Position numbers and translations under genes: made by a program | Source of the DNA: Nitrospirillum viridazoti CBAmc | GTDB taxonomy: Bacteria > Pseudomonadota > Alphaproteobacteria > Azospirillales > Azospirillaceae | Assembly: GCF_000730165.1 (NCBI RefSeq) | Contig: NZ_CP022112.1 | Location: 124,001-188,000, forward strand | Reading direction: 5' to 3' | DNA length: 64,000 nt | In this document: piece after piece, positions 1 through 64,000 of the stretch | How the letters are laid out: the number at the start of each line of letters is the position of its first letter | How positions within the stretch are numbered: the stretch's first letter is position 1 | The notes under the pieces: model-generated | The model's database searches: none | Told to the model about the DNA's origin: nothing | Seen by the model: only the letters and a program-made list of their open reading frames with translations

Positions 1-4
1 AGAG

Positions 5-20
5 TCGTGATTTATCACGA
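5..20. promoter_or_regulatory. Perfect 16-bp palindrome upstream of dxs
   Basis: TCGTGAT and ATCACGA arms of seven bases flank a 2-base centre, about 70 bases before the dxs start. The shape fits a dimeric repressor or activator operator. It could equally belong to a gene to the left of the window. No regulator can be named from the sequence. Confidence 0.35.
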
Positions 21-88
21 TCTATGCAAAAGTGTTTGTCTGTCACCGGCCCGTAAGAGGTCGGTTAGAATTATTTGGGAGCCGATGA

Positions 89-1999
89 ATGGCGACGAAG
101 ACCCCGTTGTTGGACCAGTGTCCGACGCCTGAGCGCTTGCGCGCGCTGCGCCCTGAGCAGCTGCGTCAGGTTGCGGACGAGCTGCGGTCCGAGACCATCG
201 ACGCGGTGTCGGTGACGGGCGGGCACCTGGGTGCGGGCCTGGGTGTGGTGGAACTGACGGTGGCGCTGCACTACGTGTTCGACACGCCGGCGGACCGCAT
301 CATCTGGGACGTTGGGCACCAGGCCTACCCGCACAAGATCCTGACGGGCCGGCGCGACCGCATCCGCACGCTGCGCCAGGGCGGGGGTCTGTCGGGCTTC
401 ACCCGCCGGTCGGAGAGCGCGTACGACCCGTTTGGTGCCGCGCACAGCTCCACCTCCATCTCGGCCGGGCTGGGCATGGCGGTGGCGCGCGACTTGGCGG
501 GCGGGAACAACCACGTCATCGCCGTGATCGGCGACGGGTCGATCTCGGCCGGCATGGCGTACGAGGCCATGAACAACGCCGGGGCCCTGGGCTCGCGCCT
601 GGTGGTGATCCTGAACGACAACGACATGTCGATCGCCCCGCCGGTGGGTGCGGTGTCGGGCTACCTGGCCAAGTTGGTCAGCAGCAGCCAGTACCGCAAC
701 CTGCGGGACATCGGCCGCCAAGTGGCGGAGCACCTGCCCCGGCCGCTGCAGAACGCGGCGCGGCGGGTTGAGGAATACGCCCGGGGCATGGTCATGGGCG
801 GGACGCTGTTCGAGGAGCTGGGCTTCTACTACGTCGGCCCCATCGACGGGCACGACCTGGACCAGCTGGTGCCCATCCTGGAGAACATCCGGGACGAGCC
901 GAACGGCCGGCCGGTGCTGATCCACGCGGTGACGCAGAAGGGCAAGGGCTACGCCCCGGCCGAGGCCTCGGCCGACAAGCTGCACGCGGTGGGCCGGTTC
1001 GACGTGGTGACGGGCGCCCAGGCGAAGGCCAAGGCGAACGCGCCTACCTACACCCGTGTCTTCGCCGACGCCCTGATGAAGGAGGCCAAGGCCGACGACA
1101 AGGTGGTGGCGATCACGGCGGCGATGCCGTCGGGCACGGGACTGGACCTGTTCGGCCAGGCCTTCCCCACGCGCACCTTCGACGTGGGCATCGCGGAGCA
1201 GCACGCGGTGACGTTCGCGGCCGGCATGGCGACGGAGGGGTACAAGCCCTTCGTGGCCATCTACTCGACCTTCCTGCAGCGCGGGTACGACCAGCTGGTG
1301 CACGACGTGTCGATCCAGAACCTGCCGGTGCGCTTCGCCATGGACCGGGCGGGCCTGGTGGGGGCGGACGGGGCGACGCACGCCGGCGCGTTCGACCTGG
1401 CCTATCTGTGCTGCCTGCCCAACATGGTGGTGATGGCGGCGGCGGATGAGGCGGAGCTGGTGCACATGGTGGCGACCAGCGTGGCCTATGACGCCGGCCC
1501 CATCGCGCTGCGCTATCCGCGCGGCGAGGGCGTGGGCGTGGAGATGCCGGAGAAGGGCGAGGTTCTGCCCATCGGCAAGGGCCGCATTGTCCGTGAGGGC
1601 AACACCGTGGCCATCCTGAGCCTGGGCACGCGCCTGGGCGAGGCGTGCAAGGCCGCCGAGGACTTGGCGGCGCGGGGCCTGTCGACGACGGTGGCGGACG
1701 CGCGCTTCGCCAAGCCGATCGACCGGGAACTGGTGCGCCGGCTGGCGGTTGGGCACGAGGTGCTGGTGACCATCGAGGAAGGCTCGGTGGGAGGCTTCGG
1801 CGCGCAGGTCATGCAGTTCCTGGCGGAGGAGGGGCTGTTCGACAGCGGCCTGAAGTTCCGCCCCATGGTGCTGCCCGACCGCTACCAGGAACACGACAAC
1901 CCGGCCAAACAGTATGACGAGGCCGGCCTCAACGCCAACGGCATCGTCGACACCGTGCTCAAGGCGCTGGGGGCCAACGCTCAGGTGAGGACCGCATGA
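89..1999 (+). CDS. dxs: 1-deoxy-D-xylulose-5-phosphate synthase
   Basis: This thiamine-diphosphate enzyme condenses pyruvate and glyceraldehyde-3-phosphate in the first step of the cytoplasmic MEP isoprenoid pathway. The 636-residue length is normal. The N-terminal half carries [15 protein letters not shown] and the thiamine-binding [18 protein letters not shown]. The transketolase central domain contains [21 protein letters not shown] ribosome site lies seven bases before the ATG at 89. The stop overlaps the hpnM start in an ATGA arrangement, so the two are probably translationally coupled. Placement at the head of a hopanoid locus suggests this copy supplies precursor for squalene. A second dxs elsewhere in the genome cannot be excluded. 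Confidence 0.97.
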
Positions 2000-2655
2000 C
2001 GACCAAGGTCACCGCGTTCAAGGGTAAAGCCATCGCCGCGGCCTTCGTGGCCCTGACCATGACCGGCACAGCGCTGCCGGCCCTGGCCCAGCAGGCCCCC
2101 GCGACGGCGGAAGCCGCCGATCCGGCGGTGGCCAAGGTCAAGGGCTTCTACGATACGCTGCTGAGTTGCATGAAGCAGGCGAAGCAGCTGGGCGTGAAGG
2201 GCCGCGCGGAAAAGCTGGACCCGGTGATCAAGTCGACGTTCGACTTGGCGACGATGACCCGCCTGGCCGTCGGCCCGGCGTGGGAGAAGTTCACGCCGGA
2301 CCAGCAGAAGGGCGCCATCGACGCCTTCACCAAGGTGACGGTGGCGACCTACGCCAACCAGTTCGACGGCTTTAATGGCGAGGTCTTCGACGTCGATCCC
2401 ACGCCCAAGGCGCGCGGGGCCGACCAGATCGTCGAGACCAAGCTGACCCCTGGCGGTCAGCCGCCGGTGCCCCTGAACTACCTGATGCGTGGCCAGGGCG
2501 ACCAGACGCGCATCGTCGACGTCTATCTCAATGGCACCATCAGCCAGTTGGCCACGCGGCGTTCGGAGTTCTCGGCCGCCATTCAGCAGGGTGGCGCCGA
2601 CGCCCTGATCCAGGGCCTGCAGCAGCAGGCGGAAAAACTGCTGGCGGGCGCCTAA
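1996..2655 (+). CDS. hpnM: Hopanoid-associated MlaC-like periplasmic protein HpnM
   Basis: A 219-residue MlaC/Ttg2D-family protein with a signal peptide ending near ALPALAQ (about residue 32). MlaC proteins carry lipid across the periplasm. HpnM is the hopanoid-locus version and is inferred to work with the HpnN exporter, which is also in this window. The start codon overlaps the dxs stop by four bases. A strong terminator-like hairpin follows the gene. The exact hopanoid cargo is not shown by the sequence. Confidence 0.88.
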
Positions 2656-2680
2656 GCCGCTCACGCTGCCGTTCGGAATC

Positions 2681-2722
2681 AGGCCTGGTCTTTCCGCGGG
2701 GAAGGGCCGGGCCTCTTTCTTA
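2681..2722 (+). terminator. Rho-independent terminator after dxs-hpnM
   Basis: A stem of about 15 pairs (2681-2695 with 2700-2714, including three G-U pairs) is followed by CTTTCTTA. It lies 26 bases after the hpnM stop and probably ends the dxs-hpnM transcript. Confidence 0.7.
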
Positions 2723-2882
2723 TGTATTCGCCAGATTTAATCTGCCGGGCACCTGATACCGGCGGTATGCGCAGGGCTCCTGCCGCCGCGGCGCGACCGC
2801 GTCCGTCGGATGCCGAGCACCGCGGGGCGCGAACCGGGGAAGCAAGGGCGCGGATGCGCCCGCCTGCCATCTGAGGGCAGAT

Positions 2883-3647
2883 TTAAGGAATCTCAGGCAT
2901 GTTGTTGGTGGTCACGCCGATGGCCTCATCCAGCGCGGCCTGGCGGTTCTGCAGCCACACGCTGCGCAGCAGGGCGTAGAAGTCGATGGTGCCCTTGCGC
3001 AACTCATTCAGGGTTTCCAGGTTGCGGGCCTTGTCAAGGCCACCCACCACGCCGATGGCGTAGTTGGCGTCGCCGCCGTCGGCGTGGTCGAACACGCGGC
3101 CGGTGGGGTCCGCCCACAACTCCACGCCCAGGCCCACGCCATCACGCACGGTGGACGGCCCGAACAGAGGCAGCACGAAATAAGGACTCTGCCGCACGCC
3201 CCAGGCATAGAGGGTCTGGCCGACATCGCCCGTCTGGCGCGTCAGCCCCATGTCCGTCGCCACGTCATACATGCCCGCCAGGCCAATGGTGCTGTTGAAG
3301 ACGAATCGCCAGAAGGTGGTGAAGGCGGCCTTGATGCGCGCCTGGGCCAGATCGTTGCCGAAGATCAACGGCTCGCCCAGGTTCTCGATTCCGTGACGCA
3401 GGCGCAGCTGCACATAGTCCGGCACCGCCCAGCGATAGGCCTGGGCCGCCGGGCCGATGGCGTTGTCGTTCAGCCACATATTGGCGTCGAAGGTGACTCG
3501 GTTCACATTCTCCAGCGGATCCCAGGGTTCCACCACGCCCAGCTCGTCACGGCCGCCGTTGGGCGGCGCGGCGCAGCCGGCGAGCATGAAGCCCATCAGG
3601 AGGCAGGCGGCCAGGGCCGCACGGGACTGTCTGATCATGCTGGCCAT
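2883..3647 (-). CDS. mlaA: MlaA/VacJ-family outer-membrane lipoprotein
   Basis: A 254-residue lipoprotein with a lipobox LAGC at about residue 25, followed by the MlaA signature DPLENVNRVTFDAN and the conserved FGPSTVRDGVG segment. MlaA is the outer-membrane component of a lipid-transport system and hands lipids to a MlaC-type carrier. The longer reading frame begins at 3830, but ATG 3647 has AGGAAA just upstream and puts the signal peptide at the N-terminus; ATG 3638 is an alternative. It lies between hpnM (MlaC-like) and hpnI on the opposite strand, so a hopanoid-related transport role is plausible but inferred. Confidence 0.9.
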   Translation of the reverse strand: MASMIRQSRAALAACLLMGFMLAGCAAPPNGGRDELGVVEPWDPLENVNRVTFDANMWLNDNAIGPAAQAYRWAVPDYVQLRLRHGIENLGEPLIFGNDLAQARIKAAFTTFWRFVFNSTIGLAGMYDVATDMGLTRQTGDVGQTLYAWGVRQSPYFVLPLFGPSTVRDGVGLGVELWADPTGRVFDHADGGDANYAIGVVGGLDKARNLETLNELRKGTIDFYALLRSVWLQNRQAALDEAIGVTTNNMPEIP

Positions 3648-3730
3648 ACTTTCCTGCGGAATGCGGAACCGGGGACCGCGCCGCCTGCCCGGTGGGGCCA
3701 CGACGCCAGGGTGCGACACTTTGGATAACA

Positions 3731-3755
3731 AATGATGGTGTCGACCACCATGATT
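3731..3755. promoter_or_regulatory. Near-perfect inverted repeat in the mlaA-hpnI intergenic region
   Basis: Ten-base arms AATGATGGTG and CACCATGATT (one mismatch) flank TCGAC. The site lies in the 378-base divergent region 3648-4025, which has no convincing gene and should hold promoters for mlaA and hpnI. Confidence 0.35.
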
Positions 3756-3801
3756 GGAAATGCACTCCCGAAGTGTAATATCGGAGCGTGCAGCGCAATA
3801 T

Positions 3802-3822
3802 GCCGGTCGACAGATGACCGGC
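3802..3822. promoter_or_regulatory. Perfect 7-7-7 inverted repeat in the mlaA-hpnI intergenic region
   Basis: GCCGGTC and GACCGGC are separated by seven bases. This is a typical operator geometry and sits about 200 bases before the hpnI start. The cognate regulator is unknown. Confidence 0.35.
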
Positions 3823-4025
3823 AAAGGCAATAACGCGTGTGACGGGAGGGGCTATGTCCGCCGTCACAGGATGCGCATTCGCGTTCGGTGTATCGCAATG
3901 CAGCGGTGATCCATGCTGCGGTGACGTCCGCTGGCGTGTGCGCCGCGCTTACGTTAAGACCACGGGCGCAGAGACATCATCGGACCGGGTCGCCGGGCCG
4001 CTTCTATTTGAGAGTTCCGCACGGC

Positions 4026-5264
4026 ATGCCGTTTTCGTCCGCCGACGCCCTGGGCACCCTGTTGACCGACGCCCTGGGCTGGGGCTTCGGGGCGATGTCC
4101 GCGGTCGGCACGCTCTATACCCTGGCAGCGGCGGACATCGCCCGGCGTTTCTTCGCGACACGCGGGGATGGGCGGGGGGATGGGAAAGGCGAGGGCGGGG
4201 AAAGACCAGGCGGGCCCGCGCCGGCGGTGACGGTGCTGCGGCCCCTGCACGGGGCGGAGCCGGGGCTGGCGGCCCGCCTTCGGGCGCTGACCATCCAGGA
4301 ATATGCGGGACCGGTGCAGGTGGTGTGTGGCGTCCAGGCCCACGACGATCCCGCCATCGCCATCGTGAAAGACCTGATCGCCGAGCTTGAGGCGGCGGGC
4401 AGCCCGGTGCGCCTGGATCTGGTGGTCGACACCACCCGCCATGGCGCCAATGCCAAGATTTCCAACGTCATCAACCTGATGGCGGTCGCCCGGCATGAGG
4501 TGCTGGTGCTGGCCGACAGCGACATCGCCGTGGGTTCCGATTACCTGGCGCGGGTGGTGGGCGCCTTGTCGCGCCCGGGCGTGGGCCTGGTCACCTGCCT
4601 CTACCGGGGTGATCCGGTGGATGCCGGCTCCTTCTGGCAAGACCAGGCGGCCCGCGCCGTGGACCATCATTTCCTGCCCAATGTGCTGGTGGGGCTGCGC
4701 CTCGGGCTGGCCAAGCCTTGTTTCGGCTCCACCATCGCCCTGACGGATGAGACGCTGGAGCGCATCGGCGGTTTCGCAGCGTTCCGCGACATCCTGGCGG
4801 ACGACCATGCCATGGGCATGGCGGTGCGCGCGATGGGCCTGGCCGTGGCGGTGCCGCCCTTCGTGGTGGGGCACCTGGCGCCCGAGTCCAGTCTGGGCGC
4901 CGTGCTGGCTCATGAGTTGCGCTGGGCCCGCACCATCCGGGGCCTGGACCCCGGGGGCTACGCCGGCTCCATCGTCACCCATCCGGTGCCCCTGGCGCTC
5001 ATCGGCGCAATTTTCGCGGGCTGGCATGCGTGGTCCCTGCTGCTGCTGGGGCTTGCGGTCGCCGCCCGTCTCGTGCTTCAGGTGACGATTGATGCACGGA
5101 TCACACGGTCCCGGCCGCGATGGCCTGGATTGATTAGAGACGTCTTGTCATTTTTGGTGTTCGTTGCCAGCTTTGGCATTCGACGTGTGAGTTGGCGCGG
5201 ACAGCGCTTTTCGGTCAAATCCGACGGCACAATGGTGCCGGTCGGCGAAAATGGTGGGTCATGA
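4026..5264 (+). CDS. hpnI: Hopanoid glycosyltransferase HpnI
   Basis: A 412-residue GT2-type membrane glycosyltransferase resembling ceramide glucosyltransferases. An N-terminal membrane segment is followed by the catalytic domain with VLRPLHGAEPGL, the metal-binding LADSDIAVGSDYL, GSTIALTDETLERIGG and LADDHAMG, then C-terminal hydrophobic segments. Characterised HpnI proteins add N-acetylglucosamine to bacteriohopanetetrol. The frame is open from 3888, but ATG 4026 gives the family-like N-terminus. The stop overlaps the hpnJ start (ATGA), indicating coupling with the next headgroup enzyme. Confidence 0.93.
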   Translation: MPFSSADALGTLLTDALGWGFGAMSAVGTLYTLAAADIARRFFATRGDGRGDGKGEGGERPGGPAPAVTVLRPLHGAEPGLAARLRALTIQEYAGPVQVVCGVQAHDDPAIAIVKDLIAELEAAGSPVRLDLVVDTTRHGANAKISNVINLMAVARHEVLVLADSDIAVGSDYLARVVGALSRPGVGLVTCLYRGDPVDAGSFWQDQAARAVDHHFLPNVLVGLRLGLAKPCFGSTIALTDETLERIGGFAAFRDILADDHAMGMAVRAMGLAVAVPPFVVGHLAPESSLGAVLAHELRWARTIRGLDPGGYAGSIVTHPVPLALIGAIFAGWHAWSLLLLGLAVAARLVLQVTIDARITRSRPRWPGLIRDVLSFLVFVASFGIRRVSWRGQRFSVKSDGTMVPVGENGGS

Positions 5265-6688
5265 TGCGGACGCTATTTCTTCAGGCGCCTTCTTTCGACG
5301 GTTTTGATGGCGGCGCCGGCTCGCGCTACCAGGCGCGCCGCGAGATCAAGTCTTTCTGGTATCCGACGTGGCTGGCCCAGCCGGCGGCGCTGATCGAGAA
5401 CAGCAAGCTGATCGACGCCCCGCCGCACAAGACCAAGCTGTCCGAAATCACCTCGCAGATCAAAGACTTCGACATGGTGGTGCTGCACACCTCCACCCCG
5501 TCGTTCAAGTCGGACGTGGCGACGATCGAGGCGCTGAAGGCCGTCAACCCCAACCTGAAGGCCGGCCTGATCGGCGCCAAGGTGGCGGTCGAGGCGGACA
5601 AGAGCCTGGCCCAGGCCCCCATCGTCGACTTCGTCGCCCGCAACGAATTCGACTTCACCATCAAGGACGTGGCCGACGGCAAGAAGTGGTCGGACATCAA
5701 GGGCCTGTCCTTCCGCAATTCCGAGGGCGTGATCGTCCATAACGAGGACCGCGAGATCCTCGAAAACATGGACAGCCTGCCCTGGGTGACCCCGGTCTAT
5801 AAGCGCGACCTGGAAATCGAGAAGTACTTCATCGGTTACCTGAAGGCGCCTTACCTCAGCATCTACACCGGCCGCGGCTGCAAGTCGCGCTGCACCTTCT
5901 GCCTGTGGCCGCAGACCGTGGGCGGTCACCGCTACCGCACCCGCAGTGTCGGCCATGTGGTGGAGGAGATGGCGTGGGCGCAGAAGAACTTCCCCCAGGT
6001 GAAGGAATTCTTCTTCGACGACGATACCTTCACGGACAACCTGCCGCGCGCCGAGGCCATCGCCAAGGAACTGGGCAAGCTGGGCATCACCTGGTCGTGC
6101 AACGCCAAGGCCAACGTGCCGCGCGAGACGCTGAAGATCCTGCGCGACAACGGCCTGCGCCTGCTGCTGGTCGGCTACGAGTCCGGCAACCAGCAGATTC
6201 TGCACAACATCAAGAAGGGCATGCGCGTCGAGGTGGCTGAGAAGTTCACCAAGGACTGCCATGAGCTGGGGATCCAGATCCACGGCACCTTCATCCTGGG
6301 CCTGCCCGGCGAGACGAAGGAAACCATCCAGGAAACCATCAAGTGGGCGGCGAAGATCAACCCGCACACCATCCAGGTTTCGCTGGCCGCCCCGTACCCC
6401 GGCACCTTCCTGTACCAGCAGGCTATCGAGAATGGCTGGCTGGACGACGCGAACGCCGAGCTGGTGGATGAGCACGGCGTGCAGATCGCCCCGCTGCATT
6501 ATGACCATCTGAGCCACTCCGAGATCTTCGGCTCGGTCGAGACCTTCTACAAGAAGTTCTACTTCCGCAGCGGCAAGATCGCCTCCATCGTCGGCGAGAT
6601 GGTTCGTGACAAGGATATGATGAAGCGCCGCCTGCGCGAGGGCGTGGAGTTCTGGCAGTTCCTGCGTGAACGCCGCAACGCCGCCTAA
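5261..6688 (+). CDS. hpnJ: Hopanoid radical SAM protein HpnJ
   Basis: A 475-residue B12-binding-type radical SAM protein. The N-terminal Rossmann-like region (to about residue 140) precedes the [4Fe-4S] motif CKSRCTFC with cysteines near 207, 211 and 214. Known HpnJ proteins convert the glucosamine headgroup of hopanoids to the cyclitol ether. ATG 5261 overlaps the hpnI stop, and ATG 5264 directly behind it is an alternative start. The frame extends upstream to 5192, but that would lie inside hpnI and add unrelated residues. Confidence 0.94.
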   Translation: MMRTLFLQAPSFDGFDGGAGSRYQARREIKSFWYPTWLAQPAALIENSKLIDAPPHKTKLSEITSQIKDFDMVVLHTSTPSFKSDVATIEALKAVNPNLKAGLIGAKVAVEADKSLAQAPIVDFVARNEFDFTIKDVADGKKWSDIKGLSFRNSEGVIVHNEDREILENMDSLPWVTPVYKRDLEIEKYFIGYLKAPYLSIYTGRGCKSRCTFCLWPQTVGGHRYRTRSVGHVVEEMAWAQKNFPQVKEFFFDDDTFTDNLPRAEAIAKELGKLGITWSCNAKANVPRETLKILRDNGLRLLLVGYESGNQQILHNIKKGMRVEVAEKFTKDCHELGIQIHGTFILGLPGETKETIQETIKWAAKINPHTIQVSLAAPYPGTFLYQQAIENGWLDDANAELVDEHGVQIAPLHYDHLSHSEIFGSVETFYKKFYFRSGKIASIVGEMVRDKDMMKRRLREGVEFWQFLRERRNAA

Positions 6689-6714
6689 CGCCGGCCCTTA
6701 AGCGCCGGGCACCG

Positions 6715-6752
6715 GCATCGACCCCGCCGACCATTGCCGGGGATCGATGCGG
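6715..6752. other. Imperfect hairpin between hpnJ and hpnK
   Basis: GCATCGA-CCCC pairs with GGGG-A-TCGATGC across about a dozen bases, with one bulge. It occupies the 98-base gap between the two genes. There is no T-run, so it could be an attenuator, an mRNA-processing site or nothing functional. Confidence 0.35.
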
Positions 6753-6786
6753 CGCCCACTACCTCGGGTTCAGGACACACCTTCTC

Positions 6787-7683
6787 ATGTCCGTATCCAC
6801 GCCGGGCGCCGCCGCGACCCCCAGCAATGGGGGATCGGGGCGGCGCCTGATCGTTACGGCGGATGACTTCGGCCTGTCGGCCGCCGTCAACGCCGCGGTC
6901 ATCGACGCCCACCTCAATGGCATCCTGACCGCCGCCAGCCTGATGGTGGCGGGGGCCGCCGCCGACGCGGCGGTGGCGCTGGCCCATGCCCAGCCCAGCC
7001 TGGCGGTGGGCCTGCATGTCGTGCTGGTGGACGGCAAGCCCTTCCTGCCGCCTGAACGGATCCCCGACCTGGTGGGGCCCGGCGGCCTGTTCCGCAACGA
7101 TCTGGCCAAGGTCGGGGCGTCCATCTTCTTTCGCCCCAAGGTCGCCGCCCAGGTCGCGGCCGAGGTGGAGGCGCAGTTCCAGGCCTTCCGCGCCACCGGA
7201 CTGAAGCTGGACCACGTCAACGCCCATAAGCACTATCATCTGCACCCCACCGTGGGCCGCATCCTGCTGGATGCCGCGCGACGCCACGGGGCCCGTGCCA
7301 TGCGCGTGCCGGTGGAACCGGCCGATGTCATCCGTGCCGTGACGCCCCAGGCCGACCTGGGCCTGCACCGCGTCACCGGCCCCTGGGCCAAGCTGCTGCG
7401 GGCCAAAGTGCGCCGCGCCGGCCTGGCCGCCCCCGACCAGGTGCTGGGCCTGGCCTGGACCGGTGCCGTCACGGTGGAGAAGCTGCGCGGCGCCTTGGCC
7501 CGCCTGCCGCCTGGCATCACGGAAATCTACCTCCACCCCGCCGTCAGCGACGACGTGCCGGGCGGCGCGCCCGGTTATCGCTACCGCGATGAGCTGGCTG
7601 CCTTGCTGGATCCCGAGGTCAACGCCTTGGCCGCCGCCTTTCCCCGCGGCGGCTTCCGCGATCTGCCCATCACCCTGGAATAG
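6787..7683 (+). CDS. hpnK: Hopanoid deacetylase HpnK (YdjC/ChbG family)
   Basis: A 298-residue YdjC-type carbohydrate deacetylase. The metal-site motifs TADDFGLS (about residues 24-31) and HVNAHKHYHLHP are intact. In characterised pathways HpnK removes the acetyl group from the N-acetylglucosaminyl hopanoid made by HpnI, giving BHT-glucosamine for HpnJ. It sits 98 bases after hpnJ and 11 bases before hpnL in the same direction, so the gene set encodes the whole headgroup branch. The ribosome site before the ATG is weak (AGGACAC, far upstream). Confidence 0.92.
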   Translation: MSVSTPGAAATPSNGGSGRRLIVTADDFGLSAAVNAAVIDAHLNGILTAASLMVAGAAADAAVALAHAQPSLAVGLHVVLVDGKPFLPPERIPDLVGPGGLFRNDLAKVGASIFFRPKVAAQVAAEVEAQFQAFRATGLKLDHVNAHKHYHLHPTVGRILLDAARRHGARAMRVPVEPADVIRAVTPQADLGLHRVTGPWAKLLRAKVRRAGLAAPDQVLGLAWTGAVTVEKLRGALARLPPGITEIYLHPAVSDDVPGGAPGYRYRDELAALLDPEVNALAAAFPRGGFRDLPITLE

Positions 7684-7694
7684 GCCCCCACCCG

Positions 7695-8654
7695 ATGGAA
7701 AAGGCAGCCCGCCTGTTCGCCCTGCTGGGGCTGGTCCTGGCCGTGGTGCTGGTCGCCCGCGAGGACACCAGCGCCCTGTGGGCCCTGCTGAAGACCGCCG
7801 GCGCGGGCTTGGTGGCGGCGGGCCTGTTCCATGCCGTGCCCATGGTGGCCAACGCCCGGGCCTGGCAGGTGCTGCTGCCCGGGGCCACGCGCCCCTCGCT
7901 GGGCGCCATGGCCCGCAACGTCTGGATCCGCGAGTCGGTCAACGGCCTGCTGCCCGTGGCGCGCATCGGGGGAGAGATCGTGTCCTTCCGCATCCTGCGC
8001 CTGGATGGGGTGCGCGTCGCGCCCGCCGCCGCCAGCCTGGTGGTGGACATGGCCATTTCCATCCTCAGCCAACTGGGCTTCTCCCTGCTGGCGGTGGGCC
8101 TGCTGGTGGCGCTGAAGGGCCCCGTGGGCATCGCCGGCCAGGTGACCCTGGGGCTTTTGGCCATGGTGCCGCTGGTGGCGCTGTTCATCCTGGTGCAGCG
8201 CGCCGGCCTGTTCGCCAAGGTCACCGGCCTGTTGGACAAGGCGGCGTCCGGGCGGCTGGCCGGCATCATGGCGCACAGTGCCCGCATCGATCGCGCGTCC
8301 AAGGCCATGTACCGCCGCACCGGCGCCGTCACCGGCTGCTTCCTGTGGCAGCTGCTGGGCTGGGCCCTGGGGGCGGGTGAGATCTGGCTGGCGCTGTGGG
8401 CGCTGGGCCATCCCATGGGCCTGGTCGAGGCGCTGGTGATCGAGGGCCTGATCCAGGCCGTCAGCAGCGCCGCCTTCGTCGTGCCCGGCGCCCTGGGGGT
8501 GCAGGAGGGCGCCTTCCTGCTGCTGGGCGGCGCGCTGGGCCTGGACGCGCCCGCCGCGCTGGCCCTGGCGGCCGCCCGCCGCCTGCGCGACCTGGTGGTC
8601 TTCCTGCCGGGCCTGGTCGCCTGGACCACCATCCGCAAAGTCAAGGCGACGTGA
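7695..8654 (+). CDS. hpnL: HpnL, UPF0104/LPG-synthase-like membrane protein
   Basis: A 319-residue protein of several hydrophobic helices in the UPF0104 family (membrane part of lysylphosphatidylglycerol synthase/flippase). The family pattern is visible in RESVNGLLPVARIGGE and in the C-terminal EGLIQAVSSAAFVVPGALGVQEG. HpnL is a usual hopanoid-locus member, often proposed to act in hopanoid transport, but its biochemical role is not settled. It follows hpnK after 11 bases. A 12-bp palindrome TGATCATGATCA lies immediately after the stop (8655-8666). Confidence 0.85.
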   Translation: MEKAARLFALLGLVLAVVLVAREDTSALWALLKTAGAGLVAAGLFHAVPMVANARAWQVLLPGATRPSLGAMARNVWIRESVNGLLPVARIGGEIVSFRILRLDGVRVAPAAASLVVDMAISILSQLGFSLLAVGLLVALKGPVGIAGQVTLGLLAMVPLVALFILVQRAGLFAKVTGLLDKAASGRLAGIMAHSARIDRASKAMYRRTGAVTGCFLWQLLGWALGAGEIWLALWALGHPMGLVEALVIEGLIQAVSSAAFVVPGALGVQEGAFLLLGGALGLDAPAALALAAARRLRDLVVFLPGLVAWTTIRKVKAT

Positions 8655-8744
8655 TGATCATGATCAAGGCCACGCGCGCCGCCTTGCGCCATCTTCCGGC
8701 GCCGTTGTGCGCTGCCAACGGCTAACGCACCGGAGCCTGAATCC

Positions 8745-10352
8745 ATGGCGCACCTTGAGGTCCTTCAGCCGTCACTGGACGAATCCCCCCTGACGCCCCT
8801 GCCTGCCGTATCTGGCGGGGTGGCGGCACGGCTGGGGACGGTGGCGCTGCTGGCGGTGCTGGCCCTGGGTTTGGGCTATGTGGCGGTCAATGTGGCGGCC
8901 GACCTGCGCGGGACGGGCACGGCGTCCGCCCTGCCTTTCGTGCTGCTGGGCGTGGCGCTGCTGATCGCCTTGGGCTTCGAATTCGTGAATGGTTTTCACG
9001 ATACCGCCAATGCCGTGGCCACGGTGATCTACACCCACTCCCTGCCGGCCCATGCCGCCGTGGTGCTGTCGGGCCTGTGCAACTTCGCCGGCGTGCTGCT
9101 GTCCACCGGGGCCGTGGCCTATGGCATCGTATCCCTGCTGCCGGTGGAACTGATCCTGCGGGTGGGCAGCGAGGCCGGCTTCGCCATGGTCTTCGCCCTG
9201 CTGATTTCCGCCGTGCTGTGGAACCTGGGCACCTGGGCCCTTGGCTTGCCGTCCTCCAGCTCCCACACCCTGATCGGGTCCATCATCGGCGTCGGCCTCA
9301 TGAACCAGCTGATGGCCGCCCCCGGTGCCGCGGCCAGCGGCGTGGACTGGGGGCAGGCCCTGAAGATCATTCAGACGCTGCTGATCTCCCCCATCGTGGG
9401 CTTCGTCTGCGCCGCGGCGCTGCTGATGCTGATGCGGGGCCTGATCAAGGACAAGGCGCTGTTCCAGGCGCCCAAGGGCCGGAAGCCGCCGCCCGCCTGG
9501 ATACGCGCCCTGCTGGTTCTCACCTGCTCCGGCGTCAGTTTCGCGCATGGTTCCAATGACGGGCAGAAGGGCATGGGCCTGATCATGCTGATTCTGATCG
9601 GCACCATGCCGGCCGCCTATGGCCTGAACCGGGGCATCACCGCCGCGGACACGCCCGCCTATGTCGCCACCTTCGACCGGGCCGGCGATGTGCTGGGCCG
9701 TCATGCCCAACGCATGCCGGCCGACCCCCGCGCGGTGGTGGAGGATTACGTCCGCAGCGGCACCTTGACCAGCGCCACCCTGGGCGGGCTGCATGAGTTG
9801 ACGGCCAGCATCGCCGACCAGCTGCGCTTCTCCGGCGCCCTGTCCGGCGTGGCGCAGGGCCAGATGCGCAACGACATGTACCTGTCGGCCGAAGCGCTGC
9901 GTCGCCTGCAGAAGCAGGGCTTCCCCCTGCTTGACGATGACGACCGCGCGGTGATGAAGGAATTGCTGGGCCGTTACGATCACGCCACCCGCTACATCCC
10001 CACCTGGGTGAAGGTGGGCGTCGCCATCGCCCTGGGCCTGGGCACCATGGTCGGCTGGAAACGCACCGTGGTGACCGTGGGTGAGAAGATCGGCAAGGAG
10101 CATCTGACCTACGGCCAGGGCGCTTCCGCCCAGCTGGTGGCCATGGGGACCATCGGCGCCGCCGACGTCTTCGGCTTGCCGGTCAGCACCACCCACGTGC
10201 TGTCGTCCGGTGTGGCCGGCACCATGGCGGCCAATGGCTCCGGCCTGCAATGGTCCACGGTGCGCAACATGGCCACGGCCTGGGTGCTGACCCTGCCGGC
10301 CTCCATAGTCCTGGCCGGCGGCCTGTTCTGGCTGTTCCGCCACCTGTTCTGA
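8745..10352 (+). CDS. PiT-family inorganic phosphate transporter, copy 1
   Basis: A 535-residue cation-coupled phosphate permease of the inner membrane. The duplicated PiT signatures are clear: GFEFVNGFHDTANAVATVIYT in the first half, HGSNDGQKGMG in the middle, and GLPVSTTHVLSSGVAGTMAA near the end. A hydrophilic loop of about 130 residues separates the two halves. Copy 2 begins about 870 bases downstream and is very similar, with long runs of identical DNA, so this is a tandem duplication. It lies within the hopanoid supercluster but has no known part in hopanoid synthesis. Confidence 0.94.
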   Translation: MAHLEVLQPSLDESPLTPLPAVSGGVAARLGTVALLAVLALGLGYVAVNVAADLRGTGTASALPFVLLGVALLIALGFEFVNGFHDTANAVATVIYTHSLPAHAAVVLSGLCNFAGVLLSTGAVAYGIVSLLPVELILRVGSEAGFAMVFALLISAVLWNLGTWALGLPSSSSHTLIGSIIGVGLMNQLMAAPGAAASGVDWGQALKIIQTLLISPIVGFVCAAALLMLMRGLIKDKALFQAPKGRKPPPAWIRALLVLTCSGVSFAHGSNDGQKGMGLIMLILIGTMPAAYGLNRGITAADTPAYVATFDRAGDVLGRHAQRMPADPRAVVEDYVRSGTLTSATLGGLHELTASIADQLRFSGALSGVAQGQMRNDMYLSAEALRRLQKQGFPLLDDDDRAVMKELLGRYDHATRYIPTWVKVGVAIALGLGTMVGWKRTVVTVGEKIGKEHLTYGQGASAQLVAMGTIGAADVFGLPVSTTHVLSSGVAGTMAANGSGLQWSTVRNMATAWVLTLPASIVLAGGLFWLFRHLF

Positions 10353-10390
10353 CCCGGTTCGCCGCCGCGTCGGCGGGGGAGCGTCGCCGT

Positions 10391-11035
10391 ATGATCCGGA
10401 CCATCATCTTCGACCTGGACAACTGCCTGGCCCCGGCCGATGGCATAGGCGTGGCGCTTATGCGGCCGGTGTTCGACGCCATCACGGCGGCCAACGGCGG
10501 CACCCTGGCCCCGGACGCCCTGGATGTCGCCTTCGCCGACATCTGGCGCCATCCCCTGGATTGGGTCAGCCGGACGCACGGCTTCAGCCCCGTCATGCAC
10601 CAGGCCGCCTGGGCGGCGACGGCAGGGCTGGAGGTGACGGGCGCCATGGCCGACTACGGCGACCTGCCCTTGTTGGCCGAGTTGGGCCTGCCGCTTTATC
10701 TCGTCACGTCCGGCTTCCGCCGTTTGCAGGAAAGCAAGGTGCGGGCGCTGGGCCTTGCCCGTCATATGAAGGGCATCCACATCGATGCTATCGATGAGGC
10801 GGGGCACCCGGGCAAGGCCGCGCTGTTCCGGATGCTGCTGGACCAGTCCGGCGTGCCGGCGGCCCAGGCCCTGGTGGTCGGCGACAATCCGGAGTCGGAA
10901 ATCGCCGCCGGCAACAGCCTGGGCATGCCCACGGTCCAGAGTCTCCGTTCCGGCGTCGTTTGGGATGGCCGGGCGCGCTTTCATATTCGTGATTTGCGGG
11001 ATCTCCGCCGCCTTTTGGACGCGCAAAGCGATTAA
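10391..11035 (+). CDS. HAD-superfamily hydrolase (pyrimidine 5'-nucleotidase-like)
   Basis: A 214-residue HAD phosphatase. Motif I is FDLDNCL (nucleophile D8, acid D10), motif II is LVTSG, a lysine lies after it, and motif IV is GDNPESE. The DLDN start and size resemble the Ppa/SDT1-type nucleotidases and related phosphatases. The substrate cannot be read from the sequence. The start at ATG 10391 puts motif I at the N-terminus; the open frame from 10250 overlaps the transporter gene. It sits between two phosphate transporter paralogues, so a link to phosphate release and uptake is a reasonable but unproved inference. Confidence 0.82.
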   Translation: MIRTIIFDLDNCLAPADGIGVALMRPVFDAITAANGGTLAPDALDVAFADIWRHPLDWVSRTHGFSPVMHQAAWAATAGLEVTGAMADYGDLPLLAELGLPLYLVTSGFRRLQESKVRALGLARHMKGIHIDAIDEAGHPGKAALFRMLLDQSGVPAAQALVVGDNPESEIAAGNSLGMPTVQSLRSGVVWDGRARFHIRDLRDLRRLLDAQSD

Positions 11036-11160
11036 AGGATTTTTATGGCGTGGCTTGCTAAGGCCTTGGCTCAGAAGCTGTTTGGCGTGTCCTGCCAGCA
11101 AACCCACATCTTTATGGTTAAGGCAAATCGGCCATTTATTAACCAAATGGTGGGGCCTAC

Positions 11161-11174
11161 GACATAAAGTTGTC
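11161..11174. promoter_or_regulatory. Short inverted repeat before the second phosphate transporter
   Basis: GACA-N6-TGTC lies about 55 bases before the second pit gene, in a relatively AT-rich stretch (11036-11226) likely to hold its promoter. It has only half of a Pho-box-like TTGTCAT element, so PhoB control is not established. Confidence 0.2.
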
Positions 11175-11226
11175 ATGACTCGCGCCTTAGGGTGCCGGAC
11201 CTGCTTTTTCAAGAAGGACTGGCGCC

Positions 11227-12816
11227 ATGGCGCATACGGAAGCCGTGCATTCCCCCGTCGCAACCTCCGGCGGCCCGGCCGCGCGCTATGGAACCCTGCT
11301 GTTCCTGGCCCTGATGGCCGTGGGCCTGGGCTACATGGCGGTCAACCTGATCGGTGACCTCAGCGGGGTTGACACCCGCTCCGTCCTGCCCTTCGTGCTG
11401 CTGGGCGTGGCGCTGCTGATCGCCTTGGGCTTCGAATTCGTGAACGGCTTCCACGACACGGCCAACGCCGTGGCCACGGTGATCTACACCCACTCCCTGC
11501 CCGCCAACGTGGCGGTGGTGTGGTCCGGCCTGTGCAACTTCGCCGGCGTGCTGTTCTCCACCGGTGCCGTCGCCTTCGGCATCGTCTCGCTGCTGCCGGT
11601 CGAACTGATCCTGCAGGTGGGCAGCGACGCCGGCTTCGCCATGGTGTTCTCGCTGCTGATCGCGGCCATCATCTGGAACCTGGGCACCTGGTACCTGGGC
11701 CTGCCGTCCTCCAGCTCCCACACCCTGATCGGGTCCATCATCGGCGTCGGCCTGATGAACCAGCTGATGGCCACCTCCGGCACTGTCACCAGCGGCGTCG
11801 ACTGGGGCCAAGCCACCAAGATCGGCTGGTCGCTGATCCTGTCGCCGCTGGTGGGCTTCCTCTGCTCCGCTGCCCTGCTGGTCATCATGCGCACGCTGAT
11901 CAAGGACAAGAAGCTGTTCACGGCGCCCGAGGGCAACAAGGCCCCGCCGTCCTGGATCCGTGGCCTGCTGGTGCTCACTTGCTCCGGCGTCAGCTTCGCC
12001 CACGGTTCCAACGACGGGCAGAAGGGCATGGGCCTGATCATGCTGATCCTGATCGGCACGGTGCCCACCGCCTACGCCCTGAACCGGGCCGTCACCATCC
12101 ACGACACGCCGGCCTACATCGCCACCTTCGACCGCGCCAGCGACGTGCTGAGCCACTATGTCAAGGAAACCCCGGCCGATCCCCGCGCCGCGGTTGAGGA
12201 TTTCGTCCGCACCCGCCAGGTGACCGACGGCACCATGGGCGGCATCCACGACCTGACGGCCAGCGTCGCCGACCAGATCCGCGCCTATGGCTCGGTCGAC
12301 CAGGTGCCGCAGGAGAAGGTGCGCAACGTCCGCAATGACATCTACCTGTCGGCCGAGGCCCTGCGCATCATCCAGAAGTCGGGCGCGCCGGCCATCGATG
12401 CCGCCGACCAGCCGGTGCTGAAGGAGCTATTGGGCCGCTATGATCACGCCACCCGCTTCATTCCCACCTGGGTCAAGGTGGGCGTGGCCATCGCGCTCGG
12501 CCTGGGCACCATGGTGGGCTGGAAGCGCATCGTGGTGACGGTGGGCGAGAAGATCGGCAAGGAACACCTGACCTACGGCCAGGGAGCTTCGGCCGAGCTG
12601 GTGGCCATGGCCACCATCGGCGCCGCCGACGCCTTCGGCCTGCCGGTCAGCACCACCCACGTCCTGTCGTCCGGCGTGGCCGGCACCATGGCGGCCAACG
12701 GCTCCGGCCTGCAATGGTCCACCGTGCGCAACATGGCCATGGCCTGGGTGCTGACGCTGCCGGCCTCCATCGTCCTGGCCGGCGGCCTGTTCTGGCTGTT
12801 CCGCCACTTGTTCTGA
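11227..12816 (+). CDS. PiT-family inorganic phosphate transporter, copy 2
   Basis: A 529-residue paralogue of the upstream phosphate permease with the same motifs (GFEFVNGFHDTANAVA, HGSNDGQKGMG, GLPVSTTHVLSSGVAG). The two proteins are nearly identical over the last 130 or so residues and diverge most at the N-terminus and in the central hydrophilic loop. It has its own intergenic region with an AAGAAGGA-like ribosome site shortly before ATG 11227. The pair may differ in regulation rather than transport mechanism. Confidence 0.94.
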   Translation: MAHTEAVHSPVATSGGPAARYGTLLFLALMAVGLGYMAVNLIGDLSGVDTRSVLPFVLLGVALLIALGFEFVNGFHDTANAVATVIYTHSLPANVAVVWSGLCNFAGVLFSTGAVAFGIVSLLPVELILQVGSDAGFAMVFSLLIAAIIWNLGTWYLGLPSSSSHTLIGSIIGVGLMNQLMATSGTVTSGVDWGQATKIGWSLILSPLVGFLCSAALLVIMRTLIKDKKLFTAPEGNKAPPSWIRGLLVLTCSGVSFAHGSNDGQKGMGLIMLILIGTVPTAYALNRAVTIHDTPAYIATFDRASDVLSHYVKETPADPRAAVEDFVRTRQVTDGTMGGIHDLTASVADQIRAYGSVDQVPQEKVRNVRNDIYLSAEALRIIQKSGAPAIDAADQPVLKELLGRYDHATRFIPTWVKVGVAIALGLGTMVGWKRIVVTVGEKIGKEHLTYGQGASAELVAMATIGAADAFGLPVSTTHVLSSGVAGTMAANGSGLQWSTVRNMAMAWVLTLPASIVLAGGLFWLFRHLF

Positions 12817-12901
12817 GGGAGCACGCATCCGCGTCCTCGTCCTCGATTTCCAGTTCGCCTTTGGCTTCCCGGAAATCTCCGGCGCCCGCGGTCGCGGGCT
12901 A

Positions 12902-12932
12902 CAGCGGCACGAAACGCACTTTCGTGCCGCTG
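12902..12932. terminator. Perfect 13-bp hairpin after the second pit gene
   Basis: CAGCGGCACGAAA and its exact complement flank a 5-base loop in the 181-base gap between two convergent genes (pit2 and the VOC gene). There is no clear T-run, so it may be a transcript-end stabiliser or a Rho-assisted terminator rather than a classical intrinsic one. Confidence 0.5.
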
Positions 12933-12997
12933 GTATAGAGACGACCCAGCCGCCAGGCGCCGGGGCGGTCCACCAGGGCCGCCCCTTTGCTTTTGGC

Positions 12998-13471
12998 TCA
13001 GCCCTCGACCGCCCGGCGCAGGGCGCCGATGTCCAGCTTGATCATCTGTTGCATGGAGGCCATGGCGCGGGCCGCCGTCACAGGGTCGGGGCTGGTGACC
13101 AGCTCGATGAACCCGGACGGCACGACTTGCCAGGTGACGCCGAACTTGTCCGTCAACCAGCCGCAGGCGTGGGTTTTGCCGCCGTCGGCGGTCAGCGCCC
13201 CCCAATAGCGGTCGACCTCCGCCTGATCGGCGCAGTCGATGACGAAAGAGATGGCTTCGTTGATCTTCCAGTGGGGGCCGCCGTTCAGGGCGATGAAGGG
13301 CTTGCCGTCCAGCTCGAACGCCACGGTCATGACCAGGCCGGCGGGGCGGGGCCCCGCCTCGCCATAATGGCTGATGGTGGTGATGCGCGAATTGGGGAAG
13401 ACGCTGACGTAGAAGCGGGCGGCGTCTTCCGCCTGGGTGTCGAACCACAGGAAGGGGTTGATGTTGGGCAT
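12998..13471 (-). CDS. VOC-family protein (PhnB/3-demethylubiquinone methyltransferase-like)
   Basis: A 157-residue vicinal-oxygen-chelate protein of the PhnB-like group. It begins MPNINPFLWFDTQAEDAARFYVSVFPNS, contains FIALNGGPHWKINEAISF, and ends in the typical MQQMIKLDIGALRRA helix. The fold is clear, but these proteins are often annotated as 3-demethylubiquinone 3-methyltransferases without biochemical support, so the reaction is unknown. It is convergent with pit2 and has no obvious link to hopanoids. Confidence 0.85.
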   Translation of the reverse strand: MPNINPFLWFDTQAEDAARFYVSVFPNSRITTISHYGEAGPRPAGLVMTVAFELDGKPFIALNGGPHWKINEAISFVIDCADQAEVDRYWGALTADGGKTHACGWLTDKFGVTWQVVPSGFIELVTSPDPVTAARAMASMQQMIKLDIGALRRAVEG

Positions 13472-13575
13472 GTCCTCGTCCTTTTTCTGGGGAAAGGCGC
13501 GAACCGACTATGCGCCTCCCCCCAAGGACGGCCAAGCGGGGTGGTGCCCGACACTACCCGACACCGCCGCTTAAA

Positions 13576-16194
13576 TTATTCCGCCGGCGTCTTGGGCGGG
13601 CCCAGCAGGGCCGGCAGGAACAGCAGCGCCGTGGCCAGGATGCTGGCCAGCGAGAACACCAGCAGCTCGCCCATGCTGGCGGTGCCGGGGTGGTGGCTGG
13701 TCCACAGGCTGCCGAAGGCGGTGCCCGTGGTCAGGGCCGACAGGATGGTGGCGCGCGTCAGGCTGGAGGTCAGAGGGTTGGTCTGACCCTGGCGCCAGGC
13801 CATGACGTAATAGATGTTGAAGGCGGTGCCGATGCCGAACAGCAGGGGCAGGGCAATGATGTTGGCGAAATTGATGGGCTTGCCCGCCAGGATGGCGGCG
13901 GCCAGGGTCAGCAGCGACGCCAGGGCCAGGGGCGCCAGGGTCTTCAGCACGTCGCCCACGTTGCGCAGGGTGACGGCCAGCAGGATGGTCACCAGGATCA
14001 CCGCCAGTATGCCCGCCTGAAGGAAGGCGTGGATGATGGTGGCGCTGCTTTCCTGGATGCTGATGGGCGTGCCGGTGGCGTCGGGGGCGATGGTCCGCAC
14101 CGCCTTCACGAAGCGCTTCAGCACCCGGTTGTCGTTGCTGTCGCCCTTGGGAAAGACGGAGATGCGGGCGTGCCCGTCCGCCGCCACCCAGTCGCGCTTC
14201 AGATCCTCCGGCAGGTCCTTGAAGGTCACCGGCGTGGCCTGCAGGCTGTCGTTCACCTGGGCCAGCATGGTCTGAAGCCCGGGCTCCACCGCCTTCTGGA
14301 ACAGGGGCACCACCCTTTCCGCCGGGGCGGCCAGGGCCCCCTCCAGCGCCTTCTTGAACCGCTGGGCGGAGACGCCGGCCGGGCTGGCGGCGTCGGGGTT
14401 CAGCTTGTCCAGGGCGGCAACGATGCCGGTCATGGACTGGCGTACATCCTCGATGCTGGGGGCCGGGCGCACGTCGGTGGGCGTCAGGCTGGGGCCGATC
14501 AGCGACGCGGCGTCGGAGATGGCCGCCATCTTGGCGTCCTGGTCGGTGGGGATGTAGTCGTCCAGGGTGATGGCCTGCGCCACCTCCGGCAGCTTGGACA
14601 GCTTGTCGGCCAGGGCCCGCGCCTCATCCTCCGACTTGGCCAGCACGTCGATGGTGTTGGGGGTGAACAGCGGGTCCTTCATCAGCTCCAGCACCACCGA
14701 CACCGCCTCCGTCTTGGGGCTGCGCAGGTTCAGCGGGTTGAAGTCGAAGGACAGGCGCGGCAGCAGGGCGGCGCAGGCCACGGCCAGCACGGCGCCGGCG
14801 CCCAGCACCCAGCGGCGGCGGGTCAGCACCAGGCGGTCCAGGGGGGCCAACGCCTTATACCCCACTTCCACCTGCTCGCCCTTGGGCCGCAGCAGCATCA
14901 GCAGGGTCGGCAGGAAGGTGACGGACAGCAGGAAGGCCACACCCATGCCCACGCCGGCGATGATGCCCAGCTGCGACACGCCGCGGTAATCGGTGGGCAG
15001 GAAGGCCAGGAAGCCGGCGGCGGTGGCCGCCGCCGCGATGGTCAGGCCCCGGCCGACGCCGCGCCCCGCTGCGGTCAGGGCCTCGGCCAGGTCGTCATGG
15101 GCCAGCCGGTCGGCGCGATAGCGGACGGAGAACTGGATGCCGAAGTCCACGCCCAGGCCCACGAACAGCACGGTGAAGGCGATGGACAGCAGGTTGAAGG
15201 GGCCGGTGGCGATCAGGCCGAAGGCGGCGGTGGCGGCCAGGCCGATGACCACGGTCAGCAGAATGGCGCCCACCATGCGGAAGGACTTCACCGCCAGCCA
15301 CAGCAGCACCAGCACGGCAATGCCCGTCAGGCTGCCGTTGAAGGCTGCCCCTTCGCCCAGGGTGCCGAACTCCTCGTCCGCCATAGGCACCTCGCCCGTC
15401 AGGCGGACGCGGATGCCGTTCTCCGGCGTCAGGCCCAAATCCTTGGCGGTGGCGCGGATGGCGTCGGACGCCATGGCGCCCGGCTGCAGGTCGTTGAAGT
15501 CCAGGACCGGCTGCACCAGGATGAAACGGCGCAGTTCCATAGGGTTGGGCGGCTGCCCGGACACCAGGCCGCGCCAGTTCAGGGGCACCATCTTGCCCTG
15601 GGTTGCCGCCTCCAGCGTGCCGGACAGCGCGTCGAAGGGGCGCTGAAGATCCTCCAGCTTGGCCTGGCCGTAGCTGACGCCCTGCAGGTAGGTGCCCAGC
15701 GTGTCCAGCAGGCCGCGCGCCGACGGATCGGCAGCCAGCGGCCCCAGCAGCGGCTGCGCCTGGATCAGCGACTGCATGGTGGACTGCACCTCTTCCGTGG
15801 GCAGCAGCATCAGGCCTTCGCGGTCGAAATAGGGGCCGCCATCGGGGCGGAAGACGTTGCGCACCACGTCGGTGCGCTTGCGCAGGGCGTCGGCCAGCAT
15901 GCGGGTGGCGCGCTCCGCCAGTTCCGGCGTCACCCCGTCCACGACGATGGCGGTCTGCTGCACCTTCTGGGGATACAGCTTGTCGAAGGCGATCTCACGC
16001 TGGCGCCAGGTCAGCTGCGGCGACAGCAGCTTCACGGCGTCGGTGTCGATGGCGAAGTGGGTGGCGACATGGAAGGCGGCCGCCGCCCCCAGCACCAGGC
16101 CGGCCAGTAAGGTCAGCTGCCAGCGCCGGCAGCAGGCGGCCACCAGGGCGGCCACCCGGTCGTTAAGGCCCATCTTTCCGTCGGCGCGCGCCAT
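13576..16194 (-). CDS. hpnN: Hopanoid exporter HpnN (MmpL-type RND transporter)
   Basis: An 872-residue inner-membrane RND protein with the two-fold MmpL plan: a helix, a large periplasmic loop, five or six helices, then the same again. The paired intramembrane motifs GLGVDFGIQFSVRYR and LFGIGTAFNIYYVMAW are visible. HpnN proteins move hopanoids toward the outer membrane, and loss in Rhodopseudomonas blocks that localisation. HpnM and MlaA in the same locus may supply the periplasmic and outer-membrane steps. It stands alone on the minus strand, separated from copCD by a terminator hairpin. Confidence 0.94.
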   Translation of the reverse strand: MARADGKMGLNDRVAALVAACCRRWQLTLLAGLVLGAAAAFHVATHFAIDTDAVKLLSPQLTWRQREIAFDKLYPQKVQQTAIVVDGVTPELAERATRMLADALRKRTDVVRNVFRPDGGPYFDREGLMLLPTEEVQSTMQSLIQAQPLLGPLAADPSARGLLDTLGTYLQGVSYGQAKLEDLQRPFDALSGTLEAATQGKMVPLNWRGLVSGQPPNPMELRRFILVQPVLDFNDLQPGAMASDAIRATAKDLGLTPENGIRVRLTGEVPMADEEFGTLGEGAAFNGSLTGIAVLVLLWLAVKSFRMVGAILLTVVIGLAATAAFGLIATGPFNLLSIAFTVLFVGLGVDFGIQFSVRYRADRLAHDDLAEALTAAGRGVGRGLTIAAAATAAGFLAFLPTDYRGVSQLGIIAGVGMGVAFLLSVTFLPTLLMLLRPKGEQVEVGYKALAPLDRLVLTRRRWVLGAGAVLAVACAALLPRLSFDFNPLNLRSPKTEAVSVVLELMKDPLFTPNTIDVLAKSEDEARALADKLSKLPEVAQAITLDDYIPTDQDAKMAAISDAASLIGPSLTPTDVRPAPSIEDVRQSMTGIVAALDKLNPDAASPAGVSAQRFKKALEGALAAPAERVVPLFQKAVEPGLQTMLAQVNDSLQATPVTFKDLPEDLKRDWVAADGHARISVFPKGDSNDNRVLKRFVKAVRTIAPDATGTPISIQESSATIIHAFLQAGILAVILVTILLAVTLRNVGDVLKTLAPLALASLLTLAAAILAGKPINFANIIALPLLFGIGTAFNIYYVMAWRQGQTNPLTSSLTRATILSALTTGTAFGSLWTSHHPGTASMGELLVFSLASILATALLFLPALLGPPKTPAE

Positions 16195-16220
16195 GTTCGC
16201 TTCCTTGCTTCCTATGTGAA

Positions 16221-16248
16221 AACGGGCGCCGGTCTCCCGGCGCCCGTT
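16221..16248 (-). terminator. Terminator between copD and hpnN
   Basis: A perfect 12-bp GC-rich stem (AACGGGCGCCGG with its complement) has a 4-base loop. On the minus strand the descending arm runs into TTTTC. It lies 29 bases after the copD stop and should end copCD transcription before hpnN. Confidence 0.65.
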
Positions 16249-16277
16249 CCCAGATCATCAACGCCAAGGCCTTGATA

Positions 16278-17936
16278 TCAGGCCTCGCGGTAGGCCAGCA
16301 ACAACAGGCCGACCAGGACGAAGCAGGTGGGCCAGATCCAGCCGGCCCAGCGGGCGTCGCGGCCGCTGCCCCGGATCTGCATCCAGCGGGCCGCACCCGC
16401 CGCCACGCCCAGTACCGCCAGGAACAGGTGACTGAGCTCGATCAGCAGCTGTTCCTTGATGTTGCTGATGGCGTGGTTGTGGGTCAGCAGCAGGTCGCCG
16501 CCCACGGTGGTCAGCACAGGGAAGACCAGGGCCAGGGCCTGATTCTTCCACCGCCCGGTGCGCACGCCCCATTCGAAGACGGTGAAGGCGATGATCAGCA
16601 CGACGAAGGTGCGGTGCTGCACCACCTCCGGATCGCGGAAGCTGTCCCAGAAGCCGACGTTGCCCATGGGCCAGGTTTCGGGATCCGACCGCAGGAACAG
16701 GAAGCCCGCCAGGATGAGGAACAACAGCGGCCAGTGTTTGGCCCAGCGCACGCCCGCCCGCTCCAGCAGGGCGAACAGACCCACCAGCAGCACCACCAGG
16801 CCTGCCCAATGGTGGTTGTATTCCGACCAGGCGATGTCGTCGGCGTTACGGGGCGGTAGCTCGCCGGCGCCGGGCACGAAGGCCTGCGGCCGGTTGCTGG
16901 CCTGCTGGTCGCGCCATTCCTTGTCCAGCTTCTCCTGCAGGGCCGGAATGGCCAGGCTGTCGTGGCTGGGGCTTTCCAGGCGCGGCGGGATGACGGGGGT
17001 CATGCGCTCCACCACCTCGGCCCAGGTGGCGCGGTCGTCCGTCAGGTCGATGGCCGGCGGCTGCGAGGTGATGGAGCCGGCCGCCAGCAGAATGGCGATG
17101 GCGAAGGCGATCTCCACTTCCACGAAGCGGCGCACGCGGGTCAGGCTTTCGCCCTGGCCGGCGGCGAAGCGGCGGATGGTGCGGAAGTTGCCCAGGCCCA
17201 GCAGCAGCAGGATGCCCAGCATGACGCCCTTGGTCGCCGCCATGGCGCCGTAGGCCGTGCCGTAGAAGCCCTGCAGGCCGCCGATGAAGCCGATGCTGAT
17301 GCCAATGGCGCCCAGCACGATCAGGATGACGCCGGTGATGGACATCAGGCTGTAGCGCTGGCCGATGGCGGCACCCTCATCGCGCGACTGGGCCTGGCCC
17401 AGCGACGACAGGAAGGCCGGCAGGCCGCCCAGCCACAGGCCGGCGCCCAGGATGTGCGAGAAGGTGGCCAGCAGCATCCACAGGCGCTCACCCGGGCGGG
17501 CGGCGGCATGGCTGGTGGCCAACGAGGCGACCAGCATCACCAGGGCCAGGGCCGTCAGCACGGCGACGCGCGGGCGGGTCATGTGGCCGCGCGCCACCAC
17601 CACGATGGCGATGGCTGCCAGAACCTGGACGATGCCCGCCTCGATGAAGAAGGCGCCCGCCACCTGCAGCACCGGCATTTCCAGTGTGCCGGACAGCACC
17701 AGGGCGTTCAGCGTCAGCGATGACAGGGTGGCGATGGCCGTGGCGATGCCGCCCCAGCGGGCGTAACGCGCGCCGGCGTCGGCCACCGCATCCGCGGACA
17801 GCTTCAGCTGGGCCGCCAGCGGCAGGGCCAGGCAGGTCAGGAACAGCACGCTGCCGAAGGCCATGGTCATGGCCACCAGGTTGATGCCGTTCAGGACGAC
17901 GGTCAGGTAACCGAAAATATCGACAAGGGTATCCAC
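16278..17936 (-). CDS. copD: CopD-family copper import/resistance membrane protein
   Basis: A 552-residue polytopic membrane protein. The CopD domain is in the first two-thirds (ATFSHILGAGLWLGGLPAF, YGAMAATKGVMLGILLLLGLGNF). The C-terminal third has more helices with several membrane histidines (YNHHWAGL, LTHNHAISNIKEQLLIELSHLFLA), making it longer than a minimal CopD. CopD works with periplasmic CopC in copper handling; the start is 16 bases after the copC stop. The C-terminal extension could be a separate sensing or redox part, but no cofactor is proved. Confidence 0.85.
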   Translation of the reverse strand: MDTLVDIFGYLTVVLNGINLVAMTMAFGSVLFLTCLALPLAAQLKLSADAVADAGARYARWGGIATAIATLSSLTLNALVLSGTLEMPVLQVAGAFFIEAGIVQVLAAIAIVVVARGHMTRPRVAVLTALALVMLVASLATSHAAARPGERLWMLLATFSHILGAGLWLGGLPAFLSSLGQAQSRDEGAAIGQRYSLMSITGVILIVLGAIGISIGFIGGLQGFYGTAYGAMAATKGVMLGILLLLGLGNFRTIRRFAAGQGESLTRVRRFVEVEIAFAIAILLAAGSITSQPPAIDLTDDRATWAEVVERMTPVIPPRLESPSHDSLAIPALQEKLDKEWRDQQASNRPQAFVPGAGELPPRNADDIAWSEYNHHWAGLVVLLVGLFALLERAGVRWAKHWPLLFLILAGFLFLRSDPETWPMGNVGFWDSFRDPEVVQHRTFVVLIIAFTVFEWGVRTGRWKNQALALVFPVLTTVGGDLLLTHNHAISNIKEQLLIELSHLFLAVLGVAAGAARWMQIRGSGRDARWAGWIWPTCFVLVGLLLLAYREA

Positions 17937-17952
17937 GTGCGGCAGGCCCCGA

Positions 17953-18366
17953 TTACGGCTGGGTCACGGTGAACGGGATGTCGCCGCGGGTGGTATGCCC
18001 GTCCACGGCCAACACCTGCCAGCGCAGCTTGTAGCTGCCGGCGAAGGGCAGGGTGACCTGGCCCGCCAGCGTCTCGTCATCCGGGCTTTCGGACATGGTC
18101 ACCGGCACCTCGGTCTTGTCGGCGGCGATGACGGTCAGCTTGGACCGTGCGCGGTCGATTCGGCTGTTGAAATGCACCTTCAGGATGTTGCCGCCCACGC
18201 CCAGCGTGTCGTTCACCTTGGGATTGCTGTCGATGACGATGGCGTGGGCCTGGGCTGCCGCTGGGACCAGCAGGGGCGCCAGCGCGGCGCCCGCCAGGGC
18301 CACCAGGCCCAGGACCAGGAAGGGGCGGCGGGTGGGGCGGGAAACGGGGGGCCGTACGGTCGACAC
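17953..18366 (-). CDS. copC: Periplasmic copper-binding protein CopC
   Basis: A 137-residue CopC-type beta-sandwich protein. The signal peptide ends at AAAQA, so the mature protein would begin HAIVIDSNPK. The N-terminal histidine and the later VDGHTTRG are the usual Cu(II) site. No methionine-rich Cu(I) segment is seen, which fits the single-site Cu(II)-only CopC class. It is first in a copC-copD operon inserted between hpnN and ispH. Confidence 0.9.
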   Translation of the reverse strand: MSTVRPPVSRPTRRPFLVLGLVALAGAALAPLLVPAAAQAHAIVIDSNPKVNDTLGVGGNILKVHFNSRIDRARSKLTVIAADKTEVPVTMSESPDDETLAGQVTLPFAGSYKLRWQVLAVDGHTTRGDIPFTVTQP

Positions 18367-19076
18367 GGGGGGTGTTCTCCTCTGGGAACCACGAAAACAG
18401 GGGCGTGCCCGGCGGTCGCCCGCGTTCGAAGGGGCGGGGCCGTCGGGCCGGGGCGGATGGGCCGCTGCCGGGGCCGATCCGCGTGCGTCAGGCGACGTTC
18501 TACGGCGTCGGTGTCGAGCGCGACAGGGTCTATGTCAATTCTTTCCGTCATCGTTCCGGCTGCGGCGACGGAGATCAAGCATCATGCATAGCGCATCTGG
18601 GTCGCATTTGGGGCTGTGGAGGTTGCGCTGCGCGTGGCGTTTTGTTGCATATGCGTTGTCGGCCCATACGCTATCACTGGGGAAAGGGCTTCATCACCCC
18701 GTATAGCTTTCCTGCCGGAAGATGTTTGCGTTTTCTGTCCACTAAAGATGCCGTTAGCTAAGGTCTAGGCCCCCCGTTGCCGCGATGTCACACGTGAAGC
18801 GCAGATCGCTCAAGCAATCGCCGCGCATTGGCACGCGTTAAATTTTGTGCAAGTCTGGCCTGACCATAGGGCGGTGGCGGATTCGATTGGCACGGGTATC
18901 TATCGCCGGTGTTCGATCGAGGCGGGGGGTCGGTTTTACCATCCGTAGCCAATATGGACCTGGCGGACCCTGTCCGGCGGGGGACAGTTGGTATCGCTAA
19001 CATGTTCAAAGTGGGATGCCCCGGCGGGTCCGTTGCGGACGATGGACTTGGGGTGTCCTTCCAGGGGTTTTCCGCA
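18367..19076. other. 710-base gene-free region between copC and ispH
   Basis: Divergent genes flank this stretch, so it should contain promoters for copCD and for ispH-hpnH. Frames that cross it have no recognisable protein pattern. A more AT-balanced portion (about 18540-18900) includes GCATATGC and a GGGG...CCCC hairpin candidate near 18678-18700, but nothing diagnostic of a known riboswitch was recognised. Confidence 0.5.
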
Positions 19077-19997
19077 ATGCAGGTAGTTCTCGCCCAGCCG
19101 CGGGGCTTCTGCGCCGGAGTGATCCGCGCCATCGACATCGTCGAACGCGCGCTGGAATGCCACGGCGCACCCGTCTATGTGCGGCATGAGATCGTCCATA
19201 ACCAGCACGTGGTCGAAAGGTTGCGGGCCAAGGGGGCCCGGTTCGTCGAGGATTTGTCGGAAGTGCCGGCCGGCGCCCTGACCATATTCAGCGCCCACGG
19301 CGTGTCGCGCGCCGTGGAGGCGGAGGCCGAGGCGCGTGAACTGCGCGTCATCGACGCCACCTGCCCGCTGGTGTCCAAGGTGCATGCGGAGGGCAAGCGC
19401 TACGTAGCGCTGGGCCGGACCGTCATCCTCATCGGCCACGCCGGTCACGCCGAGGTGGAAGGCACCCTTGGCCAGATACCGGGCCGGACACATCTGGTGT
19501 CCAGTGTCGATGACGTGGAGGCCTTGCCCCTGGCGGCGGAGACGCCCGTCGCCTACGTGACGCAGACGACACTCAGCGTGGATGACACGCGGTCGGTGAT
19601 CGCGGCGCTGAAGCACCGATTCGTGGATATTCTGGGCCCTGAGACCAAGGATATCTGCTACGCCACGCAGAATCGGCAGGCCGCGGTGCGGGAACTGGCC
19701 AAGGTGGCGGATCTTATCCTGGTGGTTGGGTCGGCAAACAGTTCGAATTCCAATCGCCTGCGGGAAATTGGTGAGGAACTGGGCGTGCCCAGTTACCTTG
19801 TCCCTGACGAGCGCGCCATCGACCCCGCCTGGCTGGCGGGATGCGGTGTGGTGGGCGTCACAGCCGGCGCCTCGGCGCCGGAAGTACTGGTGGACGGTGT
19901 GATCGCGGCGCTGCGGCGCCTGGGTCCCATCGAATTGTCGACATTGCCGGGCATCGTGGAAGACGTTCAATTCCGCCTGCCGGAAACGCTGGCCTGA
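19077..19997 (+). CDS. ispH: 4-hydroxy-3-methylbut-2-enyl diphosphate reductase
   Basis: A 306-residue IspH/LytB enzyme, which makes IPP and DMAPP in the last MEP step. The three iron-sulfur cysteines are in PRGFCAG (C12), [11 protein letters not shown] and ICYATQNRQ, and [10 protein letters not shown] is conserved. ATG 19077 follows AGGGG by nine bases and starts with the family-typical [12 protein letters not shown]. The open frame to 18909 adds unrelated residues. It lies about 100 bases before hpnH, a usual neighbour in hopanoid loci, and pairs functionally with dxs at the other end of the cluster. Confidence 0.96.
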
Positions 19998-20101
19998 CGC
20001 GCACGCCGGTTGGTGGTCTTTTGCCCGCCAATTCGGTAGACAAAATGTTTCAACCCGCGCCGCCGCGGTTAATGGCGCAGGGGTTCAAGGAGATTGAAGG
20101 C

Positions 20102-21238
20102 ATGGGTATTCCGCTGCATCAGGTCGTCCGTATCGGCTCGTATCTTCTCAAGAAGCGGCTGACGGGCGTGAAGCGCTATCCCTTGGTCCTCATGCTGGAA
20201 CCGCTGTTCCGGTGCAACCTGGCCTGTGCCGGCTGCGGCAAGATCGACTACCCGGATGAGATCCTGAACCAGCGCCTGCCGCTGGAGGATTGCCTGTCGG
20301 CGGTGGACGAGTGTGGCGCGCCCGTGGTGGTGATCGCCGGCGGTGAGCCGCTGCTGCACAAAGAAATCGACCAGATGGTCGAAGGCATCATCGCGAAGAA
20401 GAAGTACGCCATCCTCTGCACCAACGCGCTGCTGATGGAAAAGAAGCTGGACCTGTTCAAGCCCAGCCCGTACTTCACCTGGTCGGTGCATCTGGACGGT
20501 GACCGCGAGGCGCACGACAAGTCGGTCTGCCAGAAGGGCACCTACGACCGCGCCGTCGCGGCCATCAAGGCGGCGAAGGATCGCGGCTTCCGCGTCAGCA
20601 TCAACTGCACCTTCTTCAACGACGCCGATCCGGAGCGCGTGGCGCGCTTCTTCGACAGCGTCATGGAGATGGGGGTGGAGGGCATCACCGTCTCGCCGGG
20701 CTACGCCTATGAGCGCGCCCCCGACCAGCAGCACTTCCTGAACCGCACGGCCACCAAGAACCTGTTCCGCGAGGTCTTCAAGCGCGGCAACGGTGGCAAG
20801 AACTGGCGGTTCAACCAGTCGACCATGTTCCTGGACTTCCTGGCCGGTAACCAGGAATACCACTGCACCCCGTGGGGCAACCCTTGCCGCACCTACTTCG
20901 GCTGGCAGCGTCCCTGCTACCTCCTGGGCGAAGGCTATGCCAAGACCTTCAAGGAGCTGATGGAGGAGACGGAGTGGGACAAATACGGCACCGGCAACTA
21001 CGAGAAGTGCGCCGACTGCATGGTCCATTGCGGGTATGAGGCGACCGCCGTCACCGACACCCTGGCCAACCCGCTGAAGGCTGCCTGGGTCGGCCTGCGC
21101 GGCGTGAAGACCAGTGGCGACATGGCGCCGGAAATCAGCCTGGCCAACCAGCGCCCGGCCGAGTTCGTCTTCTCACGCCATGTCGAGAAGGCGCTGGCTG
21201 ACATCCGCGCGCGCGACGCCAGCAAAGCCGCCGAGTAA
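20102..21238 (+). CDS. hpnH: Adenosylhopane synthase HpnH (radical SAM)
   Basis: A 378-residue radical SAM enzyme with [4Fe-4S] motif CNLACAGC (C38, C42, C45), a SPASM-like C-terminal cysteine group (YEKCADCMVHCGYEA), and GGEPLL. HpnH joins a 5'-deoxyadenosyl group to diploptene, giving adenosylhopane, the first step of side-chain extension. AAGGAG nine bases before ATG 20102 fixes the start; an in-frame ATG at 20045 is less likely. The 3' end overlaps the opposite-strand hpnG 3' end by 66 bases. HpnG acts on the HpnH product. Confidence 0.96.
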   Translation: MGIPLHQVVRIGSYLLKKRLTGVKRYPLVLMLEPLFRCNLACAGCGKIDYPDEILNQRLPLEDCLSAVDECGAPVVVIAGGEPLLHKEIDQMVEGIIAKKKYAILCTNALLMEKKLDLFKPSPYFTWSVHLDGDREAHDKSVCQKGTYDRAVAAIKAAKDRGFRVSINCTFFNDADPERVARFFDSVMEMGVEGITVSPGYAYERAPDQQHFLNRTATKNLFREVFKRGNGGKNWRFNQSTMFLDFLAGNQEYHCTPWGNPCRTYFGWQRPCYLLGEGYAKTFKELMEETEWDKYGTGNYEKCADCMVHCGYEATAVTDTLANPLKAAWVGLRGVKTSGDMAPEISLANQRPAEFVFSRHVEKALADIRARDASKAAE

Positions 21239-21853
21239 GGCCTTAAACGCCGCCTCGGAATCCCGGGCCAGCCGCAGCAGTTGCGGAATCTGGCCCGGCT
21301 GACGCCACAGGGACGCCAGGATCCGCAACGGGTCCGGCGTCCCGTTGTGTTTCAGGGGAGCCGTGGCCGCTGGCGGCAGGGTCATGTGGGCCGGGTCGCA
21401 CACGGCGCGCAGCACCGCCACCGGCACGCCGAAGCGGGCGCCCACCCGGGCCGCGATCTGGGATTCGGTGTCGACCACCGCCGCCCCCGTGGCTGCGTAC
21501 AGGGCCTGCTTGCCCGCCACCGTGTTGATGATGCGCTCCTGCCCCGCCACCGGCGCCACCATGGCCCGGGGCAGCGCGTCGGCCAGTCCCGCCGTCCAGT
21601 CGGGATCGGGCAGGAAGTCGCCGCCGTCGGTGACGATGCGGTTGGCGACGACCAGAGTACCGGGTTCCAGCCCGGGCTGCAGGCCGCCGGCCAGGCCGAA
21701 GCTGAGGAAGCCGCAGGCGCCGGGGGCATGCGCCGTCAGTTCCCGCTCCGTCCGCTCAAGGTCGCCCGCGCTCACCAGCGGCAGCCAGCCGCGACCCTGG
21801 GCGACGGCCGCCTCCCGCTTCAGACCGGTGACGACGATGATGGGGCGCGCCAT
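21173..21853 (-). CDS. hpnG: Adenosylhopane nucleosidase/phosphorylase HpnG
   Basis: A 226-residue nucleoside-phosphorylase-like protein (MTA/SAH nucleosidase relative). FGLAGGLQPGLEPGTLVVAN and the late AAVVDTESQIAARVGARFGVPVAVLRAVCD are the substrate-site regions. HpnG removes adenine from adenosylhopane to give ribosylhopane or its phosphate. ATG 21853 begins MARPIIVVTG; an in-frame start ten codons upstream is less fitting. It is downstream of shc on the same strand but separated by a strong terminator. Its last 66 bases overlap hpnH. Confidence 0.92.
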   Translation of the reverse strand: MARPIIVVTGLKREAAVAQGRGWLPLVSAGDLERTERELTAHAPGACGFLSFGLAGGLQPGLEPGTLVVANRIVTDGGDFLPDPDWTAGLADALPRAMVAPVAGQERIINTVAGKQALYAATGAAVVDTESQIAARVGARFGVPVAVLRAVCDPAHMTLPPAATAPLKHNGTPDPLRILASLWRQPGQIPQLLRLARDSEAAFKALLGGFAGVARADVSQRLLDMA

Positions 21854-21904
21854 GACGCGCCGCTGAACCTGGACCATGACCATTTTCCAAACACCAAAAA
21901 CAAA

Positions 21905-21932
21905 ACGCCTGGAAGGCTGACCTTCCAGGCGT
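21905..21932 (-). terminator. Strong intrinsic terminator between shc and hpnG
   Basis: ACGCCTGGAAGG and its exact complement form a 12-bp stem with a CTGA loop. On the minus strand the stem is followed by TTTTGTTTTTGG, and on the plus strand by CTTTATT. It lies 65 bases after the shc stop and could work in both directions. Confidence 0.85.
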
Positions 21933-21997
21933 CTTTATTACCCGCAGTCGCGGCGATTTACAGTTTTAAAAAGGGCCTTTTACAGGCGTCCTTTTCG

Positions 21998-24001
21998 TCA
22001 CAGGCCAACGCTGACCAGCTTGCTGTTGCTGTTGGACAGGTTGCGGTAGCGCGCCATGGCCCATAGCGGGAAATACTTCGAATAGCCGTGGTAGCGCAGG
22101 TAGAAGATGCGGGGGAAGCCGCCGCCGCTGTAGTACTCTTCCTTCCACAGGCCATCCTCGCCCTGGTTCCGCGTCAGCCAGTCGATGCCGCGCGCCACGG
22201 CCGGATGCTCCACGGCACCGGCCGCCATCAGGCCCAGCAGGGCCCACGCGGTCTGCGAGGCGGTGGAGGGGAAGGGCTGGTAGCCGCTGTAATCCAGGGC
22301 GTAGCTCTCGCAATCCTCGCCCCAGCCGCCATCGGGGTTCTGGATCTGCACCAGCCAGTCCACCGCCCGCTTCATGGCGGGGTGGTCGGGCGACAGGCCG
22401 GCGGCGTTCAGGCCGTTCAGAGCGGACCAGGTGCCATAGATGTAATTGACGCCCCAGCGGCCGAACCAGCTGCCGTCCTTCTCCTGCTCCTTCAGCAGGT
22501 AATCGACGCCTTCCCGCATGGCCTTGCCGTCCTTGTCGGCACCCAGCTGGGCCATCATGCCCAGGCAGCGGCCGGTAACGTCGGAGGTGGGCGGATCCAG
22601 CAGGGCGCCATGGTCGGAGAAGGGGATGTAGTTCAGGTAGTAATGGGTGTTGTCGGCGTCGAACGCCCCCCAGCCGCCATTGCGGCTCTGCAGGCCTTCC
22701 ACCCATTCGGCGCCGCGCGCCACCGTCATGTCGTAGTCGGCGGGCAGGCCGGCCGCGGCCAGCTGCGGCTGGGCACGGTTGAAGGCCATAACCACCACGG
22801 CGGTGTCGTCCAGGTCGGGATAATGGTCGTTGCCGTACTGGAAGGCCCAGCCACCGGGGCGGACGTTGGGGCGCTGGTCGGCCCAGTCGCCCTTCACGTC
22901 CAGCACCTGCTCACCCTTCAGCCATTCCAGGGCCTGGCCGGTGCGGGCCAGCGCCTCTTCCGTGCCGACTTCCAGCATGGCATGGCACAGCAGGCTGGTG
23001 TCCCAGACGGGGCTGACGCAGGGCTGGCAGAAGGCCTCGTCCCGCGCCTCGTCGACCACCAGCAGCTTCTCGATGGCATAACGGGCGGTCGCGACCTCGG
23101 GATGCTTGGGCGACCAGCCCAGCAGGTCGAACATCATGACGGTGTTGGCCATGGCGGGGTAGATGGCGCCCAGGCCATCCTCGCCATTCAGGCGCTCCCG
23201 CACGAAGGCCACCGCCTTCTCGACGGCCTTGTCCCGGCTCTTCTTGGGGAAGTAGGGCTGGGCCAGGCGCAGCACGCGATCGATGACGCCGAAGATTTCG
23301 CCCCACGGCTTCTTTACGTGCGGCGCCTTGGGCCAGGACTTCACCTGATCGGCCGGAACCAGGAACAGCTCATCGATGCGCAGGTTGCACGGGTTCTTGG
23401 CCTTGGATTTCAGCGCCATCAGGACCAGCAGCGGCACGATGACCGTGCGCGCCCAATAGCTGATCTTGGTCAGGTGGAAGGGGAACCACCTGGGCAGCAG
23501 CATGATTTCCACCGGCATCACTGGCACGGCGGTCCACGGCACGGCGCCGAACTGCGCCAGCATGATGCGGGTGAAGACGTTGCTGGCGGCCGCCCCGCCG
23601 TTGTCGCGGATGGCCTGGCGGGCGCGGGCCATGTGCGGCGCGTCGATGTCGTCGCCGATGGCCTTCAGCGCGAAGTAGGCCTTTACGCTGGCGCTGATGT
23701 TGAACGCGCCGTTGTGGAACAGGGGCCAGCCGCCATGGCTGCCCTGGATGCGGCGCAGGTAGTTGCCGATGCGGCGCGCGATCTCCGGATCCGGCTCCTC
23801 ACCCAGGTGGTGCTTCAGCAGGATGTATTCGGCGGGAATGGTGGCGTCCGCCTCAAGGTCGAACACCCAGTGGCCGTCGGCGGCCTGGCGGTCCATCAGG
23901 ACGCGGGCCGCGCGGTCGATCGACTGCTGCAGCACCCCTTCGTTGACGCGGGCCGAAGCGGCGCCGGTGCCGACGAAATCGGCTTCCATACGAACATCCA
24001 T
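21998..24001 (-). CDS. shc: Squalene-hopene cyclase
   Basis: A 667-residue class II triterpene cyclase that turns squalene into hopene or diplopterol at the membrane. The protonating DXDD motif is DLDD at about 396-399 followed by TAVV. QW repeats are scattered through the C-terminal half (QNPDGGWGED, QGEDGLW). ATG 24001 has AGAGG nine bases upstream and fits the family length; an upstream frame to 24085 is not needed. It follows hpnE after 115 bases on the same strand. The locus-specific name is HpnF. Confidence 0.97.
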   Translation of the reverse strand: MDVRMEADFVGTGAASARVNEGVLQQSIDRAARVLMDRQAADGHWVFDLEADATIPAEYILLKHHLGEEPDPEIARRIGNYLRRIQGSHGGWPLFHNGAFNISASVKAYFALKAIGDDIDAPHMARARQAIRDNGGAAASNVFTRIMLAQFGAVPWTAVPVMPVEIMLLPRWFPFHLTKISYWARTVIVPLLVLMALKSKAKNPCNLRIDELFLVPADQVKSWPKAPHVKKPWGEIFGVIDRVLRLAQPYFPKKSRDKAVEKAVAFVRERLNGEDGLGAIYPAMANTVMMFDLLGWSPKHPEVATARYAIEKLLVVDEARDEAFCQPCVSPVWDTSLLCHAMLEVGTEEALARTGQALEWLKGEQVLDVKGDWADQRPNVRPGGWAFQYGNDHYPDLDDTAVVVMAFNRAQPQLAAAGLPADYDMTVARGAEWVEGLQSRNGGWGAFDADNTHYYLNYIPFSDHGALLDPPTSDVTGRCLGMMAQLGADKDGKAMREGVDYLLKEQEKDGSWFGRWGVNYIYGTWSALNGLNAAGLSPDHPAMKRAVDWLVQIQNPDGGWGEDCESYALDYSGYQPFPSTASQTAWALLGLMAAGAVEHPAVARGIDWLTRNQGEDGLWKEEYYSGGGFPRIFYLRYHGYSKYFPLWAMARYRNLSNSNSKLVSVGL

Positions 24002-24116
24002 GACCAAGCGACCTCTAGAAACGCGACTTAACCTGAAGCGGGATGATTCAACAAACGCCAAGCCGGGCTGTGCGCCAGCGCACACCTCAAGCTCATGCCT
24101 GAAATGCTCAGGCGAC

Positions 24117-25406
24117 TCACCGTGCGGTCAGGATCGCATCCGCAGCAGTGAATCCTGAACGTATGGCGCCTTCGATGGTGGATGGCAATCCGGTAGCGGT
24201 CCAATCCCCTGCCAATGCAAGGTTTTTTCCGGCGGCCGTTGCATTCGGGCGACGCTTTGCCTGTTCTGGCAGTGCGGCAAAGGTGGCCCGTTTCTCCTTC
24301 ACCACCTGCCACGGGGGCAGGGGCGCGGCGGGATCGAGGTTGGCCAGCGCCGCGATCTCCGCCCAAATGGTGCGCGAGGTCTCTTCCCGGTCCGACTCCA
24401 TCAGGCGGTCGGCGCCGCTGACGGTGACGGACACATGGTCGTCATAGGCGAAGGCCCATTCGCCCACGGTGTTGATCATGCCCGTCATGCGGGGCATGCC
24501 CGCCGGCCGGTCCAGGCGGAAATGAACGTTCAGGATGGAGCGGTGTTCCGTCGGCGTCGTCAGGCCGGGCAACAGATCGGCCGCCACCCAGGCCGGCACC
24601 GCCAGCACCACCCGGTCCTCCGGCTTCAGCTCAATCGTTTCGGTACCGAAATCAAGAGCCGTGACCAGCTGGTCCACACGGGTGAGGGCGCGCAGGCGGC
24701 GGCGCCACACGATCTCCGCCCCCTGCGCCACCAGCCACTCCAATGCCGGGTCGACGAAGACGGGCGACAGGCCGCCGCTGGCCAGCAAGGGCTGATAGGC
24801 CGCACCGCCCTGGGCCAGGGTCTCACGGATGATGGCGCCAGCCAGGCCCGCGGCCGACTGCTCCGGCTCGGTATTGAGCGCCGCCAGCAGAACCGGGCGG
24901 AAGAAGGTGTCCCAGGCGGGGCCGGAACAGGCCAGCACCTCGCCGATGGGGGCCAGCGGGTTGGCCCGCATCAGCTTCCACCCGGCCAGGTAGTCGCTGG
25001 CCTTGGTGCCCGGCACGCGGCGCGAGGGCACCAAGGCCCACCAAGGCAGCTTGCCGTCGTTGGGCCGCACCTGCCAGCGCCGGCCGGTGGCGCCGTCCCA
25101 GAACCGGTACTCCACCTTCTCCAGCGCCGGTTCCCGGCCGGGGCCATGCGTGGCGCGCAAATAGGTCATGGCGGCATGATTGCCGCTGACCATCAGGTGG
25201 CTGCCATTGTCGATGCGGATGCCCAGGTTGGGCTCATCGTACGAGCGGCAGCGGCCGCCGGCTTGGGCCGCGGCCTCATACAGGCGCACGCGCCGCCCGG
25301 CCTGGGTCAGGCGCACGGCGGCAGCCAGGCCGGCCAGGCCGGCGCCGACGATGTGCACGGTGGGCCCGGGGAAGGAAGCCCCGGGGGAAGGAAGGGGGGT
25401 AGTCAT
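24117..25406 (-). CDS. hpnE: Hydroxysqualene dehydroxylase HpnE
   Basis: A 429-residue FAD-dependent amine-oxidase-like protein. The N-terminal dinucleotide site is VHIVGAGLAGLAAAVRL, and the C-terminal flavin motif is LALAGDWTATGLPSTIEGAIRSG. HpnE reduces hydroxysqualene to squalene, completing the HpnC-HpnD-HpnE route. Its ATG at 25406 overlaps the hpnD stop by one base (TGATG). The longer open frame to 25436 is ignored because the overlap is typical of this operon. Confidence 0.94.
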   Translation of the reverse strand: MTTPLPSPGASFPGPTVHIVGAGLAGLAAAVRLTQAGRRVRLYEAAAQAGGRCRSYDEPNLGIRIDNGSHLMVSGNHAAMTYLRATHGPGREPALEKVEYRFWDGATGRRWQVRPNDGKLPWWALVPSRRVPGTKASDYLAGWKLMRANPLAPIGEVLACSGPAWDTFFRPVLLAALNTEPEQSAAGLAGAIIRETLAQGGAAYQPLLASGGLSPVFVDPALEWLVAQGAEIVWRRRLRALTRVDQLVTALDFGTETIELKPEDRVVLAVPAWVAADLLPGLTTPTEHRSILNVHFRLDRPAGMPRMTGMINTVGEWAFAYDDHVSVTVSGADRLMESDREETSRTIWAEIAALANLDPAAPLPPWQVVKEKRATFAALPEQAKRRPNATAAGKNLALAGDWTATGLPSTIEGAIRSGFTAADAILTAR

Positions 25407-26287
25407 CAGAACAGGAAGGCCTTCAGCACGATCCACAGCAGGTGGGGCTTGGCGATGCGGACCTTGGGGCGGGGCCCGGCCCAGCCGCGCACCAGCAGGC
25501 GGTCCAAATAGACCTTATAGACGTCCCGCATCAGGCGCGGGGCCCGGGCGGCGCGGCGGGGGGCGGCCGCCAGCAGGCGGTCGGCCTCGCGAAAATGCTC
25601 GGCGGCCCGCACCGCCAGGTCGCGCGCCACGCCGTCGATGCGCGGATCGGCCACCACGGTGTTGGGGTCGGTGGCGGTGATGCCGTGCTTGCGCAGCAGC
25701 TCGGCCGGCAGGTACAGCCGGTTGATCGCCGCATCCTCATCCACGTCGCGCAGCACGTTGGTCAGCTGCAGGGCGCGGCCCAGATGGTGGGACAGGGCGA
25801 TGCCGCTGTCCTCCGGCATGCCGAAGACGCGGACGGACAGGCGGCCCACGGCGCTGGCCACCCGGTCGCAGTACAGATCCAGGGTCGCCATGTCCGGCGC
25901 CTGGATGTCGGCGTCCAGGTCCATCTGCATGCCGTCGATGACGGCGATGAAATCGTCATGGCGCAGGCCGAAGCGCAGGGTGGCGGCCTGCAGGCCGGCC
26001 AGGCTGGTGGGCCCCTTGCCCTCGCACATGGCGGCGATGTCCCGTCGCCACGTGTCCAGCGCCTCGTGCCGCGCCGCCTTGGTGGCGGCGATGGTCGGGT
26101 CGTCGCCGTCGGCGATGTCGTCCACCGCCCGGCAGAAGGCGTAGATGTGGAACATGGCGTCGCGTTCCGCCGGGGGCAGGACGCGCATGGCGGTGTAGAA
26201 CGAGCTGCCGCTGGCCGACTTGGCCGCGGTCTCGTTCTGGCCCGGGATATTGGGATTGGTCTCGGTCATATCGGCGGCCAGGCTCAT
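25406..26287 (-). CDS. hpnD: Presqualene diphosphate synthase HpnD
   Basis: A 293-residue trans-isoprenyl head-to-head synthase. The first aspartate motif is AVDDIADGDD and the second is TNVLRDVDED, both intact. HpnD condenses two farnesyl diphosphates to presqualene diphosphate, the entry step to squalene here. ATG 26287 overlaps the hpnC stop by four bases (ATGA), and the stop overlaps the hpnE start. A frame extension to 26374 lies inside hpnC. Confidence 0.94.
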   Translation of the reverse strand: MSLAADMTETNPNIPGQNETAAKSASGSSFYTAMRVLPPAERDAMFHIYAFCRAVDDIADGDDPTIAATKAARHEALDTWRRDIAAMCEGKGPTSLAGLQAATLRFGLRHDDFIAVIDGMQMDLDADIQAPDMATLDLYCDRVASAVGRLSVRVFGMPEDSGIALSHHLGRALQLTNVLRDVDEDAAINRLYLPAELLRKHGITATDPNTVVADPRIDGVARDLAVRAAEHFREADRLLAAAPRRAARAPRLMRDVYKVYLDRLLVRGWAGPRPKVRIAKPHLLWIVLKAFLF

Positions 26288-27162
26288 GGCTTTTTCCCCG
26301 CCGGCACGGCGCGGGTGCCGCCGCCGGTCATGCGCTGCCACAGAGTCGACAGGGCGGCGCCGGCGGCGGTGCACAGCGTTTCGATCTTGGTCAGGTGCAC
26401 CCGGTCGGACAGCGGGTCGCGGATCAGCAACAGGCGCACCAGGCGGCGGGCCAGGCGCTGGATGATGGCGACCTCGATGGCCAGCCGCAGATCCTTCACC
26501 TGGGCGGCCAGCGGCTCCGCCTGGTCCAGCAGGGCGTCAGTGCGCTTGGCCAGATGATGGATGATGTCCAGCAAGGCCGGCGGCGCCGCCGGCTCCAGCA
26601 GCACGTCGGGGATCAGGTCACCCGCGATCAACAGGGGCAGGGGGATGTAGACGCGGTCCAGCGCCCGCTTGTCCTTGCCGCAGTCCTGCAGGTGGTTGAT
26701 GACCTGCAGGGCGGCGCACAAGGCGTCCGACGCCGGCCAGGTGTCGCGGCTCTCCCCATGCACGTCCAAGACGTAGCGGCCCACCGGCATGGCGGAGTAC
26801 CGGCAATAGTCCATCAGGTCGTCCCAGTCGGTGTAGCGCAGCTGGGTGACGTCGCGGCGGAAGGCGGTCAGCAGGTCGTGGGCGTGCTGGTCAGACAGGC
26901 CGCGTTCCCGCAGGACTTCCCGCAGGGCCACGGCCTCCGGCTCGTTCTCGCGCTCGCCGCGCAGGCTGGCGCCCATGGCATCCAGCAGCTTCAGCTTCAT
27001 GTCCGGCGCCAGGATTGGGCTGTCCGACACGTCGTCGGCCACGCGGGCGAAGGCGTAATAGGCCATCACCGGCGCCCGGGCGTCCCGGCGGATGATCAGC
27101 GAGGCGACGGGGAAGTTCTCGTCCTTATGGCCTTTGCCGGTGCGGTGGTTGGCTGCCGTCAT
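26284..27162 (-). CDS. hpnC: Hydroxysqualene synthase HpnC
   Basis: A 292-residue squalene-synthase-family protein. The first aspartate motif is VADDVSD. The second region reads QVINHLQDCGKD, the HpnC form that replaces the NxxRDxxED seen in HpnD. HpnC converts presqualene diphosphate to hydroxysqualene. ATG 27162 overlaps the hpnB stop and the gene ends over the hpnD start, so translation is coupled at both ends. Confidence 0.94.
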   Translation of the reverse strand: MTAANHRTGKGHKDENFPVASLIIRRDARAPVMAYYAFARVADDVSDSPILAPDMKLKLLDAMGASLRGERENEPEAVALREVLRERGLSDQHAHDLLTAFRRDVTQLRYTDWDDLMDYCRYSAMPVGRYVLDVHGESRDTWPASDALCAALQVINHLQDCGKDKRALDRVYIPLPLLIAGDLIPDVLLEPAAPPALLDIIHHLAKRTDALLDQAEPLAAQVKDLRLAIEVAIIQRLARRLVRLLLIRDPLSDRVHLTKIETLCTAAGAALSTLWQRMTGGGTRAVPAGKKP

Positions 27163-28439
27163 GGGGTAGGGGTTCCGTTCTGGCCCGGCTGCTGACCCGT
27201 CACCGCTTGGCCTTGGCTGACCTGGACAGGATGCACATGCTGGGCTTGGGCGCGCCCTTTCCACATGCCGCCACGGCCCATCCAATGCTGGATCGCGCTG
27301 TCCACGGTCCACACGGTATAGACGATGCCGATCAGCGGCAAGGTGACGGCCCGCATAGGCGACAGGCGATAGAACACCTGGATGGGGGCGAAGCTGGCCA
27401 GCATGAGGCCGACGGCGAGCGCGCCGAAGATGCCCGCCGCCTCCCGGTTGAACAGGGCCAGCAGCACGGGCGCCACATAGGTCAGCAGCATGCCCAGCAC
27501 GGTGCCCGCCAGCAATGCCGGGGAATAGTTCAGCTGCGCGTAGGCGCTGCGGATGACCATGCGGCGGATGTCGTCCACCTTGTCATAGGCGCGCAGGCTG
27601 ACGGCGCGGTCGCTGAGGCCCAGCCAGATGGACCCTTGCGTCTTCAGGCGGCGCCCCAGGGCGCAGTCGTCGATCAGGGCGTCGCGGATGCTGTCGATGC
27701 CGCCGGCGCGCGCCAGCGCCTGGCGGTCCACCAGCATGCAGCCGCCGGCCGCCGCCGCCACGGTGGATCCGCTGTCGTTCACTCGGCCGAAGGGGTACAG
27801 CATCTGGAAGAAATAGATGAAGGCCGGGATGAAGGCCCGCTCCGCCCAGCTCTGGCAGCGCAGCTTGGCCATCAGGCTGACCAGCACGCGCTTCTCCGTC
27901 TGGGCGCGGGTCACCAAGCGGGTCAGCGTGTCGGGGGCGTAGGCAATGTCGGCGTCGGTCAGCCACAGGTAGTCGGGCGGAAAGTCGCCCTCCTGCGCGT
28001 GCGCGATGCCCTGGCGCACGGCCCACAGCTTGCCCGTCCAGCCCGGCGCCAGTTCCGCCCCCGTCAGCACCGTCAGCGCGGCGGTGGAGCCTGAGGACTC
28101 GGCGGCGTGGCGGGCCAGGTCGGCCGTGCCGTCGTCGCTGCCGTCGTCGACCAGCACGATGTTCAGGGCGCCGGGGTAATCCTGCGCGCCCAGGGACGCG
28201 ATCACCTGGGCGATGCCGTCAGCCTCGTTGCGGGCGGGGATGATGGCGGTGACGGAAGGCCAGCCACCCTCCAGCCCGCCATGGCCATGAGCTGGGCCGC
28301 TGGGCAGGTCCCCCGGCCTGTTGGCCGGCACCACCGCCATGTCGTCCCGTTCCAGCCCCAGCCAGAACAGGCTGCGGGCGAAGACCAGGACCACCCAGAC
28401 CGCCAGGCTGATGAGGCCAATGAGGAAGATCAGGCTCAT
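27159..28439 (-). CDS. hpnB: Hopene-associated glycosyltransferase HpnB
   Basis: A 426-residue membrane GT2 glycosyltransferase. An N-terminal helix is followed by the GT-A domain with VDDGSDDGTAD and the metal-binding LTDADIAYAPDTL, then about three C-terminal hydrophobic helices. It is a standard member of hopanoid operons, but its acceptor and product have not been firmly assigned. It overlaps hpnA upstream and hpnC downstream by four bases each. Confidence 0.9.
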   Translation of the reverse strand: MSLIFLIGLISLAVWVVLVFARSLFWLGLERDDMAVVPANRPGDLPSGPAHGHGGLEGGWPSVTAIIPARNEADGIAQVIASLGAQDYPGALNIVLVDDGSDDGTADLARHAAESSGSTAALTVLTGAELAPGWTGKLWAVRQGIAHAQEGDFPPDYLWLTDADIAYAPDTLTRLVTRAQTEKRVLVSLMAKLRCQSWAERAFIPAFIYFFQMLYPFGRVNDSGSTVAAAAGGCMLVDRQALARAGGIDSIRDALIDDCALGRRLKTQGSIWLGLSDRAVSLRAYDKVDDIRRMVIRSAYAQLNYSPALLAGTVLGMLLTYVAPVLLALFNREAAGIFGALAVGLMLASFAPIQVFYRLSPMRAVTLPLIGIVYTVWTVDSAIQHWMGRGGMWKGRAQAQHVHPVQVSQGQAVTGQQPGQNGTPTP

Positions 28440-29437
28440 GCAAGGTACCTCGCGGTCTTGAACCAGGTGAGGGCGTCGGCCAGGGCCTGGCCGTAGGGCC
28501 GGGCGGTATAGCCCAGCTCGGCCTCGGCCTTGGCCGAGGAAAAGAACATGCGGTATTTGGACATGCGCAGGCCGTCCACGGTCACGAACGGCTCGCGCTT
28601 CGTCACCTTGGCCACCGCTTCCGCCACCACGGCGATGGGCAGGATCAGGCCGCGCGGCACCGCCACCGTGGGCGGCTTGCGGCCCACCAGCCGGGCGATG
28701 TCGGCCAGCATCTGCTGCAAGGAGACATCCTGGCCGCCCAGGATGTAGCGTTCGCCCACCCGGCCTTTCTCGAAGGCCAGCAGATGGCCCTCGGCCACGT
28801 CGTCCACATGCACCAGGTTCAGGCCGGTATCGACGAACGCCGGCATCTTGCCGGTCGCAGCCTCGACGATGATGCGGCCGGTGGGGGTGGGGCGCAGGTC
28901 GCGGGGGCCGATGGGGGTGGACGGATTGACGATGACGGCCGGCAGGCCATCCCTGGCCACCATATCCAGCACCGCCTGTTCCGCCAGGATCTTGCTGCGC
29001 TTGTAGGCGCCGATGGCGGCGTCCGGGGCCATCACCGCGCGCTCGTCAACCGCGACACCATCGGTGCGGGGTGCCAGCACGGCCACGCTGCTGGTGTAGA
29101 CCACGCGCTTCAGGCGGTGGCGCACCGCCAGTTCCATGATGGCGCGGGTGCCGCGCAGGTTGTTCTGGACGATCTCTTCCGGGTTGGGCGCCCACAGGCG
29201 GTAGTCGGCCGCCACATGCAGCAGGGCGTCCGCCCCGTCCATGCCGCGCGCCAGGCTGTCCGGGTCGTTCAGGTCGCCTTCCACCACCCGCACGTCCAGG
29301 CCGGCCAGGTTGGTCGGTGGCGTCGCCGCGCGCTTCAGCACGGTGACGTCGTGGCCCCGCGCCAAGGCCACACGGGCCACGGCCGCGCCGACGAATCCCG
29401 TCGCCCCGGTGATGAACAGTCGCTGCTTATCGGCCAT
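28436..29437 (-). CDS. hpnA: Hopanoid-associated sugar epimerase HpnA
   Basis: A 333-residue extended short-chain dehydrogenase. The NAD(P) site is FITGATGFVGAAVA (residues near 7-20), and the catalytic YKRSK (YxxxK) follows TSSVAVL. HpnA is conserved in hopanoid loci, but its substrate is uncertain. ATG 29437 (MADKQRLF) is preferred over ATG 29455 because it has AAGG close upstream. It is the first gene of the hpnABCDE run, in which every junction overlaps. Confidence 0.92.
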   Translation of the reverse strand: MADKQRLFITGATGFVGAAVARVALARGHDVTVLKRAATPPTNLAGLDVRVVEGDLNDPDSLARGMDGADALLHVAADYRLWAPNPEEIVQNNLRGTRAIMELAVRHRLKRVVYTSSVAVLAPRTDGVAVDERAVMAPDAAIGAYKRSKILAEQAVLDMVARDGLPAVIVNPSTPIGPRDLRPTPTGRIIVEAATGKMPAFVDTGLNLVHVDDVAEGHLLAFEKGRVGERYILGGQDVSLQQMLADIARLVGRKPPTVAVPRGLILPIAVVAEAVAKVTKREPFVTVDGLRMSKYRMFFSSAKAEAELGYTARPYGQALADALTWFKTARYLA

Positions 29438-29925
29438 CGGCCTTACGGTCCCCATCAATACTTTGGTCGGCACCCATCGGTCGGCGCGGACCATATCACT
29501 TCCCTGGTGCGGAGGGGAAAGGGTTGGGCACCGGCGCCCGGCGGATGGCTGGCCTGCTGCGGCGCCGATGCCACAGGTGCACCGTCGCTGCCAGGGTCGC
29601 CGTACGCTGGCGGACAGCCAAGTATTTAACGGTATGTTAACTACTGTCGGGCACGCTGATGATGCAGGGTTTCCTGTAAATGTTGCAGCGCAAACGGGCG
29701 TCTTCCCCTACTCGCGATCCTGCGTCATCTACAAAATCATCTGACCATTCGGTTATGTGCGGCCAATACTGATTGACCAGCCGGTCAGGATGCATTGTGC
29801 TCATGGTTGTAGGAGGGGCTGGTGGAATCAAGGTGATGCCATCAGTCGGATTTCCAGCAAGCGAGGTGGGTTGTCCCGAGGCGTCGCGCCTGCGGGACCT
29901 TGAAACGATCCGGGGGATTTGAGAG
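29438..29925. other. 488-base divergent intergenic region, hpnA to receptor-like gene
   Basis: No gene is recognised here. It should hold the hpnABCDE promoter (minus) and the promoter of the 29926 gene (plus). Short inverted repeats are visible: TTAAC-N5-GTTAA at 29626-29640 and TGACC-N4-GGTCA at 29774-29787. Both are short enough to be chance. Confidence 0.4.
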
Positions 29926-30717
29926 ATGCGCGTGAAGGTCCAGTTTTTGTTGCCTGTCATTGGTGTTGCCGCCTTGGGCGGCGTGCTGGTGGCCGCTGGC
30001 CAGGTGGGCCAGGACCGGGCGGCGCGGGTTGCCCAGTCGCTGGACCAGGCGCGGACCACGCTGGTGCAGGCCACGGATGTGCGGGCCATCAGCCGCGCCG
30101 TGCAGCGCGACGCGCTGAACACCCTGCTGGAACCGGCCGCCGATCGCGGCACCTTTGTCGAGCGCGCGTCCATGCGGCTGACGGAGATGGGGCTGCTGGT
30201 CGCCGGCCTGCGCGACCGGGCCACCGACGCGGCCTTCCTGGCGCCGCAGGCCCAGGCCCTGACGGAAATGACGGCCATGGTGACGGCCGTGCGCGGCGGT
30301 GACGAGGCCGGCGCCCTGACCCGCCTGCGCACCACCGTCGGCCCGCTGGACGCCCAGGCCGCCGGCCTGGCCCAGGCCTTCATCGACACCCAGGGCCAGG
30401 TCCTGGACAGCTTGGCGGCCGACGCCGGCCGCCTGCAGGCGCGCACCAGCCGCCTGACGGCCTGGGGTGGCGTGCTGGGCACGGCCGCGGCCATGATGAT
30501 GAGCGCCCTGTTCCTGCTGGCGCTGCTGCGCCGCCCCTTGGCCCGCTGGGTTGGGGCCGGCAACGACGATCTGCGCGCGGTCATGGCCGCCGCTGCCCGG
30601 GGGGATGAACTGGGCGACTGGGCCCGCGCCCTGATGGCTTTGCGCGACCAGGCGAAGCAACGGGGCCGCCGCCCGGTCCCTGTCATGCGGAGCAAGCCCA
30701 CGGTGCTGGCCGCCTGA
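29926..30717 (+). CDS. Truncated methyl-accepting chemotaxis protein-like membrane protein
   Basis: A 263-residue protein with an N-terminal membrane helix (about 5-25), a helical periplasmic domain, a second helix (about 180-200), and a short cytoplasmic tail ending in a partial HAMP-like segment (GDELGDWARALMALRDQAK). There is no methyl-accepting or CheA-binding domain. It aligns without gaps at its start with the full receptor at 62891: SRAVQRDALN here and SRALQRDALN there both fall at residues 56-65. It may be a decayed chemoreceptor or a stand-alone sensor or decoy. A terminator follows, so the stop appears settled rather than a recent frameshift. Confidence 0.7.
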   Translation: MRVKVQFLLPVIGVAALGGVLVAAGQVGQDRAARVAQSLDQARTTLVQATDVRAISRAVQRDALNTLLEPAADRGTFVERASMRLTEMGLLVAGLRDRATDAAFLAPQAQALTEMTAMVTAVRGGDEAGALTRLRTTVGPLDAQAAGLAQAFIDTQGQVLDSLAADAGRLQARTSRLTAWGGVLGTAAAMMMSALFLLALLRRPLARWVGAGNDDLRAVMAAAARGDELGDWARALMALRDQAKQRGRRPVPVMRSKPTVLAA

Positions 30718-30762
30718 GGCCGGCCAGGTTCCAAAGACCCAAGTTCCGACAGATATGGATAA

Positions 30763-30795
30763 GGCCCGGGAGTCCCCCGACTCCCGGGCCCTTTT
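30763..30795. terminator. Bidirectional terminator between convergent genes
   Basis: GGCCCGGGAGTC and its exact complement form a 12-bp stem with a CCCC loop, followed by CTTTTCC on the plus strand. It lies between the receptor-like gene and the TetR gene and could serve both. Confidence 0.8.
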
Positions 30796-30796
30796 C

Positions 30797-31414
30797 CTAT
30801 TTGGCCGCCTGGCCGCATAGCGGCCGGGGCAGAGCACCTTCCAGCAGCTGATTGATGTGGCGGTCCATCCAGCCTGGCTCGTCCAGCGGGCTGAAACGGA
30901 TCAGCAGGCGGGTGTAGAGGGCGCCGTACATCGCCTCCACCAGGGTTTCCACGTGCAGGTCGGGGCGGAACTCGCCATTGCGCTTGCCCCGCTCGATGAT
31001 GTCGCGCAGGCGCTGGCGCCGCGGTTCCACCACCTTCTCATGATAGACCTTCAGCGTGGGCGGGTCGTTCTGTCCCGCCAGCACGATGCTGGCCACCACC
31101 CGGCCGGTGGCGCCGGCGAAGCTGCGGGCGATGCCGTCCAGCACGGTGCGCAGGTCGGACACGGCCGACGCCGTGTAGGGAATCGGCACCGTCAGTTCCG
31201 CATGCGCCAGCAGCGCTTCCATGGCCAGGGCCCCCTTGCCCGGCCACCAGCGGTAAATGGTTGTCTTCGCCGTGCCCGAACGGGCGGCCACTCCCTCGAT
31301 GGTGAAGCGTTCCAGGCCGTTCTCCTCCAGCAACTGGAATGCGGCGTCCAGGATGGCGTCCCGGGCCTGGTCTGATCGGGGCCGTCCAGGCCCCCGCATG
31401 GCTTTATCCGTCAC
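30797..31414 (-). CDS. TetR-family transcriptional regulator
   Basis: A 205-residue TetR/AcrR protein. The N-terminal helix-turn-helix reads FTIEGVAARSGTAKTTIYRWWPGKGALAMEALL (about residues 37-70), and the C-terminal ligand-binding domain resembles the TetR_C_11 type seen with efflux pumps. The start is GTG 31414 with AGGAG close upstream; ATG 31399 is an alternative. It is divergent from the hlyD-emrB pair and probably represses it, with candidate operators in the 283-base gap. Confidence 0.88.
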   Translation of the reverse strand: MTDKAMRGPGRPRSDQARDAILDAAFQLLEENGLERFTIEGVAARSGTAKTTIYRWWPGKGALAMEALLAHAELTVPIPYTASAVSDLRTVLDGIARSFAGATGRVVASIVLAGQNDPPTLKVYHEKVVEPRRQRLRDIIERGKRNGEFRPDLHVETLVEAMYGALYTRLLIRFSPLDEPGWMDRHINQLLEGALPRPLCGQAAK

Positions 31415-31508
31415 CCTCTCTCCTCGCTCAAAATGAAGCCCCGGTTATTAAGCCGGCCCCTGGTTGACCGGGGCCGGTCTGTGATGCGCGTCGCATGGCC
31501 ATGGATAT

Positions 31509-31528
31509 GAAACGCTACACAGCGTTTC
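31509..31528. promoter_or_regulatory. Palindromic operator candidate for the TetR regulator
   Basis: GAAACGCT and AGCGTTTC form a perfect inverted repeat with a 4-base spacer, between the divergent tetR and hlyD genes. A second, shorter palindrome (CCGTT-N4-AACGG) is at 31570-31583. Size and place suit TetR binding. Confidence 0.55.
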
Positions 31529-31697
31529 GTTTGTCGCAGTGCTCCTCACATCGGTTTCACACTACCTTACCGTTACGAAACGGACCATAGCGAAATGGTC
31601 CTTCCCGCCGACCTCCGGTTCCATTCCCGGCCCATCCTTCCTTGGGCCGGAACGCCCCCGGTCGTCCCTGCGGGCATCAGATGCAAGGAGAGTAGCG

Positions 31698-32816
31698 GTG
31701 AGCGGGGTTGTAAAGAAGTCTTCCGTTAAAGTATTGGCCGGCGCCGTCGCGGCCATAGCGCTTTTGGGTGGCGCTGCGGTTGGCGGGAATTACTATTGGA
31801 AGACGGGGCGCTTCCTCGAATCGACCGACGACGCCTACGTCCAGGCCGATTACACGACGGTGGCGCCGAAGGTGTCGGGCTATATCGCGGAAGTGCTGGT
31901 GGAGGACAACCAGCCGGTGAAGGCCGGCCAGGTGTTGGCCCGCATCGACGACCGTGACTTCCGCACGGCGCTGGACCAGGCCAAGGCCGATGTGGCCACG
32001 GCCGAGGCCGATATCCGCAACATCCAGGCCCAGCGCAGCCAGCAGCAGGCGGTGGTGGCCCAGGCCCAGGCGGCGCTGGCCGCCGACCAGGCCAACCTGA
32101 CCTTCGCCCGCCAGGACCGCGACCGCTATCGCGACCTCATGAAGACCGGATTCGGCACGGTGCAGCGCGCCCAGCAGACCGAGGCGGCGGTGACGGACAA
32201 GGCGTCGACCCTGCAGCGCGACCAGGCGGCCCTGGTGGCGGCGCAGAAGCAGGTGGACGTGCTGGCCACGGCCGAGGCCAAGGCCGCGACCGTGCTGGAT
32301 CGCGCCCAGGCCATCGCCCGCCAGGCGGCGCTGAACCTGTCCTACACGACTATCGCCGCGCCCATCGACGGCACGGTGGGTGCCCGCACCCTGCGCGTGG
32401 GCCAGCTGGTCCAGGCCGGCACGCAGCTGATGGCCGTGGTGCCCCTGTCCCAGGTCTACGTGCTGGCCAATTTCAAGGAGACCCAGCTGACCGAGGTGCG
32501 TCCCGGCCAGCCGGTGCAGGTGACGGTGGACAGCTTCCCCGGCACCACGCTGAAGGGCCGGGTGGACAGCCTGTCGCCCGCCAGCGGCACCAGTTTCGCC
32601 CTGCTGCCGCCGGACAACGCCACCGGCAACTTCACCAAGATCGTGCAGCGCATCCCCATCAAGATCGTGCTGGACGAAGGCCAGCCCCTGGCGGGCCTGT
32701 TGCGCCCCGGCATGTCGGCCGAGCCGGTGATCGATACCCGGGTGCAGCCCGCCCACGCGGCCCAGGCGCCGCAGCTGGCGACGTCCACCTCAGGCCTCTA
32801 CCCCATGGCCCGCTGA
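31698..32816 (+). CDS. HlyD/EmrA-type membrane fusion protein of an efflux pump
   Basis: A 372-residue periplasmic adaptor. A membrane helix near residues 8-28 is followed by TDDAYVQADYTTVAPKVSGYI and a lipoyl half-motif, a long alanine-glutamine-rich coiled-coil hairpin, and the second lipoyl half with IDGTVGARTLRVGQLVQAG. EmrA-type adaptors link an MFS pump to an outer-membrane channel. The start is GTG 31698 with AAGGAG seven bases upstream; the open frame from 31539 would cross the operator region. The emrB-like gene follows after 32 bases. No TolC gene is in the window. Confidence 0.9.
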   Translation: MSGVVKKSSVKVLAGAVAAIALLGGAAVGGNYYWKTGRFLESTDDAYVQADYTTVAPKVSGYIAEVLVEDNQPVKAGQVLARIDDRDFRTALDQAKADVATAEADIRNIQAQRSQQQAVVAQAQAALAADQANLTFARQDRDRYRDLMKTGFGTVQRAQQTEAAVTDKASTLQRDQAALVAAQKQVDVLATAEAKAATVLDRAQAIARQAALNLSYTTIAAPIDGTVGARTLRVGQLVQAGTQLMAVVPLSQVYVLANFKETQLTEVRPGQPVQVTVDSFPGTTLKGRVDSLSPASGTSFALLPPDNATGNFTKIVQRIPIKIVLDEGQPLAGLLRPGMSAEPVIDTRVQPAHAAQAPQLATSTSGLYPMAR

Positions 32817-32848
32817 GGGCCGCACCGGATCGCTGAAGGCCTCAAGCC

Positions 32849-34519
32849 ATGGCTCCCCTCGACAGCAGCACCATCCTGACCGCCGGCGGCACCCTCCCCC
32901 GCACCCTGCCGCCGGCCAGCGGCCCGGCCCCCCACGACGGGGGCCGGGCCGCGCCCTCCATCCCCGCCGCCGACCATGTGCCGTTCAAGACCTGGCTGGC
33001 CGTGCTGGGGTCGGTGCTGGGCGCGTTCATGGCGGTGCTGAACATTCAGATCGTCAACGCCTCCCTGGCCGACATCCAGGGCGGTATCGGCGCTGGCGTG
33101 GACGATGGCGGCTGGATCGCCACCGCCTACCTGATCGGCGAGATCATCGTCATCCCGCTGTCCGGCTTCATGAGCCAGGTGTTCAGCGTGCGCCGTTACC
33201 TGATCACCAACACGGTGCTGTTCCTGGTCTTTTCCGTGGCCTGCGCCTTCGCCCAGAACCTGCAGCAGATGATCGTGCTGCGTGCCATCCAGGGTTTCTG
33301 CGGCGGCGTGCTGATCCCCATGGCCTTCACCCTCATCATCACCCTGCTGCCCAAGTCGCGGCATCCGCTGGGCCTGGCCCTGTTCGCCCTGACCGCCACC
33401 TTCGCGCCGGCCATCGGTCCCACCATCGGTGGCTACCTGACCGAGACCTACGGCTGGAAATATATCTTCTACATCAACCTGGTGCCGGGCGTGTTCATGG
33501 TCGCAGCGCTGTGGGCCTCGCTGGAGCGGGCGCCCGTGCGCCTGAGCCTGCTGCGCCAGGGCGACTGGTGGGGCATCGCCACCATGGCGGTGGGCCTGGC
33601 CTGCCTGCAGACGGTGCTGGAGGAAGGCAACAAGGACGACTGGTTCGGTTCCGCCTACATCGTGCGGCTGGCGGTCATCGCCGCCGTGGCGCTGGCGGCC
33701 TTTCTGATCATTGAGCTGAAGGTGGCCAAGCCGCTGCTGAACCTGCGTCTGCTGGCGCGGCGCAATTTCGGCCTGGGCATCGTCGCCAACGTGCTGCTGG
33801 GGGTGGTGCTTTACGCCTCTTCCTACCTGCTGCCGCGCTATCTGGGTCAAATCCAGGGCTACAACGCGCAGCAGATCGGGTCCGTCATGGCCTGGGTGGG
33901 TCTGCCGCAGCTGGTGCTGATCCCGCTGGTACCCCTGCTGATGAAGCGCTTCGACGCCCGTTGGCTGGCCCTGGTGGGGGCGGCGGTCTTCGCCGGCAGC
34001 AACTTCATGAACATCCATCTGTGGCTGGGCAGCGCGTCGGACCAGCTGTTCTGGCCCAACATCGTGCGCGCCTTCGGCCAGGCCCTGGTCATGACGCCCC
34101 TGTCGGTGCTGGCCACCGGCGGCATCGAGAAGGAGAGCGCGGGCTCCGCCTCCGGCCTGTTCAACATGATGCGCAACCTGGGCGGCGCCGTCGGTATCGC
34201 GCTGACCCAGACATGGCTGACCAAGCGCGAACAGTTCCACTCCAACGTCATGACGGGCCAGGTCAGCCTGTTCGGCGAAAGCACCCGGCAGCACCTGGCC
34301 ATGCTGCAGCGGAAGTTCATGGAACACGGTGTGCCCGACGCCCTCACTGCCTGGCGCCAGGCGGTGGCGGAGGTGGATTCCGGGGTCCGCACCCAGGCCT
34401 GGCTGATGGCCTACAGCGACGCCTTCTTCTTCCTGGGCAGCGCCATGGCCCTGTCGGCCATCGCCATCCTGTTCCTGAAGAAAGCCGCCTCCGGGGCGGA
34501 CGCCGGCGGTGCGCACTGA
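32849..34519 (+). CDS. DHA2-family (EmrB/QacA-like) multidrug MFS transporter
   Basis: A 556-residue pump with about 14 membrane helices. DDGGWIATAYLIGEIIVIPLSG is the typical EmrB helix 2 region, and TFAPAIGPTIGGYLTE is the antiporter motif C. It should export hydrophobic drugs through the HlyD-like partner upstream. The last codons and stop lie inside an 18-base tandem repeat. Substrate is unknown, and control by the divergent TetR is likely. Confidence 0.92.
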   Translation: MAPLDSSTILTAGGTLPRTLPPASGPAPHDGGRAAPSIPAADHVPFKTWLAVLGSVLGAFMAVLNIQIVNASLADIQGGIGAGVDDGGWIATAYLIGEIIVIPLSGFMSQVFSVRRYLITNTVLFLVFSVACAFAQNLQQMIVLRAIQGFCGGVLIPMAFTLIITLLPKSRHPLGLALFALTATFAPAIGPTIGGYLTETYGWKYIFYINLVPGVFMVAALWASLERAPVRLSLLRQGDWWGIATMAVGLACLQTVLEEGNKDDWFGSAYIVRLAVIAAVALAAFLIIELKVAKPLLNLRLLARRNFGLGIVANVLLGVVLYASSYLLPRYLGQIQGYNAQQIGSVMAWVGLPQLVLIPLVPLLMKRFDARWLALVGAAVFAGSNFMNIHLWLGSASDQLFWPNIVRAFGQALVMTPLSVLATGGIEKESAGSASGLFNMMRNLGGAVGIALTQTWLTKREQFHSNVMTGQVSLFGESTRQHLAMLQRKFMEHGVPDALTAWRQAVAEVDSGVRTQAWLMAYSDAFFFLGSAMALSAIAILFLKKAASGADAGGAH

Positions 34520-34538
34520 CCCGGCGGCGCGCACTGAC
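34503..34538 (+). repeat. 18-base tandem duplication across the emrB-like stop codon
   Basis: Two adjacent 18-base units, CCGGCGGTGCGCACTGAC and the same with one change (T to C), cover 34503-34520 and 34521-34538. The unit is a multiple of three, so the second copy repeats the Gly-Gly-Ala-His-stop coding in frame after the real stop. Confidence 0.85.
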
Positions 34539-34636
34539 AAGGTGCGGCAATTCGACAGCGCCGCCGCCGACAGGACGGCAGCTGGGACGCAGTGATAGGT
34601 CCTGACAAGGTTCCCTATCTAAAGGCTAAGTCGGCC

Positions 34637-35527
34637 ATGTCGAAAGGCATATCAGTCAGGGATCGCGCGCCAGCGGTCCCCCCTTCCCTGAACGCCGGCA
34701 CGCCGCCAGACGCGACGCTGATCACAGCCCAGGGGCCGGGCCTGCTGCCCTGGCTGATGGAGGCTTGGCGCACCCGGCGCATCGCCCTGATGCTGGCGCG
34801 GCGCAGCCTTAAGGCCCGGTACCGCCAGACCTGGCTGGGGGCGGGCTGGGCCATCCTGCAGCCCTTGCTGCTTATGCTGGTCTATTGGGGAATTTTCGGC
34901 CATCTGCTGGGTGTGCCCACGGGCGGCGACACCCCCTATCCCGTGTTCGCCTTCACCGGCCTGGTGCTGTGGCAGTTCTTCTCGCGCGCGCTGATGGACG
35001 CCAGCGCCAGCATCCTGCACCAGGCCCACTTCGTCACCAAGGTCTACTTCCCCCGCCTGCACATGCCGCTGGCCTCGCTGATGGTGGCGGCGGTGGACAT
35101 GGCGGCGGGCCTGGTGTGCCTGGCGCTGCTGCTGGCCGCCTTCCGCATCTGGCCGGAGGCGCGCTGGTTGCTGCTGCTGGGGCCGCTGGCCCTGCTGCTC
35201 GTCACCGGTGCGGGTGCGGCGTTGGTGCTGTCCGCCCTGGTGCTGCGCTTCCGCGACGTGGGCCATCTGCTGCCCTTGACGACCCAGGTGCTGATGGTGG
35301 CGGCCCCGGTGATTTATCCCGCCCATCTGGTTCACGGGGTGATGGGTACGCTCTACCGCCTGAACCCCATGGTGACGGTGATCGAGGGCGCGCGGGCCGC
35401 CCTGCTGGACACCCCCGCGCCTGAACCGGTGCCGGCCCTGCTGTCGGTGGCGCTCGCCGCCGGGCTGCTGCTGCTGGGCCTGCGCATCGTTCGGCGCACG
35501 GAACCGGCCATGGCCGATCTGATTTGA
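34637..35527 (+). CDS. ABC-2 type polysaccharide/polyol phosphate export permease
   Basis: A 296-residue ABC-2 membrane component with about six helices, similar to Wzm/TagG/KpsM. The cytoplasmic N-terminus has RRSLKARYRQTWLGAGWAILQPLLLMLVYW, the usual entry to helix 1. It should pair with the ATP-binding gene 12 bases downstream to export a lipid-linked glycan. ATG 34637 follows AAAGG; an in-frame GTG at 34592 is possible. No glycosyltransferase genes adjoin it, so the cargo is unknown. Confidence 0.87.
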   Translation: MSKGISVRDRAPAVPPSLNAGTPPDATLITAQGPGLLPWLMEAWRTRRIALMLARRSLKARYRQTWLGAGWAILQPLLLMLVYWGIFGHLLGVPTGGDTPYPVFAFTGLVLWQFFSRALMDASASILHQAHFVTKVYFPRLHMPLASLMVAAVDMAAGLVCLALLLAAFRIWPEARWLLLLGPLALLLVTGAGAALVLSALVLRFRDVGHLLPLTTQVLMVAAPVIYPAHLVHGVMGTLYRLNPMVTVIEGARAALLDTPAPEPVPALLSVALAAGLLLLGLRIVRRTEPAMADLI

Positions 35528-35539
35528 AGGGCTCCCCTC

Positions 35540-36430
35540 ATGACCTTGTGCACGTTCGATGGGGCGGTCGGCGCCAACATCCGCGAATCCCACCACCTGG
35601 CCAATGCCCTGCCACCCCCGGCGGTGGAGGTGCGGCACCTGTCCAAGCGCTATGGCGGGGCTGGGCGGGGCGGCATGATCTACGACCTGCTGGCCGGGTG
35701 CCGCGGGCGGGCGGAGCCCGCCGGCCTATGGGCGCTGGACGACCTCAGCTTCACCGTGCCCCAGGGCGGCGTGTTAGGCATCATCGGCCGCAACGGCTCG
35801 GGCAAGACCACGCTGATGCGCATCCTGTCGCGCATCACCGCGCCCACGAAGGGAGAGGCCCTGGTGCGCGGCCGGGTCGGCGCCCTGCTGGAGATCGGGT
35901 CCGGCTTCCACCCCGAACTGACGGGGCGGGAGAACATCGATTTCAGCGGCGCCATCCTGGGCATGACCCAGGCCGAGGCGCGCGAGGCGGTGGACGCCAT
36001 CATCGACTTCGCGGAGATCGCCGACTTCCTGAACACCCCGGTGAAGCACTACTCCATCGGCATGTACATGCGCCTGGCCTTCGCCGTCTCATCCCACATC
36101 CGGAACGAGGTGCTGCTGCTGGATGAGATCCTGGCGGTGGGCGACGAGCGGTTCCAGGACAAGTGCCGCCGCCGCATCAAGCAGCTGTGCGGCGAGGGCC
36201 GCACCGTGCTGATCATCAGCCACACCAGCGCCCTGCTGGAAGAATCGTGCGACAGCCTGCTGGTGCTGGACAAGGGTCGTAAGGTCTTTCTGGGCGACCC
36301 CTACGCCGGCATCGACTTCTACCACCGCGACATTCTGCGCCTGGCGCCTGGCGCCCGCCTGGGCGCCGACGGCCGCCCCTACCGCGCCGCCATCAATGTC
36401 GGCCGCATCCGGGGCTGGCGGCGGGGGTGA
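35540..36430 (+). CDS. Wzt/TagH-like ABC transporter ATP-binding protein
   Basis: A 296-residue ATPase. Walker A is GRNGSGKTT, the ABC signature region is HYSIGMYMRLAFAV as in Wzt/TagH proteins, Walker B is EVLLLDEILAVGDE, and the H-loop is IISHTS. About 28 residues precede the ABC domain and only about 60 follow the H-loop, so the large C-terminal glycan-binding domain of O-antigen Wzt proteins is absent. AAGGG precedes ATG 35540. It forms a two-gene exporter with the permease upstream. Confidence 0.9.
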   Translation: MTLCTFDGAVGANIRESHHLANALPPPAVEVRHLSKRYGGAGRGGMIYDLLAGCRGRAEPAGLWALDDLSFTVPQGGVLGIIGRNGSGKTTLMRILSRITAPTKGEALVRGRVGALLEIGSGFHPELTGRENIDFSGAILGMTQAEAREAVDAIIDFAEIADFLNTPVKHYSIGMYMRLAFAVSSHIRNEVLLLDEILAVGDERFQDKCRRRIKQLCGEGRTVLIISHTSALLEESCDSLLVLDKGRKVFLGDPYAGIDFYHRDILRLAPGARLGADGRPYRAAINVGRIRGWRRG

Positions 36431-36568
36431 GGCGCCGGCCCCGGTACTGACCCGCGCGCCGGGCATGCCGGGGGATCGCCCAGGCCAACGCCGGAAAGGT
36501 TGCCTCTGCGGCCAGATAGTTTTAGAAATTGGCCCCAGTCAGGTAACAATCTTTCAGGATCTGGTTCC

Positions 36569-38413
36569 GTGCCCCAGCTTCGTTCCCGCACCACCACCCA
36601 TGGCCGCAACATGGCCGGCGCCCGCGGCCTGTGGCGCGCCACCGGTATGACGGATGCCGATTTCGGCAAGCCCATCGTGGCCATCGCCAATTCCTTCACC
36701 CAGTTCGTGCCTGGCCACGTGCACCTGAAGGATTTGGGCCAGCTGGTGGCGGGCGAGGTGGTGGCGGCCGGCGGCGTGGCCAAGGAATTCAACACCATCG
36801 CGGTGGATGACGGCATCGCCATGGGCCACGCCGGCATGCTGTACAGCCTGCCTTCGCGTGAGGTCATCGCCGACGCCGTGGAATACATGGTCAACGCGCA
36901 CTGCGCCGACGCCCTGGTCTGCATTTCCAACTGCGACAAGATCACGCCCGGCATGCTGATGGCCGCCCTGCGCCTCAACATCCCCACCGTGTTCGTCTCC
37001 GGTGGCCCCATGGAGGCCGGCAAGGCTCCTGTACATGGCGAGATCCGCTCGGTCGACCTGATCGACGCCATGGTGGCGGCGGCGGACGACAACGTCAGCG
37101 ATGCCGAGGTGCAGGCGCTGGAACAGAACGCCTGCCCCACTTGCGGCTCCTGCTCCGGCATGTTTACCGCCAATTCCATGAACTGCCTGGTGGAGGCGCT
37201 GGGCCTGGGCCTGCCCGGCAACGGCACCGTGCTGGCCACCCACGCCGACCGTAAGGCCCTGTTCCTGCGGGCCGGTCGCACGGCGGTGGAAATCGCCAAG
37301 CGCTGGTATGAGCAGGACGACGCCAGCGTCCTGCCCCGCTCCATCGCCACGTTCGAGGGGTTCGAGAACGCCATCGCCCTGGACATCGCCATGGGCGGGT
37401 CCACCAACACGGTGCTGCATCTGCTGGCGGCGGCCTATGAGGGCGGGGTGGACTTCACCATGGCCGACATCGACCGCATGTCGCGCCGGGTGCCTCACCT
37501 GTGCAAGGTGGCGCCGTCCTCCGCCACGGTGCATATCGAGGATGTGCACCGCGCCGGCGGCATCATGGGCATCCTGGGTGAACTGGACCGCGCCGGCCTG
37601 CTGCACCGCGATGTGCCCACGGTGCACGCCCCCACCATCGGCGCCGCCGTGGACCGCTGGGACATCACCCGCGCCAACGACGCCGACATCAGCGAGTTCT
37701 ACGCGGCCGCCCCCGGCGGCGTGCGCACCACCCAGGCCTTCAGCCAGGCGTCGCGCTACACCAGCCTGGACCGGGACCGGGTGAACGGCATCATCCGCAG
37801 CAAGGAAAACGCCTTCAGCCAGGACGGCGGCTTGGCTGTGCTGTATGGCAACCTGGCGGTCGATGGCTGCATCGTGAAGACGGCGGGCGTGGACCCGGCG
37901 GCCCTGACCTTCACCGGCAAGGCCCGCGTGTTCGAAAGCCAGGACGACGCCGTCTCCGCCATTCTGGGTAACCGGGTGCAGGCGGGCGACGTGGTGCTGA
38001 TCCGTTATGAGGGGCCGCGCGGCGGCCCCGGCATGCAGGAGATGCTGTACCCCACCAGCTACTTGAAGTCCAAGGGCCTGGGCAAGGTCTGCGCCCTGGT
38101 GACGGACGGTCGCTTCTCTGGCGGCAGCTCCGGCCTGTCCATCGGCCACGTCTCGCCCGAGGCGGCCGAGGGCGGCACCATCGGCCTGGTGGAGGAAGGC
38201 GACCGCATCGTCATCGACATCCCCAACCGCAGCATCCGGCTGGAGGTGGAGGACAGTGAGCTGGAACGCCGCCGCGACGCCATGAAGGCCAAGGGGGTGA
38301 AAGCCTGGAAGCCCGCCACCCGTGACCGCCAGGTCTCCGGCGCGCTCAAGGCCTACGCCTACTTCGCCACCTCCGCCTCGCGCGGTGCCGTGCGGGATAC
38401 GTCGGGGATTTGA
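36569..38413 (+). CDS. ilvD: Dihydroxy-acid dehydratase
   Basis: A 614-residue iron-sulfur dehydratase of valine and isoleucine synthesis, converting 2,3-dihydroxy acids to 2-oxo acids. Cluster-binding cysteines are in [12 protein letters not shown] and [17 protein letters not shown], and [20 protein letters not shown] is conserved. The start is GTG 36569, giving [19 protein letters not shown], which matches the Escherichia coli N-terminus; AGGAT lies nine bases upstream. A frame extension to 36500 is not supported. No other ilv gene is nearby. Confidence 0.96.
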
Positions 38414-38419
38414 TCGGGC

Positions 38420-38448
38420 AGCGGCATGAGGTTCCACCTCATGCCGCT
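38420..38448. terminator. Perfect 13-bp hairpin between ilvD and the CBS-domain gene
   Basis: AGCGGCATGAGGT and its exact complement enclose a 3-base loop, seven bases after the ilvD stop. The two genes are convergent. There is no long T-run, but position and stem strength favour a transcript end. Confidence 0.6.
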
Positions 38449-38482
38449 ACAGGCGCACGACGCATCGGGCGCTTGAATGTCT

Positions 38483-39472
38483 TTACCCCTCTGCCTCGCC
38501 CCACACCAGGAACAGGCCGACGTCGCCGGGGAAGCCGTTGGGGAAGTCCAGGACGCGGGCGGTCAGGCTGAAGCCCGCCGGCTGCAGCTCATGGTGCCAG
38601 CGCTGGTAGATCTCGGCGGCCTCACCGCGCAGGGTGCGGGGCCAGTCCGGTTCCGGGGCGTTGATGGCGCGGGCGCCGTCGCTGCACAATTCCGCCGGGA
38701 AGCGCAGCAGTAGGAATTCCTTCTCACCCCGCGCGGCGGCGTCGTGCGCGCCCTCCAGCAGCTTGTGCCAGCCATGGTCGGCCACATGATGGTCGATCAA
38801 TTCCTGCACCTTCTCCTGCCGGCGGACCAGCGCCTCCTTGCGCTGCTCGGCCAGCTGGCGGGCGTTCTCGTCGTGGAAATTGCCCACCAGGTGGCGGAAG
38901 TCGGCGGCGCGGAACAGGGGTTCATGCGCCGGCTCACGCACCGGTGCCTGCGCGGGCGGTGCTTTCCTCTCCCACCGCTGGAACAGGCCGGGGCGGTGCG
39001 CGGGCTCAGTCTTCTCGGCGGGCTCGGCCGCCAGCACCTTCAACAGGTCGGCGCGTGACACGATGCCCACCAGCGATCCGTCCAGCACCACGGGCACGCG
39101 CTTGATGCCATGGGTCATCAGCAGGCGCGCGATGTCGGCCGTATCGGTGTTGATGTCGACGGTGATGACCGGGGCGGCCATGACGTCGCGGGCGGTGCGC
39201 TCACGATTCTGGGCGTCGGCCCAATAGGCGGGCAACTGCTCACCTTCCGCCACCAGGGCCAGCCACCAGTCGCGCCGCGCCTCATGGTCGGCGCCCGCCT
39301 CTTCGCGGTTGATCAGGTCGCCCTCGCTGACCATGCCGATGACGCCGCCATGGCCGTCCACCACCGGGGCGGCGCTGACGCCCCGGTCCAGCAACAGGGC
39401 GGCGATGCGGCTGACCGGCGTGTCGGGCGCCAGGGTCAGGACATCCTCGGTCATTACGTCATGGGCGCGCAT
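38483..39472 (-). CDS. Tandem CBS-domain protein with an unassigned C-terminal domain
   Basis: A 329-residue soluble protein. Two CBS motifs lie at the N-terminus (MRAHDVMTEDVLTLAPDTPVSRIA... and ARDVMAAPVITVDINTDTADIARLLMTHGIKRVPVV), forming a Bateman module that usually binds adenosyl nucleotides. From about residue 190 there is a charged helical stretch (FRHLVGNFHDENARQLAEQRKEALVRRQEK) and then a compact domain ending LFLVWGEAEG that I do not recognise. The protein may be a nucleotide-responsive regulator; its partner is unknown. Confidence 0.82.
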   Translation of the reverse strand: MRAHDVMTEDVLTLAPDTPVSRIAALLLDRGVSAAPVVDGHGGVIGMVSEGDLINREEAGADHEARRDWWLALVAEGEQLPAYWADAQNRERTARDVMAAPVITVDINTDTADIARLLMTHGIKRVPVVLDGSLVGIVSRADLLKVLAAEPAEKTEPAHRPGLFQRWERKAPPAQAPVREPAHEPLFRAADFRHLVGNFHDENARQLAEQRKEALVRRQEKVQELIDHHVADHGWHKLLEGAHDAAARGEKEFLLLRFPAELCSDGARAINAPEPDWPRTLRGEAAEIYQRWHHELQPAGFSLTARVLDFPNGFPGDVGLFLVWGEAEG

Positions 39473-39612
39473 TGGGCGGCTTTCCTGTCACGATGGGTCC
39501 GTGCGGGAAAAGATAACCCAATGAAATGGCGCAGTCTTTGCGCTGCATCATTGGCAGTGGCGGCCTTCCCCCAATGCGTCGCCGGGGGCTACCCTTTGGT
39601 AATGGGCGGCGG

Positions 39613-40182
39613 TCAGGGCTGTGCCGTGGCCATGAGATCGACCACCACCGCCACGTTCAGGTCCACCGTCCGGCCCTTGCTGAACAGGCCGTGTCCGCCG
39701 ACGTCATAATCGGTACGGACCAGGTCCAGCCGACCCACGGCGTGGGCCTTGCCATCGGTGACGTCCAGGGTGAAGGGCAGGACGACATCCTTCCTGATGC
39801 CGCGGATGGTCAGGGTGCCCACCGCGTCGTACTGGTTGCCGCCCTTGGCGCGGAAGGCCGTGGCCTCGAACACCGCGTCGGGGAAGGCCTGGACGTTGAA
39901 CCAATCCTCGCCGGGCAAGGCCTGGTCCTTCTCCGCGTCGCCGATCACGGCGCTGCCCATGGCGATGGTCACCTTGGCATGGCCGGCGGCGGGGTCGGCG
40001 GGGTCGAAGTCGATGGCGGCATCCCAGCGGCCGAAGCGGCCGGTGAATTCCTTGCCGCTCTGCTTGCCGATGAAGCCCAGCACGCTTTCGCCCTTGTCTA
40101 CCGTCCAGGTCGCGGCCCCGGCGGGGGCGGACAGCAGCAGGACGGCTAGGGCGGGGATCAGAAGGAACGGGCGTGGGGTCAC
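39613..40182 (-). CDS. YceI-family periplasmic protein, copy 1
   Basis: A 189-residue YceI lipocalin-like protein with a signal peptide ending APAGAA. WTVDKGESVLGFIGKQSGKEFTGRF and the late GTLTIRGIRKDVVLPFTLDV are family hallmarks. YceI proteins bind amphiphiles or isoprenoids in several bacteria; here the ligand is unknown. GTG 40182 with GGAG upstream is the likely start, since earlier codons precede the signal sequence. It is closely related to the yceI at 40337 and lies downstream of it, beyond a terminator. Confidence 0.85.
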   Translation of the reverse strand: MTPRPFLLIPALAVLLLSAPAGAATWTVDKGESVLGFIGKQSGKEFTGRFGRWDAAIDFDPADPAAGHAKVTIAMGSAVIGDAEKDQALPGEDWFNVQAFPDAVFEATAFRAKGGNQYDAVGTLTIRGIRKDVVLPFTLDVTDGKAHAVGRLDLVRTDYDVGGHGLFSKGRTVDLNVAVVVDLMATAQP

Positions 40183-40273
40183 GGGGAGCGGTCTCCAGGT
40201 CGATGCGGCGGTTCCCCACAATAATCGATAGGCTGGTACCGCGGTCTGCGACCTTGCGTAGCATACAGTGTAA

Positions 40274-40308
40274 GAAAAAAGCCCCAGGCGCTGTCGACGC
40301 CCAGGGCT
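40274..40308 (-). terminator. Intrinsic terminator after the second yceI gene
   Basis: On the minus strand, AGCCCTGGGCG-type arms form an imperfect stem (40280-40308), followed by TTTTTTCTTA (40280 down to 40271). It lies about 30 bases after the yceI stop at 40337. Confidence 0.75.
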
Positions 40309-40336
40309 TCCGTCTTGCGGTTTACTGCGTTACGCC

Positions 40337-40924
40337 TTACTTGGCCGTGGCGTTCAGGTCCACGGTGACGCTGACGGCCAGGGCCACCATCTTGCCATCG
40401 CCCCAGGCGCCCTGGCCCACGCCGTAATCAGTGCGCACCAGGTCCAGCTTGCCCACGGCATGGGCCTTGCCGCCGGCCACGTCCAGGGTGAAGGGCAGGG
40501 TCACGTCCTTCTTGATACCGCGGATGGTCAGGGTGCCCACCGCCTCATACTGGTTGCCGCCCTTGGCGCGGAAGGTCGTGGCCTCGAACACCGCCTTGGG
40601 AAAGGCCTTGGTGCTGAACCAATCGGCCTCGGGCAGGGACTGGTCCTTCTGCACGTCGCCGGTCTTGGCGCTGGCCATGTCGATGGTGACGGTGGCGTGG
40701 CCGGTGGCCGGGTTGGCCGGGTCGAAATCGATGGTGGCATCCCAGCGGGTGAACTGGCCGCTGAAGGCGGTGCCGCTCTGGCTGCCGGTGAAGCCCAGCT
40801 TGCTATGGGCGGTGTCCACGGTCCAGCCGGCGGCCGACGCCGGGCCGGCGAGCAGCAGGGCGCCCAGGGCGGTGGCGGCCCAGGTGGTGGCAACGCGCGG
40901 GGCGAGGAACTTCATGATGGGCAT
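40337..40924 (-). CDS. YceI-family periplasmic protein, copy 2
   Basis: A 195-residue YceI protein (192 if ATG 40915 is used) with a signal peptide ending AGPASAA. WTVDTAHSKLGFTGSQSGTAFSGQF and GTLTIRGIKKDVTLPFTLDV closely match copy 1, so the two are recent paralogues. It starts 29 bases after a cytochrome b561 gene on the same strand. YceI and b561 genes are often linked, suggesting a shared redox or lipid-carrier job, but the ligand is not known. Confidence 0.88.
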   Translation of the reverse strand: MPIMKFLAPRVATTWAATALGALLLAGPASAAGWTVDTAHSKLGFTGSQSGTAFSGQFTRWDATIDFDPANPATGHATVTIDMASAKTGDVQKDQSLPEADWFSTKAFPKAVFEATTFRAKGGNQYEAVGTLTIRGIKKDVTLPFTLDVAGGKAHAVGKLDLVRTDYGVGQGAWGDGKMVALAVSVTVDLNATAK

Positions 40925-40953
40925 CCTCAGTCTTGGAAAGGGTGGCCGGGGAC

Positions 40954-41526
40954 TTAGGCCCGGCGGCCGAAACGGGGAACCATACGCGTCAGCACATCAT
41001 CCTTGACCAAGAAGTGGTGGCGCAGCGCCGCCAGGGCGTGGACCACCACCAGGGCCACCAGGATCCAGGCGGCCAGCTCGTGCGCCTCCGACACCACGTC
41101 GTTGATCGGCGCCTTGTTCTCCAGGTCGGTCAGGACGGGCATGTGGGGGAAGGGGATGAGGCCGTACAGCACGGTCGGGATGTTGAATTTCGAGGTGGAG
41201 ACGACCGCCCACCCGGTCAGCGGCATGCCCAGCAGCAGGGCGTACAGGCCGGCATGGCCCAGGTGGGCGGCCCACTTCTCCCACGCCGGCATGTGGGCCG
41301 GCAGGGGTGGGGGCCGGTGGGCCAGGCGCCAGGCCGCCCGGAACAGGGTCAGGGCCAGCACGGTGATGCCCACCGACTTGTGCAACTGGAACAGCTTGAA
41401 CTGGTCGGGGGAGCCGGGCGGCAGCGACGTCATTGTCCAACCCATGATCAACAGGGCCAGGATGGCGATGACGGTCAGCCAATGGACCAGGATGGCCACG
41501 CTGTTGTAACGCGCCGCGATGGTCAT
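40954..41526 (-). CDS. Cytochrome b561
   Basis: A 190-residue membrane haem b protein with four helices. Candidate haem-ligand histidines are in ILVHWLTV, FQLHKSVG and LVVVHALAALRHH, and GHAGLYALLLGMPLTGW is typical. It should carry electrons between a membrane quinone and a periplasmic acceptor. It lies in a yceI-b561-yceI run on the minus strand, 47 bases after the upstream yceI gene. Superoxide oxidase activity known for CybB is possible but unproved here. Confidence 0.9.
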   Translation of the reverse strand: MTIAARYNSVAILVHWLTVIAILALLIMGWTMTSLPPGSPDQFKLFQLHKSVGITVLALTLFRAAWRLAHRPPPLPAHMPAWEKWAAHLGHAGLYALLLGMPLTGWAVVSTSKFNIPTVLYGLIPFPHMPVLTDLENKAPINDVVSEAHELAAWILVALVVVHALAALRHHFLVKDDVLTRMVPRFGRRA

Positions 41527-41573
41527 GGTCCGGCTCCCCCTTCAGTCCGATAACGCGATGGATAGTAATGCTA

Positions 41574-42185
41574 TTACTGGGCGCGGTCGAATTCACCGCT
41601 GATCAGCAGCTCAACCTCGTCGCCGACATAGGGCACGTACTTGTCGACGCCGAATTCGGACCGCTTCACCTGCGCCTTGGCGTCGAAGCCGACGACATAG
41701 GCCTTGGTCATGGGGTTGCTGCCGCCGCCGTGGAAGCTGGCGTCCAGGGTCACGGGCTTGGTCACGCCATGCAGGGTCAGGTCGCCGGTGATCTTGCCGG
41801 TGGTGGCGCCGGTCACCTCGATCTTGGTGGTCTTGAAGGTGGCGGTCGGGAACTTGGCGGTGTCGAAGAAGTCCGGGCTGTTCAGGTGCTCATCCAGCTT
41901 CGGGTTGGCGGTGGCCAGGCCCTTCACGTTGATGGTCACGTCCAGCTTGCTCTTGGCCGGGGCCTTGGGGTCGAAGTCCAGCGTGCCTTCCAGGTCAGGG
42001 AAGGCGCCGTAATAGGTGGAGAAGCCGAAGTGGGTGATGGCGAACACCACCTTGGCGTGGCTCTTGTCCAGGGTGAAGTGGCCACCCTCGACCTTGCTCA
42101 GGTCGGTGGTCGCCTGGGCCAGGGCCGTGGCGGGGGCGGCGGCCAGCAGGCTCGCTGCCAGCAACAGGGCGGGAATGCGCTTCAT
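41574..42185 (-). CDS. YceI-family periplasmic protein, copy 3
   Basis: A 203-residue YceI protein with a clear signal peptide (MKRIPALLLAASLLAAAPATALA). FTLDKSHAKVVFAITHFGFSTYYGAF and ITGDLTLHGVTKPVTLDASF are the classic YceI form, more distant from copies 1 and 2. AAGGAA precedes ATG 42185, and the longer open frame to 42323 is noncoding. It is the first gene of the yceI-b561-yceI set and is divergent from the bufferin operon at 42507. Confidence 0.9.
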   Translation of the reverse strand: MKRIPALLLAASLLAAAPATALAQATTDLSKVEGGHFTLDKSHAKVVFAITHFGFSTYYGAFPDLEGTLDFDPKAPAKSKLDVTINVKGLATANPKLDEHLNSPDFFDTAKFPTATFKTTKIEVTGATTGKITGDLTLHGVTKPVTLDASFHGGGSNPMTKAYVVGFDAKAQVKRSEFGVDKYVPYVGDEVELLISGEFDRAQ

Positions 42186-42506
42186 GGGAATGTTCCTTGA
42201 GAAAGCCTTGGGGGAGAAAGCTGGCCGGACGGCCGGAGGGGAGGGAGCGCCGGCCGCCACCCGCGGGACGGGTGGTGAGCGGCGGTACGGGCCTAATCTA
42301 AGTCGCGCCGCCCTTGCCCACAATCAAGGTCACCTGGAATTCATTGTTCCATTCGTCGCACCAATCGTGCCCTCACCGCGTCGATTTCACACGGAAGGCA
42401 GGGGTTTTGTCGCGGCGCCAAAGGGCGTAGGGTCTGCGGGCTCGCCCCCACCGGGGCGGCCCCCGGGGGCGCGCGATGGCGCCCGTCTTTGCCGAAGGAT
42501 GGCCTG
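42186..42506. other. 321-base divergent region between yceI and the first bufferin operon
   Basis: No gene is evident. It should hold promoters for both operons. ATTTCACA at 42384-42391 recurs upstream of the second bufferin operon (minus strand, 56192-56199), with GGGGTT a short distance downstream in both. The shared word could be chance. Confidence 0.4.
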
Positions 42507-42824
42507 ATGACCGACCGAACCACCGCCCTGACCGCAGCCTTGGCCCTGGCCGGCGCCCTGACGGCGCTCAGCGCCGCGGCGCACGACGCCCCCGCGCCCC
42601 CGGGCCGGGAAAAGTGCTACGGCATCGCCAAGGCGGGGGAGAATTCCTGCGCGTCGGCCGCCGGCACCCACGATTGCGGCGCCATGTCCAAGGTGGATTA
42701 CGACGGCCAGGAATTCCTCGACGTGGCCAAGGGTGAGTGCAAAACCCTGGGCGGCAAGCTGAAGCCGTTCAAGGGCGTGGGCAAGCCGCCCAAGGCGGCC
42801 GTGCCGAAGCCATCGCAAGACTGA
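42507..42824 (+). CDS. bufA: Bufferin-type RiPP precursor (DUF2282)
   Basis: A 105-residue secreted peptide precursor. The signal peptide ends near ALSAAAHA. The core has [27 protein letters not shown] and KGEC, with cysteine spacing C-x10-C-x8-C-x20-C, the DUF2282 pattern. A Lys/Pro-rich tail of about 20 residues follows. In characterised bufferins an MNIO enzyme modifies cysteines and the peptide sequesters copper in the periplasm. AAGGA seven bases before ATG 42507 fixes the start; a TTG at 42489 is less likely. bufB and bufC follow. Confidence 0.88.
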
Positions 42825-42856
42825 ACGGCCAGCCCCCCGTGGACAGAAGGGCGCCC

Positions 42857-43774
42857 ATGGACACCGCCGCCCCGGCCCCTGGCACCACCCCCGCCGTTGC
42901 CTTGCCGCGCCGCGCCGGCATCGGCTTGCGCCACCCGCACGTTCCGGCTTTCCTAGGCGGGGAGCGGCCGGACGTGGCCTGGGTGGAGGTGCACAGCGAA
43001 ACCTATCTGGTGGCGGGCGGGCCACGCCTGGCGGCGTTGGAGGCCATCCGCCGCGACTACGCCCTGTCCTGCCACGGGGTGGGGCTGTCCCTGGGCAGCG
43101 CCGCTGGGCTGGATGCCAAGCACCTGGCCAACCTGCGCCAGCTTTACGACCGGCTGCGGCCCGACCAGATCTCCGACCATCTGGCCTGGACCGGCACCGG
43201 CGGCGCCTACCTCAACGATTTGTTGCCCCTGCCGCTGACGGCGGAGACGCGGGACGTGGTGGCGGTCAACATCGCCCATGCCCAGGACGCCCTGGGCCGC
43301 CGCCTGCTGGTGGAAAACCCCTCCCTCTACATGCCGCTGACCCTGCCGCCGGGGGTCGAGGCCATTCCTGAGCCGCAGTTCCTGGCGGACCTGGTGGCCC
43401 GCACCGGCTGCGGCCTGCTGCTGGACGTGAACAACGTGGTGGTCTGCGCCCACAACCTGGGTTTCGATGTCGCCGCCTACCTGGCGGATTTCCCGTTGGA
43501 GGCGGTGGGCGAGATCCATGTGGCCGGCCATCGGCGCGAGGCTTTCGCCCCCTGGGTGGGACCGGACGCGGGGGCCGGCGGCGTGGTGCTGATCGACGAC
43601 CATGGCAGCCGGGTGTCGGACACCGTCTGGGATTTGCTGGCCGGCGTGCTGGCCCGCACCGGGCCGCTGCCGGTGCTGGTGGAATGGGACATGGACGTGC
43701 CGCCGCTGGAGGTGCTGCTGGGGGAGGCGGCCCACGCCCAGTCGTTGCTGGATGGGGTGGCCCCGCATGCTTGA
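42857..43774 (+). CDS. bufB: DUF692 MNIO enzyme (bufferin-modifying oxidase)
   Basis: A 305-residue multinuclear nonheme iron-dependent oxidase with a TIM-barrel fold. Metal-ligand regions are intact: [52 protein letters not shown] and EIHVAGH. These enzymes use iron to rebuild cysteine side chains of precursor peptides. ATG 42857 has AGAAGG six bases upstream; the open frame from 42737 would overlap bufA. The stop overlaps the bufC start by eight bases, as expected for a two-protein modifying complex. Confidence 0.92.
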
Positions 43775-44510
43775 GGCCTTCCAGCAACAAATGCAGCGGG
43801 CCCTGCTGGCCGCCGGCGGCGGTGAGGGCGGGGTGGATCTGGCGCCCGGCGCGGTGGCCGGGGCGCGGCTGAAGATCTATCGCGCCAACGTCCAGCAATC
43901 ACTGGCGGAGGCGCTGGCCGCCGCCTTCCCCGTCACCTTGCGGCTGATGGGCGTGCCAGCCTTCCGCGCGGCGGCCCTGGATTTCGTGCGCGCCCATCCG
44001 CCCGCGCGGCCGCAACTGGCGGCCTACGGCGGCGGCTTCCCCGTGGCGCTGGCGCCGCTCGACACCGGGGCTGCCGACATGGCGCGCCTGGAATGGGCGG
44101 TGATGGAGGCCTACTTCGCCGCCGACGCCCCCGTCCTGACGGTGGAGCAACTGGCGGCCTTCCCCCCCGGCGACTATGCCCGGCTGCGCTTCGTCGCCCA
44201 TCCGGCCGCCCGCGTGCTGTGGCTGGGGCATGACGTGCTGCCCCTGTGGCGCCAGGCACAGGAGGATGAGACCTGGGTGCCGCCGGCGCCGGACGCCGTG
44301 GATGGCGAGGTGCTGGTGCTGCGCCCGGCCGACGGCATCGTCTGCGTCTCGCTGCCGCCCGGGGCCGCCGCCGCCATCCAGTCGCTGCTGAATGGCGACA
44401 TGCTGACGCAAGCGGCCGAGGCCGGCCTGCTGGTGGAACCGGAGCTGGATTTGCAGGCCATGCTGCACACGCTGCTGGCCCAGGGGGCGCTGGCCGGCGC
44501 CCGCCTTTAG
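43767..44510 (+). CDS. bufC: DUF2063 bufferin-modification partner protein
   Basis: A 247-residue protein. The N-terminal DUF2063 domain has [44 protein letters not shown], the usual helical pattern, and a less conserved C-terminal part follows. In related systems this partner presents the precursor to the MNIO enzyme. ATG 43767 overlaps bufB. The 3' end overlaps the opposite-strand nhaA stop by four bases. Unlike the second operon, no DoxX gene follows. Confidence 0.86.
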
Positions 44511-45688
44511 GCTTTCCGCCGGGCCACCACCAGCCACAAGCCGCCGCCCAGGGCCGAGATCAGCGACCCGCTGAACACGCCCAGCTTGGCCTCTCCCGCC
44601 AACGCCGCGTCGGGGAAGGCCAGGCCGGCGATAAACAGGCTCATGGTGAAGCCGATGCCGCACAGCATGGCGATGCCGTAGAGGGTACCCCATCCCACCT
44701 GCGCCGGCAGCTGGGCCAGGCCCAGGCGCACGGCGCCCAGCGTGAAGGCGAAGACGCCCAGTTGCTTGCCCAGGAACAGGCCCAGCGCGATGCCCAGCGG
44801 CACAGGGTCCAGCAGGCTGGACCAGTCCAGGCCCTGGAAGCTGACGCCGGCGTTGGCGAAACCGAACAGGGGCAGCACGCCGAAATAGACGACGGGGTGC
44901 AACGCCGACTCCAGCCGGTGCAGCGGGGACCGGCCGGCGGCCTCGTCCTCCTCACTGCCCAGGGGGATGGTCAGGGCCAGCAGCACGCCGGCCATGGTGG
45001 CGTGGATGCCGGAGCGCAGCACCGTCACCCACAGCGCCAGGCCCACCACCAGATACGGCGCCAGTCGGCGCACGCCCAGGCGGTTCATGCCGACCAGTAC
45101 CGCCAGGGCCAGGGCGGCCAGGCCCAGGTCCGGCCAGGACAGGCCGCCGCTGTAGAACAGGGCGATGATCAGGATGGCCGCCAGGTCGTCGAAGATGGCC
45201 AGCGACGACAGGAACAGGAAGGCGGAGCGGGGCAGGCCGCGCCCGAAGGCCGACAACGCCGCCAGGGCGAAGGCGATGTCGGTGGCGGCCGGCGTGGCCC
45301 AGCCGGCCAGCGCGTCCGCGTGCCCCCGGTTCAGGGCGATGTAGATCAGCACCGGGAACAGCACGCCGCCCAGGGCGGCGATGCCGGGCAGGGCGATCTG
45401 CGACGGGCTGGACAGGTCGCCGCCCACCATCTCCCGCTTGATCTCCAGCCCCACCAGCAGGAAGAACAGCGCCATAGCCAAGTCATTGACCCATTGCTCC
45501 ACCGACAGGGTGGCGGGGCCGACGCCCAGCGGCGCATGCAGCGCATGGAAATAGGTTGGCGCCAGGCTGGAGTTGGCCACGGCCAATCCCGCCAGCGACA
45601 AGGCCAACAGCAGGATCTCGCCCCAGTTATCCAGCGCCAGGAAGCGTTCCACCCGGTAATGGATGCGGCGGACCAGGGACTGGATCAT
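44507..45688 (-). CDS. nhaA: Na+/H+ antiporter NhaA
   Basis: A 393-residue inner-membrane antiporter with 11-12 helices. The paired aspartates of the transport site are in [17 protein letters not shown], and [17 protein letters not shown] is the conserved helix before it. NhaA exports sodium in exchange for protons at alkaline pH. It is monocistronic, with ends overlapping bufC by four bases tail to tail. No regulator (nhaR) adjoins it. Confidence 0.95.
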
Positions 45689-45784
45689 GGGGGGCAGGCC
45701 TACGGCTTAAGGGCAGGTACCCGTCCCACTTTACGGACGGAGCCGCCAATTGCCACCCAAAGCTGCCATTCCGGACGATAAAGG

Positions 45785-46471
45785 TCAGTGGTGGCGCGCG
45801 CTCATCACGGCGAAGCGCCAGGATTTGAAGGCGCAGTCCACGTCGGCCAAGCCGGCCTCGGCCATCCACATCAGCTGTTCGCCCAGGGTGGCGCAATGGT
45901 CCTGGCGCAGGCGGTCGCGGGCGCGGGACAGTTCCACTGCCGGCACGCCCAGGTCGCTGGCTTCCGATTGCCACAGCCGATCGTACTGGCTTTCCACCTC
46001 GGCGGTGGGGCCCAGCACCTGCTCGGCGCTGATGAACAGGCCGCCGGGGGCCAGCGCCCGGTTGATGCGGCCATACAGGTCGCGCTTGGCGTTGTGGTCC
46101 AGGTGGTGGATGGCGAGGGAGGAAATGACGAGGTCCCAGGGACCGGTCAGGTCGGCCTCTTCCAGCTCCGCCAGGGCGAAGCTGACGCGGGCGTCACCGG
46201 CGAAGCGGCGGCGGCTCTGCTCCATGGCCTGGGGCGTCTCTTCCACCAGGTGCAAGTGGGCGTGGGGCAGGCGGGCGCGCACCAGCGAGGCGAATAGACC
46301 GCCGTTGGCGCCCAGGTCCAGCACCCGGGGGCGGGTGGGGGCGCCCCAGTCGTCGATCAGGGTCAGCGCCGTGCCGTAGAAGGCATCGAAACAGGGGATC
46401 AGGCTCCGCTGCAGCGCATCATTACGCCCGGTTTCCAATAGGCTTGCACGGGCTGACACGGGTGCCGCCAT
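45785..46471 (-). CDS. Class I SAM-dependent methyltransferase
   Basis: A 228-residue methyltransferase with a Rossmann fold. Motif I is VLDLGANGGLFASLV (GxNGG), motif II holds LHLVEETPQAM, and motif post-I/IV includes WDLVISSLAIHHLDHNAKRDLYGRINRALAPGGLFISAE. The overall form resembles CmoA/TylF-like methyltransferases, but the substrate cannot be named. It is divergent from the OYE-ArsR pair and could be co-regulated from the 265-base gap, though nothing proves it. Confidence 0.82.
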   Translation of the reverse strand: MAAPVSARASLLETGRNDALQRSLIPCFDAFYGTALTLIDDWGAPTRPRVLDLGANGGLFASLVRARLPHAHLHLVEETPQAMEQSRRRFAGDARVSFALAELEEADLTGPWDLVISSLAIHHLDHNAKRDLYGRINRALAPGGLFISAEQVLGPTAEVESQYDRLWQSEASDLGVPAVELSRARDRLRQDHCATLGEQLMWMAEAGLADVDCAFKSWRFAVMSARHH

Positions 46472-46674
46472 CCTGCTGTCCTCCTGCTGTCACGGCGCCA
46501 TCTGGCGCGCATAAACCCAATCTGCGTCTGCTGTTTTGCTGGCCTCTTCAAAGCCTGTCATCAAAGCGTAGCGCATTTCCCAGCGCATACCATAGGCTAT
46601 CAATCGTTAATGATTGGTTGGTTTGCGGCGCAACATTTCATCTGCGTGAAAATGTCGCCAAACCAGGGACTTGA

Positions 46675-46696
46675 TATATCGAGAAAACGCGATATA
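46675..46696. promoter_or_regulatory. Inverted repeat operator candidate before the OYE gene
   Basis: TATATCG and CGATATA are separated by eight bases in an AT-rich patch of an otherwise GC-rich region, about 40 bases before ATG 46737. ArsR-family operators often have this layout, and an ArsR gene follows the enzyme. Confidence 0.5.
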
Positions 46697-46736
46697 CCGA
46701 AACGTCTTCCCTGCACCAACCAGCCAAGGCCCCTCC

Positions 46737-47945
46737 ATGGACACCGCCACCCCCGCCCCGGCCGCCAATCCCGGCGCGACTCCGGTCACTATTCCCGCCG
46801 CCCGGCCGGCTACCGGCACCCATTCCGTCAACGCGGCGGTGGCGCCCTTGTTCCAGCCCTTCGCCTTTGGCCGGCACACCCTGGCCAACCGTCTGGTGAT
46901 GGCGCCCATGACCCGGAGCAAGTCGCCGGGCGGCGTGCCCACCGAAGATGTCGTGGCCTATTACCGCCGCCGGGTGCAGGGCGGCGTCGGCCTGCTGATC
47001 ACCGAGGGCACGACCATCAACCACCCGGCCGCCAACGGCTATCCCCAGGTCCCGGCCTTCCATGGTGAGGCGGCGTTGGCCGGCTGGAAGCGGGTGGTGG
47101 ACGCCGTCCATGCCGAGGGCGGGCGCATCATTCCCCAGCTGTGGCACGTGGGCATCGCCCGCCGCCCGGGGGTGGAACCGGACCCCAGCGTCCCAGGCTA
47201 CGGCCCCTCCGCCATCGTGGCCGATGGGGTCGAGGTGGTGCGGGCCATGACCCAGGCCGACATCGACGCCGTCGTCGCCGCCTTCGCCCAGGCCGCCGCG
47301 GATGCGGAACGCCTGGGCTTCGACGGGGCGGAGCTGCACGGCGCCCACGGCTACATCATCGACGACTTCTTCTGGGAACAGACCAACCAGCGCACCGACG
47401 CCTATGGCGGCAGCCTGGAGAACCGCACGCGCTTCGCCCTGGAGATCGTGCGGGCCGTGCGCGCCGCCGTCAGCCCGGACTTCCCCATCGTCTTCCGCTT
47501 CTCGCAGTGGAAGGGCGTCGACTACAATGCCCGGATCGCCCAGACGCCGGAAGAGCTGGGCCGCATCCTGAAGCCCCTGGCCGAGGCCGGCGTGGACGTC
47601 TTCCACGTCAGCACCCGGCGATATTGGGAACCGGCTTTTGACGGTTCTCCCGACACGCTGGCCGCCTGGACCAAGCGCCTGACGGGCAAGCCCGTCATCG
47701 CCGTGGGCAGCGTGGGGCTGGACGGCGCCTTCAAGGTCGGCATGTTCCCCAGCCGCGACGCCTTCGAGGTCAAGCCTACCGACGTGGACCAGGCGGCCCA
47801 GGCCCTGGCGCGGGGTGATTTCGACCTGCTGGGCGTGGGCCGGGTCTTGCTCAGCGACCCCGATTGGGCCATCAAGGTCCGCGATGGCCGCGTGGGGGAA
47901 GTGATCCCCTTCGACCGCGCCGCGCTGGACCGGCTGGTGGTTTGA
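46737..47945 (+). CDS. Old Yellow Enzyme-family alkene reductase
   Basis: A 402-residue flavin (FMN) TIM-barrel reductase. NRLVMAPMTRSKSPGGVP, PQLWHVG, the catalytic HGAHGYIIDDFFW region and NQRTDAYGGSLENRTRF are all OYE marks. These enzymes reduce activated C=C bonds and nitro compounds with NAD(P)H, often for detoxification. The N-terminus has about 45 extra residues before the barrel; ATG 46737 with AAGG upstream is likely, and 46671 falls inside the operator candidate. An arsR gene follows after a hairpin. Confidence 0.9.
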   Translation: MDTATPAPAANPGATPVTIPAARPATGTHSVNAAVAPLFQPFAFGRHTLANRLVMAPMTRSKSPGGVPTEDVVAYYRRRVQGGVGLLITEGTTINHPAANGYPQVPAFHGEAALAGWKRVVDAVHAEGGRIIPQLWHVGIARRPGVEPDPSVPGYGPSAIVADGVEVVRAMTQADIDAVVAAFAQAAADAERLGFDGAELHGAHGYIIDDFFWEQTNQRTDAYGGSLENRTRFALEIVRAVRAAVSPDFPIVFRFSQWKGVDYNARIAQTPEELGRILKPLAEAGVDVFHVSTRRYWEPAFDGSPDTLAAWTKRLTGKPVIAVGSVGLDGAFKVGMFPSRDAFEVKPTDVDQAAQALARGDFDLLGVGRVLLSDPDWAIKVRDGRVGEVIPFDRAALDRLVV

Positions 47946-47953
47946 TTTTCGGG

Positions 47954-47983
47954 CCGGGGAGGGGGACGACCCCTCCCCGGTTT
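47954..47983 (+). terminator. Hairpin between the OYE gene and arsR
   Basis: CCGGGGAGGGG and its exact complement (11 bp) enclose GACGA, followed by TTTC. It lies nine bases after the OYE stop. It could partly terminate, leaving low arsR expression, or protect the enzyme mRNA. Confidence 0.6.
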
Positions 47984-47991
47984 CACGGGGT

Positions 47992-48354
47992 GTGGATGTC
48001 GACGCGATGGATGTGGAAGCGATCCTGAAGGCCCTGGCCAACCCGGTCCGGCGCGACATCCTGATGTGGCTGAAGGACCCCGTCACCCACTTCGGCCCCC
48101 AGCCCGACGGCTACCCGGTCGAAAAGGGCGTGTGCGTCACCCGCATCCTGGAAAAGACGGACCTGTCGCAGTCCACCGTCTCCACCTACCTGGCCATGCT
48201 GCAACGCGCCGGCCTGCTGACCTCCCACCGCGTGGGGCAATGGACCTTCTATCGGCGCGACGAGGCGCTGATCAATGAGTTCATGAGCACGTTCGGGAAG
48301 CAGCTGTGCCAGATGCTGGTGAAGCGGGGAGATTACCAGGGGGGCGGCGACTGA
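47992..48354 (+). CDS. ArsR-family transcriptional regulator
   Basis: A 120-residue winged-helix regulator. The helix-turn-helix is LEKTDLSQSTVSTYLAMLQRAGLLTSHRVGQWTFYRR. The single cysteine pairs typical of metal-sensing ArsR proteins are not apparent; the cysteines present are in KGVCVTR and QLCQM. It may respond to an electrophile rather than a metal. The start is GTG 47992, or ATG 48007 in the same frame. It follows the OYE gene and probably controls it through the 46675 repeat. Confidence 0.82.
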   Translation: MDVDAMDVEAILKALANPVRRDILMWLKDPVTHFGPQPDGYPVEKGVCVTRILEKTDLSQSTVSTYLAMLQRAGLLTSHRVGQWTFYRRDEALINEFMSTFGKQLCQMLVKRGDYQGGGD

Positions 48355-48370
48355 ACCGTCCCGCCCCGCC

Positions 48371-48679
48371 TCAGCGGTGCAGCCAGAACCGGTCAAACAG
48401 GTACAGTGCCCCCGCCCAGGCCAGGACCATGGCCAGGGCGTGGTGCTTGACATAAGCCGGGAACTTTCGCGCCGACAGCAGGATCAGCACCGGCACGCCG
48501 GCGACCACCAGCGGCATCAGCAGCCACACCATGGCTGGTGCCGTCCCGCCCTGGGCGCCATCATTGGCCGCCACCACCGTCAGGAACAAGGCGGGGAAGA
48601 TGGCCATGCACCCGCCCACGATCAGCAGGAAGCCCAGCACCCACAGGGCGACTTTGCAGATTCGGTCGAGATGGGTCAT
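48371..48679 (-). CDS. Small hypothetical membrane protein, 102 residues
   Basis: Three hydrophobic segments are seen (about 10-35, 48-68 and 80-98), starting MTHLDRICKVALWVLGFLL. No domain is recognised. It is convergent with arsR 17 bases away. The translation has good membrane-protein character and no better overlapping frame, so it is likely real but of unknown function. Confidence 0.6.
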   Translation of the reverse strand: MTHLDRICKVALWVLGFLLIVGGCMAIFPALFLTVVAANDGAQGGTAPAMVWLLMPLVVAGVPVLILLSARKFPAYVKHHALAMVLAWAGALYLFDRFWLHR

Positions 48680-48757
48680 AGGGTGGGCCGGGGGGGATGG
48701 TTGGCGAGACCCGTCCTCTATGGCATCGAATGGCCCCGTTGGGGAAGGGGCGGCGCC

Positions 48758-51547
48758 TTACACCCGCTCCACCGCCACCTTCCGCGTCCCCGCCGGCAGC
48801 GCCACCGTCACCCAGGCGGTTTCAGCGACCACCTCGACCGCGCCGCCCCCCGTCACCCGGTAGCGTCCCTTGGGCAGGCCGCGTAGGCGCAGGGTGGGGG
48901 GCTGGCGCTGGGCATCGCCGTCCAGGGTCAGGCGCAGGCGGGCGTCCGCCGGGTGCCAGGCGATGCTGTCGGTGGGGGCGAAGCGGGCGCCCTGGACCTC
49001 CAGGTCCAGGCGCTGGCGGGCCAGGCGGGCGTGTTGCAGCCGGGCGTGCAGGCGGCGGCGGACGCCGTCGCGCGGGGTGATGGTCAGCCAGCCGTCGGCC
49101 TCCGCCAGCGTGCCGCCGAAGCAGAACCGGCCGAACACGGGGTCGTCGCTGACCAGGGTGGCGGCCATGCGCAGGGCGCCGCAGAAGCCCAGGTCGCTTT
49201 CGCTGGAATAGTACCAGCTGCCCCGGTGGTGGGGCTGGCCCAGCCAAGTGGTGCCGTGGGATGCGGGCTCGAACCCGCCGCCGGAGGCGCCGTCGTTGGC
49301 CTGGCCCGGATACCAATAGCCATAGCCGCTTTCCGCCGTGCCGCTGTTCACCAAAGCCCAGGCGCTCATGAATGAGGTCCAGGCCAGGCGCAGATGGGGT
49401 CGCCCGTCTTCGGCGTCGTTCAGGGCGTGGTCCGCCAGGGCCCAGCCGCCCATCTGCGCCATATAGGTCAGGGTGAAGGCGTCGCCGCCGGCGGCGCGGT
49501 AGTCGCTGCCCAGGTAGTAATAAGCGGGCTCTATGGTGCCGCGGCAGAACAGGTTGGCGGCGATCTGCGCCTCGGCGAAGCGCCGGGCGGCGGCGTGGGT
49601 GACGGGGAAGTCCGGCTGGCCGGCATGGTCCAGGGCATAGCGGGCCAGGGCCTGGGTGGACTCGAAGCCGGTGGAATCGAAGGGATATTCCGAACCGAAG
49701 AGGTCGGGCTTGCCGTTCACGAAGAAGTCGACCTTGCGCACCCAATGGCCGCGTAGCTCCGCCGCCTGGGCCGTCTTCCCCGCCGCGCCCAGGGCGTCGA
49801 TCAGTTCGGGGATCACCACCTCATTGTAGAAGCCGGTCTCATAGGCGCTCCACTGCTCGATCTTCATCGGGATGGTGAACAGGGCGCGGGCGGTTCCGTA
49901 GGCCCGCTCCAGATATGTCGCGGCGTCCAGCCGGGTGGTGATGCCGGGATAGCGGGTGGCGACGCGGTAGAGGCCCAGGTACATCGCGATGATGTGCGGG
50001 TAGTCGTAGGGCCGCCAGTAATGCTGGCGCCCCTTGGGGCCGGGGTCGGCACTGTCCCGGTTCTTCTTCCAGTCGGGAATACCGTAGAGGGCGTAGCTGT
50101 CCTCCTCCTCCGTCGTGCGCTGCAGCCCGCCCCAGACGAAGTGCTCCACATAGTCATCCAGCGCCGCCACCTCCGCCTGCACCGGGTGCTCGGCGTTCTT
50201 GCTGGCGAGGTAGGCGGGTTTGCTCAGGCCCGGATCGTCGCAGCTCACCTCATAGATGCGCCAGCCTTTGATGCGGTCGTAATTGTCGGGGCCCAGCAGG
50301 GTCTGGGTCTCCTGGTTCCATTCGGCCAGCAGGCCGTTGTACCACTTGGCGGGATCGCGGTGCTGGTGGGCGGCGATGAAGGCGGCGCGCTTGGCAATCA
50401 GGGTTTCCACCGGTTCGGTGGCGAAGAACTCCAGATGCGTGGCGCGCCCGTTCCCGTGGCGGATGGTGACCAAATTCTCGCCCAGGCGGCGGAAGCGCAG
50501 TTCATAGATGCGTCGACCGTTGCGGATGCCCAGGTCCAGGAGGGTGGTCTGGTCGGGATGTTCCGCCTCGACGGCCTCGATGGTGTCCAGGCTGCGCAGC
50601 GCGATGCGGCCGGGCAGGTCGGTGGGCAGGGTCATGCCCTGCGCCACCTCCACATCGATGCCGCCGTGGGTCACCAGGGTATTGCGCACGCCGACATAGT
50701 CCGGGGCCCAGGTGAAGCGGGCGCCGAAGCGGCGGGTTTCGCCGGCCCCCAGGGTCAGGCTGGTCAGCGGCTGGCGCCAGCGGCCGCCCTCCGCCCTCAT
50801 GGCTTCGCCCGTGGCGGCGGCGTGGACGAAGACCTGATAGGGACGGTAGGGCCGGACGGGGCTGTCGCTGTCCTGCCGGGCGCCTTGGCGCGGCTGCCAA
50901 TATTCGAAATGCGTTTCCCGTTCCGGCGTCATGACCAGATAGGGGCCGACGCTGTTGGACCGCATCCAGAACAGGAAGGAGCCGTGACCGGAGACGAAAC
51001 TGTGCTTCAGCACAGAGGATGTCGCCGGCTGCTTGGCCTTGAACTCGGTATGGAGGGGCAGGGGCAGGGCCAGGTCGCCGATCTCCAGCGGGGTCCCCGT
51101 GCGGTTGGTCAGCACCACCTGCCAGCCGAGATCGCCGTCTGCCACACCCAGCCGCAGGGTCAGGCCCAGGGCCGGCCCGGCCTCATCCGTGATGTCATAG
51201 TCGGCCACGCGGGCCTGGCCGTCCGCCTGGTCCAGGTGGCCGGGTGTCAGGCCGGCCGTGTCGACCACGCGCCAGGGGGCGCCGCCGTCACGGCGATAGG
51301 CCAGGGCCACGTGGCCCAGCGCCTGCCCAGGCTCCAGGTAATCGGTGTCGAAGGCGTCGCCGGATGCCCGCAGGCTGGTCAGGCCGGGACCGTCGAAGGT
51401 GAGGGCGAAGGTATGCATGGCCGGCTTGGCTGCACCGGCCATCGCCGGGGCGCGGCTCGCCAGCACGGCCCCAGCCGCAACGCCCCCGGCGGCCAGCATG
51501 ACGTCACGGCGGCGCGGCCCCCCGGCCGGCTTGTTCTCACGCTTCAT
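48758..51547 (-). CDS. Large Tat-exported glycosidase-like protein (DUF5695-like)
   Basis: A 929-residue protein. The N-terminus has a twin-arginine signal (RRRDVMLAAGG, residues 12-22) ending near APAMAGA. Residues about 30-330 look like beta-rich domains. The central part (about 370-760) has repeated helix pairs with W/Y/D/E-rich loops (WRPYDYPHIIAMYLGLYRVA, SAYETGFYNEVVIPELIDALG, DSTGFESTQALARYAL, GSWYYSSESDLGFCGALRMAA) as in (alpha/alpha)6 carbohydrate enzymes. The C-terminus is again beta-rich. This resembles DUF5695 proteins; the substrate is unknown. AAGGGG nine bases before ATG 51547 fixes the start. A LysR gene is upstream on the same strand. Confidence 0.7.
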   Translation of the reverse strand: MKRENKPAGGPRRRDVMLAAGGVAAGAVLASRAPAMAGAAKPAMHTFALTFDGPGLTSLRASGDAFDTDYLEPGQALGHVALAYRRDGGAPWRVVDTAGLTPGHLDQADGQARVADYDITDEAGPALGLTLRLGVADGDLGWQVVLTNRTGTPLEIGDLALPLPLHTEFKAKQPATSSVLKHSFVSGHGSFLFWMRSNSVGPYLVMTPERETHFEYWQPRQGARQDSDSPVRPYRPYQVFVHAAATGEAMRAEGGRWRQPLTSLTLGAGETRRFGARFTWAPDYVGVRNTLVTHGGIDVEVAQGMTLPTDLPGRIALRSLDTIEAVEAEHPDQTTLLDLGIRNGRRIYELRFRRLGENLVTIRHGNGRATHLEFFATEPVETLIAKRAAFIAAHQHRDPAKWYNGLLAEWNQETQTLLGPDNYDRIKGWRIYEVSCDDPGLSKPAYLASKNAEHPVQAEVAALDDYVEHFVWGGLQRTTEEEDSYALYGIPDWKKNRDSADPGPKGRQHYWRPYDYPHIIAMYLGLYRVATRYPGITTRLDAATYLERAYGTARALFTIPMKIEQWSAYETGFYNEVVIPELIDALGAAGKTAQAAELRGHWVRKVDFFVNGKPDLFGSEYPFDSTGFESTQALARYALDHAGQPDFPVTHAAARRFAEAQIAANLFCRGTIEPAYYYLGSDYRAAGGDAFTLTYMAQMGGWALADHALNDAEDGRPHLRLAWTSFMSAWALVNSGTAESGYGYWYPGQANDGASGGGFEPASHGTTWLGQPHHRGSWYYSSESDLGFCGALRMAATLVSDDPVFGRFCFGGTLAEADGWLTITPRDGVRRRLHARLQHARLARQRLDLEVQGARFAPTDSIAWHPADARLRLTLDGDAQRQPPTLRLRGLPKGRYRVTGGGAVEVVAETAWVTVALPAGTRKVAVERV

Positions 51548-51657
51548 GATCGCAGGACCCCTTGCCAATCCGTTCCTTCAGCCCTCTTTGGCGGGGCCGA
51601 TTTTGGATACAATATACAGATTGATCGGGGCCGGGAAGGGGCTTAAGCGGCGGCCGT

Positions 51658-52539
51658 CTATGCTGTGCCACCCCAATCGTAACGGCGGGCCAGGGCCATG
51701 AACTCGCGCAGGGCGGGGGAGTGGCGGCGGCCGGCGACGCTGGCCAGGCTGACGGTGCGCGACAGTTCCGGCTCGATCAGGGGGCGGGTGGCGATGCCGG
51801 GCAGCATGGGCAGGAATTCCGGCATCACGGCGCAGCCCAGGCCGGCCAGGATCATGGCCTGGATCCAGTCCTCCCGCTCGCTCTCGTAACAGACGCGGAC
51901 GTCGGCGGGGTCGGGGATGCCCAGGCTGTCGAAATGCTGCGGATATTCGCAGTTTACCCGGTTCAGATAGTCTTCCTGGTCCAGTTCGGCCAGAGGCACC
52001 ACGTCCATGGCTTCGAAGCGGTGGCCGGGGGCGAAGGCGACGGTATACCGCTCGCGGTACAGGGGCTTTGCCTCCACCCGGTCGGGCAGGTCGGGCAGGC
52101 CCAGCAGGGCGCAGTCCAGTTCCCCCTCCATCAGCAGGCCCAGCACCTCGCGTCCCGGCGCGTCGCGCAAGGCGACCTCCACCGAGGGCAGGGCCGCGCG
52201 GAAACGCTTCAGGAAGCCCACCAGGCGGGTGGGCCCGATGGTGCACATGACGCCCAGGCGCACCCGGCCCTTTTCCAGCTTACCGAAGCTGCGGGCCTCC
52301 AGCTTGGCGGACTCGCTGGCATGGAACACCGCCTCCAGGTGCGGGCGCATCAGGCGGCCCAGGTCGGACAGATGGGTCAGGGTGCGTTCGCGCACGAACA
52401 GCGGCCCGCCCAGTTCCTCCTCCAGCTTCTGGATGGCCTTGGTCAGCGAGGGCTGGGCCACGCCGCAGGCCTCCGCCGCCTTGGTGAAGTTCAGGGTTTC
52501 GCACAGCGCCACGAAGTAGCGCACCTGGTTCATTTCCAT
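51658..52539 (-). CDS. LysR-family transcriptional regulator
   Basis: A 293-residue LysR protein. The helix-turn-helix is LNFTKAAEACGVAQPSLTKAIQKLEEELGGPLFVRE (residues about 16-51), followed by a periplasmic-binding-like effector domain with CALLGLPDLPDRVEAKPLYRERYTVAFAPGHRF. It is reminiscent of OxyR/CynR-type regulators but has no clear effector clue. ATG 52539 is used; ATG 52533 is equally possible. The gene lies 110 bases before the Tat-exported protein in the same direction, which may be its target. Confidence 0.9.
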   Translation of the reverse strand: MEMNQVRYFVALCETLNFTKAAEACGVAQPSLTKAIQKLEEELGGPLFVRERTLTHLSDLGRLMRPHLEAVFHASESAKLEARSFGKLEKGRVRLGVMCTIGPTRLVGFLKRFRAALPSVEVALRDAPGREVLGLLMEGELDCALLGLPDLPDRVEAKPLYRERYTVAFAPGHRFEAMDVVPLAELDQEDYLNRVNCEYPQHFDSLGIPDPADVRVCYESEREDWIQAMILAGLGCAVMPEFLPMLPGIATRPLIEPELSRTVSLASVAGRRHSPALREFMALARRYDWGGTA

Positions 52540-52577
52540 GGCGGGTTCATTTCCATGAGGGGCATTTCCCTAGAAAC

Positions 52578-52616
52578 GGCGGCGTCCGGCCTTGTTGAAC
52601 CATGCCGGACGCCGCC
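52578..52616 (-). terminator. Terminator after the DTGS-protein gene
   Basis: GGCGGCGTCCGGC and its exact complement form a 13-bp stem with a 13-base loop, 30 bases past the stop at 52647. On the minus strand the stem is followed by CGTTTCTA. It probably ends the second bufferin transcript region. Confidence 0.65.
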
Positions 52617-52646
52617 TGTCGCGGGGAAACGTCGCCGCACGGGGAC

Positions 52647-53681
52647 TTACGAGCGCGGGCGCAGGCCCAGCCGGGTGTTGACGGCGTCGACCACATAATC
52701 ATAGGCGGCCAGCAGGTGGACGCCGGTGTTGAGGAAGCTGCCGCCCTGCGGGCTGGGGCCGCCGTTCAGGATGCGGCTGGGCGACGCCGGTTGGCTGGGG
52801 TCGCAGTTGACGTTGGGGCTTGGGCCGTCGGCCGGCTGGGTATTGACGAAGCTGTAGTTCAGCGCGGTGACGCCGGCCTCATCCTCCGCCTGGATGGTGA
52901 TGGCGGTGTTCAGCCAGGGGATGGGGGGCTGGGGCTCGGGCACGACCCCGATGAACATGTTGGTGATGCCGGCGTCCATCAGCATCTGCGCCTGGGTTTG
53001 GATGGGCGTTCCGCCCTGCGGCGTCACCGTCAGCTGCACCCAGGGTAGTTGCAGGCCGCTGGGGCTGCTGGAATCGGCCACCAAGGGTAGGAAGCGATAG
53101 CCCTGCAGGCTGTCGACGGTCTGTCCCAGGGTCACCAGGCCGTGCCGGCCATTGTCCTGCAAGGCCGCCGTCAGGGCATAGGCCGGCAGCACGGCGGGGT
53201 CGGGCTCCAGCATGTCGCGCAGATTCAGGAAGGGGTTGTCCAGCGCCGTGGCGGCATTACCGGATGGGGTCAGAGTGGCCTTGGCCTCTAGCCCGATGCC
53301 CACGCCCAGCATGTAGACCGTGTCGTCGTTGGTGCAGGCCATGACGCGCACCGGGCCCAGGACGGTGGTGCCCTGGGGTGTGCCGTCGCCCACCTGCAGG
53401 CCGGTGACGACCACGACGGGACCCGTGCGGGTGTTGCCGCTGGGCTCATAGGTGAAGGTCAGCGTCTCCCCCGCGGGCTGGGCCCAGGGCTGGAAGTTGC
53501 CCTCGCCATCCTGCAGCGTGGCGATGGGCACGACGATGCCGACCGAGCCCGTGTCGATGTTCACGCCGTGGCTTGCCTGGTTGGGGAAGAACAGGGTGGT
53601 GGAGAACAGGCCGGGCAGGTTGCCCGCCATGTTGATGGTGGGCTGGAAGGTGATGATGCGGGTGCCGTACTGGATGCTCAT
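52647..53681 (-). CDS. Aspartic-protease-like (DTGS motif) protein of unknown function
   Basis: A 344-residue beta-rich protein with NIDTGSVGIVVP (DTGS at residues 43-46), the loop sequence of pepsin-like catalytic aspartates; it somewhat resembles DUF3443 proteins. A second DTGS copy is not seen; the C-terminal half has LMDAGITNMFIG, where DAGITN could be a degenerate counterpart. There is no signal peptide. The C-terminus ends YDYVVDAVNTRLGLRPRS. ATG 53681 has GGAG seven bases upstream. It begins 74 bases after the DoxX gene of the second bufferin operon, so co-transcription is possible. Protease activity is not shown. Confidence 0.65.
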   Translation of the reverse strand: MSIQYGTRIITFQPTINMAGNLPGLFSTTLFFPNQASHGVNIDTGSVGIVVPIATLQDGEGNFQPWAQPAGETLTFTYEPSGNTRTGPVVVVTGLQVGDGTPQGTTVLGPVRVMACTNDDTVYMLGVGIGLEAKATLTPSGNAATALDNPFLNLRDMLEPDPAVLPAYALTAALQDNGRHGLVTLGQTVDSLQGYRFLPLVADSSSPSGLQLPWVQLTVTPQGGTPIQTQAQMLMDAGITNMFIGVVPEPQPPIPWLNTAITIQAEDEAGVTALNYSFVNTQPADGPSPNVNCDPSQPASPSRILNGGPSPQGGSFLNTGVHLLAAYDYVVDAVNTRLGLRPRS

Positions 53682-53755
53682 GGTGTCGCTCCTCAGGCAG
53701 GATGGGACCGGCCTGAGAATGTCCGTGCGGCGGGTTTGTTCCAACTGTTATGATC

Positions 53756-54253
53756 TTACAAGTTGTGACTCGCCGCCGGGTCCAGCCGCCGGCGGACCAG
53801 ATGGTCCAGCGACAGGACGCCGGGGCCGCGCAGGATGATGGGCACCAGCACCGCCGACCACAGCAGATGGTCGGGCCAGCTTTCGGGATAGACGAAGATC
53901 TCGATCACCAGGGTCATGCCGAACAGGGCGCCGGCCGACAGGCGCGACGCCAGGCCGACGACCAGCAGCACGGCGCACAGGTTTTCCGTGATGCTGGCCA
54001 GCACGGCCGCCACCTCCGGCGGGATCAGAGGCACCTTGTACTCGTCCCGGAACAGGTCGAACGTGGTGTCGTTGATGTGGAAGCCCGTCACCTTGGTCTG
54101 GCCGGACCGCCAGAAGACGGTGGCGGCCGCCAGGCGCCACAGCAGGGCGTCCAGCCCCCGGGGAAACCGCTCCAGCCGGTGGACGAGGGCCAGCGCCAAG
54201 GCGATGGGCGCGGGTTTGCCGGGCGCGGTGGTGGGCGTCAGGGGCAGGGTCAT
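53756..54253 (-). CDS. DoxX-family membrane protein of the second bufferin operon
   Basis: A 165-residue DoxX protein with about four hydrophobic helices. LLWRLAAATVFWRSGQTKVTGF near the N-terminus and ITENLCAVLLVVGLASRLSAG are typical. DoxX genes commonly close MNIO-RiPP operons, perhaps for redox or membrane association, but the function is unresolved. Its ATG overlaps the bufC stop (ATGA), making it clearly part of this operon. Confidence 0.88.
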   Translation of the reverse strand: MTLPLTPTTAPGKPAPIALALALVHRLERFPRGLDALLWRLAAATVFWRSGQTKVTGFHINDTTFDLFRDEYKVPLIPPEVAAVLASITENLCAVLLVVGLASRLSAGALFGMTLVIEIFVYPESWPDHLLWSAVLVPIILRGPGVLSLDHLVRRRLDPAASHNL

Positions 54254-54987
54254 GGCAATTCCACTCCGGTGAAGACCTGCGCCGCCAGCAGGCCCGTTAA
54301 TTCGTGTTCCAGATTGAAGCCCGCGTCCAGGGCCAGCGCGTTGTCCCAGGCGCTGCCCAGGGGCAAACCGGCGCCCAGGGCCATCAGCAGGGCGAAGGCG
54401 CCAGGCCCGAGGCGGATCAGCAGCACCTCGGCCGCCGGCCGCACCACCAGCAGGTGGGTGTCACCCTCGGTGTCCAGGTCCACCGTCGCGTCGCCGGCGT
54501 CCGGTTGGTTGGCCCGCCAGACGCGGTCCACCGGCCAGGGGCTGGTGACGAAGCGGTGGCTGGGGTGCAGGCGCCAGACGGCGTCCTCCACCGCGTCGCC
54601 CAGGGTAGCCAGGGCGCCCGCGTCCAGGGGTGCCGCCTCCGTCGCGTGGTAGGCATGGGTCCATGCCGCTTCCAGCCGGGCGACGTCGGCCAGATAGGGC
54701 AACTGCCGCGCCACCTCCTGCCCCCTCAGCCACGCGGGGAAGCCGGTGCCGTACCGTAGCAACGGCGCCTCGTGGGGCGGTTCGTGGCGGACGTAGGCCT
54801 GGGCCAGGCCGATGAAGCAGGCCTCGCCCACCAGGCGGTGGGTGACGGGGAAGCCGGCGGCAAGGACCGCCGCCAGGCCGCCCAGGGTGTTGTCACGGTG
54901 CAGGCCGGCGTTGGGCAGGGGCGGGGTGCCGGCGGTGGCCAGCACCCAGTCGCGCATGTCGCGCTGGCGCTCAAGCAGCGTGGGCAT
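54250..54987 (-). CDS. bufC: DUF2063 bufferin-modification partner protein, second operon
   Basis: A 245-residue DUF2063 protein. The N-terminal domain is MPTLLERQRDMRDWVL...GLHRDNTLGGLAAVLAAGFPVTHRLVGEACFIGLAQAYVRHEPP, with the usual helical pattern. It pairs with the MNIO enzyme encoded just upstream. ATG 54987 overlaps the bufB end by 17 bases; ATG 54996 is an alternative. It is quite different in sequence from the other BufC, so the operons are not recent duplicates. Confidence 0.86.
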   Translation of the reverse strand: MPTLLERQRDMRDWVLATAGTPPLPNAGLHRDNTLGGLAAVLAAGFPVTHRLVGEACFIGLAQAYVRHEPPHEAPLLRYGTGFPAWLRGQEVARQLPYLADVARLEAAWTHAYHATEAAPLDAGALATLGDAVEDAVWRLHPSHRFVTSPWPVDRVWRANQPDAGDATVDLDTEGDTHLLVVRPAAEVLLIRLGPGAFALLMALGAGLPLGSAWDNALALDAGFNLEHELTGLLAAQVFTGVELP

Positions 54988-55819
54988 GAGCCCCATCCTT
55001 TCCGGGCAGGACCTCGGCGATGCCGTCCGCGGTGGCGGCCTCGGCCAGCAATTCGGCCAGGGGCGGGATGTTGGCGTCCCGCTCCACCAGGGTGGGGATG
55101 GGGCCGAAGCGGGTCAGCGCCTGGCGGTACAGGTCCCACACGGCGGCTGTCACGGGGGCGCCATGGGTATCCAGCAGCACGGCGCGGCCGTCATGCTCGA
55201 CGGGCTCGTGCCCCGCCACGTGGATTTCGCCCACGGCACCGGCCGGCAGGGCGGCCAGGTAGGCCCTGGCGTCCAGCCCGACATTGTGGGCGCTGACATG
55301 GATGTTGTTCACATCCAGCAGGATGCCGCAGCCGGTACGGCGGGCCAGTTCCGCCAGGAAGGCCGCCTCGTCCCAATCGCTTTCCGGGAAAGCCGTGTAG
55401 CTGGACGGGTTCTCGACCAGGATGCGGCGGCGCAGGGCCGTCTGCGTCTGGTCGATGTGATCGGCCACCAGGGACAGGCTGGCATCGGTATAGGGAATGG
55501 GCAGCAGATCGTTGAGGTAGGTGCCATCGATGCGGCACCAGGCGAGATGCTCCGACACCAGTTCCGGCTGGTAGCGATCCACCAGGGCCGCCAAATCAGC
55601 CAGGTGATCGGCATCCAGCGGCTCCGCCCCGCCCAGGGACAGGCCGACACCGTGGATGGAGACGGGATACGCCTCACGCAGCGCGGTCAGCCAGCGGTGC
55701 GCCGGGCCGCCGGCGCTCATGTAATTCTCGGCATGCACTTCCAGAAAGCGCAGGGAGGGGCGGCGGGCCAACAGCTCGGCCGTATGGCGGGCCTTCAGGC
55801 CGATACCGGTGATGCCCAT
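54971..55819 (-). CDS. bufB: DUF692 MNIO enzyme, second bufferin operon
   Basis: A 282-residue multinuclear iron oxidase. The ligand regions [57 protein letters not shown] and LDTHG are all present. It lacks the N-terminal extension seen in the first copy and starts directly with MGITGIGLKARH. It follows bufA after 33 bases and overlaps bufC. It should modify the cysteines of the precursor at 55853. Confidence 0.93.
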   Translation of the reverse strand: MGITGIGLKARHTAELLARRPSLRFLEVHAENYMSAGGPAHRWLTALREAYPVSIHGVGLSLGGAEPLDADHLADLAALVDRYQPELVSEHLAWCRIDGTYLNDLLPIPYTDASLSLVADHIDQTQTALRRRILVENPSSYTAFPESDWDEAAFLAELARRTGCGILLDVNNIHVSAHNVGLDARAYLAALPAGAVGEIHVAGHEPVEHDGRAVLLDTHGAPVTAAVWDLYRQALTRFGPIPTLVERDANIPPLAELLAEAATADGIAEVLPGKDGAHAHAA

Positions 55820-55852
55820 GACGGCTCCCTCCCTGGCTTCTGGTGTTAAGGC

Positions 55853-56125
55853 TTACTTCTTAGCGGGTTCGGTGCTGCCGCCCGAGATCTTGGCGCAGGT
55901 GCCGGCCGGCACGGCGATGAAGGCGCCGGGATCGCGGTCCTTGGTGGCATGGCCGGCGCAGGAGTTGCTGTCGGTCTTGCAGTCGTTGTGGCCGGCCTTC
56001 ACGACGCCGTAGCACTTCTCCATGTCCGCGGCCTTGGCCGGGGCGGCGGCCAGGGTGGCGCCGGCGACGGCGGTGGCGACGATCAGGCCCAGGCCCAGGC
56101 GGCGGGAAACGGTAGTGGTCTGCAT
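55853..56125 (-). CDS. bufA: Bufferin-type RiPP precursor (DUF2282), second operon
   Basis: A 90-residue secreted precursor. The signal peptide ends near APAKAAD. The mature part has EKCYGVVKAGHNDC, SNSCAGHATKDRDPGAF and VPAGTC, spaced C-x10-C-x6-C-x20-C, the standard DUF2282 form. GAGGGG precedes ATG 56125. Its product is expected to be modified by BufB-BufC and to bind copper or another thiophilic metal in the periplasm. It differs from the other BufA in the third spacing and lacks the Lys/Pro tail. Confidence 0.92.
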   Translation of the reverse strand: MQTTTVSRRLGLGLIVATAVAGATLAAAPAKAADMEKCYGVVKAGHNDCKTDSNSCAGHATKDRDPGAFIAVPAGTCAKISGGSTEPAKK

Positions 56126-56335
56126 TTTGAAATCCCCTCAGGTTTGGTGGGTGGTTGCGATGGGCTGACGCTAACCCCGTACCCCCCGGTCTGTGAAATG
56201 CAGGGGGGATATGAATTCGATAGCGGCCGGATATGGCGTCCGGTTGTCGCACCTCTTGCCGGGTTGCGGGCGGGGCGCCGCCCGTGCCAGGGTTCCACCG
56301 GCCCCGAAAAACGCCCCATCCGAAGGCGCCGTCCC

Positions 56336-57682
56336 ATGGATCTCACCACCGCCCTCGCCGCCCTGAAGGACGGCACCCTGACCGCCCGTGACCTGGCCGA
56401 GGCCTGCATCGCCGCCCGGGCGGAGCGGCCCGAGGCCCGCGACAATCCCTATGTCGCCTTCAGCGCCGGCCTGCTGCGCACCCAGGCGGACGCCGCCGAT
56501 ATCCGGCGAGCAGCGGGTCAGCCGCTCGGCGATTTCGACGGCATCCCCTTGTCGCTTAAGGACAATTACGGAACCGGAACGGTTTGTGGCGGCACATGGC
56601 CGGTATTCGCCGGGTCCCCCCGTCGCCTGCCGCCCATGTGGAACCAGCCGGGCGGTGTGGTGAGCCGCCTGCTCGGCCAGGGCGCGGTCGTCACCGGCAA
56701 AACCCGCATGGTGGAATTCGCCTTCGGCGGCCTGGGCGCCAACGGGCACTGGGGTACACCGCGCAACCCCTGGGACCGTGATCACCACCGCGTGCCCGGC
56801 GGGTCCAGCACCGGCGCGCCGCTCAGCCTGCATGAAGGGTCCGCCCTGCTGGCGCTGGGCACCGACACGGCGGGGTCGGTGCGCATTCCGGCGGCCTGGA
56901 ATGGCCTTTATGGCTACAAAAGTGCGCGGGGGCACCTGGCGACCGACGGCATCGTGCCGCTGTCGCCCCGCCTGGACACCGTGGGCATCCTGGCGCTGAC
57001 GGCGGATGACCTGGCCCACGGCTATCGCCTGGTGACCGGCACCGCCATCGATCCGCTGATGGACCCCGGCGTCATCCGTATCGGCCGCGCGCCGGCCGCG
57101 CTGTGGCAGGACTGCAGCCCCGGCGTGGTCGCGGCGGTGGACACCGCGCTGGATCGCCTGACTGAGGTGTTCCGCCCGGTGGGCAGCGTGACCATTCCGG
57201 AATTGGATGAGGCCTTGGCCCTGTTCCGCCGGGGCGGCCTGGCGGGGGCGGAGATTTATGGCTTCCTTGGCCAGGAATTGCCGGCCTGGCTGTCCAGCCT
57301 GGATGCCTATGTCGGCCCCCGCATCCGCGCGTCGGCCGATGTGCTGGATTATGACGCGCGCGTCGCCTTCCTCGACCGCTTCGCCAACGGCGTCCAGGCC
57401 CTGTTCCATGATGTCGACGTGGTGGCGCTGCCGACGGTGGCCATCACCCCGCCGCTGCTGGCCGATCTGGCGGAGCCGTCGGCCTATGGCCGCGCCAACC
57501 TTATGGCGTTGCGCAACTGCTGCGTCGCGAACCTGGGGGACATGGCGGCGGTCACCCTGCCGGTGGGCACGGACGATGCCGGTTGTCCCGTGGGCTTGCA
57601 GCTGCTGGCCCCGCGCGGCGCCGACGCCCGCCTGCTGGCCATCGCCCAGGCGGCGGCGGGATACCTGGTGGGGGAGGATTAA
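56336..57682 (+). CDS. Amidase-signature family hydrolase
   Basis: A 448-residue amidase. The Ser-cisSer-Lys triad is readable: K75 (SLKDNYG), S157 (GGSSTG) and S181 (DTAGSVRIP), with the usual 24-residue spacing between the two serines. It hydrolyses a C-N bond, but the substrate cannot be told; it lacks the gatA neighbours of an aminoacyl-tRNA amidotransferase. ATG 56336 has AAGG upstream; the frame is open back to 55949 through the bufA region. The stop overlaps the next gene by four bases tail to tail. Confidence 0.88.
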   Translation: MDLTTALAALKDGTLTARDLAEACIAARAERPEARDNPYVAFSAGLLRTQADAADIRRAAGQPLGDFDGIPLSLKDNYGTGTVCGGTWPVFAGSPRRLPPMWNQPGGVVSRLLGQGAVVTGKTRMVEFAFGGLGANGHWGTPRNPWDRDHHRVPGGSSTGAPLSLHEGSALLALGTDTAGSVRIPAAWNGLYGYKSARGHLATDGIVPLSPRLDTVGILALTADDLAHGYRLVTGTAIDPLMDPGVIRIGRAPAALWQDCSPGVVAAVDTALDRLTEVFRPVGSVTIPELDEALALFRRGGLAGAEIYGFLGQELPAWLSSLDAYVGPRIRASADVLDYDARVAFLDRFANGVQALFHDVDVVALPTVAITPPLLADLAEPSAYGRANLMALRNCCVANLGDMAAVTLPVGTDDAGCPVGLQLLAPRGADARLLAIAQAAAGYLVGED

Positions 57683-57900
57683 GGGCGTTGCCCGCTGGTC
57701 CGTAGCCGCCGGACAAGGGGGGTGATGAAGTCGTCGATCAGCACATACAGGCCGAAGGCCAGCAAGAAGCCGCCCATGAAAAAACCGCGCCAGAAAATGG
57801 CGTGGTGGGACAGAATCTGCCGGTCGATGATGTACCCCCCACCACCGATCATCGCCACCATGACGATGAACAAGGCGGCTTTCCGTATCCATCCGCCCAT
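57679..57900 (-). CDS. Small two-helix membrane protein, 73 residues
   Basis: Two hydrophobic segments (ALFIVMVAMIGGGGYII and GFFMGGFLLAFGLYVLI) flank HHAIFWR. No family is recognised. ATG 57900 begins MGGWIRKAA; the open frame to 57963 adds a poor N-terminus. The last four bases overlap the amidase end. Function unknown. Confidence 0.55.
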   Translation of the reverse strand: MGGWIRKAALFIVMVAMIGGGGYIIDRQILSHHAIFWRGFFMGGFLLAFGLYVLIDDFITPLVRRLRTSGQRP

Positions 57901-58084
57901 CGCGGTCCTGCCCCTTTGGCGTTGCCCCGCGGTACGGTAGCACAAGTCAACCGGGCAAGGCATGGCAGGACTGCCGCTCGCGACCGCGCGACCCGTGTAC
58001 CGGCCCTTGCCTGGGGCGAGACGCTAACGCATCGTGGCGCCATAAGATTCCGGCAGTTCAGTCACCAAATCATAGGGAAGCCCG

Positions 58085-59521
58085 ATGCCCCAACGCCCTC
58101 GGTCCGTGCGTTCGCTGTCCGTCCTGCTGCTGGCCGGGGCGGCGCTCCATAGTACCGGGGCTTGGGCCAAGCCCGCCAAACCCGATGTCCCCGTGTCCGA
58201 GGCGTCCGCCGTCGGGCCCGTTGACGACCACCCGGTGCTGCGGGAGATCGCCGCCCAGGTGGATCCGGCGCAGCTGCACGCCACGGTCGAAAAGCTGGTG
58301 TCCTTCGGCACCCGCCACACCCTATCCGACACCATGTCGCCTGACCGCGGCATCGGCGCCGCCCGTGCCTGGGTCAAAGGCCGGTTCGAGTCCATCTCCA
58401 AGGACTGCGGCGGTTGCCTGACCGTGGTGACGCCGGCGCAGACCGTGTCGGGCAAGCGCGTGCCCACCCCGACGGAGGTCATGGACGTGGTGGCCGTGCT
58501 GAAGGGCACGGAGGAGCCGCAGCGGGTCATAGTCATCGCCGGCCACCTGGACAGCCGCGTGACGGACGTGATGAACGCCACGGCCGACGCGCCCGGCGCC
58601 AATGACGACGCCTCCGGCGTCGCGGCGGCCATCGAGGCGGCGCGGGTGCTGTCCCACCACAAGTTCCGTGCCACCCTGGTGTTCGCGGCCCTATCGGGAG
58701 AGGAGCAGGGCTTGCTGGGCGGCAAGGTGCTGGCCGACTATGCCAAGGAACAGGGCTGGCAGGTGGAGGCCGACCTCAACAACGATATCGTCGGCAACAC
58801 CCAGGGCGAGGACGGTGTGGTGGACAACACCCATGTCCGCGTCTTCTCCGAAGGCACCAAGGCGGTGGAGACGATGAAGCAGGCCAATCAGCGCCGCTAT
58901 TCCGGGGGCGAGGTCGACAGCCCCTCGCGCAACCTGGCGCGCCATATGGCCGGCATATCTTCCCGCTACCTGGATAATTTCAGCGTGCGCATGGTCTATC
59001 GCACCGACCGTTTCGGTCGCGGTGGCGACCAGGTCCCCTTCCTGGAGGCGGGCTTCCCCGCCGTGCGGGTGACCGAGGCGCATGAGAACTACACCCGCCA
59101 GCACCAGGACCTGCGCACCGAGGGCGGGGTGCGGTATGGCGACACCATCGACGGTGTCGACTTCCCCTACCTGGCCCAGGTGACCCGCCTGAACGCCCTG
59201 ACCATGGCCAGCCTGGCCTGGGCCCCGGCTCCGCCCAGCGACGTGAAGGTCGAGGGTGCCTTGAAGCATGACACCACGCTGAGCTGGGCCAAGGTCCCGG
59301 GCGCCGTGGGCTACCGCGCCTGGTGGCGCGACACTCTGGCGCCCACTTGGCAGCATGACCGCTGGGCGGGCGACGCCGCCACCGTGACCCTGTCCAATGT
59401 CGTCATTGACGACTGGTTCTTTGGCGTCGCGGCCGTTTCAAAGGACGGTTATGCCAGCCCGGTGGTATATCCGGGCCCCGCCGGATCCTTTGTCGCCGTG
59501 CCCGACCCCGCTGGACCGTGA
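58085..59521 (+). CDS. Secreted M28-family zinc aminopeptidase
   Basis: A 478-residue exported metallopeptidase with a signal peptide ending near STGAWA (residue 28). The two-zinc site is complete: H154 (GHLDSR), D174 (ANDDASG), E206/E207 (SGEEQG), D234 (NNDIVG) and H332 (TEAHENY). A C-terminal domain of about 100 residues (TTLSWAKVPGAVGYRAWWRD) looks like a fibronectin III fold. It probably trims peptides in the periplasm or outside the cell. The MFS gene starts over its stop (GTGA), so peptide degradation and transport may be linked. Confidence 0.9.
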   Translation: MPQRPRSVRSLSVLLLAGAALHSTGAWAKPAKPDVPVSEASAVGPVDDHPVLREIAAQVDPAQLHATVEKLVSFGTRHTLSDTMSPDRGIGAARAWVKGRFESISKDCGGCLTVVTPAQTVSGKRVPTPTEVMDVVAVLKGTEEPQRVIVIAGHLDSRVTDVMNATADAPGANDDASGVAAAIEAARVLSHHKFRATLVFAALSGEEQGLLGGKVLADYAKEQGWQVEADLNNDIVGNTQGEDGVVDNTHVRVFSEGTKAVETMKQANQRRYSGGEVDSPSRNLARHMAGISSRYLDNFSVRMVYRTDRFGRGGDQVPFLEAGFPAVRVTEAHENYTRQHQDLRTEGGVRYGDTIDGVDFPYLAQVTRLNALTMASLAWAPAPPSDVKVEGALKHDTTLSWAKVPGAVGYRAWWRDTLAPTWQHDRWAGDAATVTLSNVVIDDWFFGVAAVSKDGYASPVVYPGPAGSFVAVPDPAGP

Positions 59522-60843
59522 GCAGCAGAGACGTGATGAGCAGCACCCCTTCCAACGCCGCCGCTCCTGACCCTGCGCCCCATGACGGGCCGGCCCGCAA
59601 GGGCTGGGGCGGGGCGCTGCGCCACCCGGCCTTCCTGCGCTATTGGCTGGCGCGCATCCTGTCCATGGGGGCGCTGCAGATCCAGGCGGTGGCCGCCGGC
59701 TGGGCCATCTACGACCGCACCGGCAGCACCATGAATCTTGGCCTGATCGGCCTGGCGCAGTTCCTGCCCTCCGTCGGCCTGGTGCTGGTCACCGGCCACG
59801 CCGCCGATCGGCTGGACCGCCGCCTGATCATCACCATCTGCGTGGGCGTGGAGGCCGCGGCCATGGCCATGACCGGGGTGGTGCTGGCATCGCCCGACCT
59901 GCCGGTGTGGCTGGTCTATGCCGCCGTCATGCTGTTCGGCGCCGCCCGCGCGTTCGAGGCGCCGGCGTCCTCCGCCCTGTTGCCCAACCTGGTGCCCAAG
60001 GCCGACTTTCCCAACGCGGTGGCCATCAGCTCATCCGCCATGCAGGTGGCGGGCGTGCTGGGGCCGGCGCTGGGCGGCGTGCTCTACGCCGGCCTGCATG
60101 ACTGGGTTTTCGGCGTGGGCGCCGGCTTCCTGGTGCTGGCCGGCCTGATCGTGATCGGTATCTCCGCGCCCTCGCGCGCCGTGACCCGCGCCCCGGTCAG
60201 CTGGGACGGCATCCTGGGCGGCGTCCGCTATATCCGCCAGCAGCCCATCGTGCTGGGCGCCATCTCGCTGGACCTGTTCGCGGTGCTGTTGGGCGGCGCC
60301 ACCGCCCTGCTGCCGGCCCTGGCGCGCGACCAGTTCTCCGCCGACGCCGGCCTCTTGGGCCTGACCGGGCCCATGCTGCTGGGTGTCATGCGCGGCGCGC
60401 CGGGGGCGGGTGCCATCCTGGTGGGCCTGACCTTGGCCGCCAGGCCGTTGAAGCGCCGGGTGGGGCCCATCATGCTGGCCTGCGTGGGCGTGTTCGGCCT
60501 GGCCACCATCGTCTTCGGACTGACCCATTCCCCGGCCATCGCCTTGCTCAGCCTGCTGGTCATGGGGGCAGTCGACATGGTCAGCGTCTTCGTGCGCCAG
60601 ACCCTGGTGCAGCTGGGTACACCTGATGAGATGCGTGGCCGGGTCAGTGCCGTCAGCGGCCTGTTCATCGGCGCGTCCAACCAGCTGGGCGAATTCGAGT
60701 CGGGCCTGACGGCGTCCTGGCTGGGAACGGAATTGGCGGTGGTGGTGGGCGGCATCGGCACGGTGGCCGTGGTGGCGCTGTGGTGCGTGCTGTTCCCGGC
60801 CCTGCGGCGGGCGGACAAGCTGGACTGGTCCGCCGCCACCTGA
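59518..60843 (+). CDS. MFS transporter (EntS-like)
   Basis: A 441-residue MFS permease with 10-12 helices, similar in form to the enterobactin exporter group (LRHPAFLRYWLARILSMGALQIQAVAAGWAIYDRTGS, DRLDRRLIITICVGVEAAAM, FVRQTLVQLGTPDEMRGRVSAV). The substrate is unknown. GTG 59518 overlaps the peptidase stop and implies coupling; ATG 59536 is another possible start. No siderophore genes are nearby, so siderophore export should not be assumed. Confidence 0.87.
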   Translation: MSSRDVMSSTPSNAAAPDPAPHDGPARKGWGGALRHPAFLRYWLARILSMGALQIQAVAAGWAIYDRTGSTMNLGLIGLAQFLPSVGLVLVTGHAADRLDRRLIITICVGVEAAAMAMTGVVLASPDLPVWLVYAAVMLFGAARAFEAPASSALLPNLVPKADFPNAVAISSSAMQVAGVLGPALGGVLYAGLHDWVFGVGAGFLVLAGLIVIGISAPSRAVTRAPVSWDGILGGVRYIRQQPIVLGAISLDLFAVLLGGATALLPALARDQFSADAGLLGLTGPMLLGVMRGAPGAGAILVGLTLAARPLKRRVGPIMLACVGVFGLATIVFGLTHSPAIALLSLLVMGAVDMVSVFVRQTLVQLGTPDEMRGRVSAVSGLFIGASNQLGEFESGLTASWLGTELAVVVGGIGTVAVVALWCVLFPALRRADKLDWSAAT

Positions 60844-60868
60844 CGGAGGGCCTATCAAAAAAGCCAAT

Positions 60869-60908
60869 AAAAAAGGAAGGATGGCAGCGGGCCCATCCTT
60901 CCTTTTTT
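60869..60908. terminator. Bidirectional terminator after the MFS gene
   Basis: AAAAAAGGAAGGATGG and its exact complement flank an 8-base loop, giving T-runs on both strands. It lies between convergent genes and should stop both transcripts. Confidence 0.9.
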
Positions 60909-60936
60909 TGAAATCAAACGCTGAGCGTGCGGACAA

Positions 60937-61242
60937 TCAGCCCTTGGCCTTGAAAGCGCGCAGCTGCTTGTTGAATTCGTTGGCGATGGTCTGCATCTGG
61001 TCGACGGCGGCGTTGTACTTGGCGGAGCCGGCGGCCTTATCGTTCTCCAGGCACTTCAGGAAGTCCTGCATGTCCGCCATGTAGCCCTTCACCGAGGCGC
61101 TGGCGCTGGTCATCTGCTCGGTGGTGGCGCCGGCGCCATCGGGGATGGACGGCGGGTTGGCGTGCGTGCTGCACTCGGCCAGCGCGGGGCCGGCGACAAA
61201 AAGGGAAACGGTGGCCAAAATGCCCAGGAACTTCGTGTTCAT
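60937..61242 (-). CDS. Small secreted helical protein with two cysteines
   Basis: A 101-residue protein with a signal peptide ending GPALAE. The mature part is mostly helical and has two cysteines (ECSTHANPP and FLKCLEND), enough for one disulfide. No family is recognised. AGAGAGA precedes ATG 61242, and the longer frame to 61299 is not needed. It is convergent with the MFS gene across a shared terminator. Confidence 0.65.
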   Translation of the reverse strand: MNTKFLGILATVSLFVAGPALAECSTHANPPSIPDGAGATTEQMTSASASVKGYMADMQDFLKCLENDKAAGSAKYNAAVDQMQTIANEFNKQLRAFKAKG

Positions 61243-61533
61243 CGCTGATCTCTCTTCTCTGCTGCCCCGGTGTCCGCCATTCTTTGCCGCGTAGCACAAG
61301 GGGGTGTTGGACCCAAAGCCTTATGCTGCACCTGCGACGGCGGCCAATTGTTTACGGGCGGTTTATTAGCAAAACCTTACCAAGATGAAAACAAGTCCCG
61401 CATGCATCGTTGGGCTGCGTTGCACGCGGGGTTGTGGAACCGGTGAGGTGTATATTTGGGCCGGCTACTGCCCCGCCACCATCATTCCGACAAACTATGA
61501 GAATATATCTGTCGTTTGTTTTGGGAAATTATC

Positions 61534-62763
61534 ATGCATTTTAGGAAAATTGCCCTGGCAACGATCTATTTTTGCCTGGCAAGCCCGTTGGGGCCAGCGG
61601 CCGCGCAGACCTGTGTTGCATTGCAGCATGCCGTACGGGGCGCCGCGCCCGGATCGGGCCCCCGTTTCGTGGTCAGCTACCCCGGCGACACCCATCCCGC
61701 CTTGGCGCACAGCGCGTTCACCTACGACAACGCCCTGACCACCATCGCCTTGGTGGCATGCGGCCATGTCGAGGACGCCCGCCTTGTTGGCGACGCCCTG
61801 GCACGGGCGGCCACCACCGACCGGACCTTCAAGGATGGGCGGGTGCGCAACGCCTACCGCGCGGGTGCTGCCGCCAGCCCGCCTCTGCCGCCCGGCTGGT
61901 GGGATGACAAAGCCGGCCAATGGGCGGAGGACGGCTATCAGGACGGCAGCGCCACGGGAAACGTGATCTGGGCGGCGCTGGCCCTGCTGACGCTGCACGA
62001 GGCGACGGGCGAGGCGGCCTATCGTGACCGCGCTGCCGGCCTGATGCGCTGGGTGGCGGACCTGATGGCAGACCCCGCCCAGCCGGGTGGGTTCATCGGC
62101 GGACTGGACGGTTTCGATCCCGCCCAACAGCGCCTGAATTACAAGGCGACGGAACACAACATCGATGCCGTGGCGGCCTTCACCTGGCTGGCACGCTTGA
62201 CGGGCGACGCCGCCTGGACCCGCCACGCCGCCCTGGCGCGGGGTTTCGTCGCGGCGGCCTGGGACGGGACGGAGGGGCGTTTCCGCATCGGCACCAAGCC
62301 GGACGGCCGCAGTTGGGCGCCCGGGGCGGCGCTGGACATACAATTATGGGCGCATCTGGCCATCGGGGATGCGCCGGCCGATTGGCGCCGGTCGCTGGCT
62401 TGGGTGGAGGTGCACCACGCCACCGCCGGCGGCTTCGACTTCAATGACGACCGCGACGGCGTCTGGATCGAGGGTACGGCGCAGGCGGCCCTCACCTACA
62501 AGATGCTGGGGCAGTCGGACAAGGCGGCGGCGGCCCTGGCCACCGTCCAGGCGGCCAGGGAGCCGGGCGGGCTGCTCTACGCCACCGCCGCCGGCACGGT
62601 CAGCACAGGCCTAGCGGTCGGCCCGAGTTCAACCACGGACGACTTCCGCTATTACCACCAGCCCCATCTGGGCGCTACGGCCTGGGCCGCCCTGGCGGAG
62701 ACGGGCTGGAACCCCTTCACTGGCCGGCGTGTGGAGGTGAGGGAAAAAGCCACGCGGCCGTAA
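61534..62763 (+). CDS. Secreted helical-toroid protein, possible glycosidase-like
   Basis: A 409-residue exported protein with a signal peptide ending near GPAAAQ. The rest is a chain of helix pairs (TYDNALTTIALVACG, NVIWAALALLTLHEATGEAAYRD, NIDAVAAFTWLARLTGDAAW, WIEGTAQAALTYKMLG) with YDNA, GLDGFD and DFNDDRDGVW loops, as in (alpha/alpha)6 carbohydrate enzymes. No catalytic acid can be assigned. ATG 61534 is used; 61516 is in frame. It is not adjacent to other sugar genes. Confidence 0.6.
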   Translation: MHFRKIALATIYFCLASPLGPAAAQTCVALQHAVRGAAPGSGPRFVVSYPGDTHPALAHSAFTYDNALTTIALVACGHVEDARLVGDALARAATTDRTFKDGRVRNAYRAGAAASPPLPPGWWDDKAGQWAEDGYQDGSATGNVIWAALALLTLHEATGEAAYRDRAAGLMRWVADLMADPAQPGGFIGGLDGFDPAQQRLNYKATEHNIDAVAAFTWLARLTGDAAWTRHAALARGFVAAAWDGTEGRFRIGTKPDGRSWAPGAALDIQLWAHLAIGDAPADWRRSLAWVEVHHATAGGFDFNDDRDGVWIEGTAQAALTYKMLGQSDKAAAALATVQAAREPGGLLYATAAGTVSTGLAVGPSSTTDDFRYYHQPHLGATAWAALAETGWNPFTGRRVEVREKATRP

Positions 62764-62890
62764 GTCAATGACCAACTTATTCATCGTTTGTTAAGGGCGT
62801 TGACGGGAGGATTGAAGGTCCTGTCGTGCCGGCGGAACCGGGGGAAAGCAGGTCACAAGTCATCATTGCCGTGTTTCATGGGAGTAGACG

Positions 62891-64000
62891 ATGAAGCTGG
62901 GCACGAAGATTCTGTCGCCGGTCATCATTCTTGCCATGGTTGCTTTCCTGGTCTTCTTGTCGGGTGTTGTAGGATTGTCGAGGGTCAATCAGGGCGCCAG
63001 CGCCGTGGTCCAATCCAACACCCGGATCCTGACCGCCGCAGAACTTCGGGCTACCAGTCGGGCCCTGCAACGCGACGCCTTGAACCTCATCGCCGAGGAA
63101 GCGGCCGGCCGCAGCGAAATCCTGCAGCGCTTCGGCAGCCGCTTGAAAGAAATGGCGGACCTGAACGATAGGCTGGAGCCCATGCTGGTGGCGGCCAAGG
63201 CGCCGGAGGCGGGCCGCCTGGGGCCCCTGGAACGCGACGTTATGACGGCGCTGGAACTGGTACGCGCCCAAGTCGCGGCGGGCAAGGCGGAGGAGGCGCA
63301 GGCCACATTCCGGACCCAGGTGCGAACGGCGGAGAGAGCGGCATCCGCGCTGACCGACCCCTTGATCGAGCGCGGCATCGCCCGCATCGCCGAGGAGGCA
63401 ACCGACCTATCGGCCACGCAGTCGATGACCCTTGGAATCATGATCGCCACGGCGTTGCTGGGCATCGTGGCGGGTGTCGCGCTGTCGCTGTTGATCGCCC
63501 GGCGCGCCGTGACCGAGCCCATCATCCGGGTCACGCAGGCCATGGCTCGTCTGGCCAGCAAGGACTACGCCTTCGACCTCGCCGGGGCCAACCGCGCGGA
63601 TGAGGTTGGGGACATGGTGCGGGCCATCACCGTCTGCCGGGATGAAATGCGGCGGGCCGACGAATTGGAAGCGCAGCAGGCGCGCGACCGCGCGGAGCGG
63701 GAGGCCAAGCAGGCCCAACGGCTGGCCCTGGTGGAGACCTTCGTCGCGCGGATGAATGGCATGTCGGGGGATTTGAACGAAGAAGCCGGCCACCTCCGCA
63801 CCAGTTCCCAGTACCTGTCACAGGCGGCGCAGGAGACCAGCGTACGCACCGACCAGGCCTCCACGGCCACCAACCGGACGGCGGCCAACGTGCAGACGGT
63901 GGCGGCCGCGACCGAGGAATTGTCCGCCTCTATCCGGGAAATCAGCGCTCGCGCGGCGGAGACGGCCGGCACCTCCAGCACCGGTGCCGACGAGGCGCGC
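62891..64000 (+). CDS. Methyl-accepting chemotaxis protein, cut by the window end
   Basis: The first 370 codons of a chemoreceptor. A membrane helix near residues 8-28 is followed by a helical sensor domain with SRALQRDALN at 56-65, a second helix (about 178-200), a HAMP region (ITEPIIRVTQAMARLASKDY... near 207-260), and the start of the signalling coiled coil (TVAAATEELSASIREISARAAETAG). GGAG six bases before ATG 62891 supports the start. The distal signalling domain lies beyond 64000. The sensor half is collinear with the truncated protein at 29926. Confidence 0.92.
   Translation, partial: MKLGTKILSPVIILAMVAFLVFLSGVVGLSRVNQGASAVVQSNTRILTAAELRATSRALQRDALNLIAEEAAGRSEILQRFGSRLKEMADLNDRLEPMLVAAKAPEAGRLGPLERDVMTALELVRAQVAAGKAEEAQATFRTQVRTAERAASALTDPLIERGIARIAEEATDLSATQSMTLGIMIATALLGIVAGVALSLLIARRAVTEPIIRVTQAMARLASKDYAFDLAGANRADEVGDMVRAITVCRDEMRRADELEAQQARDRAEREAKQAQRLALVETFVARMNGMSGDLNEEAGHLRTSSQYLSQAAQETSVRTDQASTATNRTAANVQTVAAATEELSASIREISARAAETAGTSSTGADEAR

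Follow-up and report, generated by a model that had tools for sequence, protein, structure and literature searches.

The results presented here indicate that a 344-residue protein encoded beside a bufferin operon in Nitrospirillum is probably a cytosolic, bilobal aspartic peptidase that stands outside the working machinery of bufferin maturation and is possibly weakened by a Thr-to-Ala exchange after its second aspartate (a probability of about 0.6). Its gene lies in the window, the whole stretch of 64,000 nucleotides that was analysed, in a genome whose closest named relative is N. amazonense. The original prediction, whose coordinates (52647-54253) take in the DoxX gene (53756-54253) as well, described a 344-residue gene with an NIDTGSVGIV loop, 74 nt after DoxX on the same strand, and proposed it as a possible fifth member of the bufferin operon. 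The description is borne out by the open reading frame and its coordinates; the proposed membership is not supported by the genome comparisons. The features of the locus are as follows.

55853-56125, minus strand: bufA (DUF2282), by domain match
54971-55819, minus strand: bufB (MNIO), by domain match
54250-54996, minus strand: bufC-like gene (DUF2063), by domain match
53756-54253, minus strand: doxX, last gene of the bufferin operon (PF07681, E=2e-15)
53682-53755, minus strand: 74-nt gap after DoxX with a ribosome-binding site, partly conserved between gene-bearing congeners
52647-53681, minus strand: pepsin-like gene, encoding a 344-aa protein predicted to be bilobal (open reading frame, orthologs, dN/dS, AlphaFold2 model, whole-length pepsin matches)
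52578-52616, minus strand: perfect 13-bp hairpin past the pepsin-like gene, a probable terminator (shuffles, fold z, congener comparison)
51658-52539, minus strand: LysR-type regulator gene (PF03466/PF00126)

The pepsin-like gene runs for 344 codons from an ATG at 53681 to a stop at 52647, and a GAGGAG ribosome-binding site lies immediately 5' of the ATG. The start and the N-terminus of the protein (xIQYGT or similar) are common to the Nitrospirillum and Azospirillum orthologs, and the GC3 of the gene (0.92) is similar to that of its neighbours. The gene is real and under purifying selection, because the orthologs in two congeners have 96% and 83% protein identity and dN/dS values of 0.13 and 0.29. 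Inspection by eye shows no signal peptide at the N-terminus, in agreement with the initial reading of the sequence, nor one from the alternative TTG start at 53744.

Predicted fold of the 344-residue protein

A pepsin-like fold had been suspected from the DTGS loop, and both structure prediction and profile comparison support it. An AlphaFold2 model made with 14 sequences reached a pLDDT of 71.9; a second model, made with 32 relatives, reached a pLDDT of 84.7 and a pTM of 0.84. Pepsin-type aspartic proteases made up all the top Foldseek matches of the model (E about 5e-12). VIA-align matched residues 7-344 to whole pepsins, renins and plasmepsins, the best row being plasmepsin II (Z 20.4, 264 residues aligned, 3.3 A), so that the structure prediction proposed as a check of the fold returned a two-lobed pepsin over the whole length. 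The family profile, compared with all PDB chains, found Atlantic cod pepsin (E 0.0069, then 0.0022), with the first and second DTG and the C-terminal LRxY...D...GF region in register. The model thus supports a two-lobed pepsin fold within one chain, at an identity of about 15% to solved pepsins. Neither the shewasins nor 4EHC, the structure of the C-terminal aspartyl peptidase domain (PF20729) of PecA-type PE-PGRS proteins, is among the structural matches listed for the model, an absence that proves nothing.

A single-lobe homodimeric protease had been offered as one reading of the chain. Retropepsin-like bacterial proteases (PF13650/PF13975), APRc among them, consist of one-lobe domains that form dimers. 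The window protein shares with them the DTG loop, it has only one perfect DTG in its 344 residues (the DTGS at D43), and some of its relatives give weak PF13650/PF13975 matches. Unlike these proteases, however, it carries both lobes in one chain: there is a second-lobe motif at D236, the C-terminus is pepsin-like, and the structural matches span two lobes over the whole length. With both lobes and both catalytic aspartates in a single chain, the idea of a homodimer fails; it is contradicted by the model and can be given almost no weight.

Active-site motifs and catalysis

The earlier remark on the lack of an obvious second DTG is correct to the letter but misleads, since alignment with relatives reveals a second motif, DAG, within MLMDAGITNMF at D236. 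The residues of interest are encoded as follows.

53553-53555, minus strand: codon of D43, predicted first catalytic aspartate (DTGS, N-terminal lobe); D in 39 of 39 covering members
53448-53450, minus strand: codon of Y78 (TYEPSGN), candidate flap tyrosine; from the alignment, with equivalence to pepsin Tyr75 inferred by position
52974-52976, minus strand: codon of D236, predicted second catalytic aspartate (DAG); D in 41 of 41 members
52722-52730, minus strand: codons of N318-T319-G320, the family hallmark at the C-lobe psi-loop; from the alignment

Pepsin-type enzymes have Thr or Ser after each catalytic Asp (D-T/S-G) and a hydrophobic-hydrophobic-Gly sequence in both psi-loops. In the family described here, the residue after the second Asp is Thr in 26 members, Ser in nine, Ala in five and Cys in one (41 members). 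The five with Ala at position 237 are all the members of one subfamily (three from Nitrospirillum, two from Azospirillum), and the Cys is found in a paralog from the congener G004; elsewhere in the family the position is Thr or Ser. The N-lobe psi-loop of the window protein, MLG, fits the pepsin pattern, whereas the C-lobe psi-loop is N-T-G in nearly all family members, which counts against the peptidase reading. Y78 sits in the stretch where the flap is expected and is a candidate for the flap tyrosine, in an alignment column that is uncertain across the family.

The window protein probably acts as a monomer: an aspartic endopeptidase with the two lobes of the pepsin fold, retained in the cytosol. 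By analogy with pepsins, one aspartate from each lobe (D43 and D236) would activate a water molecule in the cleft, and the flap with Y78 would close over the substrate. In the subfamily, Ala in place of the Thr after the second Asp should loosen the grip of the active site and may lower activity. The side chains of Thr33 and Thr216 of pepsin form the hydrogen bonds of the fireman's grip (PMC11313796); at the position equivalent to Thr216, all five subfamily members have Ala, and the sister paralog in one congener has Cys. These exchanges argue against catalysis and make a non-catalytic role conceivable, namely that of a dead pepsin-fold pseudopeptidase kept for binding peptides or proteins in its cleft without cutting them. 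Such a protein would be expected to have lost one of its catalytic aspartates, yet both are invariant in every family member that covers them, the Ala subfamily included. Ala237 on its own would fit either reduced or abolished activity. Because both aspartates are invariant, an enzyme is favoured, and a pseudopeptidase seems rather unlikely.

A peptidase located in the cytosol is suggested by the N-terminus, since neither the window protein nor its clade relatives start with a hydrophobic signal sequence. In a FastTree tree of the family, the window protein falls in a clade of members without signal peptides visible by eye; the other clade carries them, and includes a paralog (L002) from the window protein's own genome. 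The clade of the window protein would have lost the signal peptide, or never had it. The shewasins, which are bacterial pepsins, likewise have no visible signal peptide (PMC2761423, PMC4814920), and a cytosolic location would match that of shewasin D (PMC4814920). Activity at neutral pH could be argued from the residue three positions past the second Asp (Rawlings and Bateman), but this line was abandoned, since shewasins carrying a comparable change work at acid pH (PMC4814920).

Position beside the bufferin operon

The pepsin-like gene is on the same strand as the neighbouring bufA-bufB-bufC-doxX genes and falls outside the published bufferin core of precursor, MNIO, DUF2063 and DoxX genes (PMC12452194). 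All seven Nitrospirillum genomes searched have relatives of bufB and doxX at this locus, and only three of them have the pepsin-like gene there. In the remaining four, the LysR gene comes straight after doxX, and no remnant of the pepsin-like gene was found in the intergenic stretch between them. Genomes that have the gene and genomes that lack it differ in the final codons of doxX. Outside Nitrospirillum, the nearest orthologs are from Azospirillum (47-49% identity). No bufferin genes occur near these orthologs, or near any relative in another genus, in the stretches examined. The Azospirillum orthologs have no common neighbour within about 9 kb on each side, the pepsin-like gene itself excepted, and share no neighbour with the window gene. 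A survey of linkage in related genomes had been proposed as a check, with the lack of conserved linkage as the outcome that would count against a fifth operon member, and that is largely the outcome found. The position beside the bufferin operon is a lineage-specific neighbourhood and looks accidental.

An accessory protease of the operon, confined to this lineage, is nonetheless a conceivable role for the gene product, which would trim BufA or the maturation proteins, or turn them over, ahead of export. The gene is on the same strand, 74 nt past DoxX with no terminator found between, and the arrangement is kept in three congeners. This role is improbable given that four of seven congeners have the operon with neither the gene nor remnants of it, and that bufferin genes are absent from the surroundings of subfamily orthologs elsewhere. 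The original reasoning, that RiPP systems often need a peptidase, is a poor fit to bufferins, the precursors of which have Sec signal peptides in place of leader peptides (PMC12452194). Moreover, in a survey of about 14,000 MNIO enzymes, additional conserved genes were found in bufferin clusters at extremely low proportions (PMC12452194). A protein that is no working part of bufferin maturation would be more in keeping with these observations, and the result is a useful negative for bufferins in that the core operon should not be extended to include its pepsin-like neighbour.

Some co-transcription with the bufferin operon in this lineage is plausible, because the gene continues the line of the operon and no terminator was found in the 74 nt that separate it from DoxX; read-through into the pepsin-like gene is thus possible. 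A simple consensus scan of the region found neither a sigma-70 promoter nor a terminator. Around and after the DoxX stop (53682-53760), the source genome (G000) and G004 both have GGAAC-N16-CATT and a conserved CATTCTCAGGCC, which may be a promoter belonging to the pepsin-like gene itself. A terminator had been claimed at the far end of the gene. A strong hairpin is indeed present 30 nt past the stop (perfect 13-bp stem, 13-nt loop, 0 expected in shuffles, fold z = -6.7), but only GTTTCT follows the stem, so it is no more than a probable intrinsic terminator.

The hairpin was not seen in the congeners that lack the pepsin-like gene and may have arrived together with it. In part of Nitrospirillum, the gene could have entered the space between DoxX and the LysR gene by insertion or by a recombinational exchange. 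In a tree of the flanking genes, the gene-free congener G003 falls inside the gene-bearing group, a placement suggestive of recombination or horizontal exchange at the locus. At the start of the LysR gene (52527-52556), two closely spaced copies of ATGGAAATGAACC are present in G000 and G002, and a single copy in G004 and three of the gene-free genomes. A target-site duplication was considered for this repeat in two genomes and rejected, since G004, the third gene-bearing genome, lacks it.

A family outside the catalogues

The family of the window protein is absent from Pfam and NCBIfam and is patchy in Alphaproteobacteria. The genomes sampled, all within Pseudomonadota, comprised 82 Azospirillaceae, 289 Alphaproteobacteria and 398 Pseudomonadota. 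The family was present in 39 of the 82 Azospirillaceae genomes searched and is scattered further in Alphaproteobacteria. Two-lobed pepsin-like proteins have been reported as very rare in bacteria, in seven genomes (PMC2761423). The window protein, searched as a single sequence, matched nothing in Pfam, NCBIfam or PDB sequences, and phmmer searches of two relatives (L066 and L068) against PDB chains gave no match. In tblastn searches of plasmids, the window protein had no match and an Azospirillum ortholog had two distant Azospirillum matches, annotated as hypothetical protein.

With the pepsin family (MEROPS A1, PF00026) the window protein shares, by prediction, a full-length two-lobed fold, DTGS in lobe 1, an Asp in lobe 2 and a pepsin-like C-terminal region. 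It differs in its second motif, where A1 members have D-T/S-G around both aspartates and D236 is followed by A-G, and in its psi-loops, with MLG in the N lobe and N-T-G in the C lobe in place of two hydrophobic-hydrophobic-Gly sequences. PF00026 did not match the window protein at E<=1 or 32 relatives at E<=0.1, and the only sequence-model link to pepsins is the PDB-chain profile match to cod pepsin. The family is called pepsin-like here and is kept out of A1 because of its C-lobe NTG motif and very low identity to pepsins.

PecA, a bacterial protease with two Asp, in DTG and DSG motifs, is active (PMC6819658), and some relatives of the window protein match the PecA-type domain, with its DTG/DSG active site. 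PF20729 matched six of 32 relatives, one above the cutoff and five weakly, with a best match of 3.1e-9 and 37.0 bits (cutoff 33). The window protein itself differs in having no PF20729 match, no PE domain and no secretion signal, and in coming from another host group. It is an evenly balanced proposition that the family is a bilobal, pepsin-fold bacterial family apart from PF00026 that bridges to the PecA type, in which a cytosolic branch exchanged the second-lobe Thr for Ala, kept both catalytic Asp and became either a protease of weakened, tunable activity or a pseudopeptidase that binds peptides. An uncatalogued family with apparently cytosolic, signal-peptide-bearing and autotransporter-fused forms offers material on the origin of two-lobed aspartic proteases.

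At least one family member runs on into autotransporter passenger repeats (PF12951). L070, L067 and L071 have N-terminal pepsin-like domains on long autotransporter-like proteins, with PATR repeats found in L070. The second, distant family member in the source genome (L002/L034, G000:C2:1406160-1407197) has a signal peptide and DTG/DTG motifs. In the congener G003 (L108:3896-6013), the gene region of this second member comes after a gene for a LodA-like lysine oxidase (PF17990, PF18417). At L022:9722-11323, the G004 paralog (L016) adjoins a DDE transposase gene, and the member in L023 lies among ORFs that appear transposase-like by eye; the transposase neighbours of these two members are in line with mobility of the family.
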